Of a stretch of DNA of 64,000 nt, positions 1 through 64,000 are shown one piece after another; the first letter of the stretch is position 1; each line of letters starts with the position of its first letter. Source of the DNA: Hyalangium ruber. GTDB lineage: Bacteria > Myxococcota > Myxococcia > Myxococcales > Myxococcaceae. The position numbers were made by a program, and so were the translations under genes. The notes beneath the pieces are model-generated. The model was not told the origin of the DNA and made no database searches. It saw nothing but the letters and a program-made list of their open reading frames with translations. Location: NCBI RefSeq assembly GCF_034259325.1, contig NZ_JAXIVS010000015.1:166515-230514 (forward strand), given 5' to 3'.

Positions 1-413
1 TTCTCCGCGGCCTCCAGCTTCTTCTCGGCCTCGGCGACCTTGGCCTTCTGGGCCTCGGCCTCCTTCAGGGCCTTCTTGTCCTCCTCGAGCTTCTTGGGGT
101 CCTCCTTGGCCTTGGGCTCTTCCTTGGCCTTGGGCTCCTCCTTGGGCTTGAGGGCCTTCTCCTGCTCGGCCAGCTTCGCCTTCTCGGCGGCGAGCTCCTT
201 CTTGGCCGCGGCGGCCTCCTTCTTGGCCTCGGCCTGGGCCTTCTTGGCCGCCTCCGCCTTCGCCTTGGCCGCCTCCGCCTTCTTCCGGGCCGCCTCCGCA
301 GCCTTCTTGGCGGCTGCTTCCGCCGCCTTCCGGGCAGCCTCGGCGGCCCGTCGTGCGGCTTCGGCGGCGGCACGGGCGGCGGCTGCGGCGGCAGCGGAAT
401 TATTGACGGTCAT
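1..413 (-). CDS. Ala/Lys/Glu-rich coiled-coil protein, 3' end outside window
   Basis: Partial gene: the start ATG is at 411-413 and the frame runs off the left edge after 137 codons without a stop. After a short MTVNNS start it is almost wholly Ala, Lys, Glu and Arg in heptad-like blocks (AARRAAEAARKAAEAA, then AKKAEAAK-type units), which predicts one long, highly charged alpha-helical coiled coil. Around residues 90-105 there is a tandem KEEPKA/KEEPKA/KEDPKK repeat, likely a flexible Pro break. No signal peptide or membrane segment is visible in this part. The composition recalls TolA-like stalks and histone-H1-like Lys/Ala proteins, but with the C-terminus missing no function can be assigned. 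It lies 127 bp downstream of the histidine kinase gene on the same strand. Confidence 0.7.
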   Translation of the reverse strand, partial: MTVNNSAAAAAAARAAAEAARRAAEAARKAAEAAAKKAAEAARKKAEAAKAKAEAAKKAQAEAKKEAAAAKKELAAEKAKLAEQEKALKPKEEPKAKEEPKAKEDPKKLEEDKKALKEAEAQKAKVAEAEKKLEAAE

Positions 414-539
414 GGCCTGGTCTCCTGGGGGAGCGCTGGAGAAACGGGGAGCGCTCGAATTTCGAAATCCGGAATTCTGCTTCAGGATTATCGGAAATCG
501 AGATGCCCGGGTTTCTGTGCGTCTTTCACACCCTTGGAC

Positions 540-2117
540 CTACATGATGCGCGGCAGCCGCACCTCGAAAGTAGCGCCTTCGCCCCGGCGCGAGCGCACG
601 GAGACGGTGCCGCCATGGGCGCGGACGATCTCCCGGGTGAGGTAGAGCCCCAGGCCGAGCCCTCCATAGTTCCGCACCGGGACGGCGCGCTCGAACTTGC
701 TGAAGATGCGCTCGAGGTCCTCCGAGGCGATGCCGATGCCCCGGTCCGAGACGGTCACCACGGCCTGCTCGCCCTCGGCGTTCACGGCCACCTCCACGGG
801 CTGACCGGAGCCGTACTTCGCGGCGTTGTCGAGCAGGTGGGTGAGCACCTGCTCCAGCCGGGAGCCGTCCCACTCCCCCCACACGGGCTGCTCCGCCTTC
901 AGGAGCACATCGCAGCCGGCCTGCACGAAGGACTCGCGCTGCATGTCCACGGTGTCCTGCACCAGCCTGGCCAGGTCCACCGGCTCGCGGCTCAGCTCCA
1001 GCCGGCGCTCGGCGACCTGGGAAACATCCAGCAAGCTGTCCACGAGGTTGGCCAGGCGCTGGATCTGCCGCTGGGCCCGCTCCAGCCGCTCCTCCTGCCG
1101 CGACCCCGAGACCGGGGGCTCGGCGTGGAGTCCTCGGGCGATGAGCTGCAGCTGCAGCTGGAGCGACGTGAGGGGCGTCTTCAGCTCGTGCGAGGCGACC
1201 GTGAGGAACTCGTCGCGCTGGCGCACGGCATCGAGCTGCTTCTGGTAGAGCCGCGCGTTCTCGATGGCGATGGCGGCCTGCGAGGCGATGCCCAGGAGGA
1301 TGCGCTCGTGCCGCTCGGTGAAGACGTCGGTCTCCGGGTGGCCGAAGAAGAGCCCTCCCAGCACCTCGCCGGAGCGGGCCTTCACCGGCCCCGCGAGGTA
1401 GCTGCGCACCGGCAGGTGCCCCTTGGGCATGCCGTGGTAGGGCCGGTTCTGGCCATAGCGCGGATCCTTCGTCACGTCCGCCAGCCGCACCGGGCGCTCT
1501 CCATCGAAGGTCGGCCGGAAGATGTCCGTCTTGCGCGGCATGGGGAAGCCTTCGAACGACTCCCGAGGGACACCGGACAGGGTGTAGAGCATGTACGACT
1601 GCCCCTCGTCGTTGAGCACGTTGTAGAAGAACGCGCCGAAGCGGGCGCCGGTCAGCCGCGTGGCCTCATCGGTGAGCAGCTGCACCAGCCGCTCCAGGTC
1701 CAGCTCCGCGGCCAGCGTCTGGCCCGTACGGTTCAGCGCCTCGACGAGGGCCGTCTCCTGCCGTAGCGCCTCCTCCACGCTCTTGCGGGTGGTGATGTCG
1801 TCGAAGAAGACGGAGATGCCGGTCTGCGAGGGGTGGACCTGCACCTCGAACCAGGCGGCGAGCGGGGCGAAGAACTCCTCGAAGCGCGAGGAGACGTTCT
1901 CGGCCATGGCGCGTCGGTAGTGGAGCTCGAAGGAAGTGCCGAGCGCCTCCGGGTACTCATCCCAGAGCTTGCACCCGAGCAACTGCTCGCGGGGCTTGCG
2001 CAGCATGCGCTCGGCGGCGGCGTTCACGTACGTGAAACGCCAGTCCCGGTCGATCGCGAAGAAGGCATCACTCATGCCCTCCAGGAGGGCCATGGTTCCT
2101 ACGGGGACCTGTGCCAT
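540..2117 (-). CDS. PAS-GAF sensor histidine kinase
   Basis: Soluble histidine kinase of about 525 residues with no membrane segment. An N-terminal PAS domain (about residues 10-112, ending in the typical FFDDITTRK) is followed by a GAF domain (about 135-295). The HisKA dimerisation helix carries the phospho-acceptor His at about 310 (SHELKTPLTSL). The HATPase domain shows an N box (DNAAKYG), G1 (DRGIGI) and G2 (GGLGLGL). It should autophosphorylate on His in response to a small ligand or redox cue sensed by PAS/GAF. No cognate response regulator is adjacent, so it is an orphan as seen here. The frame can be opened three codons upstream at a TTG (2126); the ATG at 2117 is preferred. The SMC-like gene lies 84 bp upstream on the same strand. 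Confidence 0.93.
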   Translation of the reverse strand: MAQVPVGTMALLEGMSDAFFAIDRDWRFTYVNAAAERMLRKPREQLLGCKLWDEYPEALGTSFELHYRRAMAENVSSRFEEFFAPLAAWFEVQVHPSQTGISVFFDDITTRKSVEEALRQETALVEALNRTGQTLAAELDLERLVQLLTDEATRLTGARFGAFFYNVLNDEGQSYMLYTLSGVPRESFEGFPMPRKTDIFRPTFDGERPVRLADVTKDPRYGQNRPYHGMPKGHLPVRSYLAGPVKARSGEVLGGLFFGHPETDVFTERHERILLGIASQAAIAIENARLYQKQLDAVRQRDEFLTVASHELKTPLTSLQLQLQLIARGLHAEPPVSGSRQEERLERAQRQIQRLANLVDSLLDVSQVAERRLELSREPVDLARLVQDTVDMQRESFVQAGCDVLLKAEQPVWGEWDGSRLEQVLTHLLDNAAKYGSGQPVEVAVNAEGEQAVVTVSDRGIGIASEDLERIFSKFERAVPVRNYGGLGLGLYLTREIVRAHGGTVSVRSRRGEGATFEVRLPRIM

Positions 2118-2200
2118 CGAGGTCAACGCTCACCCAAGAAGAGATGGTCTCAATGCCATCGCTACCGCACCTGCATGGCACTGGTCATCCACCTGGGGAG

Positions 2201-4096
2201 TCAAATGTTCACAGTCCCATCCGCCAGCTGGGCGAAGCCGGGGTGCGCGGTGACGTGGAGCACCTGAGTCAACGTTCCCAGGTGCTTGAGCATGCGCCCC
2301 ACGAGCGGCAGCTTCACCTCGTCCATGCCCGCGAAGGGGTGCTCCAGCAGGAACGGGTACTTCACCTTGGCGCTGGCCTTCTCCACCACCGTCATCCGCA
2401 GCGCCAGGTAGTACATGTCGAGATCCCGGGGGATGATCTCCCCCACGGGCACCTGGCGCCCCGCGGCGATGACATAACCCCGGCCGTCCCTGTCCCAGTC
2501 GACGCCCTGGTAGCGCCGATCCGTGAGGGCGGTGAGGTATTGGTTGCAGCGCTCGCGGAGCTGACCCGCCACGGTGGAGATGTCCACCGAGAAGATGTCG
2601 GCCGCCTGCGCCATCAACAGCGGAGAGGGATCCTCCAGCGGCTCGGCGGGCCCACCCACCGGCCCCGCGGAGGGCGACGGCGGTGCCTTGGCCAGCGCGA
2701 TGGATTCCTTGGTGCGGGCCATCTCGCGCTCCACCTCGCGCACGTCGCGCACGTAGGTGCCGATCTTCCCGATCTGCGCGTTGAGCTCCTCGATCTCCCG
2801 CTTGGTCGACTCGCGCTGCTCGCCCGCGGCGAGGAAGTCCGGCGCGGACTCCATGGCGGTGAGCTGATCGCGCAGCTCGTGGACCTTCTGCTCCAGCAGC
2901 GCCTTGCGCTCGAAGACGGCGGGGAGCTCCTCGTGGCTCTCCAGCTCGAGCGCCTTGATGGCCTTGCGCACCGGCAGGGTCTCGGCTTCGAACTCCTCGA
3001 GGATCTTCTTCTCGCGCGCGGCGAACATGCCCTCCTTGCTGCGCACGGTCGTCGTCTGCGACAAGTCGTCCACGTAGCGCACGGCCAGCATGGCGGCCCA
3101 GCCGAAGGCGGGGATGTCCAGCAGCACCAGATAGCGCCAGGCGACGTTCTCCAGCACCACGCTCAGGATGATGCCCGCGAGCAGGAACAGCGCGCCCGCG
3201 CCCAGCCCCACCCAGAACAAGGGGTTGCGCTTGAGGGGCTGCACCGCGACGGGCACCGCCTGCGCCTCCTGCTCGCGCTCGGCGTTGAGCCGGTTGAGCG
3301 CGTCGTCCCGCCGGGACAGCGCCTTGGGGTAGCGCTCCACGCGGGTGAGGATGTCCGCCGGCAGGCCCAGCGACTCGGGCGTGGGCGCGGCGCTCCAGGC
3401 GTTCTCCGCGTCGCGGATGGCCACCTTGAGCCCCTCGGTGCTGTTGAGCTTGCGCTCCACCTCGAAGAGCGTCGAGTTGAGCCCGTCCAGCTTGAACTGC
3501 AGCTCGTCCACGTCGCGCGAGCGGATGATCTCCTGCTCCAGCTCGCGCACCCGGGCCTCGGCGGCGGGGATGTCCTCGGCGGGCTGCACGGCCTGATTGC
3601 TGGCCAGCCCGGAGCCGGAGGACAGCGAGGGCCGCTTCACATCGGGCCGCGAGGTGCGAGGCCTGGGCCGCCGCGAGGGCAGCTGGTTGGGCATCAAGCA
3701 GTACACCTGCTCGAACATGGTGCGCGAGGGCAGCCCGGCCTGCGAGCGCAGATACTGGGAGATCTCCGCCGTCTCATCGGACACCAGCTCCGGCGGTTGA
3801 CCGGGGACGGTCTGCTTGTGCAGCGTCCCCTGCCCTCCCAGATCGCGCAGCAGGCGGTAGGTGAGGTTGTCCTGGCCGACGAAGGTGAAGGCGGCCTTGC
3901 CACCCTTCTGGCCCGAAGCCACGAAGCCCGTGTCTCCGCCTCGGCCATCGGAGTACAGCAAGGCCAGGGCGAGCCCGGCGAACGGACTGGTCTCGGAGGC
4001 GGGAGGCTTGAGGACGAGGTAGCCCGGCTTGAGCGGAAAGCGGCCCTGCGCCGAGAAACCCCGGACGTTCTGGACGGCGACCTCAACGAAGTTCAT
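2201..4096 (-). CDS. Membrane-anchored SMC/RecN-like protein with degenerate ATPase motifs
   Basis: A 631-residue protein with the architecture of small SMC/YhaN-type ATPases. The N-terminal strand motif (VRGFSAQGRFPLKPGYLVL) matches their usual entry to the P-loop. Coiled coil follows (about 175-285), then a hydrophobic hairpin at about 291-338 with two membrane spans, more coiled coil (about 355-475), and a C-terminal head containing DLDMYYLALRM (signature-like) and FLLEHPFAGMDE (Walker-B-like, about 583-593). The P-loop itself is missing: where GxxGxGKS is expected the sequence reads LKPPASETSPFAGLALALLY. Likewise the acidic pair usual before HPFAG in Walker B reads LEHP. It is probably a membrane-tethered structural or regulatory relative rather than an active ATPase. 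Function unknown; a strong terminator separates it from rplS upstream. Confidence 0.8.
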   Translation of the reverse strand: MNFVEVAVQNVRGFSAQGRFPLKPGYLVLKPPASETSPFAGLALALLYSDGRGGDTGFVASGQKGGKAAFTFVGQDNLTYRLLRDLGGQGTLHKQTVPGQPPELVSDETAEISQYLRSQAGLPSRTMFEQVYCLMPNQLPSRRPRPRTSRPDVKRPSLSSGSGLASNQAVQPAEDIPAAEARVRELEQEIIRSRDVDELQFKLDGLNSTLFEVERKLNSTEGLKVAIRDAENAWSAAPTPESLGLPADILTRVERYPKALSRRDDALNRLNAEREQEAQAVPVAVQPLKRNPLFWVGLGAGALFLLAGIILSVVLENVAWRYLVLLDIPAFGWAAMLAVRYVDDLSQTTTVRSKEGMFAAREKKILEEFEAETLPVRKAIKALELESHEELPAVFERKALLEQKVHELRDQLTAMESAPDFLAAGEQRESTKREIEELNAQIGKIGTYVRDVREVEREMARTKESIALAKAPPSPSAGPVGGPAEPLEDPSPLLMAQAADIFSVDISTVAGQLRERCNQYLTALTDRRYQGVDWDRDGRGYVIAAGRQVPVGEIIPRDLDMYYLALRMTVVEKASAKVKYPFLLEHPFAGMDEVKLPLVGRMLKHLGTLTQVLHVTAHPGFAQLADGTVNI

Positions 4097-4123
4097 GCGC
4101 CCCCCATCCTACCTGGCGCCAAC

Positions 4124-4160
4124 GAAAAGAGGAGCGTCCGAGCACGGACACTCCTCTTTC
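4124..4160 (-). terminator. Intrinsic terminator downstream of rplS operon
   Basis: Hairpin with arms AAAGAGGAG/CTCCTCTTT (4126-4134 and 4151-4159) and an inner GTCCG/CGGAC stem around an AGCA loop, with one C/A mismatch. On the minus strand it ends in TTTT. It sits between the rplS stop (4204) and the start of the SMC-like gene (4096), so it should end the rpsP-rplS transcript. Confidence 0.75.
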
Positions 4161-4203
4161 GGTACAGCGAACACTGAGAAGAGCCCCGCGGGGCCCCCGG
4201 TGA

Positions 4204-4596
4204 CTAAGCGCCGGTGGCGGGCTTGGTCGCCTTCTTGCTCTCGTTCTCTTCCTGCACGTCCACGCGAGAGGCCTTGCCCTTCAGGTCGCGGAGGTAGAAC
4301 AGGCGGTTGCGGTTCACGTCGCCGCGGCTGAGGACCTCGATCCTCTCGTAGCGGGGGCTGTGCAGCGGGAAGATGCGCTCCACGCCGACGCCGAAGGACA
4401 CCTTGCGAACCGTGAAGGTCGAGCGGTTGTAGCCCCGCTTCTTGCGGATGACGACGCCCTCGAAGGCCTGCACGCGCTCCTTCTCGCCCTCCTTCACCTT
4501 CCAGTGGACCCGGACGGAGTCACCGGTCCGAAAGTCGACCACCCCCTCCTTGCGGAGGAACTTGGACTCGACGTACTCGATAGCGCTGCGACGCAT
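4204..4596 (-). CDS. rplS: 50S ribosomal protein L19
   Basis: A 130-residue large-subunit protein at the 30S/50S interface. The family pattern is clear: [67 protein letters not shown] and the C-terminal [20 protein letters not shown] short Lys/Glu-rich extension ending ATKPATGA follows the conserved core. It is the last gene of the rpsP-khpA-rimM-trmD-rplS operon and is followed by a clear intrinsic terminator. About 120 bp separate it from trmD, which leaves room for its own promoter or leader, though I see no convincing boxes there. Confidence 0.98.
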
Positions 4597-4715
4597 GACG
4601 GAACCTCAAGAAATCTTGTGGTGCGAATGACCAGTAAGAGGGGCGCCTACTAGCAGAGAGCGGCGGACCCGACAAGTCTGGAGATCATCCGTTGTTCTCC
4701 GGACCAACGCCAGCG

Positions 4716-5450
4716 CTACAGCTCTTCCTCCCGCAGGGCGAGCAGTTTCCGGTCCGCCGGCCCGAGTTCCAGGCGGGCGAAGAGGTCCTGCCGTCGCTCC
4801 TGGGTGAGCTTCAGCGCCTTCCAGCGCCGCCAGCGGGCGATGCGCGCGTGGTCGCCGCACTGGAGCACCGCGGGCACCTCGGCGCCCCGGAACACCGGCG
4901 GCCGGGTGTACTGGGGGTGCTCCAGCAGCCCCTCCTCGAAGCTCTCGCTGACGTGGGACGCCTGGTTGCCCAGCACTCCAGGGAGCAGCCGCGCCACCGC
5001 GTCCACCACCGCGAGGGCGGCGATCTCCCCACCCGTGAGGATGAAGTCCCCCAGGGACAGCTCCCCGTCCAGGTGCGCCATCACCCGCTCGTCCACGCCC
5101 TCGTAGCGGCCGCAGACGAGGATCAGGCCCGCGGCATGATCCACCAGCTCCCGCGCCCGCGCCTGGGTGAAGGCGGGGCCTCGGGGGCTCATCAGCAGCA
5201 CCTTGGCGCCCGGGTGCCGGGCCCGCGCCGCCTCGATGGCCGCCACCAGGGGCTCCACCTTCATCACCATGCCCGCGCCGCCCCCGTACGGGGTGTCGTC
5301 GGTGACGCGGTGCTTGCCCTCGGCGTACTCGCGGATGTCCGTGGCGGTGACGGCCAGCTTGCCCCGCTCCTGGGCCTTGCCGAGGATGCTCTGCCCCACG
5401 TACCCGGACACCATGCCCGGGAAGAGCGTGAGGATCTCCACCGGGTACAT
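4716..5450 (-). CDS. trmD: tRNA (guanine-N1)-methyltransferase TrmD
   Basis: SPOUT-class enzyme of 244 residues that methylates G37 of tRNAs, next to the anticodon, and prevents frameshifting. Diagnostic stretches are the N-terminal [26 protein letters not shown], the SAM-knot segments [12 protein letters not shown] and [10 protein letters not shown], and [14 protein letters not shown], with RPPVFRG near the C-terminus. The ATG overlaps the rimM stop by one base (TGATG), so translation is likely coupled. The length is normal for the family. Confidence 0.98.
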
Positions 5451-5983
5451 CAGCCCTCCTTGTCGCCCGCGTCCAGGAACTCGGGCGGGCGGATGACGAT
5501 CTTCCCGCCCGGCATGTCCACCGAGGGAACGAAGTCATCGGCGAAGGGCACCACCAGCTCGGGCTTGCCCGGGGCGCGGATGACGAGGTTGGGCACCTCG
5601 CCGGTGGCCCACACCTCCACCACCTTGCCCAGCTCCTGGCCCGCCTCATCCACGGCGGAGAGGCCCACCAGGTCTCCCTGGAAGTACTCACCCTCGGCCG
5701 GAGGCTCCAGATCCTCGCGGTAGACGAAGACGGTGGAGCCCACCAGGGCCTCGGAGGCCTCGCGACCCTTCACCCCCTCGAAGGCGATGATGTCCTCCTT
5801 GGGGGTGGGCCGCACGGACTCGATCTTCAAGTCCCGCTCCTCGCCGGACTTGGTGCGCACGCGCACGCGCTCCACGGCGTCCAACGTCTCGGAGCCGGGA
5901 TCGAAGGGGCGAACGGCGACCTCGCCCCGGATGCCGTGGGCCCGGGCCACATAGCCGAGCTCCAGCAGAGGGCGGGGCGTCAC
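5450..5983 (-). CDS. rimM: Ribosome maturation factor RimM
   Basis: A 177-residue 16S processing factor that binds S19 during 30S assembly. The N-terminal RimM barrel begins [21 protein letters not shown] and the C-terminal PRC-barrel contains [24 protein letters not shown] and [14 protein letters not shown]. The start is GTG at 5981-5983, overlapping the khpA stop as GTGA. Coupled translation with khpA and trmD is expected. The order khpA-rimM-trmD is the common bacterial arrangement. Confidence 0.97.
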
Positions 5984-6273
5984 TGGGCGTCGGGGGCAGG
6001 AGGCGCCGCGGGAGCCGCGCCAGGGGCGGGCGCCGCGCGCCGATCGTCGAGGATCTCGAGACGGACCTTCTGCCCCTGCTTGTGCGCGGCGGCATTGAGC
6101 AGCGTCCGGAGGGCGTTCACGGTCCGCCCGTCACGGCCGATGACCTTGCCGACGTCCTCGGGGGCGACCTTCAGCTCATAGAGCCGGGCGCCGTCCACCT
6201 CGGACACACGCATGCCGACCTGGTCCGGCTGATCGACCAGGGCCCGCGCGAGATACGTAAGGAGTTGCTCCAC
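5980..6273 (-). CDS. khpA: KH-domain RNA-binding protein KhpA
   Basis: A 97-residue single KH-domain protein. The core VAPEDVGKVIGRDGRTVNALRTLL contains the GxxG loop (IGRDGR) that grips single-stranded RNA. KhpA-family proteins bind many small RNAs and mRNAs and are tied to cell-division control in Gram-positives; the role here is inferred only. The start is GTG at 6271-6273 (VEQLLTYLA). A 16-residue Ala/Pro-rich tail follows the KH fold. It lies 20 bp after rpsP and overlaps rimM by 4 bp. Confidence 0.95.
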   Translation of the reverse strand: MEQLLTYLARALVDQPDQVGMRVSEVDGARLYELKVAPEDVGKVIGRDGRTVNALRTLLNAAAHKQGQKVRLEILDDRRAAPAPGAAPAAPPAPDAQ

Positions 6274-6293
6274 GTCCGGTCAGCCCAGGGGGC

Positions 6294-6551
6294 TTAGGCC
6301 GCGGGAGGAGCGTTCTTGGCGGCGCGCTTGATGAGCTCGCCCACGGTCTCGGAAGGCGTCGCGCCCGTCTTCAGCCAGTACTGGAGCCGCTCCTGGTTGA
6401 ACTCCACCTTGGGGGGGTTCAGGTTCGGATCGTAGGCGCCCACGGCCTCGATGAACTTGCCATCCCGGGGGTTCCGGGAGTCGGTGGCAACCACGTGGTA
6501 GTACGGCTTCTTCTTGGCGCCCGCGCGGGCGAGACGGAGGACAACGGCCAT
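6294..6551 (-). CDS. rpsP: 30S ribosomal protein S16
   Basis: An 85-residue small-subunit assembly protein. MAVVLRLARAGAKKKPYYHVVATDSRNPRDGKFIEAVGAYDP is the diagnostic N-terminus, and the LKTGATPSETVGELIKRA segment completes the fold. It is the first gene of the five-gene operon; ffh, which often precedes rpsP, is not here and rlmN lies 78 bp upstream instead. An A/T-rich patch at about 6570-6595 just upstream of the ATG could hold its promoter. Confidence 0.98.
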   Translation of the reverse strand: MAVVLRLARAGAKKKPYYHVVATDSRNPRDGKFIEAVGAYDPNLNPPKVEFNQERLQYWLKTGATPSETVGELIKRAAKNAPPAA

Positions 6552-6629
6552 TTCGGATGCTCCAGATGAAAACAGCTGGTAAAAATTTGTGAACGAGGGC
6601 GCGCTATTAGCGTCCCTGCCTCGGGATTG

Positions 6630-7775
6630 TCAAGGAAGCTCGGTAGCTTGCGTCGGCTGCGAGGCATCCTCCCCGCTCCGATTGGCAAGCTGCCCACAGG
6701 CGCCGGCGATGTCCCGCCCGCGGTTCTGTCGGATGAAGGCGGCGATGTGACCCTCGGCGAGGATGGCGCGGAAGGTCTCCGCCCGCTCCTCCATGGTGGT
6801 CTGGAAGCCCAGGCCGGGGTTCTCGTTGTAGGGAATCAGGTTCACCTTGGCGGGGATGCCCTGGAGCAGCTCGATGAGCCGGTGGGCATCCTCGTCGCTG
6901 TCGTTGAAGCCCCGCAGCAGCACGTACTCGAAGGTGATGCGCCGGCCCTGGCGCAGGGGGAACTTGCGGCAGGCCTCCAGGAGGGCCGCGATGTTCCACT
7001 TGCGGTTGACGGGCATCGTCTTGCTGCGCTGCTCATCGGTGCTGGCGTTGAGCGAGATGGCGAGCTTGACGTCGGTCTCCTGCCCGAAGCGCTCGATCAT
7101 CGGCACCAGGCCCACGGTGGAGACGGTGATGTGCCGGTGGGAGAAGTTGGGCCCCTCCTCGGACTGGAGGATGTTGAGCGCCGTCTTGAGGTTCTCGAAG
7201 TTGTGCAGGGGCTCGCCCATGCCCATGAAGACCAGGTTGGAGAGCGGGCGCCAGGTCTCCAGCTGCTCGTTCTTGCGGACCTCGCGGTTGACCGTGTGGA
7301 CCTGCGCGACGATCTCACCGGGGGTGAGGTTGCGCTTGAGGCCCAGGGTGCCCGTCATGCAGAAGGAGCAGGCCATGGCGCAGCCCACCTGGGTGGACAC
7401 GCACAGCGTCTTGCGGTCCTCGGAGGGCATGTAGACGGACTCGATGAAGCGCCCGTCGCGCGTCTTGAAGCGGTACTTGATGGTGCCGTCGATGGAGCGC
7501 TGCTCGAGGTCCTTGATCAGCGGGACGATCTCGGCGCGCTCCTTGAGCTTCTGGCGCAGGCCCTTGGACAGGTCGGTCATCTCGTCGAACGAGGTGACGC
7601 CGCGCTGATGGATCCAGCGGTAGACCTGGCCAGCGCGGAACGAGCGCTCACCCAGCTGCTCGGTGAGGAAGCGGGTGAGGCCCTCCAGCGTGAGGCTGGA
7701 GACGTCCACGAGCTTGGCCGGCGCGGGAGCCGGAAGCGGCGTGGTGTCGGGAGTGGTGAGAGCAGGCTCGGACAT
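6630..7775 (-). CDS. rlmN: Dual-specificity 23S rRNA/tRNA adenine-C2 methyltransferase RlmN
   Basis: Radical-SAM enzyme of 381 residues that methylates C2 of A2503 in 23S rRNA and A37 of some tRNAs. The CxxxCxxC cluster motif reads CAMACSFC followed by MTGTLGLKRNLTPGEIV. The second conserved Cys near the C-terminus sits in RDIAGACGQLA, and SLNASTDEQRSKTMPVNRKW is also typical. An extra Pro/Ala/Thr-rich N-terminal segment of about 30 residues precedes the family core. It is upstream of rpsP on the same strand and possibly cotranscribed. Confidence 0.97.
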   Translation of the reverse strand: MSEPALTTPDTTPLPAPAPAKLVDVSSLTLEGLTRFLTEQLGERSFRAGQVYRWIHQRGVTSFDEMTDLSKGLRQKLKERAEIVPLIKDLEQRSIDGTIKYRFKTRDGRFIESVYMPSEDRKTLCVSTQVGCAMACSFCMTGTLGLKRNLTPGEIVAQVHTVNREVRKNEQLETWRPLSNLVFMGMGEPLHNFENLKTALNILQSEEGPNFSHRHITVSTVGLVPMIERFGQETDVKLAISLNASTDEQRSKTMPVNRKWNIAALLEACRKFPLRQGRRITFEYVLLRGFNDSDEDAHRLIELLQGIPAKVNLIPYNENPGLGFQTTMEERAETFRAILAEGHIAAFIRQNRGRDIAGACGQLANRSGEDASQPTQATELP

Positions 7776-7803
7776 CTTCAGGTTCTAACGGGAGGTGTGG
7801 GGG

Positions 7804-7845
7804 GAGCCTTCCCACATCCCAGGCCGGTAAGTCAAAGGAAGGCTC
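7804..7845 (-). other. Hairpin between lipoprotein gene and rlmN
   Basis: Perfect 9-bp arms GAGCCTTCC (7804-7812) and GGAAGGCTC (7837-7845), located after the lipoprotein stop (7873) and before the rlmN start (7775). No T-run follows on the minus strand, so it may be a weak terminator or an mRNA structure. Confidence 0.4.
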
Positions 7846-7872
7846 GGCTCCTCCCCTGCTCCCCAGGAACCC

Positions 7873-9201
7873 TCAGTCCCGAGGCGGCCGGAGCCGCACG
7901 GAGATGCCCGTGGCGGGACTCCCGGTGACGGGGACGCCCCACAGCAGGGAGGTGGACACCAAGGGCTCGAGCACCTCCCCGCCCAGATGCTCCAGCAGGA
8001 TGGTGTGGCGCTCGGGCGCATAGGTCGCCACGGCGATGAGCGACCCATTCCCCAGGGCGAACTTGTGGCTGAGGACAGGCGCGACCGACAGGCGCTGGCG
8101 CACCGGGAGGTCGATGAGCTCGAGGTCGGAGTTCAGGGACAGTGAGGCCTGCTCCACCAGCCCGGTGGCGGTCCACTCCATCCACTTCAGGCCGACGAAC
8201 TCGCCTTCGATGAAGACAAACCTCGGATCTCCAACCCACAGCCCCTGGGGCTCGAAGCCCACGATGGTGCCGCTGAACTGCTGGCAGGGCTCGGACGTGC
8301 GCACGAAATGCCCTCCCTCCAGCCGGTAGGGACACACCTGATTCACGGGGGGAGTGCCCGGGCTTGGGGTGAATCGGGTGACGACGCCCAGCCGATCTCC
8401 AGACCGGATCAGGAGTCCCGGGGGACCGTCCTGGGTGAATGGGCTCTCGCGCTTCTCCCAGCCAGTTGGCCCCGTGGAGCTCAGCCCTGCCCCGCTGAAG
8501 GAGATGCGCTGGAGCACGGCGGAATGCAGCACCACCAACTCCTCCTCCGACGCGAGGAGGAACTCGGCGGCGCCATGGAAGTGCGCCAGGGTCGCGGTGA
8601 GCTCCAGGGCCACGCCCGTGTCCACGTAGCGCTGGATCTGGAGGGGCTCCACCACCCACACCACGTCTCCCGCGACCGCCAGCCGGCCATTCGGGAAGCT
8701 CTTGAGCACCGCGCCCTCGCGCGTGACGTTCGAGTCGCACACCCAGGCGCCCAGGCACGTGCGCTCCAGCGCATTGCACGTCTTCCCGTACTCGAGGCGA
8801 GTGGCCTTGGCGGAGCGGTCCCCCACCACCTGCAGCTCGAGCTGGTGGATGCCTCCAACGGGCTCGAACGCAGCGAGGATGTGGTGGCGGCCCGCCTTCG
8901 TCGGGGTGAACTCGACGATGGCGGAGGCCTTGGGCGACGTATTGAGAAAGGACTGGTGCCCCACCGGCAGGTTGTCCGGATCGGAGATCTCCACGGTGAC
9001 CGAGGCGGGCGTGGGGACGGGCCCCTCACACGGGATGGCGACATGCGAGAAGATCCGAAGGTTCGCCAGCTTTCCCGCCATCGCCATCGCCCCGCTCGTG
9101 GGGGAAGACGTGTCCGGGGTCACGCAGGGCGATTCTTCCCCGCAGGCCACGAGCGTCCGCAGGGCCACGAGGAGCAGGAGGAGTCGACCGGGCTTCGCCA
9201 T
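7873..9201 (-). CDS. Large predicted lipoprotein of unknown function
   Basis: About 442 residues from the ATG at 9199-9201; the frame extends eight codons further but the signal peptide begins here. A lipoprotein signal (MAKPGRLLLLLVALRTLVAC) puts the lipidated Cys at residue 20. The mature part is beta-rich and contains a region like an Ig/cadherin-type cell-surface fold (VTVEISDPDNLPVGHQSF, EFTPTKAGRHHILAAFEP), then a Cys-containing segment (CNALERTCLGAWVC) and a long stretch with WVVEP, RSGDRLGVVTRF-type blades. Several Cys residues suggest disulphides outside the cytoplasm. No enzyme motif is recognised. It lies alone between rlmN and ndk. Confidence 0.8.
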   Translation of the reverse strand: MAKPGRLLLLLVALRTLVACGEESPCVTPDTSSPTSGAMAMAGKLANLRIFSHVAIPCEGPVPTPASVTVEISDPDNLPVGHQSFLNTSPKASAIVEFTPTKAGRHHILAAFEPVGGIHQLELQVVGDRSAKATRLEYGKTCNALERTCLGAWVCDSNVTREGAVLKSFPNGRLAVAGDVVWVVEPLQIQRYVDTGVALELTATLAHFHGAAEFLLASEEELVVLHSAVLQRISFSGAGLSSTGPTGWEKRESPFTQDGPPGLLIRSGDRLGVVTRFTPSPGTPPVNQVCPYRLEGGHFVRTSEPCQQFSGTIVGFEPQGLWVGDPRFVFIEGEFVGLKWMEWTATGLVEQASLSLNSDLELIDLPVRQRLSVAPVLSHKFALGNGSLIAVATYAPERHTILLEHLGGEVLEPLVSTSLLWGVPVTGSPATGISVRLRPPRD

Positions 9202-9226
9202 GGGGGCGATGGTCGCACAAAGCACA

Positions 9227-9264
9227 AGGCCCGGTCCCGCGCGGGGTGCGCGGAAGCCGGGCCT
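9227..9264 (-). terminator. Probable terminator downstream of ndk
   Basis: Inverted repeat AGGCCCGG (9227-9234) and CCGGGCCT (9257-9264), 25 bases past the ndk stop. On the minus strand it is followed by TTGTGCTTTG, a weak T-rich tail. Confidence 0.55.
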
Positions 9265-9288
9265 CGAGCTTCGACGGGGCGAGAGGGA

Positions 9289-9732
9289 CTACTTCTTGCC
9301 CTTGTACTCGTACGAGTGGATCTCGGTCTCGCGGAAGAAGTAGGCGACCTCGTTCTTCGCGTTCTCCAGGCTGTCGGAACCATGCACCGTGTTCTGATCG
9401 ATGCTGGTGGCGAACTCCTTGCGGATGGTGCCCGGGGCGGCGTTGGCCGGGTTGGTGGCGCCCATGATCTCGCGGTTGGCGGCCACGGCGTTCTCACCCT
9501 CCAGCACCATGAGCACCACGGGGCCGGAGATCATGAAGCTGACCAGATCCTTGAAGAAGGGCCGGGCCTTGTGAACGGCGTAGAAACCCTCGGCCTGCGC
9601 CTGGGACAGGTGCTGCAGGCGAACGGCAACGGGCTTCAGGCCCTTCTCCTCGAACTTGGAGATGATCTTGCCGATGATGCCCTTCTCCAGCCCGTCCGGC
9701 TTGATGATGGACAGCGTACGCTCGATGGCCAT
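9289..9732 (-). CDS. ndk: Nucleoside diphosphate kinase
   Basis: A 147-residue enzyme that moves the gamma phosphate between nucleoside triphosphates through a phospho-His. The start [21 protein letters not shown] and the active-site NTVHGSDS (His at about 117) are canonical, with [10 protein letters not shown]-like [14 protein letters not shown] for nucleotide binding. It lies 43 bp after sucD on the same strand. This makes sense functionally because succinyl-CoA synthetase and Ndk together interconvert GTP and ATP. Confidence 0.98.
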
Positions 9733-9774
9733 TGTCGTGGTCCTCGTTGAGTCTTGAGTGAAAGGTGGAAACAG

Positions 9775-10674
9775 CTAGCGCTTCTTCGGGGCGCCGCGCT
9801 TGAGCGCCTCCTGCAGAGTCGTACCCAGCTCGGTGGGGCTGGGGGCCATGAGGAAGCCCGCGGCCTCCATCGCCTTGATCTTCTCGGAGGCCGTGCCCTT
9901 GCCACCGGAGATGATCGCGCCGGCGTGACCCATGCGCTTGCCCGGGGGCGCCGACTGGCCGGCGATGAAGCCCGCGATCGGCTTGGTGAACTCGCGCGAC
10001 ACGTACTCGGCGGCGGTCTCCTCGGCGCTGCCGCCGATCTCGCCGATCATGATGACCGCGTCGGTCTCCGGGTCGGCGTTGAACAGCTTCAGGCAGTCCA
10101 CGAAGTCGGTGCCGTTCACCGGGTCACCGCCGATGCCCACCGCCGTGCTCTGGCCCAGGCCGAGCTGGGTCAGCTGATGCACCGCCTCGTAGGTCAGCGT
10201 GCCGGAGCGGGACACCACGCCGATGCGGCCCGGCTTGTGGATGTGGCCCGGCATGATGCCGATCTTGCACTTGGCGCCCGGGGTAATCACGCCGGGGCAG
10301 TTGGGGCCGATCAGCCGCACGCCCGGCTTGCCCTGCAGGTAGCGCTTGGCCCGGATCATGTCGTTGACCGGGATGCCCTCGGTGATGGTGATGATGAGGG
10401 CCACGCCCGCGTCAGCGGCCTCCATGATGGAGTCAGCGGCGAACGGGGGCGGGACGAAGATGACCGAGGTGTTCGCGCCGGTCTGCTTCACCGCATCGGC
10501 CACCGTGTTGAACACGGGGACCTTCCCCTCGAAGTCGGTGCCGCCCTTGCCCGGGGTGACGCCACCCACCAGCTGGGTGCCGTACTCCAGCATCTGCTTG
10601 GCGTGGAACGAACCCGCCGAGCCGGTGATGCCCTGGCAGAGGACCTTCGTGTCGTTGTTGACGAGGATGCTCAT
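9775..10674 (-). CDS. sucD: Succinyl-CoA synthetase alpha subunit
   Basis: A 299-residue subunit with the CoA-binding Rossmann domain ([31 protein letters not shown]) and the ligase domain. The phospho-His lies in [15 protein letters not shown] (about residue 250). It pairs with SucC, encoded 12 bp upstream, to make ATP or GTP from succinyl-CoA in the TCA cycle. The length is normal for the family. Confidence 0.98.
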
Positions 10675-10685
10675 GGTAGCGCTCT

Positions 10686-11849
10686 CTAGGCCTTGAGGGC
10701 GGCGACGGCCTTCTCAGCCGCCTGCCGCAGGTTGTCCGCGGGGGTGATGGCCAGGCCGGAGTTGCGCAGCAGCTCCTTGCCCTTCTCCACGTTGGTGCCC
10801 TCAAGCCGCACCACCAGCGGCACCTTGAGCTGCACTTCCTTCGCCGCGGCGATGATGCCCTCGGCGATGACGTCGCACTTCATGATGCCGCCGAAGATAT
10901 TGACGAGCACCGCCTTCACCTTCGGGTCGGCGAGGATCAGCTTGAAGGCCGCCGTCACCTTCTCCTTGCTGGCGCCGCCGCCCACGTCCAGGAAGTTGGC
11001 CGGGTTGGCACCCACCAGCTTGATGGTGTCCATGGTGGCCATGGCGAGGCCCGCGCCGTTCACCATGCAGCCGATGTTGCCGTCCAGCGCGATGTAGGCC
11101 AGGTCGAACTCCTTGGCCTGCGCCTCGCGAGGATCCTCCTCGGCGATGTCGCGGTAGTGCAGCAGATCCTTGTGCCGGTAGAGCGCGTTCTCGTCGAAGT
11201 TCACCTTCGCGTCGAGCGCCACCACGCCGCCATCCTTGAGGATGACCAGCGGGTTGATCTCCACGAGGGAGGAGTCCGTCTCGACGTACATCTTGTAGAG
11301 CGCCGAGCAGAACTGGACGAACTTGTTCACCGTGGCGCCGGTGAGGCCCAGGCCGTAGGCGAGCTTGCGGCCCTGGAAGTCCAGGAAGCCCACCGCCGGG
11401 TCCACCGACTCGCGGAGGATCTTCTCGGGGTGATGAGCGGCCACCTCCTCGATCTCGACGCCACCCTCCTTCGAAGCCATGAAGGTGATGCGCGAGGTGG
11501 CGCGGTCCAGCGTCACGCCCAGGTACAGCTCCTGGGCGATGGCGAGACCTTCCTCGATGTAGAGCTTGTGGACCGTCTGGCCCTCGGGGCCGGTCTGGAT
11601 GGTCTTGAGCTGCATGCCCAGCATCGCCTTGGCGAGGTCCTTCGCCTCGGCGGCGCTCTTGGCCAGCTTCACGCCGCCGCCCTTGCCGCGGCCACCCGCG
11701 TGGATCTGGGCCTTCACCACCACCACCGGCGTGGCCAGCTCCTTGGCAGCAGCCTCCGCCTCATTGGGCGAGAGCGCGAGGATTCCCCGGGGAGTGGGGA
11801 CACCGTACTTCCGGAAGATTTCCTTGCCCTGGTACTCGTGGATCTTCAT
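10686..11849 (-). CDS. sucC: Succinyl-CoA synthetase beta subunit
   Basis: A 387-residue ATP-grasp subunit. [22 protein letters not shown] is the universal N-terminus and fixes the start at 11847-11849; the open frame continues 26 codons upstream but that part is unlike the family. [21 protein letters not shown] carries nucleotide contacts, [19 protein letters not shown] and [16 protein letters not shown] are the C-terminal ligase motifs. It is the first gene of sucC-sucD-ndk. Confidence 0.98.
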
Positions 11850-11984
11850 CGAGGCTCCGGCTGAATGGCGATGGCCCTGAAGCGCCAGCGCGGGCAGCCT
11901 CTTCGCCCAAGACGGCCCGGAGTGCAAGGGCGTTTGACAGGGCTGGGTTGCTGGTGACCCGTAGGGAGGTACGGCTCTACGGGC

Positions 11985-13508
11985 CTACCGAGGATCGGAC
12001 GTCGGCTCTCGCGGCGGAGGGAAGAAGGGCATGTAACAGCTTCCCTGCCACTCGTAGGCGTACTCCTCGCATCCCTTACCCCTGGCGGCCAACTCGACCC
12101 AACACCCTCCTCGAATCGCCGCCATTCCCTTCGGACAGGGCGGGCGGCGTTGTCCCGCGAATGGCTCTTTGGGCATCTCGAGTGCCAGGTTCCTCGATGG
12201 CGCCGGCGCTCCACTGGGAGGCACGTGTGCGGTCAATGCCGTGTCGCCTAGAGAGGTGACACCTCCATCACGGGACTCTTCGACCGGCTCAGCATCCACC
12301 ACCGCTGGAGGCGCACTGTTCTGAGGAGGATGCTCCTGCCACCGCACGCTCACGAGGATCAGTGCAAGCCCCAAGGCCGTGAGCGTGTGCCAAACACCCC
12401 AGCTCGAAGCGGGCACGGAGGGCGACCTACTCAGTACTGCCCCCTGAGCAGGGGCCTCCTGCCCGTGGGCCGACCGCACAGCAGGTGGTTCCTGCCACTG
12501 AGGATGGTGGCGCGGCGGCTCCACCCATACTCCCTCCTCTTTCTCCGTGGTCGACATGGACCTGTCGCCTTCGGGATTGAACAGCAGCACATCCGCCTCT
12601 GGCCCAGCACTCTCCGCCGCCTGCTCCAGCGCCTCTGCCGCCTTCTGGGCACTGCCCTTGAAGCGCTCCACGGGCGATACCGCCACAAGCCTCTGGATGA
12701 TCGCCTCCAGTGCCGGGATCACCCGGTCGTTGATCGCCCTCGGCGAGCGCGGCCCAGGCCCACGCGGTTTCCACACCATGGAACCTGGCAGACTCGGGTC
12801 TGTAGGCGGAGGGTACCTGCCTGTCACCAGTCGGTACGCCGTAATTCCCAGAGCGAACAGGTCATCGCAGGTGTAGGCCTCGTAATGCGCGTCGGGATGA
12901 CGGGCGAACAGTTGCTCGTAGGCCCACGCCTCGGGGCTGCGGTAGACAGGCGTCCCCGGCGGCAGCGGTGTTTGGGTGATCGTCGCCGCGCCGCGGTAGT
13001 CCCCTACTCCGAAGTCCGTGAGGAAGGCCTTGGCATCCTCCGGCCGCACCAGAACATTGTCGCCCTTGACGTCTCGATGCACAGCGCCCACCGCGTGCGT
13101 TGCCTCCAGCGCACGGGCCACCTGCGCGAGTAACCGCAACGTCTGGCGTGAAGTGAGGTTGTGCTCCTCAGCCCATGTGTACAGCGGCACCCCTTCCACC
13201 CAATCCATGACCAGATAGGGGAAGGCCCCGGCGGCGTGTTGCCACAAGCCACGTTCCTGAAACCGCGGAACGTTCGGATGTTGGATGCGCGCAAGCAGGT
13301 CCGCTTCACGCTCGAAACGCTCATCCCGCGAGCGGAGGGCCAGTTTGAGAGCGAATGAGCCTTCTGCCTCCCCGCCCACGCGCTCCACTCGGTAGACAGC
13401 GCCATACGTGCCGATGCCGCGCCAGCCCTTCACCCGCCACGGCCCCACCAGTGTCTCCACGGGCAGGGAGGCTGGGTTCAGTTCCAACCAGGGCCGCGTT
13501 GTCTCCAT
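11985..13508 (-). CDS. Membrane-anchored Ser/Thr protein kinase
   Basis: About 507 residues. The Hanks-type kinase domain (about 25-290) has a glycine loop (RGIGTYGAVYRV), the ATP Lys in FALKLAL, the catalytic loop HRDVKGDN, DFG and a PVYRSPEAWAY P+1 loop. A single membrane span (LTALGLALILVSV, about 380-395) places the C-terminus outside. That tail has RRPPCPKGMAAIRGGCWVE and CEEYAYEWQGSCYMPF, four Cys with a closing PPREPTSD, a pattern I associate with myxobacterial kinases. The ATG at 13508 is chosen because GAGAGG lies six bases upstream; ATG 13514 is two codons earlier. It sits within the block between sdhB and sucC. Confidence 0.92.
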   Translation of the reverse strand: METTRPWLELNPASLPVETLVGPWRVKGWRGIGTYGAVYRVERVGGEAEGSFALKLALRSRDERFEREADLLARIQHPNVPRFQERGLWQHAAGAFPYLVMDWVEGVPLYTWAEEHNLTSRQTLRLLAQVARALEATHAVGAVHRDVKGDNVLVRPEDAKAFLTDFGVGDYRGAATITQTPLPPGTPVYRSPEAWAYEQLFARHPDAHYEAYTCDDLFALGITAYRLVTGRYPPPTDPSLPGSMVWKPRGPGPRSPRAINDRVIPALEAIIQRLVAVSPVERFKGSAQKAAEALEQAAESAGPEADVLLFNPEGDRSMSTTEKEEGVWVEPPRHHPQWQEPPAVRSAHGQEAPAQGAVLSRSPSVPASSWGVWHTLTALGLALILVSVRWQEHPPQNSAPPAVVDAEPVEESRDGGVTSLGDTALTAHVPPSGAPAPSRNLALEMPKEPFAGQRRPPCPKGMAAIRGGCWVELAARGKGCEEYAYEWQGSCYMPFFPPPREPTSDPR

Positions 13509-13618
13509 GGGCATCCTCTCCGAGAGAGAGCGGACGGCCTCGCCCGCTCCGCACGGTACCCTACCTCATGGGTGGACCCGCAGGCACCCTCCCTATCTGG
13601 TTTGGTGCCTCCATACCG

Positions 13619-14998
13619 TCAAGGCGCCGCGTCACCCTCCAGGGCCGGCATCCGGCAATGCCCCTGGAGGCGCACCTTCAGGCCTGGAGCGTTGTTCCCA
13701 AGCGTGATGGAGAGGTCGTGGAGGTTGGCGATGGCCGACACCAGGCCCATCCCCAGCCCGCTGCCCGGGTCGGTGCGGCTCGCATCCAGCCGGTAGAAGG
13801 GCTTGAAGATATGCGGATACTCGGCGGTGGGAATGCCAGGGCCCGTGTCGGACACGGTTGCTGTGAACTCCCCGTTCGCCCCCGCTTCCAGCCCCAGGTG
13901 GATCGCACTGCCCTTACCACTGTGGCGCAAGGCGTTCTCCACCAGGTTCGCGAAGAGCTGCATCAGCAGATTCCGGTCGCCGTACACATAGATCCACGGA
14001 GCGATCTGCTCCGTGAGGCGCTGGCCGTTGTCCTCCGCGACGGGCCCATAGGCGTCCACGAGCGTCTCCAACACCTCCGAGAGGCAGAGGATCTCGAAGC
14101 CCGCCTTCCGTGAACCGGACTCCACTTCGGCGATCCGCAGCAAGGCGGTGAATGTGTCCAGGATGGCGTCCAGTTGCTGCAAGGCTTCGTTCCGCAGCGT
14201 GTCCTGCGGCGCCTCCACGCGCATGGCCTCCAGCTTCTGTCTCAAGTGCCCCAGCGGCGTCCGCAGGTCATGGGCGATGCTCGTGCTGACCTGCCGCACG
14301 TTCTCCAGCAGTTGTTGGATCCGATCCAACATGCGGTTGATGACCGCTGCGAGCAGGTCCAGGTCATCCCCAGTCCCCCGGATGGGCAGCCGCTCCGTCA
14401 CATCGCCTTTGCCAATCCGGTCCGCCACCTGGGTGATGGCATCGACCTGCGACAGGAAGCGCTGACCGAGCCACAGCCCTCCCGCTGCCCCCGCTACCAG
14501 GGTGAACAGGAAGGCCCACCCGAAGGCCCGGCGGATGGCCCGCGCGACGTCCTGGATGGGATCCAGATCCGCCGCCACAGCCAGCTTGTAGCCCTCGTCC
14601 AGGGTCAGCGCATGGAGCAGAACGGAGGTCGTGGCGTCTCGCGAGCCCTCGACGGGAACTCGCACGGTGTGCCAGCCGTCCGGGGTGGGTATGGCGGGCA
14701 GCCGGTCGAAGACCACCCTACCCTCCGGACTCTGCAGGAAGTAGCGCAGCCGACGGGCCGGGTTGGACTCGATGCGCTCCCGGATGTCGTGGCGAAGCTC
14801 CTCCACCCCATCGTCGCGGTAGTCCACCAGGAGCTGACCAACCTCCGCTTCGATCTGTCCCCGAAGCTGCTGCTCGAGCGACGACCGGACACCAAAGAAG
14901 ACGATGAGCCCCAGCAGGAACACGGACAGGCTGAAGACGGCCGCGTAGCTCAGGGCCAGGCGAAAGTTCGCCGTGCGCAGGACCCTAGGGCGCCACAT
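13619..14998 (-). CDS. Membrane sensor histidine kinase of a PepSY-linked two-component system
   Basis: A 459-residue OmpR-partner type sensor. TM1 is at about 11-38 and TM2 at about 160-185, enclosing a periplasmic sensor region of about 120 residues. A HAMP linker follows (VDAITQVADRIGKGDVTERLP). HisKA contains AHDLRTPLGHLR (phospho-His about 246). HATPase shows NLVENALRHS, DTGPGIP and GSGLGMGLV. It overlaps the response regulator gene by 14 bp, so the two are translationally coupled. A PepSY protein heads the same operon. Confidence 0.96.
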   Translation of the reverse strand: MWRPRVLRTANFRLALSYAAVFSLSVFLLGLIVFFGVRSSLEQQLRGQIEAEVGQLLVDYRDDGVEELRHDIRERIESNPARRLRYFLQSPEGRVVFDRLPAIPTPDGWHTVRVPVEGSRDATTSVLLHALTLDEGYKLAVAADLDPIQDVARAIRRAFGWAFLFTLVAGAAGGLWLGQRFLSQVDAITQVADRIGKGDVTERLPIRGTGDDLDLLAAVINRMLDRIQQLLENVRQVSTSIAHDLRTPLGHLRQKLEAMRVEAPQDTLRNEALQQLDAILDTFTALLRIAEVESGSRKAGFEILCLSEVLETLVDAYGPVAEDNGQRLTEQIAPWIYVYGDRNLLMQLFANLVENALRHSGKGSAIHLGLEAGANGEFTATVSDTGPGIPTAEYPHIFKPFYRLDASRTDPGSGLGMGLVSAIANLHDLSITLGNNAPGLKVRLQGHCRMPALEGDAAP

Positions 14999-15662
14999 CG
15001 AGCTTGTACCCCGCGCCGCGCACCGTGTGGATCAACTCCGGCTCGAACCCACGGTCCACCTTGGCGCGCAGGCGACTGATGTGCGTCTCGACGATGTTGG
15101 TCTTCGGGTCGAAGTGAAAGCTCCAGACGTGCTCCAGCAGCATGGTGCGCGTGACGACCCGGCCCGCGTGACGCAGCAGGTACTCCAGGAGCCGGAACTC
15201 CGTCGGCTGCAGCTCGATGCTCCTCCCCGAGCGCACCACCGTTCGCTTGATGAGGTCCATCTCCAGGTCCGCGAGCGTGAAGACCGTCTGCACGTCCTGA
15301 AGCGGCGGCCGGCGGCCCAGCGAGCAGATACGGGCATAGAGCTCGGAGAAGGCGAAGGGCTTCACCAGGTAATCGTCTCCCCCCGACTCCAGCCCCTTCA
15401 CCCGGTCATCGATGCTGCCCATAGCCGTGAGGAACAGCGTGGGGGTCCGGACATGCCCCTCACGCAGCATCCGCAGCACGGTCAGCCCGTCGAGCCTGGG
15501 GAGCATGCGGTCGATGACCAGCACGTCGTACTGGCCAGAAGTCGCCATCAGCAGGCCCTCCTGGCCATCCTTCGCATGGTCCACCACCTGCCCTAGCTCG
15601 GTCAGGCCACGGCGGATGTACTCCGCCGTCTGCGCGTCATCCTCGATCAGCAAAATGCGCAA
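14985..15662 (-). CDS. OmpR-family response regulator
   Basis: A 225-residue regulator with a receiver (EDD acidic pair at the N-terminus, phospho-acceptor Asp in VIDRMLPRLDG at about 51, Lys in YLVKPFAF at about 101) and a winged-helix DNA-binding domain (LQPTEFRLLEYLLRHAGRVVTR, THISRLRAKVD, IHTVRGAGYKL). The start is an unusual TTG at 15660-15662, supported by AGGAAGG five to six bases upstream; no ATG lies near enough to preserve the receiver. It is cognate to the overlapping sensor kinase and likely controls its own operon. Confidence 0.96.
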   Translation of the reverse strand: MRILLIEDDAQTAEYIRRGLTELGQVVDHAKDGQEGLLMATSGQYDVLVIDRMLPRLDGLTVLRMLREGHVRTPTLFLTAMGSIDDRVKGLESGGDDYLVKPFAFSELYARICSLGRRPPLQDVQTVFTLADLEMDLIKRTVVRSGRSIELQPTEFRLLEYLLRHAGRVVTRTMLLEHVWSFHFDPKTNIVETHISRLRAKVDRGFEPELIHTVRGAGYKLDVAP

Positions 15663-15678
15663 GCGAGCCTTCCTGGCG

Positions 15679-15981
15679 TCAGTCCTTCCGGTCCTCGCGC
15701 GCCCCCAGCACCTTGCCGTCCGTGCCGCTCACCCGGACGTCATAGACGCGGTTGTCCTTGACGACGCTGACCTCGTAGACCGGCTCGAAGCTGTCGTCGT
15801 CGATCGAGGCCTCGTACGCCTGCCCGCCCTGGTGCCGTTGGGCCGCCTCGATGGCCTGCACCAAGGTGATCTTCGTCTGCCCGAGCATCCGGATCTCGTC
15901 CGCATCGGAAGCCAGTGCCGAGCCAGCTCCCAGTCCCGCCAGTACCGCGACCGCAGTGAACAGGTTCTTCAGCCGTGCCAT
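15679..15981 (-). CDS. PepSY-domain secreted protein
   Basis: A 100-residue protein with a Sec signal peptide (MARLKNLFTAVAVLAGLGAGSALASDAD, cleavage expected after ALA). A single PepSY domain follows (ITLVQAIEAAQRHQGGQAYEASIDDD to VYEVSVVKDNRVYDVRVSGTDGKVL). PepSY proteins near two-component genes are often periplasmic modulators or targets of the sensor. It is the first gene of the operon, 16 bp ahead of the TTG-started regulator. Confidence 0.93.
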   Translation of the reverse strand: MARLKNLFTAVAVLAGLGAGSALASDADEIRMLGQTKITLVQAIEAAQRHQGGQAYEASIDDDSFEPVYEVSVVKDNRVYDVRVSGTDGKVLGAREDRKD

Positions 15982-16098
15982 GGGTCATCTCCCTGAACCG
16001 CTCAGGCGACATGCCTGAACAGTTCCATCATGCGCACGGCCGATTACGGGGCTTTGGAGGCAACTATACAGTTTGGCAATGTGGGGGCCCCCAAATGG

Positions 16099-16142
16099 CA
16101 CGGCCCCGACCCGGGAAGCGAAGTCCCGAGTGCAGGGCCGTG
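16099..16142 (-). terminator. Long hairpin downstream of sdhB
   Basis: Arms CACGGCCC (16099-16106) and GGGCCGTG (16135-16142) with an inner CGGGA/TCCCG stem around AGCGAAG. It lies 25 bases past the sdhB stop. No T-run follows, so it may terminate weakly or stabilise the 3' end. A GGGGGCCCCC palindrome sits just beyond at about 16083-16092. Confidence 0.45.
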
Positions 16143-16167
16143 TAAACGGAAGCCGTGGACCGAGGGA

Positions 16168-16974
16168 CTATCCCGGACCCGCGTGCCCCTTCTTCTCCTC
16201 TTCCTGGAAGAAGAGATCCTTGATCAGCACCTTGGTCATCTCGCGGTTCATCGCCGCGATCGACGTCGTCAGCGGGATCTCCTTCGGGCACACCTTCACG
16301 CAGTTCTGGGCCTTGCCGCAGTCCTGCACGCCCCCGGGCCCCATGAGCGAGCGCACGCGCTCCTCCGAGTTCATCTTGCCCGTCGGGTGCATGTTGAACA
16401 GCCGCGCCTGGCTGATCGCCGCCGCGCCCACGAAGTCGTTGCCCAGCGTCACCTGCGGGCACGCCTCCAGGCAGCTTCCACAGGTGATGCACGTGGACAG
16501 CACGTACATCGTCGACTGGTCATGCGGCGACTGCCGAGGCCCCGGGCCCAGGTTGTGCGTGCCATCCACCGGGATCCACGCCTTCACCCGCTTGAGCGCC
16601 TCGAACATCCGGTCGCGGTTGACCGTCAGGTCGCGCACCACCGTGAACTTCTTCATCGGCTCCAGCGTGATCGGCTGCTCCAGCTTGTCGATCAGCGCCG
16701 AGCAGGCCATGCGCACCCGGCCGTTGATGTTCATCGCGCAGCTGCCACACACCTCCTCGAGGCACGCGGCGTCCCACACCACCGGGGCCACCTTGCGGCC
16801 ATCCACGGTGACGGGGTTGCGCTGGATCTCCATCAGGCAGGAGACGACGTTGGCTCCCTTGGCGTACGGGATGCGGAACTCGTCGTAGCGGCCCTCCTTC
16901 TCCGGCCCATCCTGCCGCCAGATGCGGAAGGTCACGGTCCGGGTGGAGACGGTGCTCGGCTGTGCGGTGTCCAT
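16168..16974 (-). CDS. sdhB: Succinate dehydrogenase iron-sulfur subunit
   Basis: About 268 residues from the ATG at 16972-16974; a GTG eight codons upstream (16998) is the alternative. The plant-ferredoxin domain has CLEEVCGSCAMNINGRVRMAC for the [2Fe-2S] centre. The C-terminal domain has CITCGSCLEACP and a second Cys set (CGKAQNCVKVCP) for the [4Fe-4S] and [3Fe-4S] clusters. It passes electrons from SdhA to the membrane anchor, and so to menaquinone. It follows sdhA closely on the same strand. Confidence 0.97.
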   Translation of the reverse strand: MDTAQPSTVSTRTVTFRIWRQDGPEKEGRYDEFRIPYAKGANVVSCLMEIQRNPVTVDGRKVAPVVWDAACLEEVCGSCAMNINGRVRMACSALIDKLEQPITLEPMKKFTVVRDLTVNRDRMFEALKRVKAWIPVDGTHNLGPGPRQSPHDQSTMYVLSTCITCGSCLEACPQVTLGNDFVGAAAISQARLFNMHPTGKMNSEERVRSLMGPGGVQDCGKAQNCVKVCPKEIPLTTSIAAMNREMTKVLIKDLFFQEEEKKGHAGPG

Positions 16975-17019
16975 AGATGCGGTCGCCCTTCCCTTCACTT
17001 CCAGAACGGTTGCTTCAAC

Positions 17020-18897
17020 TTACGCGTACCAGCGCGGCTCGGGATCCAGCACCGGCGTGGCGATGTCCTCGTAGGAGATCTGCGGCCCCTCCACCGAGTG
17101 CTTCGCCATGGTCGTCTTCGCCCACTTCTCGTGGCGCTTCTTCCACAGCCCCATCCAGTCGGCGTCCTCGCGCGGATCCTTGCTCTTGGGCTCCGGCAGC
17201 GAGAAGTCCGGCTTGTAGTGGGCTCCGCGGCTCTCATCCCGCAGCAGCGCGCTCTTGGCGATCACCTCGCCCAGCTCCAGCATGTTCCAGAGCTGGTTGG
17301 TGAACGACAGCGAGCGGTTGGCCACCCCACCCGTGTCCAGCACGTTGCACTTGTGCCAGCGCGACTTCATCTCGCGGATCTGCTCGACCGTCTTCTTCAG
17401 CCGATCGTTGTACCGGACGACGGTGCAGTTCTCCGTCATCAGCTCTCCGAGCTCCTTGGAGATCTGGTACGGGTTCTCGGGGCCGTTCATCGCCTTCAGG
17501 GTGGCGAAGCGGTCCTCCCAGTACTTCTTCGCGTCGTTGAAGTACTTGTCGCCCTTGGCCGCCGCGCTGGTGGCGTTGTTCTTCGCGTACGCCGCCATCG
17601 CCGGCCCGCCGATCATCCCCGAGTAGATGCAGGACAGGAGCGAGTTGGCGCCCAGGCGGTTCGCGCCGTGGAAGGCGTAGTCCGCCTCTCCGGCCGCGTA
17701 CAGGCCCGGGATGTTGGTGGACTGGTTCTTCGGGCTGCCCTCGGCCGGCGTCTGCGTGCGCGGATCCGCCTCGAAGTTCACGTACAGGCCGCCCATCGAG
17801 TAGTGCATGCCCGGGAAGATGACCATCGGCACCTTGCGCGGATCATCGCCCACGAACTTCTCGTAGATCTCCATCACGCCCTTGATCTTCGCGTCGAGCG
17901 TGGGGGCGGGGATGTGCGTCACGTCCAGGTACACGCCATCCTTGCCGCCGATGCCCAGGCCCAGCTCGCGGCAGACCATGAAGATCTCTCGCGTGGCCAC
18001 ATCGCGGGGCACCAGGTTCTTGTACTTGGGGTACTTCTCCTCGAGGAAGTAGAAGCGCTCGCTCTCGGGGATCTGCAGCGGGCTGCGCGTGTCGCCCTTC
18101 TTCCGGGGCACCCACACGCGGCCGCCCTCGCCACGCACCGACTCGCTCATCAGGCGCAGCTTGTCCTCGCCCGGAATCGAGGTGGGGTGAACCTGGATGA
18201 ACTCGCCGTTGGCGTAGATCGCGCCCTCCATGTAGGCGCGGCCCGCGGCGGTACCGGTGTTGATGATGGAGTTGGTGGAGCGCCCGAACACGATGCCCGG
18301 ACCACCCGTCGCCAAGCACACCGCCTCGGCCGGGAAGGTGCGGATCTCCATGGTGCGCAGGTCCAGCGCCACGCTGCCGATGCAGCGGCCGGACTCGTCC
18401 TTCACCGTGCCCAGCCACTCCCAGAACTCGTACTTGGTGACCTTGCCCTCGGACTCGTAGCGGCGCACCTGCTCGTCCAGCGCGTAGAGCAACTGCTGGC
18501 CCGTGGTGGCGCCCGCGAAGGCCGTCCGGTGGTGGAGCGTGCCGCCGAAGCGCCGGAAGTCCAGCAGGCCCTCGGAGGTGCGGTTGAACGTCACCCCCAT
18601 GCGGTCCAGCATGTAGATGATGCCCGGAGCCGCGTAGCACATGCCCTTCACGGACGTCTGCTCCGCGAGGAAGTCGCCGCCGCGCAGCGTGTCCTTCACG
18701 TGGATGTCCGGGTGGTCACCCTCGCCCTTGGTGTTCACCGCGCCGTTGATGCCGCCCTGGGCGCAGACCGAGTGCGAGCGCTTCACCGGGACGATCGACA
18801 GGACGTCGACGTGGTAGCCGGCTTCGGCCAGCTTGATCGTCGTCATCAGCCCCGCCAGACCACCACCCACCACCGTGAACCGCGCTGCTGCTGCCAT
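17020..18897 (-). CDS. sdhA: Succinate dehydrogenase flavoprotein subunit
   Basis: A 625-residue FAD subunit. The dinucleotide fold is FTVVGGGLAGLMTTIKLAEAG, the covalent FAD site is RSHSVCAQGGINGA (His at about 44), and the active-site regions FIQVHPTSIPGEDKLRL, LGIGGKDGVYLD, MGGLYVNFE and LGANSLLSCIYSGMIGG are present. The sequence style is the type found with a single cytochrome b558 anchor, as in Bacillus and delta/epsilon groups. No sdhC anchor gene is found upstream, where it would be expected. A possible promoter and a 14-bp palindrome lie about 100 bp upstream. Confidence 0.98.
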   Translation of the reverse strand: MAAAARFTVVGGGLAGLMTTIKLAEAGYHVDVLSIVPVKRSHSVCAQGGINGAVNTKGEGDHPDIHVKDTLRGGDFLAEQTSVKGMCYAAPGIIYMLDRMGVTFNRTSEGLLDFRRFGGTLHHRTAFAGATTGQQLLYALDEQVRRYESEGKVTKYEFWEWLGTVKDESGRCIGSVALDLRTMEIRTFPAEAVCLATGGPGIVFGRSTNSIINTGTAAGRAYMEGAIYANGEFIQVHPTSIPGEDKLRLMSESVRGEGGRVWVPRKKGDTRSPLQIPESERFYFLEEKYPKYKNLVPRDVATREIFMVCRELGLGIGGKDGVYLDVTHIPAPTLDAKIKGVMEIYEKFVGDDPRKVPMVIFPGMHYSMGGLYVNFEADPRTQTPAEGSPKNQSTNIPGLYAAGEADYAFHGANRLGANSLLSCIYSGMIGGPAMAAYAKNNATSAAAKGDKYFNDAKKYWEDRFATLKAMNGPENPYQISKELGELMTENCTVVRYNDRLKKTVEQIREMKSRWHKCNVLDTGGVANRSLSFTNQLWNMLELGEVIAKSALLRDESRGAHYKPDFSLPEPKSKDPREDADWMGLWKKRHEKWAKTTMAKHSVEGPQISYEDIATPVLDPEPRWYA

Positions 18898-18992
18898 GCT
18901 TCGTCTCCTTCACTGCCGGGGGCCTGGGAGCGGCTGGCTCGCCCGCAAGGACGAGCGCTCCACGACGGACCCCTGGTGCGGGACCTACAGGC

Positions 18993-19020
18993 TAGATAAC
19001 TTGGCGAATGTTCGCCGCAA
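18993..19020 (-). promoter_or_regulatory. Candidate sdhA promoter with overlapping palindrome
   Basis: On the minus strand TTGCGG (19020-19015), a 16-bp spacer and TATCTA (18998-18993) form a weak sigma70-like pair about 100 bp upstream of sdhA. The spacer contains GGCGAA-TG-TTCGCC (19003-19016), a perfect palindrome that could be an operator. Both are pattern matches only. Confidence 0.35.
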
Positions 19021-19117
19021 TCGGGGCGACGCGCGCGATAAGCACGCGCCATCCCGGGCATAAGGGCCCGGCCTACCCGGCAGGTTCCAGGCAGACCGGA
19101 CCGCCCTACGTACGGGC

Positions 19118-21382
<2,265 letters not shown>

Positions 21383-21427
21383 TTGAAAGAGCTCCTGGAA
21401 GGTGTGACCGTGTAAGGAGGGTGGCGG

Positions 21428-21456
21428 ATAGTCCGGAACCCGCCTCTTGCAGTCAA
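21428..21456 (-). promoter_or_regulatory. Candidate icd promoter
   Basis: On the minus strand TTGACT (21456-21451), a 17-bp spacer and GACTAT (21433-21428), about 46 bp upstream of the icd ATG. The -35 box is good and the -10 box poor. It lies in the short region shared with the divergent SnoaL-like gene. Confidence 0.45.
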
Positions 21457-21513
21457 GCTGTTTGGCTGCCCGACAAGAGGCCGGACTTATCGAATCCAGA
21501 GGGAGGATTGCCC

Positions 21514-22038
21514 GTGACACACCAAGTTTCGAGAGCGTCGTTGCTGGTGCTGGGGGTCTCGCTGCTGCTGACGAGGGGCGCCTGGGCCGATGCACCCCAG
21601 AGCCAGGACGAGGCGACGCTGCGCCAGATGGTGGCCACCCAGACCGAGGCCTGGAATCGCCAGGACGCCGCGGAGTGGAGCAAGGACTTCTCACCGGACG
21701 CCGACTTCGTGAACATCGTCGGCACCGTGTTCCAGGGGCGCGCCGAGATCGAGAAGCGGCATGCCGGCATCTTCGCCAGCATCTTCAAGGGCAGCCGATC
21801 GAAGGTGACCGTGCGCCGGCTGGTGTTCCTCGGGCCCGACGTGGCCGTGGTGGACACGGAGCACGAGGTGACGGGGCACTCCGGCCTGCCTCCGGGCGTG
21901 CAGAACACCGAGGAGCCCGGCGTGCTGCGCACCCGGATGAAGTACGTGATGAAGAAGAGCGGCGGGAAGTGGCAGATCACTTCCGGACAGAACACGGACG
22001 TGAAGCCTCCGCCCAAGAGCCCGCCTCCGAAGAAGTAG
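21514..22038 (+). CDS. Exported SnoaL/NTF2-like protein
   Basis: About 174 residues from a GTG at 21514-21516, preceded by GGGAGG seven bases upstream. This start exposes a clean Sec signal peptide ([25 protein letters not shown]). The frame also has an upstream ATG at 21421, which would bury the signal. The mature part is a cone-shaped NTF2-like fold of the SgcJ/EcaC group ([62 protein letters not shown]) and a Pro/Lys-rich tail. Such folds bind small hydrophobic ligands; the ligand here is unknown. It is divergent from icd. Confidence 0.88.
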
Positions 22039-22044
22039 CTCCGG

Positions 22045-22076
22045 GAACGTCGGGAAAGCGTCACCCCCTGACGTTC
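22045..22076 (+). terminator. Possible terminator after the SnoaL-like gene
   Basis: Arms GAACGTC (22045-22051) and GACGTTC (22070-22076) seven bases past the stop codon. There is no T-run, so termination strength is doubtful. Confidence 0.35.
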
Positions 22077-22157
22077 TCAACGCGCGGCGTCGTGATTTCG
22101 CTGGCGCCCGCGTTCCAGGATGGGTGCTTCGTTAGACCCCCGCGAAGGAGCTGGCAC

Positions 22158-22352
22158 ATGGAGTGGCTCGAGTTCAAGCCGTGGACCCGGGAAGTGGAGC
22201 AGCGCCTCGCGAACCAGGCGGCGCGGTTGCACACGCTCTCGCAGCCGGTAGCCAAGCCCCAGGTCACCCTGGCACAGGCTTATCACCTGCAGTCGCTGCT
22301 GCGCCGCTGCCCACGCACCAACCCCTGGGGCCACCCGTCCGCCGAGTGCTGA
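22158..22352 (+). CDS. Small ORF of 64 residues, unknown function
   Basis: ATG at 22158 with AAGGAG seven bases upstream, a good ribosome-binding site. It encodes a 64-residue soluble protein: MEWLEFKPWTREVEQRLANQ, then AARLHTLSQPVAKPQVTLAQAYHL and a basic end with two Cys (RRCPRTNP...SAEC). It is predicted mostly helical. No family is recognised. The stop is 13 bp from the convergent end of menE. The independent ribosome-binding site and sensible composition argue it is real. Confidence 0.6.
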   Translation: MEWLEFKPWTREVEQRLANQAARLHTLSQPVAKPQVTLAQAYHLQSLLRRCPRTNPWGHPSAEC

Positions 22353-22364
22353 TGCGGTACGGCC

Positions 22365-23798
22365 TCAGGCTCGCTGGCGCAACACCGTGCGCTCCACCTT
22401 GCCCATTGCGTTGCGTGGCAGCGCGTCGATGGGAAGGAAGCGCGCGGGGACCTTGAAGCCCGCCAGGGAGCGCCGGCACCAGCCGTCGAGATCCTCCGGG
22501 AGCGCCTGCCCGGAGCGGAGCACCACGAAGGCCACCGGCACCTCGCCCCAGCGCGCGTCCGCGACGCCCACCACTGCCACTTCCTGCACCGCGGGGTGCG
22601 CGGCGATCACGGTTTCGATCTCCGCCGGGTAGAGGTTCTCTCCTCCCCGGACGATGAGGTCCGTGCGCCGGGAGAGCACCGTCAGGCGCCCGCGCTCGTC
22701 CAGCATCCCCATGTCTCGCGTGCGCAGCCAGCCGTCCCGCAGCGCCTCGCGCGTGGCGTCCGGGCGGTTCAGGTAGCCCGCCATCACCGTGGGGCCTCGG
22801 ACCTCGATGTCCCCTTCCCTCCCCGGCCCGAGCACCTCGCCCTCGGGGGAGACGATGCGCACCTCCAGCCCGGGCAGCGCGGGTCCCGCCGTGCGTCCGT
22901 CCGCCTCGGTGGGGCGCTCGGTCGTCACCTGCGAGCACGCCTCCGTCAATCCATAGGTTTGCAGCGCTAGCAGCCTCGCCGCCCGAGCCCGTGCCAGCAG
23001 CGGCGCGGGCACCGGTCCTCCGCCGATCAGCGCGAGCCGGAAGGTCTCGGGCATCGGACGATCGCCGCGCGTGTCGAGCACCCGCTCCAGCGTGGTGGCC
23101 ACGAAGCTGGCGTGGCTCACGCCCTCGGCATCGATGGCCTGGTTCACCGACTCCGGCTCGAACCGGTCGTGCAAGACGAGGCAGCCGCCGTCGTAGGCCG
23201 TGCGGGTCATCATCGCCAGCCCGCCCACGTGGAAGAGCGGGAGCGTGCCCAGCCAACGCGGCGCCGGATGAGCTCCCAGGTTCGCCGCCGAGCACCGCGC
23301 CGATGCTCGGAAATTGCCCTCCGTGATCACCGCTCCCTTGGGCCGACCGGTGGTGCCGGAGGTGAAGAGCACCACGCGCGGGGTGGCCTCCTCCAGGGAC
23401 TCACAGGTCGAAGAGGGAGCCTCCACGGCATCGGCCCAGGTCTCCAGGGGCTCGGCATTCGGGAGGCGATCCACCAGCGCCTTCAGGGCGAGTGTCAGCC
23501 GTGGGGAGATGTCCTCGACGAGCGGCGCCAGCTCCGCCGAGGTCAGCCGGGCATTGAGCGGAGCGTGTACTGCCCCCAGGCGTCCCAGCGCGAAGAAGAG
23601 GAACACGGAGCTGGCGTGGCTGGTCGCCAGCGATGCGACCCGATCTCCCACGCGAATGCCCCGCGACTGGAGCGCACCCACCCAGCGCCCCACTTCCGCG
23701 TCCAGCGCGCGGTAGGTCCAGCGGCGTCCGGCGAAGGTCAGGGCCTCCTGCTCCGGCCAGAGTGAGGCACCCTCTCGGATGGGACACGTGAAGTTCAT
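22365..23798 (-). CDS. menE: o-Succinylbenzoate-CoA ligase
   Basis: A 477-residue adenylate-forming ligase that activates o-succinylbenzoate for ring closure to DHNA-CoA. AMP-binding motifs are VVLFTSGTTGRPKGAV, LQTYGLTEACSQVT, GEVLGPGREGDIEVRGPTV and YLNRPDATREALRDGWLRTRD, followed by LSRRTDLIVRGGENLYPAEIE and the C-terminal catalytic Lys region LPRNAMGKVERTVL. The start at 23798 (MNFTCPIREGASLWPEQEAL) overlaps the menC stop by 4 bp (ATGA). It is the last gene of the menH-menA-menC-menE run. Confidence 0.95.
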   Translation of the reverse strand: MNFTCPIREGASLWPEQEALTFAGRRWTYRALDAEVGRWVGALQSRGIRVGDRVASLATSHASSVFLFFALGRLGAVHAPLNARLTSAELAPLVEDISPRLTLALKALVDRLPNAEPLETWADAVEAPSSTCESLEEATPRVVLFTSGTTGRPKGAVITEGNFRASARCSAANLGAHPAPRWLGTLPLFHVGGLAMMTRTAYDGGCLVLHDRFEPESVNQAIDAEGVSHASFVATTLERVLDTRGDRPMPETFRLALIGGGPVPAPLLARARAARLLALQTYGLTEACSQVTTERPTEADGRTAGPALPGLEVRIVSPEGEVLGPGREGDIEVRGPTVMAGYLNRPDATREALRDGWLRTRDMGMLDERGRLTVLSRRTDLIVRGGENLYPAEIETVIAAHPAVQEVAVVGVADARWGEVPVAFVVLRSGQALPEDLDGWCRRSLAGFKVPARFLPIDALPRNAMGKVERTVLRQRA

Positions 23799-24889
23799 GT
23801 GGAAAGTCCGAGCCCTGGTGTCTCCGGGAGACGGATGCAGCCCTGGACCGGGCGAAAGGGGTGCTCCGGAGGCTCCTCGCGCACGAAGAGCCTGCCGACG
23901 CCCAGCCCCGAAGCCAGACGCCCCGAGGGCAACGCCGCCGCCAGATGTGACGCACCCGCGCGCGAGACGACACCATCGAGCGAGCTCGTCACGAAGGACT
24001 CCAAGCCCAGTTGGGCGGCTTGCTGGGCGAACCTCAGCGCGGGCAGCAGCCCTCCCAGGACCATCGGCTTGAGGACGAAGACGCGCGCGGCGGGCACCCC
24101 GCTGGCGGTCTTCAGGAGCAGGGGGAAGAGCTCTGGCGACGCGATCGCCTCGTCCGCTGCCAGTGGGAACGGCGCCTGCTGCTGCAGCCGCCCCAGGCCT
24201 TGCAGCTCGTTCGCCGGAATGGGCTGTTCGCACAGCTCCGGGCGGTATGCGCTCAACCGGTCCAAGGCCTGGGCCGCCTCCCCTTCCGACCATCCTCCGT
24301 TGGCATCGAGGCGGAGATTCACCTGGGAACCCACCGCTTCCCGGACCGCGCGAACACGCGCCTCGTCCTCTGCCAGCCGACGGCCCGCGACCTTGAGCTT
24401 CAGGGTCTGAAAGCCCTCCGCCACCGCCTGCCGAGCCTCCTCCGCGAGCGCCTCCGGCTTCTCCGCCGTGAGCAGCGCGTTGACCCGAACCTCGGAGCGC
24501 GCGTTCGGCTCGAGGAGCTGGCTCAGCGGCACCTTCCGCCGCTGGGCGAGCAGATCCAGCAGCGCCAGCTCCACCGCGTGAGCCGCGGCGGGAGCCCAAG
24601 AGCTGCCCGTACCTGGCTCGGTGAACACCTCCGGGATGGCCTCGAGGCGGTCGGCGATCAGCTGTTCACCCAACCGCGCCAGGTGGCCACGCAGGACACG
24701 CTCGCACGTGTCGAGCGACTCCGTGCCGAACTCCGGCAGGGGCATCGCCTCGCCCTGGCCCACGCGCCCCTCTTCATCCACCAGCCGGACGAGGAAGCCC
24801 TCCCGAGCCGCGTACGTCGCCCGCGCCGTCTTCAGCGGGCGGACGAACTCCAGCCGCGAGGGGGCCAGCCGCGTCTCGATAATACGCAT
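23795..24889 (-). CDS. menC: o-Succinylbenzoate synthase
   Basis: A 364-residue enolase-superfamily enzyme that dehydrates SHCHC to o-succinylbenzoate. Visible are the capping N-terminus, the catalytic Lys in LKLKVAGR, the metal ligands in NLRLDANGGWS, LCEQPIPANEL and AADEAIASPE, and the second-side Lys in VFVLKPMVLGG. It lies 7 bp after menA and overlaps menE by 4 bp. Confidence 0.95.
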   Translation of the reverse strand: MRIIETRLAPSRLEFVRPLKTARATYAAREGFLVRLVDEEGRVGQGEAMPLPEFGTESLDTCERVLRGHLARLGEQLIADRLEAIPEVFTEPGTGSSWAPAAAHAVELALLDLLAQRRKVPLSQLLEPNARSEVRVNALLTAEKPEALAEEARQAVAEGFQTLKLKVAGRRLAEDEARVRAVREAVGSQVNLRLDANGGWSEGEAAQALDRLSAYRPELCEQPIPANELQGLGRLQQQAPFPLAADEAIASPELFPLLLKTASGVPAARVFVLKPMVLGGLLPALRFAQQAAQLGLESFVTSSLDGVVSRAGASHLAAALPSGRLASGLGVGRLFVREEPPEHPFRPVQGCIRLPETPGLGLST

Positions 24890-24896
24890 GCGGCCC

Positions 24897-25817
24897 TCAC
24901 CTCAGGCTCAACCCCACGGCGAAGAGCAGGCCAAAAACGAGCTGGAGCCGCGCCGTACCACCCAGCGCCGCGTTCAGCGCCGCCCCCTGCGCCCCCAGCA
25001 CGAGCCGCAGCGGCCCCAACGCCAACGGAGCGCTCAGCAGCGCCAGGAACACCCACGGGCCCGCCAGGCCGAGCCCGAACATCGCGAACGGCGTGGCGTA
25101 CGCGGCCAGGAGCATCAGGATGTACTCCGCCTTGCCCGCCCGGGTGCCTAACCGCACGATCAGGGTGCGCTTGCCGGCCTTCGCGTCCGTATGCACGTCG
25201 CGCAGGTTGTTGACGACCAACAGCGCCGTGCCCAACGCGCCTACCGGCACCGCGGCCCACCACGCTCCCGGGCTCACCGTGAGCGACTGGACGTAATAGG
25301 TCCCCGTCACCGCCACGAGCCCGAAGAAGACGAACACGAACGCATCCCCGAGGCCGTTGTAGGCCAGCGGGAACGGCCCGCCCGTATAGGCGTAGCCGCA
25401 CAGCACCGAGGTGAGGCCAATCGCCACGATGGGCCACCCACCCACCGACACCAGGTAGATGCCCGAGAGAATGGCCAAGGCGAAGCACGCCAGCGCCCCC
25501 GCCAGCACCGAGCCCGGGGCGATGAGACCACTCTGGGTGACGCGCACCGGCCCTAGACGCTCGGACGTGTCCGCGCCCTTCTTGAAGTCGTAATAATCGT
25601 TGGTGAGATTGGTGCCGATCTGGATGAGCAGCGCGCCCACGAGCGCGGCGACCGCCGGCAGCCAGCGCCCCACCCCATTGCCAAACGCCAGGCCCGTGCC
25701 GACTCCCACCGGCACGAGGGCGGCGGTGAGCGTCTTCGGACGAGCAGCCATGAACCACGTCTTGAGCGTGGCACGGGGGCGGGCCTGAGGCTCCAGAGAC
25801 AAAGCAGGAGAATTCAT
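24897..25817 (-). CDS. menA: DHNA polyprenyltransferase MenA
   Basis: A 306-residue UbiA-family integral membrane protein with about eight or nine hydrophobic spans. It attaches the isoprenoid tail to 1,4-dihydroxy-2-naphthoate with loss of CO2. The Asp-rich allyl-diphosphate site reads NLTNDYYDFKKGADT and the second Asp region VVNNLRDVHTDAKAGKRTL. The start at 25817 (MNSPALSLEPQARPRATL) is taken because the upstream open frame overlaps menH and is not membrane-like. It lies 23 bp after menH. Confidence 0.95.
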   Translation of the reverse strand: MNSPALSLEPQARPRATLKTWFMAARPKTLTAALVPVGVGTGLAFGNGVGRWLPAVAALVGALLIQIGTNLTNDYYDFKKGADTSERLGPVRVTQSGLIAPGSVLAGALACFALAILSGIYLVSVGGWPIVAIGLTSVLCGYAYTGGPFPLAYNGLGDAFVFVFFGLVAVTGTYYVQSLTVSPGAWWAAVPVGALGTALLVVNNLRDVHTDAKAGKRTLIVRLGTRAGKAEYILMLLAAYATPFAMFGLGLAGPWVFLALLSAPLALGPLRLVLGAQGAALNAALGGTARLQLVFGLLFAVGLSLR

Positions 25818-25840
25818 AACGGGCGAGGCAGCCTCGGGCT

Positions 25841-26686
25841 TCAGGAAGGACTCTCGGGCGAGGCGCTCTCGAATTCGGGCGACTCGTACCAAGGCGTATC
25901 GAGGAAGGCGAGCACCTCGCGCGCGAACGCCTCCGGAACCTCCAGGTGCGGAGCGTGCCCGCAGTTCTCGAAGGTGTGGCGCCAGACGACGGGCAGCTCG
26001 GTCGCCATGCGCCGCGCCAGCTGCGTGAACTTCTCGTCCTGCGCTCCGGTGAGCAGCAGCGTCGGCAGGCGCTGGCGGTGCAGCTCGGACCAGTAATCCG
26101 GCTGCACCCCGAGCCCCAGGCACCCCAGCGCGCCCACCAGCCCCTCGACGGTGCAGGACGAACGGCGCTGCCGCAGGGCGGCCTGCTGCTCGGGCGGCAG
26201 GCGCCTCAAGCCGTCGAACAGGGGCATCGCCTCCCAGCGATCGATGAAGGCTTCCACGCCGTTGAGCTGGATGAAGGAGGCGCGCCGGCCGTCCTCCTCG
26301 CGCCGCTCCGCGCGCTCCATGCGCCGGTGCAGGCCTGGCGAGCCGCTCTCCAGGATGAGCCGGCCAAAGTGCCTCGGGGAGTGCAGCGCCGCGCCCAGCG
26401 CGATCCGCGCTCCCTGCGAGTAGCCCATCAGATCCACGGAGTGCAGCCCCAGCCGCTCCACCAGCTCCACCACCGCCTGCACCGTCTCGATGAAGCCCTC
26501 TCGGCCCTTGCGCTCGGGCAGCGGCGTCTCTCCGTGCCCCGGCAGATCCACCGCGATGGCCTTTACCGCGCCGCCCAGCATCGGGCGCAGGTGATCAAAG
26601 GAACTGCGGTTGCCAGTGAAGCCATGCAGGAGCACGAGCGGCCGAGTCCCCTGCCCCCACATGCTGTATGCCAGTGTCACACCCAT
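25841..26686 (-). CDS. menH: MenH-like alpha/beta hydrolase (SHCHC synthase)
   Basis: A 281-residue alpha/beta hydrolase. The nucleophile Ser is in MGYSQGARIAL (about residue 90), the oxyanion region is LLHGFTGNRSSFDHL, the acid is near LLTGAQDEKF, and the catalytic His is in FENCGHAPHLEVPEAF. Its place ahead of menA-menC-menE supports a role in eliminating pyruvate from SEPHCHC to make SHCHC. The fold alone does not prove the substrate. It is the first gene of its run, and a palindrome shared with the menF/aroF region lies 48 bp upstream of the ATG. Confidence 0.88.
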   Translation of the reverse strand: MGVTLAYSMWGQGTRPLVLLHGFTGNRSSFDHLRPMLGGAVKAIAVDLPGHGETPLPERKGREGFIETVQAVVELVERLGLHSVDLMGYSQGARIALGAALHSPRHFGRLILESGSPGLHRRMERAERREEDGRRASFIQLNGVEAFIDRWEAMPLFDGLRRLPPEQQAALRQRRSSCTVEGLVGALGCLGLGVQPDYWSELHRQRLPTLLLTGAQDEKFTQLARRMATELPVVWRHTFENCGHAPHLEVPEAFAREVLAFLDTPWYESPEFESASPESPS

Positions 26687-26733
26687 CGAACTTCTCCAGC
26701 GCTTCTATGTGACCCCGGATGAAGCTGCGCACG

Positions 26734-26755
26734 GAGTTCAAAACCTCGTGAACTC
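26734..26755. promoter_or_regulatory. Perfect inverted repeat upstream of menH (copy 1 of 2)
   Basis: GAGTTCA (26734-26740), an 8-bp centre AAACCTCG, and TGAACTC (26749-26755). The outer G and C extend the arms to 8 bp. The same element occurs at 31898-31919 with a single centre change. It starts 48 bp upstream of the menH ATG. It is likely an operator; the cognate regulator is unknown. Confidence 0.65.
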
Positions 26756-26845
26756 CACATCAGGAGCCCATGTGGGCGCAAGGTGAACAAACCAGGACAC
26801 CGAGTAGGAACCCCGGCTGCTCGCCTGGCTGGATGCCCGCGTCCC

Positions 26846-27934
26846 TCAGCGCCTGCCGGCGGCCCGGCGCACAGGTCTCTGGGGCGCGGTCCGCGCCGCG
26901 GCCTTCTTCTGCTTCTTCTTCCTGCCGCGGCTCAGGAGCTGGAGCATGTTGCCGCCGTAGATGCTCTGCCGCTCGGCCTTGGTGAGCTTCAGCGCCGCGA
27001 CCGTCCGATCGGTCTCCGGGGTGAAGATCTCTCCGGAGCGCGAGTCCATCGGCGAGTCGCTGCCGAAGAGCACCCGCTCCACGCCGAAGAAGTCGCAGGC
27101 GAGCTGGATGGTCGCCGGCTCGAAGCCGAGCGAGGCCGTGTCGCAGTAGAACTTCTTGAAGTGGTCGATGTACGGCTGCTCGATCGGGGTCTGCAGATCG
27201 ATGCCGCTGCACTCCTCGAAGGACTCGTAGCAGGCCTGCATCCGCTTCGCGAAGGTGGGGATGAGCGCGCCGTGGTGGTGGGTGATGAGCTTCAGGTCGG
27301 GGTAGCGCTGGAACACCCCGCTGAACACCAACCTCGCCATCGCCACGCTGCTGTCGGTGACCCAGCCCAGCGTCTGCCAGATGAGGTACTTGGAGAACTT
27401 CTCCTCCGGGTAGTCCGCGTGCGAGCCGGGCCGGCACGGATGCAGCCAGAGGGGAACGTCGAGCTGCTCGGCCTTCTGATAGAGCGGCTCGTAGTCGGGG
27501 TGATCCGGCGGCTTGACCGTCGGCCCGAAGAAGAGGACTCCGCCCGCCAGGCCCAGCTCCTCCACGGAGCGCTCCAGCTCGGAGACCATCTGCTGGGGGC
27601 CCGCCGCCGACGGCAGCAGCGCCACCCCGTGGAAGCGTCCCGGGTGCGCCAGGGTCACCATGCGGAGCCCGTCGTTGCACAGCCGCGCGGCCTTCACCGA
27701 CAGGGCGGGATCGTCATAGACGCCCCGGATCCCCTCGATCCACGGCAACGGCACCACGACGTTCGAGTCGATGCCGTACTTGTCCATCTGCCGCAGGCGC
27801 TGATCCGTGTCGACCAGCGTGGGCGTGTTGGCGAAGAGCTTGCGGAAGACGTGCGGGCTGCCGCTGAGCCCCTCCAGGAAGTCCAGGAACCCCGGGGGGC
27901 TCAGGTGCGTATAGGCGTCGATCTTCTGGGTCAT
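26846..27934 (-). CDS. ACMSD-type amidohydrolase family 2 protein in the men cluster
   Basis: A 362-residue TIM-barrel protein of the Amidohydrolase-2 group (ACMSD and aromatic-acid decarboxylases). Metal-site positions can be read as YTH (residues 8-10, where HxH is usual, so the first His looks replaced by Tyr), His in PLWLHPCRPG, His in LKLITHHHGALIP and Asp in VLFGSDSPMD. A Lys/Arg-rich tail of about 25 residues follows. The start at 27934 overlaps the methyltransferase stop by 4 bp. Its place inside a menaquinone operon suggests it acts on an aromatic or quinone intermediate, but no standard Men step needs it. Function is inference only. Confidence 0.85.
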   Translation of the reverse strand: MTQKIDAYTHLSPPGFLDFLEGLSGSPHVFRKLFANTPTLVDTDQRLRQMDKYGIDSNVVVPLPWIEGIRGVYDDPALSVKAARLCNDGLRMVTLAHPGRFHGVALLPSAAGPQQMVSELERSVEELGLAGGVLFFGPTVKPPDHPDYEPLYQKAEQLDVPLWLHPCRPGSHADYPEEKFSKYLIWQTLGWVTDSSVAMARLVFSGVFQRYPDLKLITHHHGALIPTFAKRMQACYESFEECSGIDLQTPIEQPYIDHFKKFYCDTASLGFEPATIQLACDFFGVERVLFGSDSPMDSRSGEIFTPETDRTVAALKLTKAERQSIYGGNMLQLLSRGRKKKQKKAAARTAPQRPVRRAAGRR

Positions 27935-28722
27935 CGCGAGCGGCTCCCGGGGTTGCTGGAGGGGTGGTGCTTGGCGATGAGCCGCGCCGCCGCGCCGCCG
28001 CTGTAGCGCTCGCTGTGGACCAGCTCGGCGCCACACCGGGACATCAGCTCCGAGAACTCGGAGATGCTCAGCTGGTTGATGATGCTCTCGGCAAGGTAGC
28101 GGTAGGGGGTGTTGTCCTTGACGAAGGGGCTGACGACATGGGGCATCACCTTCCGCATCCACGTCGTGTACACGGCGCGCCACACCTCCGAGTCCCGAGG
28201 GTAGAAGTGGTCGAGGATGATCAGCCGCCCGCCCGGCGCCAGCACCCGCAGCATCTCCCGCATGGCGGCTTCCTGGTCCGGGAAGTTGCGGTACGTGAAC
28301 GCCGTGAGCACCACGTCGTAGGCACCGGTGAGCCGCGGAATCGCGCACACGTCACCTTCGAAGTACGCGCCCTGGGGATCGTGCTTCCGCGCGACGCTCA
28401 GCATACCGGGAGACAGATCCATGCCCTCGACGCGAACACCCGTGTACTGGCGGCTCAGGAAGCGGGTCGACTCGCCGGTGCCGCACCCCACGTCCAGCAC
28501 CCGATCTCCGGGGCGCAGGGCCAGATCGCGCAGCGCCCGCCGGTACCAGAGGCTGGTATGACCGGCGAACACCAACAGCCGCAGGAAGTCATAGCGCGGG
28601 GAGATGGTGTCGAAGAGCGAGCGCACATACTCCCGCTTCGAGTCTCCTCGAAGCTGCGCCGCCTGATCAGGTGTCGCGCCCTGCTCCTCTTCGCCTCCGA
28701 GATTCTTGGCCCGTCCCTGCAT
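27931..28722 (-). CDS. UbiE/MenG-like methyltransferase, divergent copy
   Basis: A 263-residue SAM-dependent class I methyltransferase. Motif I is VLDVGCGTGESTRFL, motif II MDLSPGMLSVA, and the UbiE-like segments are FDTISPRYDFLRLL, AFTYRNFPDQEAAMREMLRVLAPGGRLIILD and FVKDNTPYRYLAESI. The DTISPRYD start and the length fit demethylmenaquinone methyltransferases, but several positions are unlike the canonical UbiE, which is also present (32839-33528). It sits between menD and the amidohydrolase and overlaps the latter by 4 bp. It could do a later or different quinone methylation. Confidence 0.85.
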   Translation of the reverse strand: MQGRAKNLGGEEEQGATPDQAAQLRGDSKREYVRSLFDTISPRYDFLRLLVFAGHTSLWYRRALRDLALRPGDRVLDVGCGTGESTRFLSRQYTGVRVEGMDLSPGMLSVARKHDPQGAYFEGDVCAIPRLTGAYDVVLTAFTYRNFPDQEAAMREMLRVLAPGGRLIILDHFYPRDSEVWRAVYTTWMRKVMPHVVSPFVKDNTPYRYLAESIINQLSISEFSELMSRCGAELVHSERYSGGAAARLIAKHHPSSNPGSRSR

Positions 28723-28755
28723 TCGGTGACTCCTCGTGGCTAACGGCGATTCTCG

Positions 28756-30513
28756 TTACGCCCAGGGGCCTGCGCCCAGGGCCTGGGTCATCCGCGCGAA
28801 CAGCTCGCGGTGAAGCTCCACGTTGTCCGTCCGCTCCGTGCGCACCTCGATGAGGTGCAGCCCCCCTTCCAAGCCCGCCTGGACCGCCGTGCGCAACGCG
28901 GCCGGAGTTTCCGGCCGGTGGAAGCGCGCTCCGTAGAGCGTCGCCACGTGCGAGAGATCGACACCGTGGGGCGTGCCGAAGAGCTGCTCGAAGTGTTCCG
29001 TGGCCTTCGCGATGGGCAGGAACGAGAAGATGCCGCCCCCATCGTTGTTCACCACCACGACGGTGAGCGGGACCCGGTGCCGGTGCGCGGTGAGCAGCCC
29101 GCCCACGTCGTGCAGGAGGGCCAGATCGCCGGTGAGCAGCACCGTGGGCCGCCCCGAAGCCGCGGACACCCCGAGCGCGCTGGAGATGATGCCGTCGATG
29201 CCGTTGGCGCCCCGGTTGGCGAGCACCCGCAGCGCCACGCCATTCGAGGGTGCGAAGGCGTCCACGTCCCGGATGGGCATGCTGCTGGAGACGAAGAGGT
29301 TCGCCCCGGACGGCAGCGCGGCCACCACCTCGCGGGCGATGCGCGGCTCGTTCAGCCCGGCCTGCTCGGCGAACGCGGCCTCCAGGGCGTTTCGGGCCAG
29401 GCGCTCGGCCTGGAGGAAGCCCTGTGCCCAGCGTCCCAGCCCGCGAGACATCCCGAGCCCCAGCGCCTCGCAGGCAGCCACGGCGGAGCCCTCGATGACC
29501 TGCGCCGAACGGTGAGCGGGGTCGAAGAGCGAGCCGTCGTCACTGAACAGGACGATGTGGGCCCCCGAGGCGTCGAGCCACTGCTGCGGGCCCTTGGGCG
29601 TCAGCCCGCCTCCGAAGCGCAGCACCAGCTCCGGCCGATGGGCCTGGGCGAAGGGCGGGTGGCGCAGCAGCGCGTCGTACAGGGAGAGCGTCGCGGCGCC
29701 TCCTCCATAACGCGCCTGGGAGACGGCCTCCGCGATGACGGGGTAGCCAGTAGCCTGGGAGAGCGCGGCGATGGCCTCCGCGAAGCCATCGTCCTCGTCC
29801 CGGGGCCCACAGACGATGAGCCCTCGCTCGGTGGCGGAGATCCGACGGCGCACCTCATCGATGGCCTGGGCATCCGGCTGACGCGCCGCCGGGGTGATGC
29901 GCGTCATCGGCGCCCCGGAGCGCCCCTCGCGGGCGAGCTCGGACAGGCGCTCGGCGCCGAAGGGCTCCGGCGTGGGCGCCAGCGGCTCGCGGAAGGGAAC
30001 GTTGAGCTGCACCGCGCCCCGAGGAGCGCGCAGGGACGTGCTCACGGCCCGAGAGACAGTGGCGCGCAGGTGGGCCACCGCCACGTCGCTCGACTCGGGC
30101 TGCCCCAGGTCCGCGAAGAAGCGGGCGTGCTCCCCGAACATGCGCGCCTGCGGCACGGTCTGCGGCGCGCCCCACCCTTGCAGCTCCAGCGGCCGGTCCG
30201 CCGTGAGCACGATGAGGGGCACATTCGACTGCGCCGCTTCGATGACGGCCGGGTAGAAGTGCGCCCCGGCCGTGCCGCTCGTGGCCACCAGCACCGCTGG
30301 CGCGCGCGAGTGCTTGGCCACGCCCAGCGCGAAGAAGCCGGCGCTGCGCTCATCGATGACGGACCAGATCTTCAGCCCCTCGACGCGAAGACAGGCCAGC
30401 GCCAGAGGCGAGGAGCGCGAGCCTGGGCACACCACCGCGTGACGGACGCCGCCGCGCACCAGCTCCTCCAGTAAGGCTCGCGCCCAGAGCTGGTTAAGAT
30501 TCGCGTCGGACAT
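28756..30513 (-). CDS. menD: SEPHCHC synthase MenD
   Basis: About 585 residues, a ThDP enzyme that adds 2-oxoglutarate-derived succinic semialdehyde to isochorismate. N-terminal RHAVVCPGSRSSPLALACLR with the family Glu region IDERSAGFFALG, STSGTAGAHFYPAVIEA, and the ThDP/Mg motif in LTGDLALLHDVGGLL through VVVNNDGGGIFSFLP are clear. The start is ATG 30513, or GTG 30516 directly before it, overlapping menF by about 20 bp, so the two are coupled. Confidence 0.97.
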   Translation of the reverse strand: MSDANLNQLWARALLEELVRGGVRHAVVCPGSRSSPLALACLRVEGLKIWSVIDERSAGFFALGVAKHSRAPAVLVATSGTAGAHFYPAVIEAAQSNVPLIVLTADRPLELQGWGAPQTVPQARMFGEHARFFADLGQPESSDVAVAHLRATVSRAVSTSLRAPRGAVQLNVPFREPLAPTPEPFGAERLSELAREGRSGAPMTRITPAARQPDAQAIDEVRRRISATERGLIVCGPRDEDDGFAEAIAALSQATGYPVIAEAVSQARYGGGAATLSLYDALLRHPPFAQAHRPELVLRFGGGLTPKGPQQWLDASGAHIVLFSDDGSLFDPAHRSAQVIEGSAVAACEALGLGMSRGLGRWAQGFLQAERLARNALEAAFAEQAGLNEPRIAREVVAALPSGANLFVSSSMPIRDVDAFAPSNGVALRVLANRGANGIDGIISSALGVSAASGRPTVLLTGDLALLHDVGGLLTAHRHRVPLTVVVVNNDGGGIFSFLPIAKATEHFEQLFGTPHGVDLSHVATLYGARFHRPETPAALRTAVQAGLEGGLHLIEVRTERTDNVELHRELFARMTQALGAGPWA

Positions 30514-31810
30514 CACTGCCTCCCAAGGCGCGCAACATCGCCAGGCTCTTCATCTCCGTCTCCCGCCACTCCGCCTCCGCACTGGAGCCCTGGACGATGC
30601 CAGCCCCCACGAAGAGCCGGGCGTGCGCGCCCGTCACCAGCGCCGAGCGCAGCGCCACCGCCATGTGCGCCCCGCTCGGGCCGATCCACCCCACCGGCCC
30701 CGCGTACCAGCCGCGATCCAGCGCCTCGTGCTCATGCAGGAAGCCCAGCGCGTGCTCCCTCGGCACACCGCCCACCGCCGGCGTGGGGTGCAGCGCCGCC
30801 ACCACCTGCGCCGGGCTCACGCCCTCGCGCAGCTCGGCGCGGATGCCGGTGCGCAGATGCACCACGTTCTTCAGCGTGAGCAGCGAGGGCTCGGCGTCCG
30901 CCGTCACGTGCTCGGCGACGGGCCGCAACGCCGAGAGGATGTACCGCACCACGGACTGGTGCTCCCGGCTCTCCTTGTCGCTCCCGCCCAGCCCCTCGGC
31001 CTGCCCGGGCGCCGCGGAGCCCGCCAGCGCCTCCGTCTCCAACGTGCGCCCCTCGACGCGGCACAGCGTCTCCGGCGTGGCCCCCAGGAACGCCGTCTCG
31101 CTCTTGGCGCGAAACAGAAACGTGACACAGCGCGGGTTCTGCTCGCGCAGCCGGGCCAGCACCTCCACCAGATCGAAGGGGGCCGACCCTACCGCCTCCA
31201 CCGCGCGCGCCATCACCACCTTCTGGATGCAGCCGGCGTTGATGGCCTCCAGCGCCCGGCTCACCCGGGCCTCGAAATCCTGGCGCGACGAGGAGAGCTG
31301 CAACCCGACCACCCCACCCTTCGGGTGGTAGTAGCTGTCCGGGAAGCTCGCGCGCACCCGCTCCAGCCGCGAGCGGACGAGATCCTCGCCCCCCGCATCC
31401 TCCAAAGCGAACGCCGCCACCTTCACCCCCGTCCCCACCCGCCAGGCGAGCACCTCGGGCATCGTCCACCGCGCGAAGCCGTGCGCCTCCCAGCGCGCGT
31501 CCGACGGCGCCGAGGCGGCGAAGCGCATGCCCCCGAACCAGGGACCGGGCATCCCTTTCGGCACGCCCTCCATCCAGCGAATCTCGGCCCGCGAGGCGAG
31601 CGTCGAGAGCACCTCATTCACCTCGGCCGCGCTCCGAGCCTCCCGGACCGCCGCCTCACCCCAACCCGCTACCGCCTGCCCCACCGTGGGGCGCTCCCAA
31701 TAGACGGAGGGCACGCCCAACACGCTTGCTCCCGAGAGCGGATCGACGCCATTCAAGGTCGTCGTCCCAGCCACCCAACGCTGTGCTTTCTCAGGATTGA
31801 GCATCGGCAT
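30494..31810 (-). CDS. menF: Isochorismate synthase
   Basis: A 438-residue member of the anthranilate/isochorismate synthase family. The C-terminal chorismate-binding domain shows IQKVVMARAVEA (catalytic Lys), FLGATPETLCRVEG, ETEALAGSAAPG, KESREHQSVVRYI, VVHLRTGIRAEL, LHPTPAVGGVP and FVGAGIVQGSSAEAEWRETEMKS. The ATG at 31810 has GAGAGG five bases upstream. It commits chorismate to menaquinone, although the same reaction can feed catechol siderophores; the menD overlap argues for menaquinone. Confidence 0.96.
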   Translation of the reverse strand: MPMLNPEKAQRWVAGTTTLNGVDPLSGASVLGVPSVYWERPTVGQAVAGWGEAAVREARSAAEVNEVLSTLASRAEIRWMEGVPKGMPGPWFGGMRFAASAPSDARWEAHGFARWTMPEVLAWRVGTGVKVAAFALEDAGGEDLVRSRLERVRASFPDSYYHPKGGVVGLQLSSSRQDFEARVSRALEAINAGCIQKVVMARAVEAVGSAPFDLVEVLARLREQNPRCVTFLFRAKSETAFLGATPETLCRVEGRTLETEALAGSAAPGQAEGLGGSDKESREHQSVVRYILSALRPVAEHVTADAEPSLLTLKNVVHLRTGIRAELREGVSPAQVVAALHPTPAVGGVPREHALGFLHEHEALDRGWYAGPVGWIGPSGAHMAVALRSALVTGAHARLFVGAGIVQGSSAEAEWRETEMKSLAMLRALGGSDVRRES

Positions 31811-31870
31811 TTGAGCCTCTCTAGAGCCAACGGGTCATGTTCCTTCGTGTACGGCTCACGCTTGTTTTAA

Positions 31871-31886
31871 TCGTGATTCTCGTTAT
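31871..31886 (-). promoter_or_regulatory. Fur-box-like A/T-rich element upstream of menF
   Basis: Minus-strand ATAACGAGAATCACGA at 31886-31871, which with the following TT matches about 13 of 18 positions of the Escherichia coli-type Fur box (ATAATGATAATCATTATC). The core TAACGAGAATC recurs at 28758-28748, just ahead of the UbiE-like gene. It lies about 60 bp upstream of the menF ATG. Iron control is a guess from similarity only. Confidence 0.3.
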
Positions 31887-31897
31887 ACAAGATTAAG

Positions 31898-31919
31898 GAG
31901 TTCAAAACCACGTGAACTC
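31898..31919. promoter_or_regulatory. Perfect inverted repeat in the menF/aroF divergent region (copy 2 of 2)
   Basis: GAGTTCA (31898-31904), centre AAACCACG, TGAACTC (31913-31919). It is identical in both arms and 7 of 8 centre bases to the element upstream of menH. It ends 17 bp before the aroF GTG and lies about 88 bp upstream of menF, so one bound factor could affect both directions. Confidence 0.65.
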
Positions 31920-31936
31920 ATGCCCCGGGAGGCGAT

Positions 31937-32842
31937 GTGGGAGCGAGGCGTACTGAAGAAGCCACGCGAGAGAGCACTGCCCCGCAACCAGAGCCGAGCC
32001 GAGCCCTGAAGAACTCGAACCCTGAGTGCCGACGCATTCCGGTGGGACGACTCGAAGTAGGAGGGCCCGGCTTCGTGGTCATGGCCGGACCGTGCGCGGT
32101 GGAGAACGCGGAGCAGACCTCCGTGACCGCCGAGGCCGTGGCGGCCGCGGGAGCGCATGTGTTGCGCGGAGGCGTGTTCAAACCTCGCACCAGTCCTCGC
32201 TCCTTTCAAGGGTTGGGAGAGCCTGGCCTCCACATGCTGGCCGAGGCGGGGCGGCGTCACGGAATGCCTCTCATTAGCGAGGTGATGGACGCCTCGCAGA
32301 TTCCACTCATGGTGGAGTACGCGGACATCCTCCAGGTGGGCGCGCGGAACATGCAGAACTACACGCTGCTGCGCGCGCTGGGCAAGGTGCAGCGGCCGGT
32401 GCTGCTCAAGCGCGGGCTGGCGGCCACCATCGAGGAGTGGATGCTGGCGGCCGAGTACATCCTGGATGGCGGCAACACCCACGTGATGCTGTGCGAGCGT
32501 GGCATCCGCACCTTCGAGACGGCCATGCGAAACACGCTGGATCTGTCCGCGGTGGCCTACGTGAAGGAGCGCTCGCCGCTGCCGGTCATCGTGGATCCTT
32601 CTCACGCGACGGGAAGCCCCTCGCTGGTGCTGCCCATGGCGATGGCGGCGGCGGTGGCGGGCGCTGACGGGCTGCTGGTGGAGGTCCACCCGTGGCCGGA
32701 GCAGGCGCTGTGCGACGGGAAGCAGGCGCTCACGCCCGAGCAGTTCCAGTATTTGATGCAGCGGCTGCCGGCTGTGTTACATGCCGTGGACCGGCACCTC
32801 TGGAAGCCGGAGAGTCCGATCCAGCTGGCGGGAGCACGATGA
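31937..32842 (+). CDS. aroF: 3-deoxy-7-phosphoheptulonate (DAHP) synthase, type I-beta-like
   Basis: About 301 residues, condensing PEP and erythrose-4-phosphate in the first shikimate step. The barrel motifs are [93 protein letters not shown] and [20 protein letters not shown]. No ACT, ferredoxin-like or chorismate-mutase domain is attached, so classic feedback domains are absent. The start is GTG 31937, five bases after GGGAGG; a later GTG at 32042 would remove a non-conserved 35-residue leader. It heads the aro operon and overlaps ubiE by 4 bp. Confidence 0.93.
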
Positions 32843-33528
32843 GCACCGAAGTCCGACAGATGTTCTCCTCGATCGCCACGCGCTACGACGTGACGAACGA
32901 GGTGCTTTCGTTTGGCATCCACCGCCTGTGGCGCCGCACCACGGTGCGCCTGAGCGGAGCCAAGCAGGGAGACAGCATCCTCGACTGCGCGACGGGAACG
33001 GGAGACCTGGCGCTGGTCTGGAAGCGCACGGTGGGCGCCTCTGGCCGCGTGGTGGGCACCGACTTCTGCCCGGAGATGCTGCAGAGCGCTCCCGCGAAGG
33101 CCGAGCAGGCGGGGCTCCAGGTGGAGTTCCAGGTGGCCGATGCGATGGCCCTGCCCTTCGCGGACAACTCCTTCGACGTGGCGTCGATCTCCTTCGGCAT
33201 CCGCAACGTGGATGATCCGGTGAAGTGCCTGAAGGAGATGGCGCGCGTGGTGAAGCCGGGCGGGCGCGTGGTGGTGCTCGAGTTCGGCCAGCCCGAGGGC
33301 CTGTTCGGCGCGCTCTTCCGCTTCTACAGCAAGACGATCATGCCAGCGATCGGCGGGCTGCTTACGGGCAACAGGGCGGCATATGAGTACCTGCCTCGCA
33401 CCGCGGCGGCGTTCCCCGCGGGCGAGCGCTTCCTGGCGCTCATGGACCAAGCCGATGCCTATCGCGAAAGGGTGGCCCATCCGCTGACGTTTGGGACATC
33501 CTACGTCTATGTCGGAACGGTCCGCTGA
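32839..33528 (+). CDS. ubiE: Demethylmenaquinone methyltransferase UbiE/MenG
   Basis: A 229-residue canonical UbiE/COQ5 enzyme that performs the final C-methylation of menaquinone. Motifs are [88 protein letters not shown] and the C-terminal [13 protein letters not shown] (usual end SxGxxxxxxG). ATG 32839 overlaps the aroF stop (ATGA). A menaquinone gene inside a shikimate operon links both pathways. Confidence 0.95.
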
Positions 33529-34108
33529 CGCACGGCGACAGACTCTCGAACAGATTCTCGATGCTGTAGACCCCCGGCTGTCCCCGGGGCTGAGAGCCCA
33601 GCTTGCCCGGCCAGGGCCGACGGCGCTGCCGGATGCGGGGCAGACAGTGGTGATCGCCGGGCACCGCTCGGCTGGCAAGACGCGGCTCCTGCCGCTGGTG
33701 GCACGGCTCCTCGGCCGTGCCGGGCTGGACCTGGATGCGGAGCTGGAGCGCGCCACGGGGCGCTCGTTGCGCTCCTGGGTAGCCGAGGAGCCCAGCACCT
33801 TCCGCGCCGCCGAGCGCCGGGCGCTCCTGGAGCTACCCCCTGGAAGTCTGGTCGCCGTGGGAGGGGGCTTCCTCTCCCATCACCCTGAGGCACTGGCGGG
33901 ACGGTTCACCCTGGTCGTGCCGATCTCTTTCGAGACGTACCGCGAGCGCCTGCTGGCCGATACCACGCGGCCCCGGCTCCGTCCGGGCGTGTCACTGGAA
34001 GAAGAGCTCTCCACCGTGTTTCACGAGCGTGAAGTGTTGCACGCCCGTGTCCCGAGCGTGCCGCTGGTGGATTTCCTCCGGGCCTTCCGAAGCGAGGTGA
34101 TGCCATGA
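33509..34108 (+). CDS. aroK: Shikimate kinase
   Basis: About 199 residues. A P-loop (IAGHRSAGKTRLLPLVA) lies about 50 residues in, with the shikimate-binding DLDAELERATGRS, the FRAAERRALLEL region and the GGG site (VAVGGGFLSHHPEAL), then ADTTRPRLRPG (the usual lid RPLL). A 45-residue N-terminal extension without clear homology precedes the kinase core. ATG 33509 lies inside the end of ubiE (20-bp overlap). It phosphorylates shikimate for AroA. Confidence 0.9.
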   Translation: MSERSADARRQTLEQILDAVDPRLSPGLRAQLARPGPTALPDAGQTVVIAGHRSAGKTRLLPLVARLLGRAGLDLDAELERATGRSLRSWVAEEPSTFRAAERRALLELPPGSLVAVGGGFLSHHPEALAGRFTLVVPISFETYRERLLADTTRPRLRPGVSLEEELSTVFHEREVLHARVPSVPLVDFLRAFRSEVMP

Positions 34109-35367
34109 CGCCGCTGCTACGTGTCGTCACCCTGCCGCCCACCCTGCTGGGCTCCGAGGCGATCCGCTTCGCGGAGGAGGTCCGCCGCCGGGGTGCGAAC
34201 GTGCTCGAGGTGCGAACCGATCTGCACGCGCCGGAGGCCGTGGACGGCCAGGCCCTGGCGCGGGTGCTGCCGCTGCTCATCTCCGAGCGGGGAAAGCCCC
34301 TGCCCTCCTCCTGGATGGAGGCCGCCACCTATGTGGACCGGGATGTGACGGTCTCGGTGGAGGTCCCCTCGTCGAAGTGGCGGCTGGTGGCCTCGCACCA
34401 TGCCGCGCGCCCGCTCTCTTCGGACGAGGCCCTGTGCCTCTGGGAGCAGACGCTGCCCGCGAATGCCTGGGTGAAGCATGTCGAGCCCCTGGGCCCTTCC
34501 TCGCGCGTGGAGGAGTTGCTGGAGACGCAGTCCCGGCTCATTGCCCGCTTCGGTGCCGGTCGGGTAACGGTGCTGGGAATGGGGCCCGCAGCGCTTCCGG
34601 CCCGCGTGGTGCTCGCCCGACGCAACGCGCTCGACTACGTCGCCGCGGGAGGCAGTTGGAGCGCGGCGCCGGGACAACGGCTGCTGGATGACGCCGTCCG
34701 CGAGCTGCGCGCGGTGGAGCGGGGAACCGCGCGTGGGGGTGCTTCGCGGCTCGGCATCCTGGGCACGAGCATCGTCCACTCCCGCTCGCCGCGCATCCAC
34801 CGCCAGCCCTTCGATCGCATCGACATCCCCGAGGATGGGCCCGTCGAGGAGCTCGTCGATTCGCTGCTGCCCCACTACGCCGGCTTCGCCGTCACCAGCC
34901 CCTTCAAGCTGCGGCTGGCCCGCCATACCCGCGCGCCCCTGGAGGCCATCAACACCCTGGTGCGCCGGGGCAACCGCTGGGAGTCCTTCAACACCGACGT
35001 CGCGGGAGCGCGTGCCGTGCTGGAGCGGCTCGGGGCCCGCGAGGTGTTCGTCCTCGGTGACGGCGGCTCGACCGCCGCGCTCCGCGCCATCGCCCCGGAG
35101 GCCGGCGTCCAGTTGCGCGTCCTCAAGCGCTCGGAAGTCCACGAGCCCCTGCGCGGCGCGGGCCTCTGGACCTGGCCGGATCGGATAGCCCCACCCGAGG
35201 GCCTGCGGTTTGATGGGGCGCGCGTGGCGGTGATCGCCTACGGTGCCCCGGGTCGGCGTGTCGCCCAGGAGATTGCGCGACGCGGCGGCACTCCAGTCAT
35301 GCTGGGTTCGGCGTGGTTCATCGCACAAGCTCGGCGGCAGCGTGAACTCTGGGAGAGCGCGACATGA
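34105..35367 (+). CDS. aroE: AroD-AroE fusion: 3-dehydroquinate dehydratase / shikimate dehydrogenase
   Basis: A 420-residue bifunctional protein. Residues about 1-205 are a compact type I dehydroquinase: LEVRTDL (about 34-40), catalytic His in LVASHHA (98/99), Schiff-base Lys in WVKHVE (124) and the lid APGQ (188-191). Residues about 214-420 are shikimate dehydrogenase: LGILGTSIVHSRSPRIH with the shikimate-binding SRS, catalytic Lys in FAVTSPFK (268), AINTL (Asn 283), FNTDVAGA (Asp 298) and the NADP fold VFVLGDGGSTAAL. The fused order is known in plants and a few bacteria. Overlaps aroK by 4 bp and aroC by 4 bp. Confidence 0.92.
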   Translation: MTPLLRVVTLPPTLLGSEAIRFAEEVRRRGANVLEVRTDLHAPEAVDGQALARVLPLLISERGKPLPSSWMEAATYVDRDVTVSVEVPSSKWRLVASHHAARPLSSDEALCLWEQTLPANAWVKHVEPLGPSSRVEELLETQSRLIARFGAGRVTVLGMGPAALPARVVLARRNALDYVAAGGSWSAAPGQRLLDDAVRELRAVERGTARGGASRLGILGTSIVHSRSPRIHRQPFDRIDIPEDGPVEELVDSLLPHYAGFAVTSPFKLRLARHTRAPLEAINTLVRRGNRWESFNTDVAGARAVLERLGAREVFVLGDGGSTAALRAIAPEAGVQLRVLKRSEVHEPLRGAGLWTWPDRIAPPEGLRFDGARVAVIAYGAPGRRVAQEIARRGGTPVMLGSAWFIAQARRQRELWESAT

Positions 35368-36383
35368 ACACCCTTGGCGTCCTGTTCCGTCTGACCACCT
35401 TCGGCGAGAGCCACGGCCCCGCGCTGGGCTCGATCATCGACGGGTGCCCCTCTGGCGTCCCCCTCACGCGCGAGCACATCCAGGCCGCGCTGGATCGGCG
35501 ACGCCCCGGCCAATCGGCCATCGTCACCGCCCGCTCCGAGCCGGACCAGGTGGAGATCCTCTCCGGCGTCTTCGAGGACAAGACGCTGGGCACGCCCATC
35601 GCGGCCATCGTGCGCAACACGAACCAGCGCTCGGGCGACTACGACAAGCTGAAAACGGAGGACCGGCCCGGCCACGCGGACGCGGTCTGGCGCGAGCGCT
35701 ACAAGCACCGTGACCACCGGGGCGGCGGGCGCACCAGCGGCCGCGAGACGCTCTGCCGAGTGATTGGCGGCGCGGTGGCGGAGGCCTACCTCGCCCGGGA
35801 TCTGCCCCAGGTGCGCACGGTGGGCTGGGTCTCCCAGGTGGGAAACCTCGTCGCGGCGGTGCCCCCTCCGGGTCTCACGCGCGCGCAGGTGGACGCACAC
35901 CCCACGCGCTGCGCGGATCCGGTGCTGCGCGAGGAGATCTCCCAGCGCATCCTCGCGGCCAAGGAGGCCGGAGACAGCCTGGGGGGCTCCATCGACATCC
36001 GCGTCGAGGGCCTGCCGGTGGGGCTCGGTGAGCCCATCTTCGGCAAGCTCAAGGCGCTGATCGCCCAGGCGCTGGGCAGCGTCGGCGCCGTGACGGGCGT
36101 GGTCTGGGGCCCGCCGGATCTGCTCTCGCGAATCGAGCAGCCCGGCAGCGTCTTCCACACCCAGAAGGAGATGTACGGCGGCATCCAGGGCGGCCTGGCC
36201 AACGGCGAGCCGATGCAGGTGCGCGCCTTCTTCAAGCCGCCCGCCACGCTCGCCGACCACGCGAAGGGCGGACGCCACGATCCGTGCATCATGCCTCGCG
36301 CGGTGCCCGTCCTGGAGGCGATGGTGTCGATGGTCATCGCCGATCTCGTCCTGCAGATGAACGCCCGACCGCACTCCCTATGA
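35364..36383 (+). CDS. aroC: Chorismate synthase
   Basis: A 339-residue FMN-dependent enzyme that makes chorismate from EPSP. It shows LTTFGESHGPALGSIIDGCPSG, RRRPGQSAIVTARSEPDQVEILSGVFE, GHADAVWRERYKHRDHRGGGRTSGRET and the C-terminal DPCIMPRAVPVLEAMV. It is slightly short for the family but all signatures are present. ATG 35364 overlaps aroDE. Its product is the branch point for the divergent menF. Confidence 0.97.
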   Translation: MNTLGVLFRLTTFGESHGPALGSIIDGCPSGVPLTREHIQAALDRRRPGQSAIVTARSEPDQVEILSGVFEDKTLGTPIAAIVRNTNQRSGDYDKLKTEDRPGHADAVWRERYKHRDHRGGGRTSGRETLCRVIGGAVAEAYLARDLPQVRTVGWVSQVGNLVAAVPPPGLTRAQVDAHPTRCADPVLREEISQRILAAKEAGDSLGGSIDIRVEGLPVGLGEPIFGKLKALIAQALGSVGAVTGVVWGPPDLLSRIEQPGSVFHTQKEMYGGIQGGLANGEPMQVRAFFKPPATLADHAKGGRHDPCIMPRAVPVLEAMVSMVIADLVLQMNARPHSL

Positions 36384-37450
36384 GCCCTACTCCCCCTGGC
36401 GCCTATCGCCCCGCAGCAGATCACTGGGGCACTTTCACCAAGCTCTCGAAGCGGCTGCCCGAGGGCAGCGTGGCCGTCGTCGACCGGACGGTGGCGCGCT
36501 TGCATCCCGGCCTCATCCCCGCCCTGGAGGCGCGCAACCCCCGCGCCATCCTCCAGCTCGTCGGCGGTGAGCGGGCCAAGAACTTCGAGACGCTGCAGAA
36601 GGTGCTCGCAGGCGGCCTCACCCTGCCCCGCTCCGGCACGCTGGTGGCCGTGGGCGGAGGCACCATCGGAGATGTGGCCACCGTGGCCGCGCACCTGCTC
36701 AAGCGCGGCGTGCGGCTGGTGCAGGTGCCCACCACCCTGCTGGCGGCGGTGGACAGCAGCCTCGGCGGCAAGGGCGCGGTGGACATGTCCGTGCGCGGCG
36801 CCGTGGTGAAGAACCCCGTGGGCGTCTTCCACTATGCCGACGAGACGTGGATCTGCCCGGAGCTGTACACCTCGCTCTCCGAGGTCCAGCTCCGCGAGGG
36901 CGCCATCGAGGCCTGGAAGATGGCCGTCTGCCTGGACGGAGACCTCTTCCGCCGCTACTCGCGCAAGCCGCCGCCCCTGCAGCGGCTGGTGAAAGACGCG
37001 CGGCGGCTCAAGGAGAACGTCTGCGCGCAGGACCCCTACGAGCAGACGGGTCTGCGGCGGGTGCTCAACTTCGGCCACACCTTCGGCCATGTGCTGGAGG
37101 GCCTGTCCCGCTTCAAGCTGTCCCACGGGGACGCGGTGGGCCTGGGCATGCTCTGCGCGCTGGACGTGGGGCGGCTGCTCGGAGTGACGCCGCAGGACGT
37201 GGCGATCCAGGTGGAGGAGGCGCTGAACCGCGGGCTTGGCATCCTCGGCCGGGATCGCATCGCGGCCCTGTGCAAGCGCGCCGCCCTCAAGGACGTGACG
37301 ACCCTGCTCGCCGCCGACAAGAAGGCGGGCAAGGCGGGCGAGCTGCGCATGGTGCTGCTCTCCGCCATTGGCGCCTTCGACATCAAGGACGTCACCGAGA
37401 ACGATTGGCGCACCCTCTGGCCCGCCTGGACACGGGGAATCCTCCCATGA
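36380..37450 (+). CDS. aroB: 3-dehydroquinate synthase
   Basis: A 356-residue NAD- and Zn-dependent enzyme converting DAHP to 3-dehydroquinate. Landmarks are VAVGGGTIGDVATVAAHLLKRGV, VQVPTTLLAAVDSSLGGKGAVDM, KNPVGVFH, LREGAIEAWKMAV and the Zn-binding LNFGHTFGHVLEGL with SHGDAVGLGM. ATG 36380 overlaps the aroC stop by 4 bp (ATGA). Confidence 0.97.
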   Translation: MSPTPPGAYRPAADHWGTFTKLSKRLPEGSVAVVDRTVARLHPGLIPALEARNPRAILQLVGGERAKNFETLQKVLAGGLTLPRSGTLVAVGGGTIGDVATVAAHLLKRGVRLVQVPTTLLAAVDSSLGGKGAVDMSVRGAVVKNPVGVFHYADETWICPELYTSLSEVQLREGAIEAWKMAVCLDGDLFRRYSRKPPPLQRLVKDARRLKENVCAQDPYEQTGLRRVLNFGHTFGHVLEGLSRFKLSHGDAVGLGMLCALDVGRLLGVTPQDVAIQVEEALNRGLGILGRDRIAALCKRAALKDVTTLLAADKKAGKAGELRMVLLSAIGAFDIKDVTENDWRTLWPAWTRGILP

Positions 37451-38709
37451 GTCAGTTGCACGTCGACCCCAGCCACCTCGCCGCCGCGCGCCTCACTCCT
37501 CCGCTGTCCAAGTCGGACGCGCAGCGGGCGCTGGTGCTCGCGCACCTCACGGGTCACTGGCCCCTGGCCACGCTCCAGGCCGAGCCCGAGTCGGACCGGG
37601 CCGCGGACGTCCGCGTCCTCACGCGGGGCGTGGAAGCCCTGCGCCTGCCTCCGGGCCCGGTGCGGGACGTGGACTGCGCGGATGGCGGCGCCCCGTTCCG
37701 CATCCTCGTCACCCAGGCGGCGGTCACCCCCGGCGCCCGCGTACGGCTCACCGGTACCCCTCGCCTGGGCGAGCGCCCACACGGCCCGCTCTTCGACTCG
37801 CTCCGAGAAACTCTGGGGCCCTCGGGGCTCGTCCTCACCGAGGGCAAGCCCTGGCCCGTGGAGATTCACGCGCCCACCACCGCCGGCGCGCCCGTCTTCC
37901 GGGTGCCGGGCGCGCAGAGCAGCCAGTACGCCTCCAGCCTGCTGCTGGGCTGCGCGGCGCTCTACCTGCGCGAGAAGCGCCCCTGGAGCGTCGAAATCCA
38001 AGGCCCGCTGACGAGCGCCGGCTACCTGGAGCTCACCGTCACCTGGCTGCGGCGCTTCGGCTTCACCGTGGAGGAGACCGCCTCCCGCTTCTCGGTCACC
38101 GGCTACCAGCCCTCCCCGAGTGCCCCACCCATCCCCGGAGACTGGTCCTCCCTGGGCTACCTGCTGCTCATCGCCTGGCGCACGGGCGGCAGCGTCGAGC
38201 GCGCGGACCCGTCCAGCGCCCACCCGGACCAGGCGCTCCTGCGGCTCATCCAGCCCGCGGGCCTCACCCCGGTTCCCGGGCCGGACCTCACCATGCGCGT
38301 CGAGGGCCAGGCCCGCGACGGGCTCGTGGCCTCCGGCAAGGAGTGCCCGGACCTGCTCCCCACCCTCGCGGCGCTCGCCTGCGTCCTGCCGCGCCCCTCC
38401 ACCCTCACGGACGTCGGCATCCTCCGCTTGAAGGAGAGCGACCGGCTGGAGGGCATCCGCAAGTTCGTGTCGGCTTATGGAGGAACCACCACCCTGGAGG
38501 GCGAGACGCTCACGGTGACGCCCCCCAAGGCCCCTCCCGCGCACTTCGCCATGGACAGCCACGGAGACCACCGGCTCGCCATGGTTTCGGCCACCCTCGC
38601 CGTGCTGTCGGGCGCCCGGTTGACGCTCACCGGCCCCGAGTGCGTGGAGAAGAGCTTCCCGGGCTTCTGGCGGCAGTTAGAAAAAGCGGGTGTACGCCTC
38701 TCGGAATGA
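37447..38709 (+). CDS. aroA: EPSP synthase with an altered GNAGTA motif
   Basis: A 420-residue 3-phosphoshikimate 1-carboxyvinyltransferase. PEP and shikimate-3-phosphate contacts are present: LSKSDAQRAL (Lys 22, Arg 27), ERPHGPL, AQSSQYASSLL, KECPDLLPTLAALA, LRLKESDRLEGI and MDSHGDHRLAM. The usual NAGTAMRP loop reads DGGAPFRI (79-86): the Gly and Arg are kept but neighbours differ, in the loop that sets PEP versus glyphosate selectivity. ATG 37447 overlaps aroB by 4 bp. Last gene of the aro operon. Confidence 0.95.
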   Translation: MSQLHVDPSHLAAARLTPPLSKSDAQRALVLAHLTGHWPLATLQAEPESDRAADVRVLTRGVEALRLPPGPVRDVDCADGGAPFRILVTQAAVTPGARVRLTGTPRLGERPHGPLFDSLRETLGPSGLVLTEGKPWPVEIHAPTTAGAPVFRVPGAQSSQYASSLLLGCAALYLREKRPWSVEIQGPLTSAGYLELTVTWLRRFGFTVEETASRFSVTGYQPSPSAPPIPGDWSSLGYLLLIAWRTGGSVERADPSSAHPDQALLRLIQPAGLTPVPGPDLTMRVEGQARDGLVASGKECPDLLPTLAALACVLPRPSTLTDVGILRLKESDRLEGIRKFVSAYGGTTTLEGETLTVTPPKAPPAHFAMDSHGDHRLAMVSATLAVLSGARLTLTGPECVEKSFPGFWRQLEKAGVRLSE

Positions 38710-38793
38710 TTCGGGCAACCCACAGTGTCGGGGACGGTCGGAGGGCTCTCTTTTTTGTTGAAAGCAAACTGTCCCCCGTGAAATCTCCCGCCC

Positions 38794-40095
<1,302 letters not shown>

Positions 40096-40124
40096 CCCGG
40101 GCGCGGCAAGCCGCCTGAAGCACG

Positions 40125-40158
40125 AAGGGGCGAGGGACTTCGGTCCCCCGCCCCTTTT
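40125..40158 (+). terminator. Terminator after gltA, between convergent genes
   Basis: Stem AAGGGGCG-A-GGGAC / GTCCC-C-CGCCCCTT with a TTCG tetraloop (40139-40142), ending in TTTT (40155-40158). It can serve gltA and, less well, the convergent acyl-CoA synthetase gene. Confidence 0.85.
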
Positions 40159-40165
40159 GCTTTCC

Positions 40166-41983
40166 TCAGCCCGCCTTGCTCTCGGAGCCCGCCCCTTCCG
40201 CGTACATCGACTCGATGACGTCGGCGTACTTCTGCTCCACCGCGGAGCGGCGGACCTTGAGGGTGGGCGTCATCTCCCCCTTGTCGATGGAGAAGTCCTC
40301 TGGGAGCACCGCGAAGCGCTTGATCGTCTCGAAGCGGGCCAGCTTCGGATTCACGTCCCGCTCGATGGCCTCCTCCAGGTACTTGCGCAGGCGGGCGTCG
40401 CGGGCGAGCGCGCCCACGTCCTCCGTCCAGCCCTTCTCCTTGGCCAGGGCGCGCGCCTTCTCCGCGTCCAGCGTCAGCAGGGCCACCAGGTAGTTGCGCC
40501 GCTCGCCAATGACGACGGACTGGCTGACGGGCGACACCCCCTTGAGCAGGCCCTCGATGTTGGCCGGGGGCGTCTTCTTGCCGCCCGAGGTGACGATGAT
40601 CTCCTTCTTGCGGCCGGTGATGTGGGCGTAGCCCTCGCCATCCAGGTGCCCCACGTCTCCGGTGTGCAGCCAGCCGCCCTCGAGCAGCTCCGCGGTGAAG
40701 GCGGGCTCCTTGTAGTAGCCCATGCAGGTGAGCCCGCCGCGCACGAGGATCTCTCCGTCCTCGGCGATGCGGACCTCCACCCCCACCAGGGGCCGCCCGA
40801 TGGAGCCGAGCCGGGTGGCCTCCACGGTGTTGAGGGTGGCGGGCCCGGTCAGCTCGGACATGCCCCACACCTCGCGGATGACGATGTCGATGGAGGCGAA
40901 GAACTCCAGCACGTCCCGGGAGATGGGCGCCGCGCCGGTGGAGAAGAACTGGCCCTGATCGAAGCCGATGCGCGTGTGCAGGGGCCCGAACACGAGCTTG
41001 CGGGCGAGCTGGTACTGCGCCTCCAGCCTCAGGGGCACCTTCTCGTGGCGCATCGAGAGCGTGTGGTACTCGGTGGCCACCCCGCGCGCCCACCCGAGCA
41101 CCTTCTGGCGCACCGCGGGCTGCGAGCGCATGCCCTCCTCCGCCTTCGCCTTGAACTTCTCCCACACGCGCGGCACGCCGAAGAAGAAGGTGGGCCGCAC
41201 CTCGCGCAGGTTCTGGGGCACCGAGTCCACGGAGTCGGCGAAGTAGACCTGGCCGCCCAAGAGCAGCGGCGCGTGCAGGGAGAGCACCTGCTCGGCGATG
41301 TGCGACAGCGGCAGGTACGAGAGCAGGCGCAGCGACTCGCCCGTGAAGTTCACCGCCTGGAGCAGCCGCCCCGCCGTCCACACGAGGTTGTGGTGGCTGA
41401 GCATCACCCCCTTGGGGTTGCCGGTGGTGCCCGAGGTGTAGATGAGGGTGGCCAGCGCGTCGGGCTCCAGCGCGTTGACGCGCTCCCAGTAGGGCCCCTC
41501 GTCCGCGCCTGTGCCCTTGTCCAGCACGTCCGAGTAGCGCAGCACCCCGGGCGGCAGCGGCTCGGGCGCGTCCATGACGATGATGTGGCGCAGCTTCGGC
41601 AGCCGCTCGCGAAGGGCCAGCGCGCCCGCCAGGAACTTCGCGTTCTCCACCAGGAAGAACTCCGCCTCGCTGTGGGCGAGGATGAACTCCACCTGCTCGG
41701 GGCTGCTGGTGGTGTAGATGCCGACCGGCGCTCCGCCCAGCGCCATGGCCGCGAGGTCCGCCACCAGCCACTCCTCGCGGTTGAAGCTCTGGATGGCCAG
41801 ATTGCCCTTCTGCTGGAAGCCGAGCGCGTGCAGGCCGAGCGCGAAGCGCGTCACCCGCTGGGCGTACTCGCGCCAGGAGGTGGGTACGTACGTCTTCCCG
41901 CGCCGCGTCCAGAGCGCGGGGCGATGTTCGTGCCGGGTAGCCTGCTCGTGCAGCACATGCACCATCGTCCGGGGCTGTTCCAT
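40166..41983 (-). CDS. Long-chain acyl-CoA synthetase (AMP-forming)
   Basis: About 605 residues from ATG 41983 (MEQPRTMVHVLHEQATRH); an upstream Arg-rich extension of the open frame is rejected. AMP-binding motifs LIYTSGTTGNPKGVMLSHHN, VWGMSELTGPATLN, CMGYYKEPAFTAELLEGGWLHTGDVG and ITGRKKEIIVTSGGKKTPP are clear, as is the lid Lys region DKGEMTPTLKVRR. It is of the FadD15/FACL type that activates long or very long fatty acids. It is monocistronic and divergent from the zinc-ribbon gene. Confidence 0.96.
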   Translation of the reverse strand: MEQPRTMVHVLHEQATRHEHRPALWTRRGKTYVPTSWREYAQRVTRFALGLHALGFQQKGNLAIQSFNREEWLVADLAAMALGGAPVGIYTTSSPEQVEFILAHSEAEFFLVENAKFLAGALALRERLPKLRHIIVMDAPEPLPPGVLRYSDVLDKGTGADEGPYWERVNALEPDALATLIYTSGTTGNPKGVMLSHHNLVWTAGRLLQAVNFTGESLRLLSYLPLSHIAEQVLSLHAPLLLGGQVYFADSVDSVPQNLREVRPTFFFGVPRVWEKFKAKAEEGMRSQPAVRQKVLGWARGVATEYHTLSMRHEKVPLRLEAQYQLARKLVFGPLHTRIGFDQGQFFSTGAAPISRDVLEFFASIDIVIREVWGMSELTGPATLNTVEATRLGSIGRPLVGVEVRIAEDGEILVRGGLTCMGYYKEPAFTAELLEGGWLHTGDVGHLDGEGYAHITGRKKEIIVTSGGKKTPPANIEGLLKGVSPVSQSVVIGERRNYLVALLTLDAEKARALAKEKGWTEDVGALARDARLRKYLEEAIERDVNPKLARFETIKRFAVLPEDFSIDKGEMTPTLKVRRSAVEQKYADVIESMYAEGAGSESKAG

Positions 41984-42052
41984 GACCTGGGAGGCTACAG
42001 AAACCCGGCGGCGGGAACCATGTCGTCTCGGCGACCGGGTGCGTCTCCGGCG

Positions 42053-42080
42053 TTGACAGGCAACGGGGCGGCTATGTATT
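42053..42080 (+). promoter_or_regulatory. Candidate promoter for zinc-ribbon gene
   Basis: TTGACA (42053-42058), 16-bp spacer, TGTATT (42075-42080). The ATG follows at 42094, implying a very short leader. No clear Shine-Dalgarno is visible, consistent with near-leaderless translation. Confidence 0.45.
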
Positions 42081-42093
42081 CCGCGCAACGACC

Positions 42094-42453
42094 ATGAGCA
42101 TCGACTTCACCTGTCAGAAGTGCGAGGCGAGCTTCGAGCTCGACGCGCAGGATCTCATCGAAGGCACCGAGAAGCTGGTGTGCCCTCACTGCGATGCGAA
42201 GGCTCCCTCCAACCTCTCCGAGGACTTCGTCGCGGCGCTCACGGAGATGCGCGCGCAGATCGCCGCGTTGGGCAAGAAGTTCGCCGTCAGCATGACGCTC
42301 GAGTCCGAGGACCTGGAAGACGAGCTCGAGGAAGAAGAGGACGACGACGAGGACGAAGAGGAGTCCGACGAGGACGACGACGACGACTTCGACGAGGACG
42401 AAGACGTCGAGGACGACGAGGACTACGACGAGGACGAGGACGACGAGCGCTGA
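42094..42453 (+). CDS. Zinc-ribbon protein with poly-acidic tail
   Basis: A 119-residue protein. Residues 7-10 and 30-33 form two CxxC knuckles (CQKC, CPHC) of a zinc ribbon like the MJ0042/FmdB-type small domains. A helical middle (about 44-65, AALTEMRAQIAALGKKFAV) follows, and the last 50 residues are nearly all Asp and Glu. The acidic tail resembles DNA-mimic or histone-chaperone-like tails and may bind basic proteins or metals. Function unknown. Confidence 0.85.
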   Translation: MSIDFTCQKCEASFELDAQDLIEGTEKLVCPHCDAKAPSNLSEDFVAALTEMRAQIAALGKKFAVSMTLESEDLEDELEEEEDDDEDEEESDEDDDDDFDEDEDVEDDEDYDEDEDDER

Positions 42454-42563
42454 GCACGCCTGCCTGCCTGCCCCTCGTCCCAGGGAGCGGGAGGCCTTCG
42501 AGGGCCACGTCCAGGCATGGTTCGTGCCCTCCCCGTCCCCAGGCGGGTGCGTAGTTTTGTGGT

Positions 42564-43262
42564 GTGAAAACACCCAATCTCGCCAGGCTGTTTCTCGCTC
42601 CGCTCTCCGCCGTGACGCTGGCGCTGGGTGGCCTGCTGTTCCTGCCCTCGTTCGCCACCTGGCCCGCGGTCGCCGCGCCGGCCGCGCAGGCGGCCCTGGA
42701 AGAACCCTGCCTCACTGAAGCCGGCGGGGATCCGGCCGCGTGCAAGGAGCTCATCGAGCTCGTGGTGCGGGACGTGGTTCCCCTGATCGAGGCGCAGACC
42801 CACGCCGTGGTGCTGACCACCCAGGATGGCGAGGTGGTGCTCCCCATCTTCGTGGACGAGTCCGCGGCCGTGGCCATCGCCTTCCGGCTGGCCCACATGG
42901 ATCCGCCCCAGCCCCTGGCTCAGGACCTGCTGGACGATGTGGTGTCCAAGCTCGGGGCCGAGGTGACGGAGGTGCGCATCGACGATCTGCGCGGCGACAT
43001 CTACACCGGCCGCGTCTTCCTCCAGCAGGGAAAGAAGCGCCTGGAGCTGAGCGCCCGCCCGGCCGACTCCATCGCCATGGCGCTGGACGGGGAGGCCCGC
43101 ATCCGCGTCACGCGCAAGGTGCTGGCGATGGCCGGTATCAGCCGCTCGGACATCGACTCGCTGCACGAGGGCCCCGCCGTGGGCGGCAGCGGCCCGAGCG
43201 GCATGGAGCAGGAGGCGGTGCCGACCGTGCCGCCACACAAGGCCAAGGAGATCAGCCTGTAG
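42564..43262 (+). CDS. Exported bifunctional-nuclease-family (DUF151) protein
   Basis: A 232-residue protein from a GTG at 42564. The first 45 residues are a signal peptide or membrane anchor (FLAPLSAVTLALGGLLFLP, ending near AVAAPAAQA). The BFN/DUF151 domain follows (about 65-200): VVLTTQDGEVVLPIFVDESAAVAIA, DIYTGRVFLQQGKKRLELSARPADSIAMAL and the AGI end. Family members have reported RNase/DNase activity or act as stress proteins and are usually cytoplasmic, so an exported form is notable. A perfect terminator follows. Confidence 0.9.
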   Translation: MKTPNLARLFLAPLSAVTLALGGLLFLPSFATWPAVAAPAAQAALEEPCLTEAGGDPAACKELIELVVRDVVPLIEAQTHAVVLTTQDGEVVLPIFVDESAAVAIAFRLAHMDPPQPLAQDLLDDVVSKLGAEVTEVRIDDLRGDIYTGRVFLQQGKKRLELSARPADSIAMALDGEARIRVTRKVLAMAGISRSDIDSLHEGPAVGGSGPSGMEQEAVPTVPPHKAKEISL

Positions 43263-43288
43263 GCCCGCCCCACGCGCGCCTCAGACAC

Positions 43289-43326
43289 GAAAGCCCGGCC
43301 CCCCCTCCCAGGGACGCCGGGCTTTC
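43289..43326 (+). terminator. Intrinsic terminator after DUF151 gene
   Basis: Perfect 11-bp arms GAAAGCCCGGC (43289-43299) and GCCGGGCTTTC (43316-43326), ending in TTTC. Clearly separates the gene from pyk. Confidence 0.8.
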
Positions 43327-43461
43327 ACTTTCTACGGGGACGACGGCCGAGATCTTAGGGCCGCGATCGCCAAACGCAAATCGGCGGGCGCGAGGCTCAC
43401 CTTCGCTTTGGCGCGGTGAAGCTGTCAAGAGCACCCAGGCTCGGCCTAGGATGCGACGCTC

Positions 43462-44862
43462 ATGCGCAAGGCGAAAATCATCTGCACGTTGGGACCGGCC
43501 TCGGACACGCCAGAGGTCATCGAAGGGCTCATCCGCGCCGGTATGAACGTGGCGCGCCTCAACTTCTCGCACGGGACGCAGGAGGATCACCGTCGGCGGG
43601 TGAACACCATCCGCAAGGTGTCGCGCAAGCTCGGCATTCCGGTGGCCATTCTGCAGGACGTGCAGGGGCCCAAGATCCGGCTCGGTCGGTTCGAGGGTGG
43701 GCAGATCACCGTGAAGCCGGGGCAGACGGTGACGGTGACGACGCGCAGCGTGCTCGGCGCGGGCACGATCATCCCCACCCCGGTCCGCTCCCTGCCGAAG
43801 GACGTGACGCGCGGGGATGTCATCCTGATGGACGACGGGCGGGTGCGCCTGCGCGTGCTGCGGGTGGCGGGCCGGGATGTCTCCGCGAAGGTGGAGATCG
43901 GCGGGGTGCTCAAGGACCACAAGGGGCTGAACCTGCCAGGCGCGGCCATCTCGGTGCCGACGATTACCGAGAAGGACGCGGAGGACCTGGCGTTCGGCCA
44001 GGAGCTGGGCGTGGACTACGTGGCGCTCTCGTTCGTGCGCTCGGCGGATGACATCAAGCAGGCGCGCGCGCACGTGGCGAAGCTGAAGACGCCCCTCATC
44101 GCGAAGATCGAGAAGCCCCAGGCGGTGGACAACCTGGAGGCCATCGCGGCGGTGGCCGACGGGGTGATGATCGCCCGCGGAGACCTGGGCGTGGAGATGC
44201 CGCTGGAGCAGCTGCCCGGCATCCAGAAGCGCGCGGTGGCCGAGGTGAACCGCATGGGCGGCCTCGTCATCGTGGCGACGGAGATGCTGGAGAGCATGGT
44301 GGGCAACGCCCGCCCCACCCGCGCCGAGGTATCCGACGTGGCGAACGCCATCCTGGACGGAGCGGACGCGGTCATGCTCTCGGGCGAGACGGCGGCGGGC
44401 AAGTACCCCATCGATGCGGCGGCGACCATGGCGCGCATCGTGGAGGAGACGGAGCGCGGAGGAGGCACCCGCCTGCACCCCTCGCTGGTCGAGCACACGA
44501 ATGACCTGTCCACGGGCGTGGCGGCGGCGGCGGTGGCGGCGGCCGAGCAGCTCGGCATCGACACCATCATCACGTACACCGAGCGGGGCCACACGGCGCG
44601 GCTCATCTCCGAGTTCCGGCCCCGGGCGCAGATCATCGGGCTGACGCCGAACGCGGACACGGTGAACCGGATGGCGCTCTACTGGGGCGTGCGCGGGCTG
44701 CAGGTGGGCCGGCTTCAGTCCACGGACGCGATGCTGCGGCAGGTGCGCCGCCTGTGCCGGGAGCAAAGCCTGTGCAAGGTGGGCTCGCCGGTGGTGATCG
44801 TCGCCGGCGTGCCGCTCAACGAGCCGGGGAACACGAACATGATGTCCGTGCACCGCATCTGA
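43462..44862 (+). CDS. pyk: Pyruvate kinase
   Basis: A 466-residue glycolytic enzyme. KAKIICTLGPASDTPE, MNVARLNFSHG, QDVQGPKIRLG, FVRSADDI, LIAKIEKPQAVDNLEAI, DGVMIARGDLGVEMP and SMVGNARPTRAEVSDVANAILDGADAVMLSGETAAGKYP are diagnostic in order. The C-terminal domain is regular. It stands alone with about 135 bp upstream after the terminator, and its stop is only 3 bp from the convergent gene's stop. Confidence 0.98.
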   Translation: MRKAKIICTLGPASDTPEVIEGLIRAGMNVARLNFSHGTQEDHRRRVNTIRKVSRKLGIPVAILQDVQGPKIRLGRFEGGQITVKPGQTVTVTTRSVLGAGTIIPTPVRSLPKDVTRGDVILMDDGRVRLRVLRVAGRDVSAKVEIGGVLKDHKGLNLPGAAISVPTITEKDAEDLAFGQELGVDYVALSFVRSADDIKQARAHVAKLKTPLIAKIEKPQAVDNLEAIAAVADGVMIARGDLGVEMPLEQLPGIQKRAVAEVNRMGGLVIVATEMLESMVGNARPTRAEVSDVANAILDGADAVMLSGETAAGKYPIDAAATMARIVEETERGGGTRLHPSLVEHTNDLSTGVAAAAVAAAEQLGIDTIITYTERGHTARLISEFRPRAQIIGLTPNADTVNRMALYWGVRGLQVGRLQSTDAMLRQVRRLCREQSLCKVGSPVVIVAGVPLNEPGNTNMMSVHRI

Positions 44863-44865
44863 GGC

Positions 44866-45534
44866 TCACAGCGTCTTCTGCGTGAAGTCGTACAGCTTCT
44901 CGACGGCGATCTGCCGGTAGCGCTCGACCTTGAGGGCTCGCAGGGCACACTCCCAGACGAGCTCCTTGGGAGGCGCGTCCGGCTGCTTCTTCTTGCGGCG
45001 CTTCACCTCGGCCTTGATGGACTTCACCGCCACCTTCGGGTGGTAGCAGAAGGCCGAGGAGAACAGCAGGTGCCCCCCGAAGGGGATGAGCCGCGCCTCG
45101 ATGACGTCGCCAACCTCGAGGCCGGCGATGTTGCGGCGCTCGGTGACGTCGAAGTCCTTGCCGGAGAACAGCTCGCGCAGGCGGATGAGGCCCTTGGCCA
45201 GCTTGCGCACCTCGAACAGGCCGTGGACCGTCTCGGTGAAGCTGCGGAAGGCGTTGGCCTCCTCGGGCGCGGCCGTCTGCAGCCGCTGCTCGTACAGCTC
45301 GGCGGCCGGCGTCTTCCCCGTGAGCGGGGAGACCCGGTCATAGAGGTAGTAGTCCAGGAAGGACGCCATCCGGAGCTCGAAGATCTTGTCGTCCTCGAAC
45401 ACCTCGCCCGTGAGGCGGAAGTACTCCGCCTTGGCCTCCAGGAGATCCGCTTTGCGCGGCTCCTGGCTTCCGAAGGCGATGAGCTGGTCCAGGTAGGGCT
45501 GATACGACAGCGGCGAAGCGGAAGGAGCGTCCAT
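44866..45534 (-). CDS. Conserved-looking protein of unknown function
   Basis: A 222-residue soluble protein. It looks helical with a middle region that could be a small beta-barrel (VGDVIEARLIPFGGHLLFSSAFCYHP, about 142-167) and a Lys/Arg-rich segment (KAEVKRRKKKQ). Other visible stretches are SYQPYLDQLIAFGSQEPRKAD, FLDYYLYDRVSPLTGKTPAAEL. No signal peptide or catalytic motif. It precedes carA's 3' end by 14 bp downstream orientation (upstream neighbour in the minus-strand order is carA), so it may be the last gene of the pyr transcript. Confidence 0.75.
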   Translation of the reverse strand: MDAPSASPLSYQPYLDQLIAFGSQEPRKADLLEAKAEYFRLTGEVFEDDKIFELRMASFLDYYLYDRVSPLTGKTPAAELYEQRLQTAAPEEANAFRSFTETVHGLFEVRKLAKGLIRLRELFSGKDFDVTERRNIAGLEVGDVIEARLIPFGGHLLFSSAFCYHPKVAVKSIKAEVKRRKKKQPDAPPKELVWECALRALKVERYRQIAVEKLYDFTQKTL

Positions 45535-45548
45535 GGAGCGCGGGGATC

Positions 45549-46664
45549 TTACTGCGCCATCAGCCGGGCGAAACGCTTGAAGAGGTAGCGCGCGTCGTGT
45601 GGGCCGGGGGAAGACTCGGGGTGGTACTGCACGCTGAAGGCCCGCGCGTCGGGAATCGACAACCCCTCGACAGTTCCGTCGTTGAGGTTGATGTGGGTGA
45701 CGATCGCCCCTCCCTTTACACTGGCGTCATCCACGGCGAAGCCGTGGTTCTGCGCGGTGATCTCCACCTTCCCGGTAGTCAGATCCTTCACGGGTTGGTT
45801 GGCGCCACGGTGGCCGAACTTCATCTTGTATGTCCGGCCGCCCAGGGCGAGGGCGAGGATCTGGTGGCCCAGGCAGATACCGAACACAGGCACCTTGCCC
45901 AGCAGCGCGGCCACCGTCTTGTCAGCGCCCTTCACTGCGGCCGGGTCTCCGGGCCCGTTGGCCAGGAAGACGCCGTGGGGCTTGCGCGCGAGCACCTCTT
46001 CGGCGCGGGTGCTGGCGGGCACCACCGTCACCCGGCAGCCCTCATCCACCAGGAACTGCAGCATGGAGCGCTTGAGGCCGTAGTCGTAGGCCACCACGTC
46101 GAAGCGCAGCTCCGGAGCCGGGCGCGGCGCCCCGCTGAACACGTCCGGAGACGGCGTGGTGAAGGTGTACGGCTCCTTCGTGGAGACGCCCGTGGCCAGG
46201 TCCATGCCCTCCATGCCGGGGGCGTTCTTAGCGCGCTCCACGAGGGCGGCAGTCGAGTGGTTCTCGCTGGAGATGACACCCATCTGCGCGCCGTGCGTGC
46301 GCAGGTGGCGCACGAGGCGGCGGGTGTCCAGGCCCTGGATGCCGGCCACGCCGAAGCGCTTGAGGTAGGCATCCAGCGTCTCGTTGGCGCGCCAGTTGGA
46401 GTGCAGCTCCGTGCAGGAGCGCACCACCATGCCCACCGCGTGCGGCCGGACGGACTCCTGGTCCTCGGCGTTGGTCCCCACGTTGCCCATCTCCGGATAG
46501 GCCATGGTGACGATCTGCCCGACGTAGGAGGGGTCCGTGAGGATCTCCTGGTAGCCGAACATGGAGGTGTTGAAGACCACCTCGCCCACTGTCTCACCGA
46601 CTGCGCCGAACGCACGGCCTTCGAAGAGGCTCCCATCCGCCAGCGCGAGCACTGCCCGCTTCAT
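45549..46664 (-). CDS. carA: Carbamoyl-phosphate synthase small subunit
   Basis: A 371-residue glutaminase subunit. N-terminal [14 protein letters not shown] and [20 protein letters not shown]; glutamine amidotransferase with nucleophile Cys in [15 protein letters not shown], then QNHGFAVD and [14 protein letters not shown] 46664 overlaps the pyrC stop by 4 bp; the longer open frame lies within pyrC. carB is not in the window. It feeds carbamoyl phosphate to PyrB. Confidence 0.98.
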
Positions 46665-47965
46665 GACCGCGACTCCTTGATCTGACCGTCCTCGAAGACG
46701 AGGCGACCGCCCACCCAGGTCTGGGTGACGCGCCCCTTGAGCAGCCGGCCGTGGAAGGGGGTATTCCGACTCTTGGAGAAGAACCGCTCGGCATCCACGG
46801 CCCACTCCGCTTCGGGGTCTACGAGTACGACGTCCGCAGGCGCACCGGGCGCCAGGTGACCGCCCGGCAGGCCGAACGCTTTCGCCGGGCCCGCCGACAG
46901 CAACTCCACCGCGCGGCTCGGGCTCAGCACGCCCTCGTGGACCAGGGCCAGCGTCAAGCCGAGCGCCGTCTCCAGGCCCACCACGCCGTTGATGCCCTTC
47001 TCGAACTCCACCTGCTTGTCGAGCACCCCGTGCGGGGCGTGGTCCGTGGCGATGGCGTCGATCGTCCCGTCGGCCAGGGCCTCGCGCAGGGACTCCACGT
47101 CCCGACGCAGGCGCAGCGGTGGGTTCATCTTGGCGTGGGTGTCGTACTGGCCCACCGCCGTGTCATCGATGGTGAAGTGGTGCGGGGTGACCTCGGCGGT
47201 GACGCGCAGGCCCCGCTTCTTCGCCTCGCGCACCAGCCGCACGCTGCCCTCGCAGGACAGGTGGGCGATGTGCAGGCGGCCGCGCGTCTCCTCCAACAGG
47301 ATGAGATCCCTCGCCACCATCGCGACCTCCGCCGACGGCGGAATGGGCAGCAGCCCCAGACGCGTGGCGGTGGGCCCCTCCGTCATCGCGCCCTTGCCGG
47401 AGAGCGTGAGGTCCTCCTCGTGGACCATGACGGGGATGTCGAAGAGCGTGGCGTACTGGAGCGCGCGCCGCATCAGCGCGGCGTTCATCACCGGACGGCC
47501 ATCATCGGTGATGCACACGCAGCCGGCGGAGATCAGCTCGCCCATCTCCGCCAGCTCCTCGCCCTTGAGGCCCTTGGTGATGGCGCCCGCCGGGTAGACG
47601 CGGCAGAGGTTGGCGGCCCGGGCGCGCGAGAGCACCAGCTCCGTCACCAGCGCGCTGTCGTTCACCAGCTTGGTGTTGGGCATGGCCACCACCCCGGTGA
47701 AGCCCCCCGCCACCGCAGAGCGGCTGCCGGTGAGGATGGTCTCCTTGCCCTCCTCGCCCGGCTCGCGCAGGTGGACGTGCAGGTCGATGAAGCCGGGCAG
47801 CACCCAGCGCCCCCGGGCGTCCACCACCTGGGCGCCCTGCACCGTCAGCGGCGCCTCGGACACCTGGGCCACCTGCCCGTCCCGAACGAGCACGTCGCGC
47901 ACGCCGTCGACGCCATGGCGCGGATCGATGAGCCGCCCGCGGCTGAAGAGGACCGGAGCGCTCAC
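46661..47965 (-). CDS. pyrC: Dihydroorotase
   Basis: A 434-residue class I dihydroorotase. Zn ligands: [10 protein letters not shown] at the N-terminus, HEE-type region [15 protein letters not shown] and DHAPH ([10 protein letters not shown]). GTG start at 47963-47965 overlaps the pyrB stop (GTGA). It closes carbamoyl-aspartate to dihydroorotate. The open frame continuing upstream is inside pyrB and is not coding. Confidence 0.97.
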
Positions 47966-48852
47966 GTACACACCTCCAGGATGGCGCGGCGCACGGCGAC
48001 CCCGTTGGCCACCTGCTCGAGGATGACGCTGCGGGCCCCATCCGCCACCGCGGGCGCCAGCTCCACGCCGCGATTGATGGGCCCCGGGTGCATGACGAGC
48101 GCTCCTGCCTTCATCCGCTCGGCGCGGGCCGGGGTGAGGCCGAAGAGGCGGGAGAACTCGCGCGTGGAGGGGAAGAAGGACTCCGTCTGCCGCTCCAACT
48201 GGAGCCGCAGGCACATCACCGCGTCCGCCTCGGGCAGCGCCGCGTCCAGCTTCGTCGTCACCTCGGCGCCCATCTCCTCCAGGCCCACCGGCAGCAGCGT
48301 GGGCGGGCCACACATCACCACGCGCGCGCCCAGCGCCTTGAGGCACAGGAGGTTCGAGCGCGCCACGCGGCTGTGGAGGATGTCGCCGATGATGAGCACC
48401 GTGCGGCCCTCGAGCTTCCCCCAGTGGCGACGGAGGGTGAAGGCATCCAGCAGGGCCTGCGAGGGGTGCTCGTGGGTACCATCACCGGCGTTGATGACGG
48501 CGCAGCGCACGTGCTGGGCCACCAGGTGCGGTGCGCCCGAAGAGCGATGGCGGATGACGATGGCGGCCGGTCCCGTGGCCTCGATGTTGCGCGCGGTGTC
48601 CAGCAGCGTCTCGCCCTTGGAGACCGAGGAGCCCTGGGCGGTCCAGTTGAGCACCTCGGCGCCCAGCGTCTTGGCGGCCATCTCGAAGGAGGTGCGCGTC
48701 CGGGTGGAGTCCTCGAAGAAGAGGTTGGCCACCACCTTCCCCTGAAGGACAGGGGATCGCGCCGAGCCACCGGGCAGGTGCGCCTCGGCGCGATCGAGAA
48801 GTGTCTCGAGTTCCTCGCGCCGCCAGCCTTCGATTCCGAGCAGGTGTCGCAT
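47962..48852 (-). CDS. pyrB: Aspartate carbamoyltransferase catalytic subunit
   Basis: A 296-residue enzyme. Carbamoyl-phosphate site FFEDSTRTRTSFE, GSSVSKGETLLDT, AVINAGDGTHEHPSQALLDAFT and MHPGPINRGVE are canonical. ATG 48852 (MRHLLGIEGWRREEL) is chosen over a 14-codon longer Arg-rich form. First gene of pyrB-pyrC-carA; no PyrR box or attenuator is evident in the 57 bp to lepB. Confidence 0.98.
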   Translation of the reverse strand: MRHLLGIEGWRREELETLLDRAEAHLPGGSARSPVLQGKVVANLFFEDSTRTRTSFEMAAKTLGAEVLNWTAQGSSVSKGETLLDTARNIEATGPAAIVIRHRSSGAPHLVAQHVRCAVINAGDGTHEHPSQALLDAFTLRRHWGKLEGRTVLIIGDILHSRVARSNLLCLKALGARVVMCGPPTLLPVGLEEMGAEVTTKLDAALPEADAVMCLRLQLERQTESFFPSTREFSRLFGLTPARAERMKAGALVMHPGPINRGVELAPAVADGARSVILEQVANGVAVRRAILEVCT

Positions 48853-48909
48853 AGACCAGGGCCGCGCCCTAGCAGCGCCCATGCGGTGCGTCAAGCATCC
48901 CCGAGACCC

Positions 48910-50151
48910 TCACCGAACGGGCTCGAAGAAGCGGTCCAGGCGCAGGCCCGTTCCGCCAAAGAAGCTGTTGAACAGGCCGCCGTAACCGAAGGACACCCAC
49001 ACCACCATGGCCTTGCCCTTGATGTGGCCATAGGGGACGTAGGCGGGTTCGTGGCCGTAGCCGACGAAGCCCACGCGGCTGTCCGAGCTGTTGTCCCGGT
49101 TGTCGCCCATCACGAAGACGTGGCCCTCGGGGACGTTGAAGGGCCCCTCGTTGCGCGGCGTCATGGGGCGCGGATCCTGGAGCACCGCGTGGACGACGCC
49201 GTCCAGGTTCTCCCGGTAGTAGACCTCCTCGTCGTCGTACCACTGCCCGCTGTCCTGGTGCTGGTTGCGGACGATGAACTCCCGGGAGACGAGGGTGCGC
49301 TCCTGCGCCACGCCGTTGACGTAGACCACCTCGTTGCGCAGCTCCACGCGGTCCCCGGGCAGGCCCACCACGCGCTTGATGAAGTCCTTGTCCGTCTCGA
49401 CGGGGTTGTTGAAGACGATGACGTCTCCGCGCGCCGGCGGCCGGACGATCTGGAACGGCACCTTGTTGATGAACGGGATGCGCACCCCGTAGATGAACTT
49501 GTTGACGAAGACCTGATCGCCAATCTCCAGCGTGGGCAGCATGGAGCCGGAGGGGATGCGGTACGGCTCGATGAAGATGGTGCGGAAGATGAAGGCGATG
49601 AGCAGCGCCTTGGCGAAGCCGGACACCGTCTCCCAGGAGGACTGCTTGCGGAAGGCGCCGAACATCTCCTCGTGGAGCTTGTCGAGCGCCTTGACCTCTT
49701 TCTCCAATACGGGCACGTCGCTCGCCAGCGAGGCATCCTCCACACGCACGGCCTGCTCGGCGATGCGCTCGGCGGCGTTGGCCTGCAGCTTGCCGGGGAA
49801 CTGCTGGAAGACGCGCTCGGCCTCGTGGACGAGCTCGCGCGCCTCGCCGCGCAGCCGGCGCAGGGTGCGCTCTTTCGGCGAGACGAAGCGCCAGGCGATG
49901 AGCCCCACCCAGGCGAAGAACATCGCCGCGCCGAAGTACTGCATCGCCGGCTTGGCCCAGGAAGCCGCCGCCGGGAAGCTCTCGATGATGAACAGGTACG
50001 GCAGGAGAACGATGCCCACCAGCAGCAACGGGGTCCAGAGGCTGGTGAGGAGCTGCTGCCACATGAGCAGGCGCCGCGCCCGGAGCTGCTCCGGCTTGCG
50101 GCGCGAGGCCATGGCCTCTTCCAGCTTCACGGGCGTGGTCGCGGCGGTCAT
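48910..50151 (-). CDS. lepB: Signal peptidase I, enlarged form
   Basis: A 413-residue enzyme, long for the family. Two membrane spans (about 38-58 and 68-90), then a charged helical region (95-170), a third hydrophobic span (about 177-195) and the catalytic domain: Ser in RIPSGSMLPTL (about 203), Lys in DFIKRVVGLPGD (about 259), then GDNRDNSSDSR. The additional N-terminal spans and coiled linker are unusual. ATG directly follows the lepA stop (adjacent bases), the common lepA-lepB pair. Confidence 0.97.
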   Translation of the reverse strand: MTAATTPVKLEEAMASRRKPEQLRARRLLMWQQLLTSLWTPLLLVGIVLLPYLFIIESFPAAASWAKPAMQYFGAAMFFAWVGLIAWRFVSPKERTLRRLRGEARELVHEAERVFQQFPGKLQANAAERIAEQAVRVEDASLASDVPVLEKEVKALDKLHEEMFGAFRKQSSWETVSGFAKALLIAFIFRTIFIEPYRIPSGSMLPTLEIGDQVFVNKFIYGVRIPFINKVPFQIVRPPARGDVIVFNNPVETDKDFIKRVVGLPGDRVELRNEVVYVNGVAQERTLVSREFIVRNQHQDSGQWYDDEEVYYRENLDGVVHAVLQDPRPMTPRNEGPFNVPEGHVFVMGDNRDNSSDSRVGFVGYGHEPAYVPYGHIKGKAMVVWVSFGYGGLFNSFFGGTGLRLDRFFEPVR

Positions 50152-51963
<1,812 letters not shown>

Positions 51964-52040
51964 GGATCAGGGCTCGTCGCAGCGTGTCGAAGCGCGCGTG
52001 AGTAACACCTAACCCGGCCAAAATCCATGCATCCGCGCGT

Positions 52041-52066
52041 CCGCTGACCGGCGCGGCGGTCAGCGG
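52041..52066 (-). terminator. Terminator downstream of epimerase gene
   Basis: Perfect 10-bp arms CCGCTGACCG and CGGTCAGCGG around GCGCGG. On the minus strand it is followed at a distance by TGGATTTTGG. It separates the GalE-like gene from lepA. Confidence 0.65.
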
Positions 52067-52104
52067 GTCGGCTTTCGAGTCAGGCCCCCTGCCCTGCTCC
52101 CGGC

Positions 52105-53049
52105 CTAGCCCAGCGCGCGGGCCGGCTCCCGCGCCTGCTTGCGGAAGTACTCCACGGTCTTCTTCAGCCCGTCGGCGAGGCCCACGCTCGGCTCCCAGCC
52201 CAGCACCTTCTTGGCGAGGCTGGCGTCGATGCAGGAGCGCCGCTGCTCGCCCGGCTTGCCCGGAGCGTGCTGGGCCTTGATATTGGAGCCGGCGCCCTCG
52301 GCCAGCAGCGTGTAGAGCCGGTTGATGTCCGTCTCGATGCCAGTGCCGATGTTCACCGAGCCCACGTAGTCCTTCTCGAAGGCCAGCAGGTTGGCGCGGG
52401 CCACGTCCGGCCCGAAGACGAAGTCACGCGACTGCCCGCCGTCGCCATAGATGGTGCATTCGCGGCCGGCGACCAGGCGCTGGGCGAAGATGGCCACCAC
52501 GCCCGCCTCGCCGTGCGGGTTCTGGCGCGGACCGTAGACGTTGGCGTAGCGAAGGGCCACATAGGGCAGCCCGTACTGCGCGCGGTAGTAGCCGAGGTAC
52601 AGCTCACCGGAGGCCTTGGAGACGCCGTAGGGCGACACAGGCCGCGTCGGGTGGGACTCGGGCGCGGGGAACACGTCCTGCTCGCCGTAGATGGCGCCGC
52701 CGGTGGAGCTGAAGATGAACTTCTTCACCCCCGAGGAGCGCGCGGCCTCCAGCAGGTTGAGCATGCCCAGGATGTTGGCGTCCGCGTCGAAGCGCGGGTC
52801 CTCCACGCTGCGCCGCACGTCCATCTGCGCCGCCAGGTGGCAGATGACCTGCGGCTGCTCGGAGCGGATGAGCGCGGCGGCCTCGGGGCTGCGGATGTCC
52901 AGCACCGCCAGGCGCACGCGCGGATCGAGGTTCTCCTTGCGACCGCTCGACAGGTTGTCGAGGGCGATCACCTCGTGCCCCGCGCGCAGGAACTCGTCGC
53001 TGACGTGAGACCCGATGAAGCCCGCCCCACCCGTGACCAACACTTTCAC
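52105..53049 (-). CDS. GalE-like NAD-dependent sugar-nucleotide epimerase
   Basis: A 314-residue extended SDR. Rossmann TGGAGFIGSHVSDEF, CHLAAQMDVRRSVEDP, FSSTGGAIYGE and the catalytic SPYGVSKASGELY. ATYGPRQNP-like NVYGPRQNPHGEAGV follows. GTG start. It probably epimerises UDP-glucose or a related sugar for polysaccharide or LPS. It lies 54 bp after the UXS-like gene. Confidence 0.93.
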   Translation of the reverse strand: MKVLVTGGAGFIGSHVSDEFLRAGHEVIALDNLSSGRKENLDPRVRLAVLDIRSPEAAALIRSEQPQVICHLAAQMDVRRSVEDPRFDADANILGMLNLLEAARSSGVKKFIFSSTGGAIYGEQDVFPAPESHPTRPVSPYGVSKASGELYLGYYRAQYGLPYVALRYANVYGPRQNPHGEAGVVAIFAQRLVAGRECTIYGDGGQSRDFVFGPDVARANLLAFEKDYVGSVNIGTGIETDINRLYTLLAEGAGSNIKAQHAPGKPGEQRRSCIDASLAKKVLGWEPSVGLADGLKKTVEYFRKQAREPARALG

Positions 53050-53103
53050 GCTGAAACTCCCGCCACCGCCGTGGCCTGAAAAAAATTCAAAGTTGCCGCC
53101 AAC

Positions 53104-54072
<969 letters not shown>

Positions 54073-54083
54073 GTGTCTCCCGC

Positions 54084-54266
54084 CTAGCTCAGCTCGTCGA
54101 AGGTGGCCTGACCGGGGAGTTGCGCCTTGTACTTGTCGAGCACCAGATCGATGCCCTGGCGGATGTACTCGGCCACAGGCACCTTGGTCTTCTGGTTCAG
54201 CGCCTTGAGGCGCTCGTTCTGCTCAGGGGTGATGTAGATGGTGGTGCTGATCTTCTTTCGGGCCAT
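54084..54266 (-). CDS. Ribbon-helix-helix DNA-binding protein
   Basis: A 60-residue protein ([20 protein letters not shown]...). The N-terminal strand KISTTIYIT and helix-turn-helix ([28 protein letters not shown]) fit the CopG/Arc-type RHH fold. A short tail ends TFDELS. It lies 11 bp from the UXS-like gene and probably regulates locally; it could also be an antitoxin but no toxin is adjacent. Confidence 0.85.
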
Positions 54267-54363
54267 GGCAATACGTGAAGCTATATGGAATGACGTGGCG
54301 CGTGAAGGAACTGCCGCCATCCGTCGTGGATATCTTCAGCGCCCGAACTCTCCGGGAGCAGGT

Positions 54364-54990
54364 ATGTCCTCAATGAAATCATGGGTTTGCGCGAGCCTCC
54401 TGGCCCTGTCGGGGCTGGTGGGCTGTTCGGGGGACAAGGCCGCCTCGCGGCAGCCCATCACCGCCGAGCCCCTGGGGGAGACGCCCTACGTGCCCGAACC
54501 GGTGCGTCCCCCGCGCAGCAAGGACGAGAAGATGAAGGAGCTGGACGTCAACCGCGACAACAAGCCGGACGTGTGGACGTACTCGGTGATGGCGAAGGGT
54601 CCGGACGGACAGGAGCGCGAGCGCCGGGTGCGCAAGGAGATCGACTTCAACGGCGACGGCCGCGTCGACATCACCCAGTACTTCAACGAGCGCGAGGAGA
54701 AGGTGCGCGAGTCGATGGACCAGGACTTCGATGGACGGGTGGACTCGGTGCTGTTCTTCGAGAAGGGCCTGAACACGCGCACCGAGCGGGACGTGGACGG
54801 CAACGGCAAGGCGGACGTGTGGGTGTACTACGAGAAGGGCAAGCTGGTCCGCAAGGAGCGCGACACGAACGCCGACGGCAAGGTGGACAACTGGGAGTAC
54901 TGGGAGGGCGGCCAGGTGGATCGCATCGGCGATGACCTGGATGGCGACGGCAACGTGGACCGCTGGACGAAGAACCCGAACACCCAGTAG
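54364..54990 (+). CDS. Lipoprotein with six Asp-rich calcium-type loops
   Basis: About 208 residues. A lipoprotein signal (MSSMKSWVCASLLALSGLVGC) puts the lipid Cys at residue 21. After a Pro-rich linker come six repeats of D-x-[D/N]-x-[D/N]-G/K-x-x-D about every 20-24 residues: DVNRDNKPD, DFNGDGRVD, DQDFDGRVD, DVDGNGKAD, DTNADGKVD and DLDGDGNVD. These are EF-hand/dockerin or thrombospondin-type Ca loops with a W/Y/F pair after each. Likely an outer-membrane or cell-surface Ca-binding protein. It is the only plus-strand gene in this part. Confidence 0.9.
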   Translation: MSSMKSWVCASLLALSGLVGCSGDKAASRQPITAEPLGETPYVPEPVRPPRSKDEKMKELDVNRDNKPDVWTYSVMAKGPDGQERERRVRKEIDFNGDGRVDITQYFNEREEKVRESMDQDFDGRVDSVLFFEKGLNTRTERDVDGNGKADVWVYYEKGKLVRKERDTNADGKVDNWEYWEGGQVDRIGDDLDGDGNVDRWTKNPNTQ

Positions 54991-55035
54991 CCCAGCCCTC
55001 CCCTTCCCGGCGGAGGGCCCTCGCGCGGCAGGCGG

Positions 55036-55395
55036 CTACGCCTTGCTGGTGCCAGCGCGGCCGTACGAGTCCTCGAGCCGCACCACATCGTCCAGCTCGG
55101 GGGTGCTGACCTCGAGGATGTCGCAGTCGGTGAGCGCGACCATGCGGTGCTTGGTGAGCGGCTTGATGTGGTAGCTCTCGCCGGGGCTCATCTCCTTGTC
55201 GATGAGGCCCTGGCCCTCGTCCACCTGGAAGAGGAGCTTGCCGCTCTGGACGTGGATCGTCTCGTCCTTCTTGTTGTGGTACTGCAGGCTGAGCTTGTGG
55301 CCCTGCTTCACGTGCAGGAGCTTGCCCACGTAGCGCTCGGTGTGAGCCCAGATCAGCTCATGGCCCCAGGGCTTCTCCACCCGCCTCGTCGTCAT
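55036..55395 (-). CDS. Mannose-6-phosphate isomerase-like cupin
   Basis: A 119-residue cupin (ManC C-terminal type). Start EKPWGHELIWAHTERYVGKLLHVKQGHKLSLQYHNKKDETIHV: metal His at QYHNKKDE and later YHIKPLTKHRM. Matches the second half of type II phosphomannose isomerase/GDP-mannose pyrophosphorylase. It may interconvert fructose- and mannose-6-phosphate. ATG 55395. Confidence 0.92.
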   Translation of the reverse strand: MTTRRVEKPWGHELIWAHTERYVGKLLHVKQGHKLSLQYHNKKDETIHVQSGKLLFQVDEGQGLIDKEMSPGESYHIKPLTKHRMVALTDCDILEVSTPELDDVVRLEDSYGRAGTSKA

Positions 55396-55423
55396 TGTCG
55401 CTTCTCGTTCTTCCTGAACCGCT

Positions 55424-56305
55424 CTAGTTCGCACCGGCCACGAACGCGTCGAGCTGGGTCTCACGCTTGAAGTCCGCCAGGTACCGCGTGGCCGCATCCC
55501 GACTGGGGAAGCTGCCCATGCGGACCCGGTACCAGGTGCCCTTCTTGGGCACCTCGGCGGCGACGATATAGGGGGCATAGCCCCGGTCACGCAACCGGGC
55601 AACGAAGCGATCGGCCTCCTCGCGGGTCTGGAAGGCGGAGAGCTGCAGGGTGAAGGCCCCGCCCGGCACGGCCTCGGTGGGCCGCTGGGAGGCCTTGGCG
55701 ATGGCCTCGGTCAGGCCTCCACTCGGAGTCGCGGTGCGGGTCGGAACCGGCTCCTCCTCCACCTTGCCCGGCGCGGGCTTCGGCGCGGCGACGGGGGCGG
55801 GAGCGGTGGCGGCGGGAGCGGCGGGCTGGGGACGCTTGGCGGCCAGCGCGGCGAGCTCGTCATCCGCCGAGTTCATGGCGGTCTCCGACTCGTTGGCCGG
55901 CGCGGGCTTCTCGGCGGGCTTCTCGACGGGCTTGTCCGCGGGCTTCGGCGCGGGCACGGCCGGGGCCGCCGCGGTGGCGGTGGGCTTGGGAGCCGCGGGC
56001 TTGGCGGGCTTGGGCTCGGGCGGAGGGGCCACGGGCTCGGAGCCGGACTTGCGGGTCAGCTCGTCCTGGAACGTGAGCGGCGGCTCCTTCTGGACCTCCT
56101 GGAGCGCCTGGGCGTTGGCGTCGAGCGCGGACAGCAGGTCCGGGGCGGCGGCGGTCTGGGCGTTGCCAGCGAGCTTCTTGCCGACGACGACACCGAGCAC
56201 GAAGACGGCGCCCATCACGACGATGCCCGCGATCAACAGGCTGACGATCTGCCGATTGTCGAGGGAGACGTCGAACTTCTCCTTCATCCGATGAGCATCC
56301 CGCAT
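55424..56305 (-). CDS. SPOR-domain membrane protein
   Basis: About 293 residues (from ATG 56305; ATG 56287, MKEKFDVSLDN, is equally possible). One N-terminal span (VSLLIAGIVVMGAVFVLGVVVG), a long Pro/Ala/Lys-rich linker (about 95-210) and a C-terminal SPOR domain (FTLQLSAFQTREEADRFVARLRDRGYAPYIV, YRVRMGSFPSRDAATRYLADFK). SPOR domains bind denuded glycan strands at division septa. It is like FtsN/DedD in layout. Confidence 0.93.
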   Translation of the reverse strand: MRDAHRMKEKFDVSLDNRQIVSLLIAGIVVMGAVFVLGVVVGKKLAGNAQTAAAPDLLSALDANAQALQEVQKEPPLTFQDELTRKSGSEPVAPPPEPKPAKPAAPKPTATAAAPAVPAPKPADKPVEKPAEKPAPANESETAMNSADDELAALAAKRPQPAAPAATAPAPVAAPKPAPGKVEEEPVPTRTATPSGGLTEAIAKASQRPTEAVPGGAFTLQLSAFQTREEADRFVARLRDRGYAPYIVAAEVPKKGTWYRVRMGSFPSRDAATRYLADFKRETQLDAFVAGAN

Positions 56306-56408
56306 GGTCCTGAAGTTCCTCGCGCTGGCAATCCGGCCGGCCTCATGCACGCCGTGTTGCGGCATGTAGCGCCAACGCAGCGGAAGGTACGCCCCGCCTC
56401 CGGGCGGG

Positions 56409-56774
56409 TCAAATTCGCGGCCCCTCCTCTACTCCCCGCTCCAGTGCGCGCGGAATGAGGGGACGCGGAGAGGGCTCGACGGGAGGTGGAAGCGCCGCGC
56501 GGTTGATGCGCTCACGCAGTTCCTTGCCCGCGGCGAAGGACAGGGCGATCCGCTTGGGGAGCGCCACGGAGGCGCCCGTCTTGGGGTTGCGCCCGAGCCG
56601 AGCGCGGCGGGACTTCACCGTGAAGCACCCGAACCCGCGCAGCTCGATGCGCTCTCCGGCCTTCAGGGCCTCCGTCATCTGCTCGAAGATGGCGTTGACG
56701 ATCTGCTCGATTCGCCGGGGAGGCACATGCGGCGCCTTCTTCGCGATGCATTCGATGAGCTGGCTCTTGGTCAT
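56409..56774 (-). CDS. IHF/HU-family DNA-bending protein with C-terminal tail
   Basis: A 121-residue protein. MTKSQLIECIAKKAPHVPPRRIEQIV and RIELRGFGCFTVKSRRARLGRNPKTGASVALPKRIALSFAAGKELRERI are IHF-beta-like, including the GRNPKTG DNA-intercalating arm. It has about 27 extra residues (PPPVEPSPRPLIPRALERGVEEG) beyond the usual 94. It should bend DNA as a dimer; which partner is unknown. Confidence 0.93.
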   Translation of the reverse strand: MTKSQLIECIAKKAPHVPPRRIEQIVNAIFEQMTEALKAGERIELRGFGCFTVKSRRARLGRNPKTGASVALPKRIALSFAAGKELRERINRAALPPPVEPSPRPLIPRALERGVEEGPRI

Positions 56775-56887
56775 GGCCGCACCTCGACTCTCGAAGCCGA
56801 GGGGCCACGCCTGGCTGCCTCGGGGGGGAGCGAGGGACTTTACCGGCCGGGGGTGACACGTCCCCGAGCGGGTACCAAGGGGGAAGC

Positions 56888-57655
56888 TCAGCGGAAGCGC
56901 AGGTCGGCGGGGCCCTCAAGCTCGACTTCCTTGCCCTCGGGGGTCTTGAGGACCACCTCGGCGCCACGTGGGACGATCAGCCGGCCCGTGCGCCCCAGGG
57001 GTACCTGTCGATCCTCGAGCAGCACGGCGGTGGCGAGGTCATCCGTCTCGGCGACCGCGAAGCCATCGGTCACCTCGGCCACGAAGCCCCCCTCTCCGAG
57101 GGCCCCCGCGTGGATGAACGGCACCTTGGGCCGGAAGGGAGGCGCGGGCAGCTTCTTCGAAGGCCCCTCCCCTCGAGGCCCGGACATGAGGTTCTCCATG
57201 CCGCCGGGCGCGAAGAAGGCTTTGAAGTAGTCGGCGTTCGTCAGCTGGCCGCCGCCGGCGAGGGTCGGTGTGGCGGCGACGTTGGTGTAGCGCGCCGCGA
57301 CGATGCGCTGGGCAGGAGGGGCCTCCTGCACCTGGCCCTCCACCCATTGGTGGGACGGGATGTTGGAGCCAACCAGCTTGGCCTCATTCACGTCGCCTAC
57401 TTCCAGCTCGTCGCCGCTTTCGAGGAAGCGCATGCCCCCACCGAAGTACTCCAGGAGCGCGGGGCCGGTGGCGACGATCTGATCCTGGGCGCGCAGGTGC
57501 GAACCCACGGGGATGGGCGTCTTCTCCTTCTCCTGGATGAGCAACACCGGGGCACCCGCGGAGTGCAGGCCCGCGATGGGCTTGTCCGAGGGCTTCTTGC
57601 AGCCTCCCGCGAGGGCGAGGACTGCGATCAGGAGAACGCCTGGGTGCCGAGCCAT
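56888..57655 (-). CDS. FecR-like lipoprotein
   Basis: About 255 residues. ATG 57655 with GGGAGG five bases upstream; signal MARHPGVLLIAVLALAGGC, lipid Cys about residue 19. The mature part has a FecR-like beta segment (KTPIPVGSHLRAQDQIVATGPALLEYFGGGMRFLESGDELEV) and a C-terminal repeat of that type (LGRTGRLIVPRGAEVVLKTPEGKEVELEGP). No sigma factor neighbours it. Role unknown. Confidence 0.8.
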   Translation of the reverse strand: MARHPGVLLIAVLALAGGCKKPSDKPIAGLHSAGAPVLLIQEKEKTPIPVGSHLRAQDQIVATGPALLEYFGGGMRFLESGDELEVGDVNEAKLVGSNIPSHQWVEGQVQEAPPAQRIVAARYTNVAATPTLAGGGQLTNADYFKAFFAPGGMENLMSGPRGEGPSKKLPAPPFRPKVPFIHAGALGEGGFVAEVTDGFAVAETDDLATAVLLEDRQVPLGRTGRLIVPRGAEVVLKTPEGKEVELEGPADLRFR

Positions 57656-57672
57656 GCCCACCTCCCGCGCGG

Positions 57673-58719
57673 TCAGACGATCCAGCCTCCGCCGACCACG
57701 CGATCACGATCGTAGACCACCGCGGCCTGTCCCGGAGTCACAGCGCGCGCGGGCTCATCGAGCTTCACGGAGACCAGGCCGTGCGGGGAGATCTCCACGC
57801 GGCCCTGAGCGCCCGCGTGACGGTGACGGATGCGGACCTCCACGGGCTGGTCCGGCGGCGGTGGGCCGTCGACCCAGTGGGGCTGGAGCAGCCCGAAGGA
57901 GTCACGCCCCGCGGTGGAGGCCGGGCCCACGACGACGCGCTTCGTCTCCGGCTCGATGCGCTGGACGTAGCGGGCCTCGCCGCCTCCGAGGTTGAGCCCA
58001 CGACGCTGGCCCACGGTGTAGCGGTGGATGCCATCATGGGTCCCGAGCACCTGGCCCTCGGTGTCGACGATCTCGCCGGCGGGCTGCGGCCCGGCCACCT
58101 TCTCCACGAAGCCGGCATAGTCGCCGTCGGGCACGAAGCAGATCTCCATGCTCTCCGGCTTGTGGCTGGTGGGCAGGGCGTGGCGCTCGGCGACGGCGCG
58201 AACCTCGGCCTTGGTCATGTCACCCACGGGGAAGAGGATGTCGCTGAGCTCGCTCTGCCCTAGCGTGAAGAGGAAGTAGCTCTGGTCCTTGGCGAGATCC
58301 TTCGCGCGGCGCAGGACGTAACGCTCGCCCTGCTGCTCGACTCGGGCGTAATGGCCGGTGGCGAGGCGGGCACCGAGGGCACGGGCGCGCTTGAGGAGGA
58401 AGTTGAACTTCACATCCCGGTTGCAGGCCACGCAGGGGATGGGGGTGCGCCCGCCGAGGTAGGACTGGACGAAGGGACTGATGACGCGGTCCTTGAAGAT
58501 CTCCTCGGCGTTGGCGACGTAGAACGGGATGCCGAGCGTCTGAGCGACGGCGCGAGCGTCATCGATGTCATCGGGGCTGCAGCAACTGCCACACTGGGCC
58601 TTGCCCTCGTAGGACCAGACGCGCAGGGTGATGCCGATCACCTCGTGCCCCTGCTCCTTGAGGAGAGCAGCGGCGGCCGAGGAGTCCACTCCACCGCTCA
58701 TGGCAATGACGACTCGCAT
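57673..58719 (-). CDS. mnmA: tRNA-specific 2-thiouridylase MnmA
   Basis: A 348-residue enzyme thiolating U34 of Lys/Glu/Gln tRNAs. PP-loop [15 protein letters not shown], catalytic Cys in [13 protein letters not shown] and second Cys in [15 protein letters not shown], with [22 protein letters not shown] 58719 ([10 protein letters not shown]). Confidence 0.97.
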
Positions 58720-58835
58720 GACATCCTTCCTACACACCGGCGAGCCCGGGTGTGATTCGAGGACGGGCGCCTCGAACGCTGCCGGACAGTGCGGGTTTAC
58801 CGCCACTGTGCGCCCAGCGGGAAGCGAAGAACGCC

Positions 58836-60104
58836 TCAGCTCCCCTTCCCTGCCTGCCAGGTGCGCAGCATTTCCTTCAACCGCTCGGACTGATTGAGCG
58901 TCGGGTCATCGAGGACCGAGTCCAAGAGGAACCGGGTGGCCTGTCCGACGATGGGAGAAGGCCCCACGCCCAGCGTGGCCATGATGTCTCCGCCCGTGAG
59001 CGCGAGCTCTTTGGCGCTCAGAGGGGGCTTCGCGGCAGCCAGGGCGCGCAGGCGCTCCTGAAGTCGGAGGAAGTCCGGGAGCCGCTCGGGCGCACGGACC
59101 TGAATGCGCGCATGAGCCACCGCCAGCAAGGACTCCAAGGAACCAAGCCCCAGCTTGGCGAGCAGGCGCCGGAGTGCCGGATCGCCCTCCTCCGTGCGAG
59201 CTTCGAGCCTGGCGTGCTCGACGAGGAGCCCCACCGTCTCGGCGACCTTCGTGGGGAACTTCAGCTGGACACCGATGTCCTTGGCCTGGGAGCCACTGAC
59301 GAGGTCCGCCAGCAAGGCCGCCAGCCGTATCTCCACCTCGGCAGGAGCCGCCTGCGCCGCGGCGCGAGCCTGGCGCGCGGCCTCAGGCTCGGCCCGGGCC
59401 AGTTCCGGGAGGAAGACATCCAGCAGCCCGGTGTACGCCAGCAGCGTGAGACCGAACTCCGCGCGGGGAGTCAGGAGCAGCTTGACGAACTCCTCGCGGA
59501 CGCGCTCCAGGGCCACCTTGCGGAACACAGGCAGGGTGGGCGGGATGGCGGCCTGGGTGGCAGGCTCGATCGTAAAGCCCAGAACGGCCGCGAAGCGAAC
59601 GGCGCGCATGGGGCGCAGGCCGTCCTCCGAGAAGCGCTCGTGCGCGTCTCGCACGCATCGAATGAGACGGGCCTGGAGATCCGTCTGGCCCCCGAACGGG
59701 TCCACCAGCTCGCGGCTGAGCGGATCGTAGGCCATCGCGTTGATGGTGAAGTCCCGGCGCGAGAGGTCCTCGGTGATGTCGCTCTCGAAGGTGACGGTGC
59801 TGGGGCGGCGGCCGTCGTGGTAGTCGCCCTCGCTGCGGAAGGTGGTGACCTCCACGTGGGTGCCACCGATGACCACGGTGACAGTGCCGTGCTGGATACC
59901 GGTGGGGATGACCTTCTTGAACCCGCCCTGGACCTCGTGGGGGTGAGCGCTGGTGGCGACGTCGAAGTCCTTGGGTGGGACGCCCCGAACCATGTCGCGG
60001 ACGCAGCCACCGACGAGGAACACGGCGAACCCCAGCTCGCGCAGGCGGCGGAGGACGTCGAGGACGGGACGCGGGATGTCGGCGTTGTGAAGGTTCGCGA
60101 GCAT
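58836..60104 (-). CDS. CCA tRNA nucleotidyltransferase / poly(A) polymerase family
   Basis: A 422-residue class II nucleotidyltransferase. [25 protein letters not shown] holds the GGxVRD and DxD metal residues; [13 protein letters not shown] and [18 protein letters not shown] with basic RRxxR-type contacts follow. An HD-like helical C-terminal region is present. Could be a CCA-adding enzyme or PcnB-like; adjacent tRNA favours CCA, weakly, and that tRNA lacks an encoded CCA. Confidence 0.92.
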
Positions 60105-60127
60105 CAGCCGCGCCGGCGAGAAAGAAG

Positions 60128-60201
60128 TGACCCCGACAGGGATCGAACCTGTGACCTGCGGTTTAGGAAACCGCCGCTCTATCCAACTGAGCTACGGGGC
60201 C
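60128..60201 (-). tRNA. tRNA-Arg (anticodon CCU)
   Basis: A 74-nt cloverleaf on the minus strand: acceptor GGCCCCG/CGGGGTC (one G-T pair), D arm GCTC/GAGC, anticodon stem GCGGT/ACCGC around TTCCTAA (anticodon CCT at positions 34-36), T arm ACAGG/CCTGT with TTCGATC. Discriminator A; CCA is not encoded. Confidence 0.97.
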
Positions 60202-60280
60202 GGACAACGAGCGGTTTATAGCAGGTCGACCGATCCACGCAACGAAAGCCGGACCGCGGATAGACCGAGCGGGCCGAGTG

Positions 60281-61072
60281 TCAGTAGGTCGCCACAATGA
60301 ACTCAGGCGGTTCGTCGCCGGACAAGGGCACTGTTCGCTGGCAGCGAACTTGAAGTGACAGGTCCGAGGGCCGGCGTACAGCCAGCGCCGCCTGGTGTCG
60401 CTCCGAGGGCCGCCATTGGCGAAACCGCCAGGTCTCGGGGTCATCTCGCAACCGCGCATCAAAGGAGATTCGAGGCGACTGCCCGGCTTGCAGCTCAAAG
60501 GCGAAGTGCTCCAGCGGCAGGGAGAGCCCCATTCCCCTTGCCTTGATGTACGCCTCCTTCAAGGTCCAGTACTCGAAGAAGCGCTCCCGTTGTTTTTCCA
60601 CCGGCAGCCCCCGAAGCGCCGCGACCTCAGCGGGTGCGAAGAAACGGTCGGCGATGCCTACCGTCTCCCCGGGGCGCATGGCGTCCTCTACATCCACTCC
60701 CACGTCCGCCTCGCTCGTCACCGCGCAGATCGCCATCCCGTCCGTGTGGGAGAGGTTGAAGCGCAGCCTCGGGCTCCCCTCTCCTGCTATCCGGGGGCAG
60801 CCATGGTCATTCGTGACGAAGGACCATGCCTCGGGAGGCACAGCCGCGTAGCGTGACAGGCAGAGGCGCACGAGCGCGTGCGAGACGAGGTACTGCCGCC
60901 GGTGCTTCTCGAAGTGGAACCGCTGGTGTCTCTCTCGCTCCGCCCGATCCAGGAGCGCCAGGTATGCCTCCAGCAGCCGTGGATCCGTGATCCGTTCCGG
61001 CTCCGTGATCCAGACATGCACCTCGTCCGGCGGCAGCGACATCAGCGGTAGCACAGAGGGACGCTCGGTCAT
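60281..61072 (-). CDS. 4'-phosphopantetheinyl transferase (Sfp type)
   Basis: A 263-residue PPTase that activates carrier proteins of polyketide, peptide or fatty acid synthases. FNLSHTDGMAICAV, DVGVDVEDAMRPGE (Mg ligands) and FFEYWTLKEAYIKARGMGLSLPL are the three Sfp signatures. Two-lobed length matches broad-specificity enzymes needed for myxobacterial secondary metabolism. No synthase gene adjoins it. Confidence 0.96.
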   Translation of the reverse strand: MTERPSVLPLMSLPPDEVHVWITEPERITDPRLLEAYLALLDRAERERHQRFHFEKHRRQYLVSHALVRLCLSRYAAVPPEAWSFVTNDHGCPRIAGEGSPRLRFNLSHTDGMAICAVTSEADVGVDVEDAMRPGETVGIADRFFAPAEVAALRGLPVEKQRERFFEYWTLKEAYIKARGMGLSLPLEHFAFELQAGQSPRISFDARLRDDPETWRFRQWRPSERHQAALAVRRPSDLSLQVRCQRTVPLSGDEPPEFIVATY

Positions 61073-61156
61073 TCCATGGCTCAGCGAAGCAGGACCCGGG
61101 GGCCTTTGTCACCAAGCCTCGCGCTCCCTTGAGCACCTAGGGTCCGGTTAGGCTGG

Positions 61157-62368
61157 ATGCTCCATCCGGGAGGCTCCGTGGACTCCACCGCCGCGACGCA
61201 GAAGCTCCAGACGCTCCGTACACTCATGACCGGTCACACCGACCGGAATGAGGAAAAGCAGATCCTCGGACTCTTCGCGAACGCCACCGCTGCCGAGCTG
61301 AACTACCTCATCACCAACATCAACGTGGACGCCCTGCTGTCCGACGTGGACAACCGCCTCGTCGGCCCCGACCACCTCACCACCCTGCTCGAAACGCTGT
61401 GTGTCCAGCGAGCCCACGAGCTGGGACTTCCCGTCCGCGCCGGTCTCATGTTCGCGCTCCAGACAGGCCTCACCCCTCAACTGGCCGAGCGGATGATCCA
61501 GGCGCTGTTCCTCAGTACACGCGGCCGCGAGCTCACCGAGTTCAAGAACCTGCTCGATGGACGCGGCACCTACCGCGACCTGCAGCAGCTCGTGTTCAGC
61601 GACGTCGACAGCCCCTCCATCCGGCAGGAGATCCTCGACCACATCCGCCGGGAGGCCGAGACCGCTCCCAGTGGCGAGAACAAGGTCCTCAGCGACATCG
61701 ACGACACCTTCATCCTCAACTGGAAGGACACCCGCTACCCGCCCAAGACCGTGTACCCCGGCGTGCTTCAGTTCTACCGCGAGCTCGACCGGGGCCCGGG
61801 CATCATCCCCGGCCGCGAGGGCGACCTGACCTTCGTGAGCGCCCGGCCCATGGATCCGCTCGGCTTCATCGAGGACCGCACCCTCGCCACCTTGCGCGAA
61901 CACGGCGTCCCCACGGCGGCGATGCTCTCCGGAGCCTTCACCCACCTGCTCGGCAACTCGCGCATCGCCGAGAAGAAGTTCGACAACTTCAGCCGCTACG
62001 TGCAGCTCTACCCCGAATACGGCTTCGTCTTCGTCGGCGACAGCGGCCAAGGCGATGTGGCCTTTGGCGAGCAGATGCTGGCCTCCCACCCGGAGACCGT
62101 TCGCGCCGTCTTCATCCATGACGTCGTCGACACGCCCGAGCTCGTTCGCAAGGCATGGCGCGACAAGCGCATCTTCTTCTTCGACACCTACGTGGGAGCC
62201 GCCGTCGAGGCCTACCAGGTGGGCGTCATCGCTCGCGACGGCGTGCAGCGCGTGGTCCGCACCACCCGGGAAGAGCTGGAGAAGGTGAACTTCGGCTCCG
62301 CCGAGCAGCGAGAGGCGCGGCGAGCGGACCTCTCCCGGGATCTCCAGCGAGCTGACGCTCTGCGTTAA
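61157..62368 (+). CDS. App1/DUF2183-like HAD phosphatase with helical N-terminus
   Basis: About 403 residues. The N-terminal 170 residues are helical (RNEEKQILGLFANATAAELNYLI, LLSDVDNRLVGPDHLTTLLETL) and the HAD active site VLSDIDDTFILNW has the DxD nucleophile at 180/182. LTFVSARPMDPLGF and VFVGDSGQGDVAFGEQM supply motifs II and IV. This matches the phosphatidate-phosphatase-like App1 domain better known from fungi. Start is ATG 61157 or GTG 61178, the latter with GGGAGG four bases upstream. Confidence 0.88.
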   Translation: MLHPGGSVDSTAATQKLQTLRTLMTGHTDRNEEKQILGLFANATAAELNYLITNINVDALLSDVDNRLVGPDHLTTLLETLCVQRAHELGLPVRAGLMFALQTGLTPQLAERMIQALFLSTRGRELTEFKNLLDGRGTYRDLQQLVFSDVDSPSIRQEILDHIRREAETAPSGENKVLSDIDDTFILNWKDTRYPPKTVYPGVLQFYRELDRGPGIIPGREGDLTFVSARPMDPLGFIEDRTLATLREHGVPTAAMLSGAFTHLLGNSRIAEKKFDNFSRYVQLYPEYGFVFVGDSGQGDVAFGEQMLASHPETVRAVFIHDVVDTPELVRKAWRDKRIFFFDTYVGAAVEAYQVGVIARDGVQRVVRTTREELEKVNFGSAEQREARRADLSRDLQRADALR

Positions 62369-62382
62369 GAATGCGTCACTCC

Positions 62383-62411
62383 GCGAACCTTCGGTTTAAC
62401 CGATGGTTCGC
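62383..62411 (+). terminator. Hairpin after App1-like gene
   Basis: Arms GCGAACC (62383-62389) and GGTTCGC (62405-62411) with an inner CGGTT/AACCG stem, 15 bases past the stop. The following sequence is only moderately T-rich. Confidence 0.5.
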
Positions 62412-62488
62412 AGCCACATTACCTATTTGCCGAAGAATGCAGCGGTTCTTATTTCAAGGGGCGTACTCATCTCACCCCCTTTGGAACC

Positions 62489-63394
62489 ATGAAGAACCAA
62501 ATCAAGACCGTTGTCCTCATGGGCATCCTGTCCGCCGTCCTCATCGGCGTCGGTGGGGCGCTCGGCCAGGGCTACCTCATCCTCGCCGCCGTGCTCGCGC
62601 TGGCGATGAACGTGGGCGCCTACTTCTTCTCCGACCGCATGGTGCTGTCCATGCACGGCGCTCGCGAGGTGGGCCCTCACGAGGCTCCCGACCTGCACCG
62701 CATGGTCGACGAGCTAGCTCGCAACGCTCAGATTCCCAAGCCGCGCGTCTTCATCATGGATGACCCGCAGCCCAACGCGTTCGCCACGGGCCGTAACCCC
62801 GCGCACGGGGTGGTGGCCGTCACCACGGGCATCCTCGGCATCCTCGACGCCCGCGAGCTGCGCGGCGTCATCGCCCACGAGCTGGCGCACATCAAGAACC
62901 GGGACATCCTCGTGTCCACCATCGCGGCCACCGTCGCCTCGGCGGTGACGTTCCTGGCCAACGCCGCTGGCTTCATCTCCGCGTTCGCGGGCGGCAGTCA
63001 GGACGAGGGCGAGGAGGGGCTGTCCCCCGCTCAGGCGCTCGTGCTGGCGCTGGTGGCGCCCATCGCCGCCACGCTCGTCCAGCTCGGTATCTCTCGCGCT
63101 CGCGAGTACATGGCCGACCGCACCGGCGCAGAGATCTCCGGTGACCCCGAGGCGCTCGCCCGCGCCCTGGAGAAGCTCGAGCAGGGTGCGCAGCACATGC
63201 CCAGCCCCTCGGCCCGGCCCGCCACCGCCAGCCTCTTCATCGTCAACCCGTTCGCGGGGGCCGGCTCCATCCTCCAGCTCTTCTCCACTCACCCCGCCAT
63301 CCCTGAACGCGCGCGACGGCTGCGTGCCATGAACGTGCGCGCCCAGGACAAGGGCTGGGGCCGCTCGCCCTACGCCCTCCCCTACTCAGACTAA
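62489..63394 (+). CDS. htpX: Membrane metalloprotease HtpX
   Basis: A 301-residue M48 protease for membrane-protein quality control. Two N-terminal spans (about 8-25, 28-47), the zinc site HELAH (130-134) with third ligand Glu in REYMADRTGAEIS (about 205) and two further hydrophobic segments (about 145-165 and 183-200). It ends 15 bp before the TerC gene and is likely cotranscribed. Confidence 0.97.
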   Translation: MKNQIKTVVLMGILSAVLIGVGGALGQGYLILAAVLALAMNVGAYFFSDRMVLSMHGAREVGPHEAPDLHRMVDELARNAQIPKPRVFIMDDPQPNAFATGRNPAHGVVAVTTGILGILDARELRGVIAHELAHIKNRDILVSTIAATVASAVTFLANAAGFISAFAGGSQDEGEEGLSPAQALVLALVAPIAATLVQLGISRAREYMADRTGAEISGDPEALARALEKLEQGAQHMPSPSARPATASLFIVNPFAGAGSILQLFSTHPAIPERARRLRAMNVRAQDKGWGRSPYALPYSD

Positions 63395-63409
63395 GGAACC
63401 TTACCCGCC

Positions 63410-64000
63410 ATGGAACTGCAGAGTGTAGGCAGCCCGGCCCTATGGGCCGGCTTCATCGTTTTCGTCCTCGCCATGCTGGCGCTGGACCTCGGAGTCTTCC
63501 ACCGCAAAGCCCACGTGATCCGCGCCAAGGAAGCCCTCCTCTGGAGCGGCGTCTGGGTGAGTCTCGCGCTGGTGTTCAACGCGGGCATCTGGTGGAAGTT
63601 CGGCCCCGAGCCCGCCGTGCAGTTCCTGACCGGCTACTTGATCGAGAAGTCGCTGTCGGTCGACAACATCTTCGTCTTCGTCATCATCTTCTCGTCGCTC
63701 GCCATCCCGTCGCTCTACCAGCACCGGGTGCTCTTCTGGGGCATCCTCACCGCCCTGATCCTCCGCGCGGTGATGATCTTCGCCGGCGTGGCCATGCTCC
63801 AGCGCTTCCACTGGCTCATCTACGTCTTCGGCGCCTTCCTCATCCTCACGGGCCTCAAGCTCTTCCTCAACCGCAACAAGGAGGAGCACCCCGAGAACAG
63901 CCCCGTCATGCGCTGGGCCCGCCGCGTCATCCCCTCCACCAGCAAGCTCCACGGCGAGCACTTCTTCACCCTGGAGAATGGCAAGCGCCTGGCCACCCCC
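63410..64000 (+). CDS. TerC-family integral membrane protein, 3' end outside window
   Basis: Partial; ATG 63410, 197 codons to the edge with no stop. MELQSVGSPALWAGFIVFVLAM and LALDLGVFHRKAHVIRAKEAL (conserved Asp in span 1), GYLIEKSLSVDNIFVFVIIFSSLAIP and RVLFWGILTALILRAVMIFAG are TerC/Alx signatures with acidic residues in spans. TerC proteins act in tellurite resistance or manganese export. About five spans are visible. Confidence 0.94.
   Translation, partial: MELQSVGSPALWAGFIVFVLAMLALDLGVFHRKAHVIRAKEALLWSGVWVSLALVFNAGIWWKFGPEPAVQFLTGYLIEKSLSVDNIFVFVIIFSSLAIPSLYQHRVLFWGILTALILRAVMIFAGVAMLQRFHWLIYVFGAFLILTGLKLFLNRNKEEHPENSPVMRWARRVIPSTSKLHGEHFFTLENGKRLATP

Follow-up and report, generated by a model that had tools for sequence, protein, structure and literature searches.

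An inverted repeat at the aro/men locus of Hyalangium ruber as the probable operator of a small menaquinone regulon, with a MarR/GbsR-like protein as its candidate repressor

The palindrome GAGTTCA-N8-TGAACTC, which is found both upstream of menH and between the divergently transcribed menF and aroF genes of Hyalangium ruber, is, with high probability, the operator of a small menaquinone regulon at which a repressor encoded behind ispB ("MenR", a label coined for this analysis only) would act, the menH copy being most likely linked to a cassette that splits the men operon. That the palindrome is a real, conserved operator of an aro/men/ispB regulon is what the comparison of genomes argues for; site conservation, the identity of the target genes, gene linkage and the way in which operator and recognition helix change in parallel are its direct results, from which we infer binding, repression and ligand release.

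The palindrome in the window, the genome and the family

The window (the whole 64-kb stretch of DNA that was analysed) holds the following features of the aro/men locus:

22368..25799, minus strand: menA, menC and menE, which follow menH (the order menH-A-C-E is conserved)
25841..26686, minus strand: menH (SHCHC synthase; TIGR03695, 257 bits, above cut-off), the first gene behind copy 1
26734..26755, minus strand: putative operator copy 1, 48 bp ahead of the menH start and private to this genome
26846..27934, minus strand: amidohydrolase-like gene, cassette gene 2 (named from reading the sequence; no strong NCBIfam match)
27931..28722, minus strand: UbiE/MenG-like methyltransferase, cassette gene 1 (TIGR01934, 145 bits, below the cut-off of 158)
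28756..30516, minus strand: menD
30494..31810, minus strand: menF (isochorismate synthase; TIGR00543, 290 bits, above cut-off)
31862..31889, plus strand: putative aroF promoter, TTGTTT (31862-31867), 16 bp, TATACA (31884-31889), proposed from the sequence
31867..31896, no strand assigned: second inverted repeat, TTAATC-N18-GATTAA, read by eye, between menF and the operator
31898..31919, no strand assigned: putative operator copy 2, within the promoter region between the divergent menF and aroF, present across the family
31937..32842, plus strand: aroF (DAHP synthase; TIGR01361, 359 bits, above cut-off), which heads the aro operon
32692..38709, plus strand: remaining aro operon (ubiE/menG-type methyltransferase, aroK, aroDE, aroC, aroB and aroA)

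Both copies, GAGTTCAAAACCTCGTGAACTC at 26734-26755 and GAGTTCAAAACCACGTGAACTC at 31898-31919, match GAGTTCA-N8-TGAACTC, and the coordinates, the identical arms and the one-base difference between the 8-bp centres given in a preliminary description of this DNA were all verified, as was its remark that the window contains no third copy, which holds even at 3 mismatches. Genome-wide pattern matching with mismatches allowed (10.77 Mb, 43 contigs) returned these two as the only exact matches, while 100 dinucleotide-preserving shuffles contained none and a reversed control pattern had no match in the whole 10.77 Mb genome. Most of the matches added at 2 mismatches look like background, and one has the same asymmetric centre: a third site, TAGTTCAAGACCACGTGAACTG (G000:C15:73237), located outside the window, ~120 kb from the window copies and 21 bp upstream of the polyprenyl-diphosphate synthase gene ispB, with the near-identical core AGTTCAAGACCACGTGAACT. 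The core motif thus has three matches in the Hyalangium ruber genome (menH, menF|aroF and ispB). Enzymes of the polyprenyl-diphosphate synthase type make the isoprenoid tail, which MenA attaches to the ring.

The first comparison covered 40 relatives (24 of the same family and 16 from other families of the order), among which AGTTCAARACCNCGTGAACT at up to 2 mismatches was present in 20 of the 24 same-family genomes, with one to three sites each, and in none of the 16 others; the reversed control gave a single match in all 40. Every one of the 30 loci inspected from those 20 genomes was menF|aroF, menD|aroK, menH or ispB, which makes the gene-class enrichment that the preliminary description had proposed checking (in this genome and its relatives) essentially complete. 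With AGTTCAARACNNCKTGAACT at up to 1 mismatch, the site was found in 88 of 96 family genomes, the control giving no matches, and one extra family match (G053) lay away from the men genes. A scan of GTDB contigs placed the site in Myxococcus (including M. xanthus, in which both the men|aro and the ispB sites are present), Corallococcus, Archangium, Citreicoccus and Pyxidicoccus, with 78 of 119 loci at men/aro/ispB; the remainder, among the titles listed, belonged to unrelated organisms, a repeat of an Elusimicrobia MAG and one unassigned Myxococcales MAG. In one genome, G075 (L227), ~5 kb separate menD from menF and so divide the aro/men cluster, with a recognisable operator upstream of menD and none found at the relocated menF|aroF.

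Two side observations concern the database records themselves. The match in the Elusimicrobia MAG (JACPOW contigs; L051, L055, L065, L068, L101 and others) stands ~115-135 bp from many contig ends, and these matches suggest a repeat element unrelated to the aro/men/ispB regulon. The BNCN01 records (L061, L085), titled Comamonas sp. KCTC 72670, contain Myxococcus-like men and ispB loci, and the title is probably a mislabelling.

The shared operator for chorismate/menaquinone genes that had been proposed from the window is, therefore, supported: its menF|aroF site occurs family-wide, the sites lie at promoters of aro/men genes or of ispB, and the random genome-wide copies that would have spoken against the proposal were not seen. 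Its expectation that both sites be conserved in sister species was borne out for menF|aroF only, the menH copy being private to the Hyalangium ruber genome. Similarly, the 22-bp perfect repeat is correct for both window copies, whereas across relatives it is the 20-bp core AGTTCA-N8-TGAACT that is generally conserved and the outer G/C pair is not. A fixed asymmetric centre (ARACCNCG) acting as an oriented element was considered and rejected; because the ispB sites carry this centre in both orientations, the site is best read as a palindrome with a variable core. That only two exact copies exist, and that copy 1 is not conserved at the menH of sister genomes, might be taken to indicate a chance or mobile repeat without function; to this we assign a negligible probability, as the result of the shuffles, the family-wide conservation of position and the lack of spread elsewhere in the genome already refute it.

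A candidate regulator encoded behind ispB

The remark that the regulator is not obvious in the window was well founded, since the candidate is encoded beside ispB, and both the ispB site and the regulator gene escaped the first reading because they lie outside the window. MenR is a ~198-residue MarR-type protein whose gene stands directly downstream of ispB (in Hyalangium ruber at C15:71622-72215, L161:8320-8916 on the minus strand, ~95 kb before the window and with a 4-bp overlap with the ispB stop). Nearly every genome of the family encodes it, almost always as a single copy, and loci fetched by the MenR protein alone had the operator upstream of ispB in 30 cases out of 30 (27 exact, 3 with one mismatch). 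A Pfam MarR_2 match above the cut-off (E=2.6e-11) places it among MarR-type winged HTH proteins; the top Foldseek PDB match of its AlphaFold model (pLDDT 83.9) is 1ku9 (Mj223; E=4.7e-8), and phmmer gave 5.8e-10, in agreement with an Mj223-like fold, while as an equivalog of the choline regulator CudC it scored only 35.6 bits against a cut-off of 218. The palindromic site and the long C-terminal helices of the modelled protein would fit dimeric operator binding. The missing regulator is very probably this MarR/GbsR-like (Mj223-fold) protein.

The way in which operator and protein differ between lineages provides an independent test. The ispB promoter of family f7 carries TTTCA-N8-TGAAA in place of the GTTCA-type operator. 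When 13 genomes, ten of them f7, were searched for this variant, eight of the f7 genomes had it at ispB-menR and five at menF|aroF, and the ten contained just one match elsewhere; a sixth f7 case, G120, has a one-base variant before menF. Half-sites of the GTTCA type are accompanied by the MenR recognition helix SKG[GA]VSM, those of the TTTCA type by S[TSA]GAASM. Sites at different targets (f7 ispB and menF|aroF) thus shift together between lineages, and the same new half-site at two separate promoters points to one shared protein. The ispB-menR pair with its operator reaches other Myxococcota families, and the pair together with the GTTCA operator and the SKG[GA]VSM helix was also found in four genomes of the phylum outside the order. 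The parallel may reflect one or a few events in the tree, making it strong rather than statistical evidence, and it would be a clear example from nature of an operator and a recognition helix that change in step.

These data also bear on whether the operator, while real and marking a menaquinone regulon, might be bound by another, unlinked regulator, MenR being merely the co-transcribed neighbour of ispB. The link between MenR and the DNA is a genomic one, and an MrpC-like CRP-family protein recognises GTGTY-N8-RACAC, which has a similar geometry. Nevertheless, the presence of the operator at ispB in all of the MenR-chosen loci, the helix that changes in step with it, a genome (G010) devoid of MenR, MenD and site alike, and the persistence of the ispB-menR-operator linkage in other Myxococcota families make an unlinked binder improbable. 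As specific candidates, a CRP/MrpC-type binder was set aside as a geometric resemblance only, and MerR-type spacer binding at ispB for want of a linked MerR gene.

The partners of MenR vary among genomes, as family f5 and G005 have MenR relatives without a recognised site. In family f5 (L211, L213-L215, L217, L222) the MenR-like protein is encoded away from ispB; MenD was absent in the six f5 genomes searched, and no TTCA-N8-TGAA site was found near the MenR-like gene.

Promoter geometry, the split men operon and a proposed mechanism

In 22 of the 26 distinct men flanks that were aligned, boxes of the aroF type keep a constant spacing to the operator, and with the putative aroF promoter the operator would span roughly +1 to +22 of aroF. 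At the f7 ispB, TTGACA-N16-TTAGAG is directly followed by the operator; at the ispB of family f1 (that of the window), a conserved TATATG follows the operator, and in many genomes the ATG is close by. The start points are predicted ones, since a consensus scan finds no near-consensus sigma-70 promoter at either window site (a strict scan misses the aroF boxes). All three placements suit a repressor, and the geometry favours repression. The second inverted repeat, TTAATC-N18-GATTAA, overlaps the putative aroF promoter and is possibly a site of another regulator; it was not seen in the aligned relatives, only here.

Two other readings have to be weighed against this geometry. MenR might bind and activate, or act in both ways, aiding the polymerase at weak ispB and men promoters, which would accord with the f1 ispB, where the operator fills the spacer before the conserved TATATG -10 and no -35 is recognisable. 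We consider this unlikely, given that the f7 ispB has a good TTGACA box with the operator just after the -10 (a position for repression), that the operator covers the predicted aroF start and that characterised proteins of the GbsR type act as repressors from sites that overlap the promoter or lie downstream of it (PMC7396694). Alternatively, the repeat could be an RNA hairpin in 5' leaders (an attenuator or stability element): its arms can pair, and on the minus strand it is spanned by a terminator-like prediction. This is very improbable, as the palindrome has no Rfam match (the only one in the window is a tRNA), the site stands between divergent promoters as one operator for both strands and, at the f1 ispB, upstream of the predicted start, and in the aligned sites mismatches are frequent at the innermost pair of the arms whereas the outer bases hardly vary, as expected for protein half-sites.

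In the sister genomes inspected, the men operon runs without a break as menF-D-H-A-C-E or menD-H-A-C-E and is headed by a single operator, so that menH, lying inside it, does not need a separate site. Here, a two-gene cassette (26846-28722, minus strand) separates menD from menH, which heads a separate segment with its own operator at the break. The cassette methyltransferase is absent from the men clusters of relatives, and the amidohydrolase-like gene occurs in 2 of the 96 family genomes, the other being G043, where it is damaged, lies beside its methyltransferase partner and has no men gene in the 3.3 kb loci around it. Most likely, the menH operator arose or was kept because the cassette broke up the men operon at the menD-menH junction, resulting in a split operon with the same operator on each part. 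Its origin by duplication of the whole men promoter is only suggestive, because outside the motif the menH and men promoter flanks resemble each other weakly (~2% of random window segments reach such a score), and it may instead have evolved in place.

The mechanism we propose is that MenR, as a dimeric MarR/GbsR-like repressor, would bind AGTTCA-N8-TGAACT at three promoters: that of ispB-menR (its own operon, implying autoregulation), menF|aroF in both directions and, in Hyalangium ruber only, menH. Bound MenR would block RNA polymerase, as the site lies at the aroF start point and between the -35 and -10 of ispB, so that one regulator might set shikimate precursor, naphthoquinone ring and polyprenyl tail together; release could come from a small pathway-related ligand, e.g., a prenyl diphosphate or a quinone, by analogy with CrtR. 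That MenR is an ancient master regulator of the Myxococcota, sensing prenyl diphosphate or quinone and balancing shikimate, ring and tail through one operator, is a tentative and rather doubtful extension.

Significance and comparison with known systems

Dedicated transcriptional control of menaquinone (vitamin K2) synthesis is poorly known, and a search of literature outside the subscription journals found nothing on MenR or its operator, on a myxobacterial men regulator or on a dedicated men repressor. If the wider reading of MenR as a sensor of a pathway product is true, it would be a dedicated feedback repressor of menaquinone biosynthesis, a kind for which no description was found here. 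With a candidate repressor, a defined DNA site and a limited set of target genes, the regulon is testable in Myxococcus xanthus, and it may help to raise the yields of myxoquinones/vitamin K2 derivatives. The aro/men locus itself corresponds to the myxoquinone (mxq) cluster of Cystobacterineae (PMC8955186), with MxqI/J/K/L/M/N being MenF/D/H/A/C/E; that paper proposes enzymes only, and no discussion of a regulator was found in it.

Among characterised regulators, GbsR, OpuAR and OpcR of Bacillus share with MenR the Mj223-type winged-helix fold, 1ku9 having been the GbsR template (PMC6207618, PMC7396694), and are, as proposed for MenR, dimeric repressors encoded beside their targets, with inverted-repeat operators that lie at the promoter or downstream of it. 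GbsR, however, senses choline, controls glycine-betaine genes and has an A/T-rich operator with a 4-bp spacer, whereas the targets of MenR would be quinone and shikimate genes. CrtR of Corynebacterium glutamicum (PMC5401885), to be compared at the MarR level, is likewise a MarR-type autorepressor of an isoprenoid-pathway operon whose site overlaps the promoter and whose DNA binding is relieved by isoprenoid pyrophosphates; it differs in controlling carotenoid genes through a TTAA-containing site and in being divergent rather than co-transcribed. MhqR of Staphylococcus aureus (PMC12893000) is also a MarR-type repressor linked to quinones, but it represses the mhqRED operon (a quinone response) rather than quinone biosynthesis. 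Viewed alongside these, MenR would be a local repressor of the MarR/GbsR-like kind, whose small regulon is unusual in joining shikimate, ring and tail genes.
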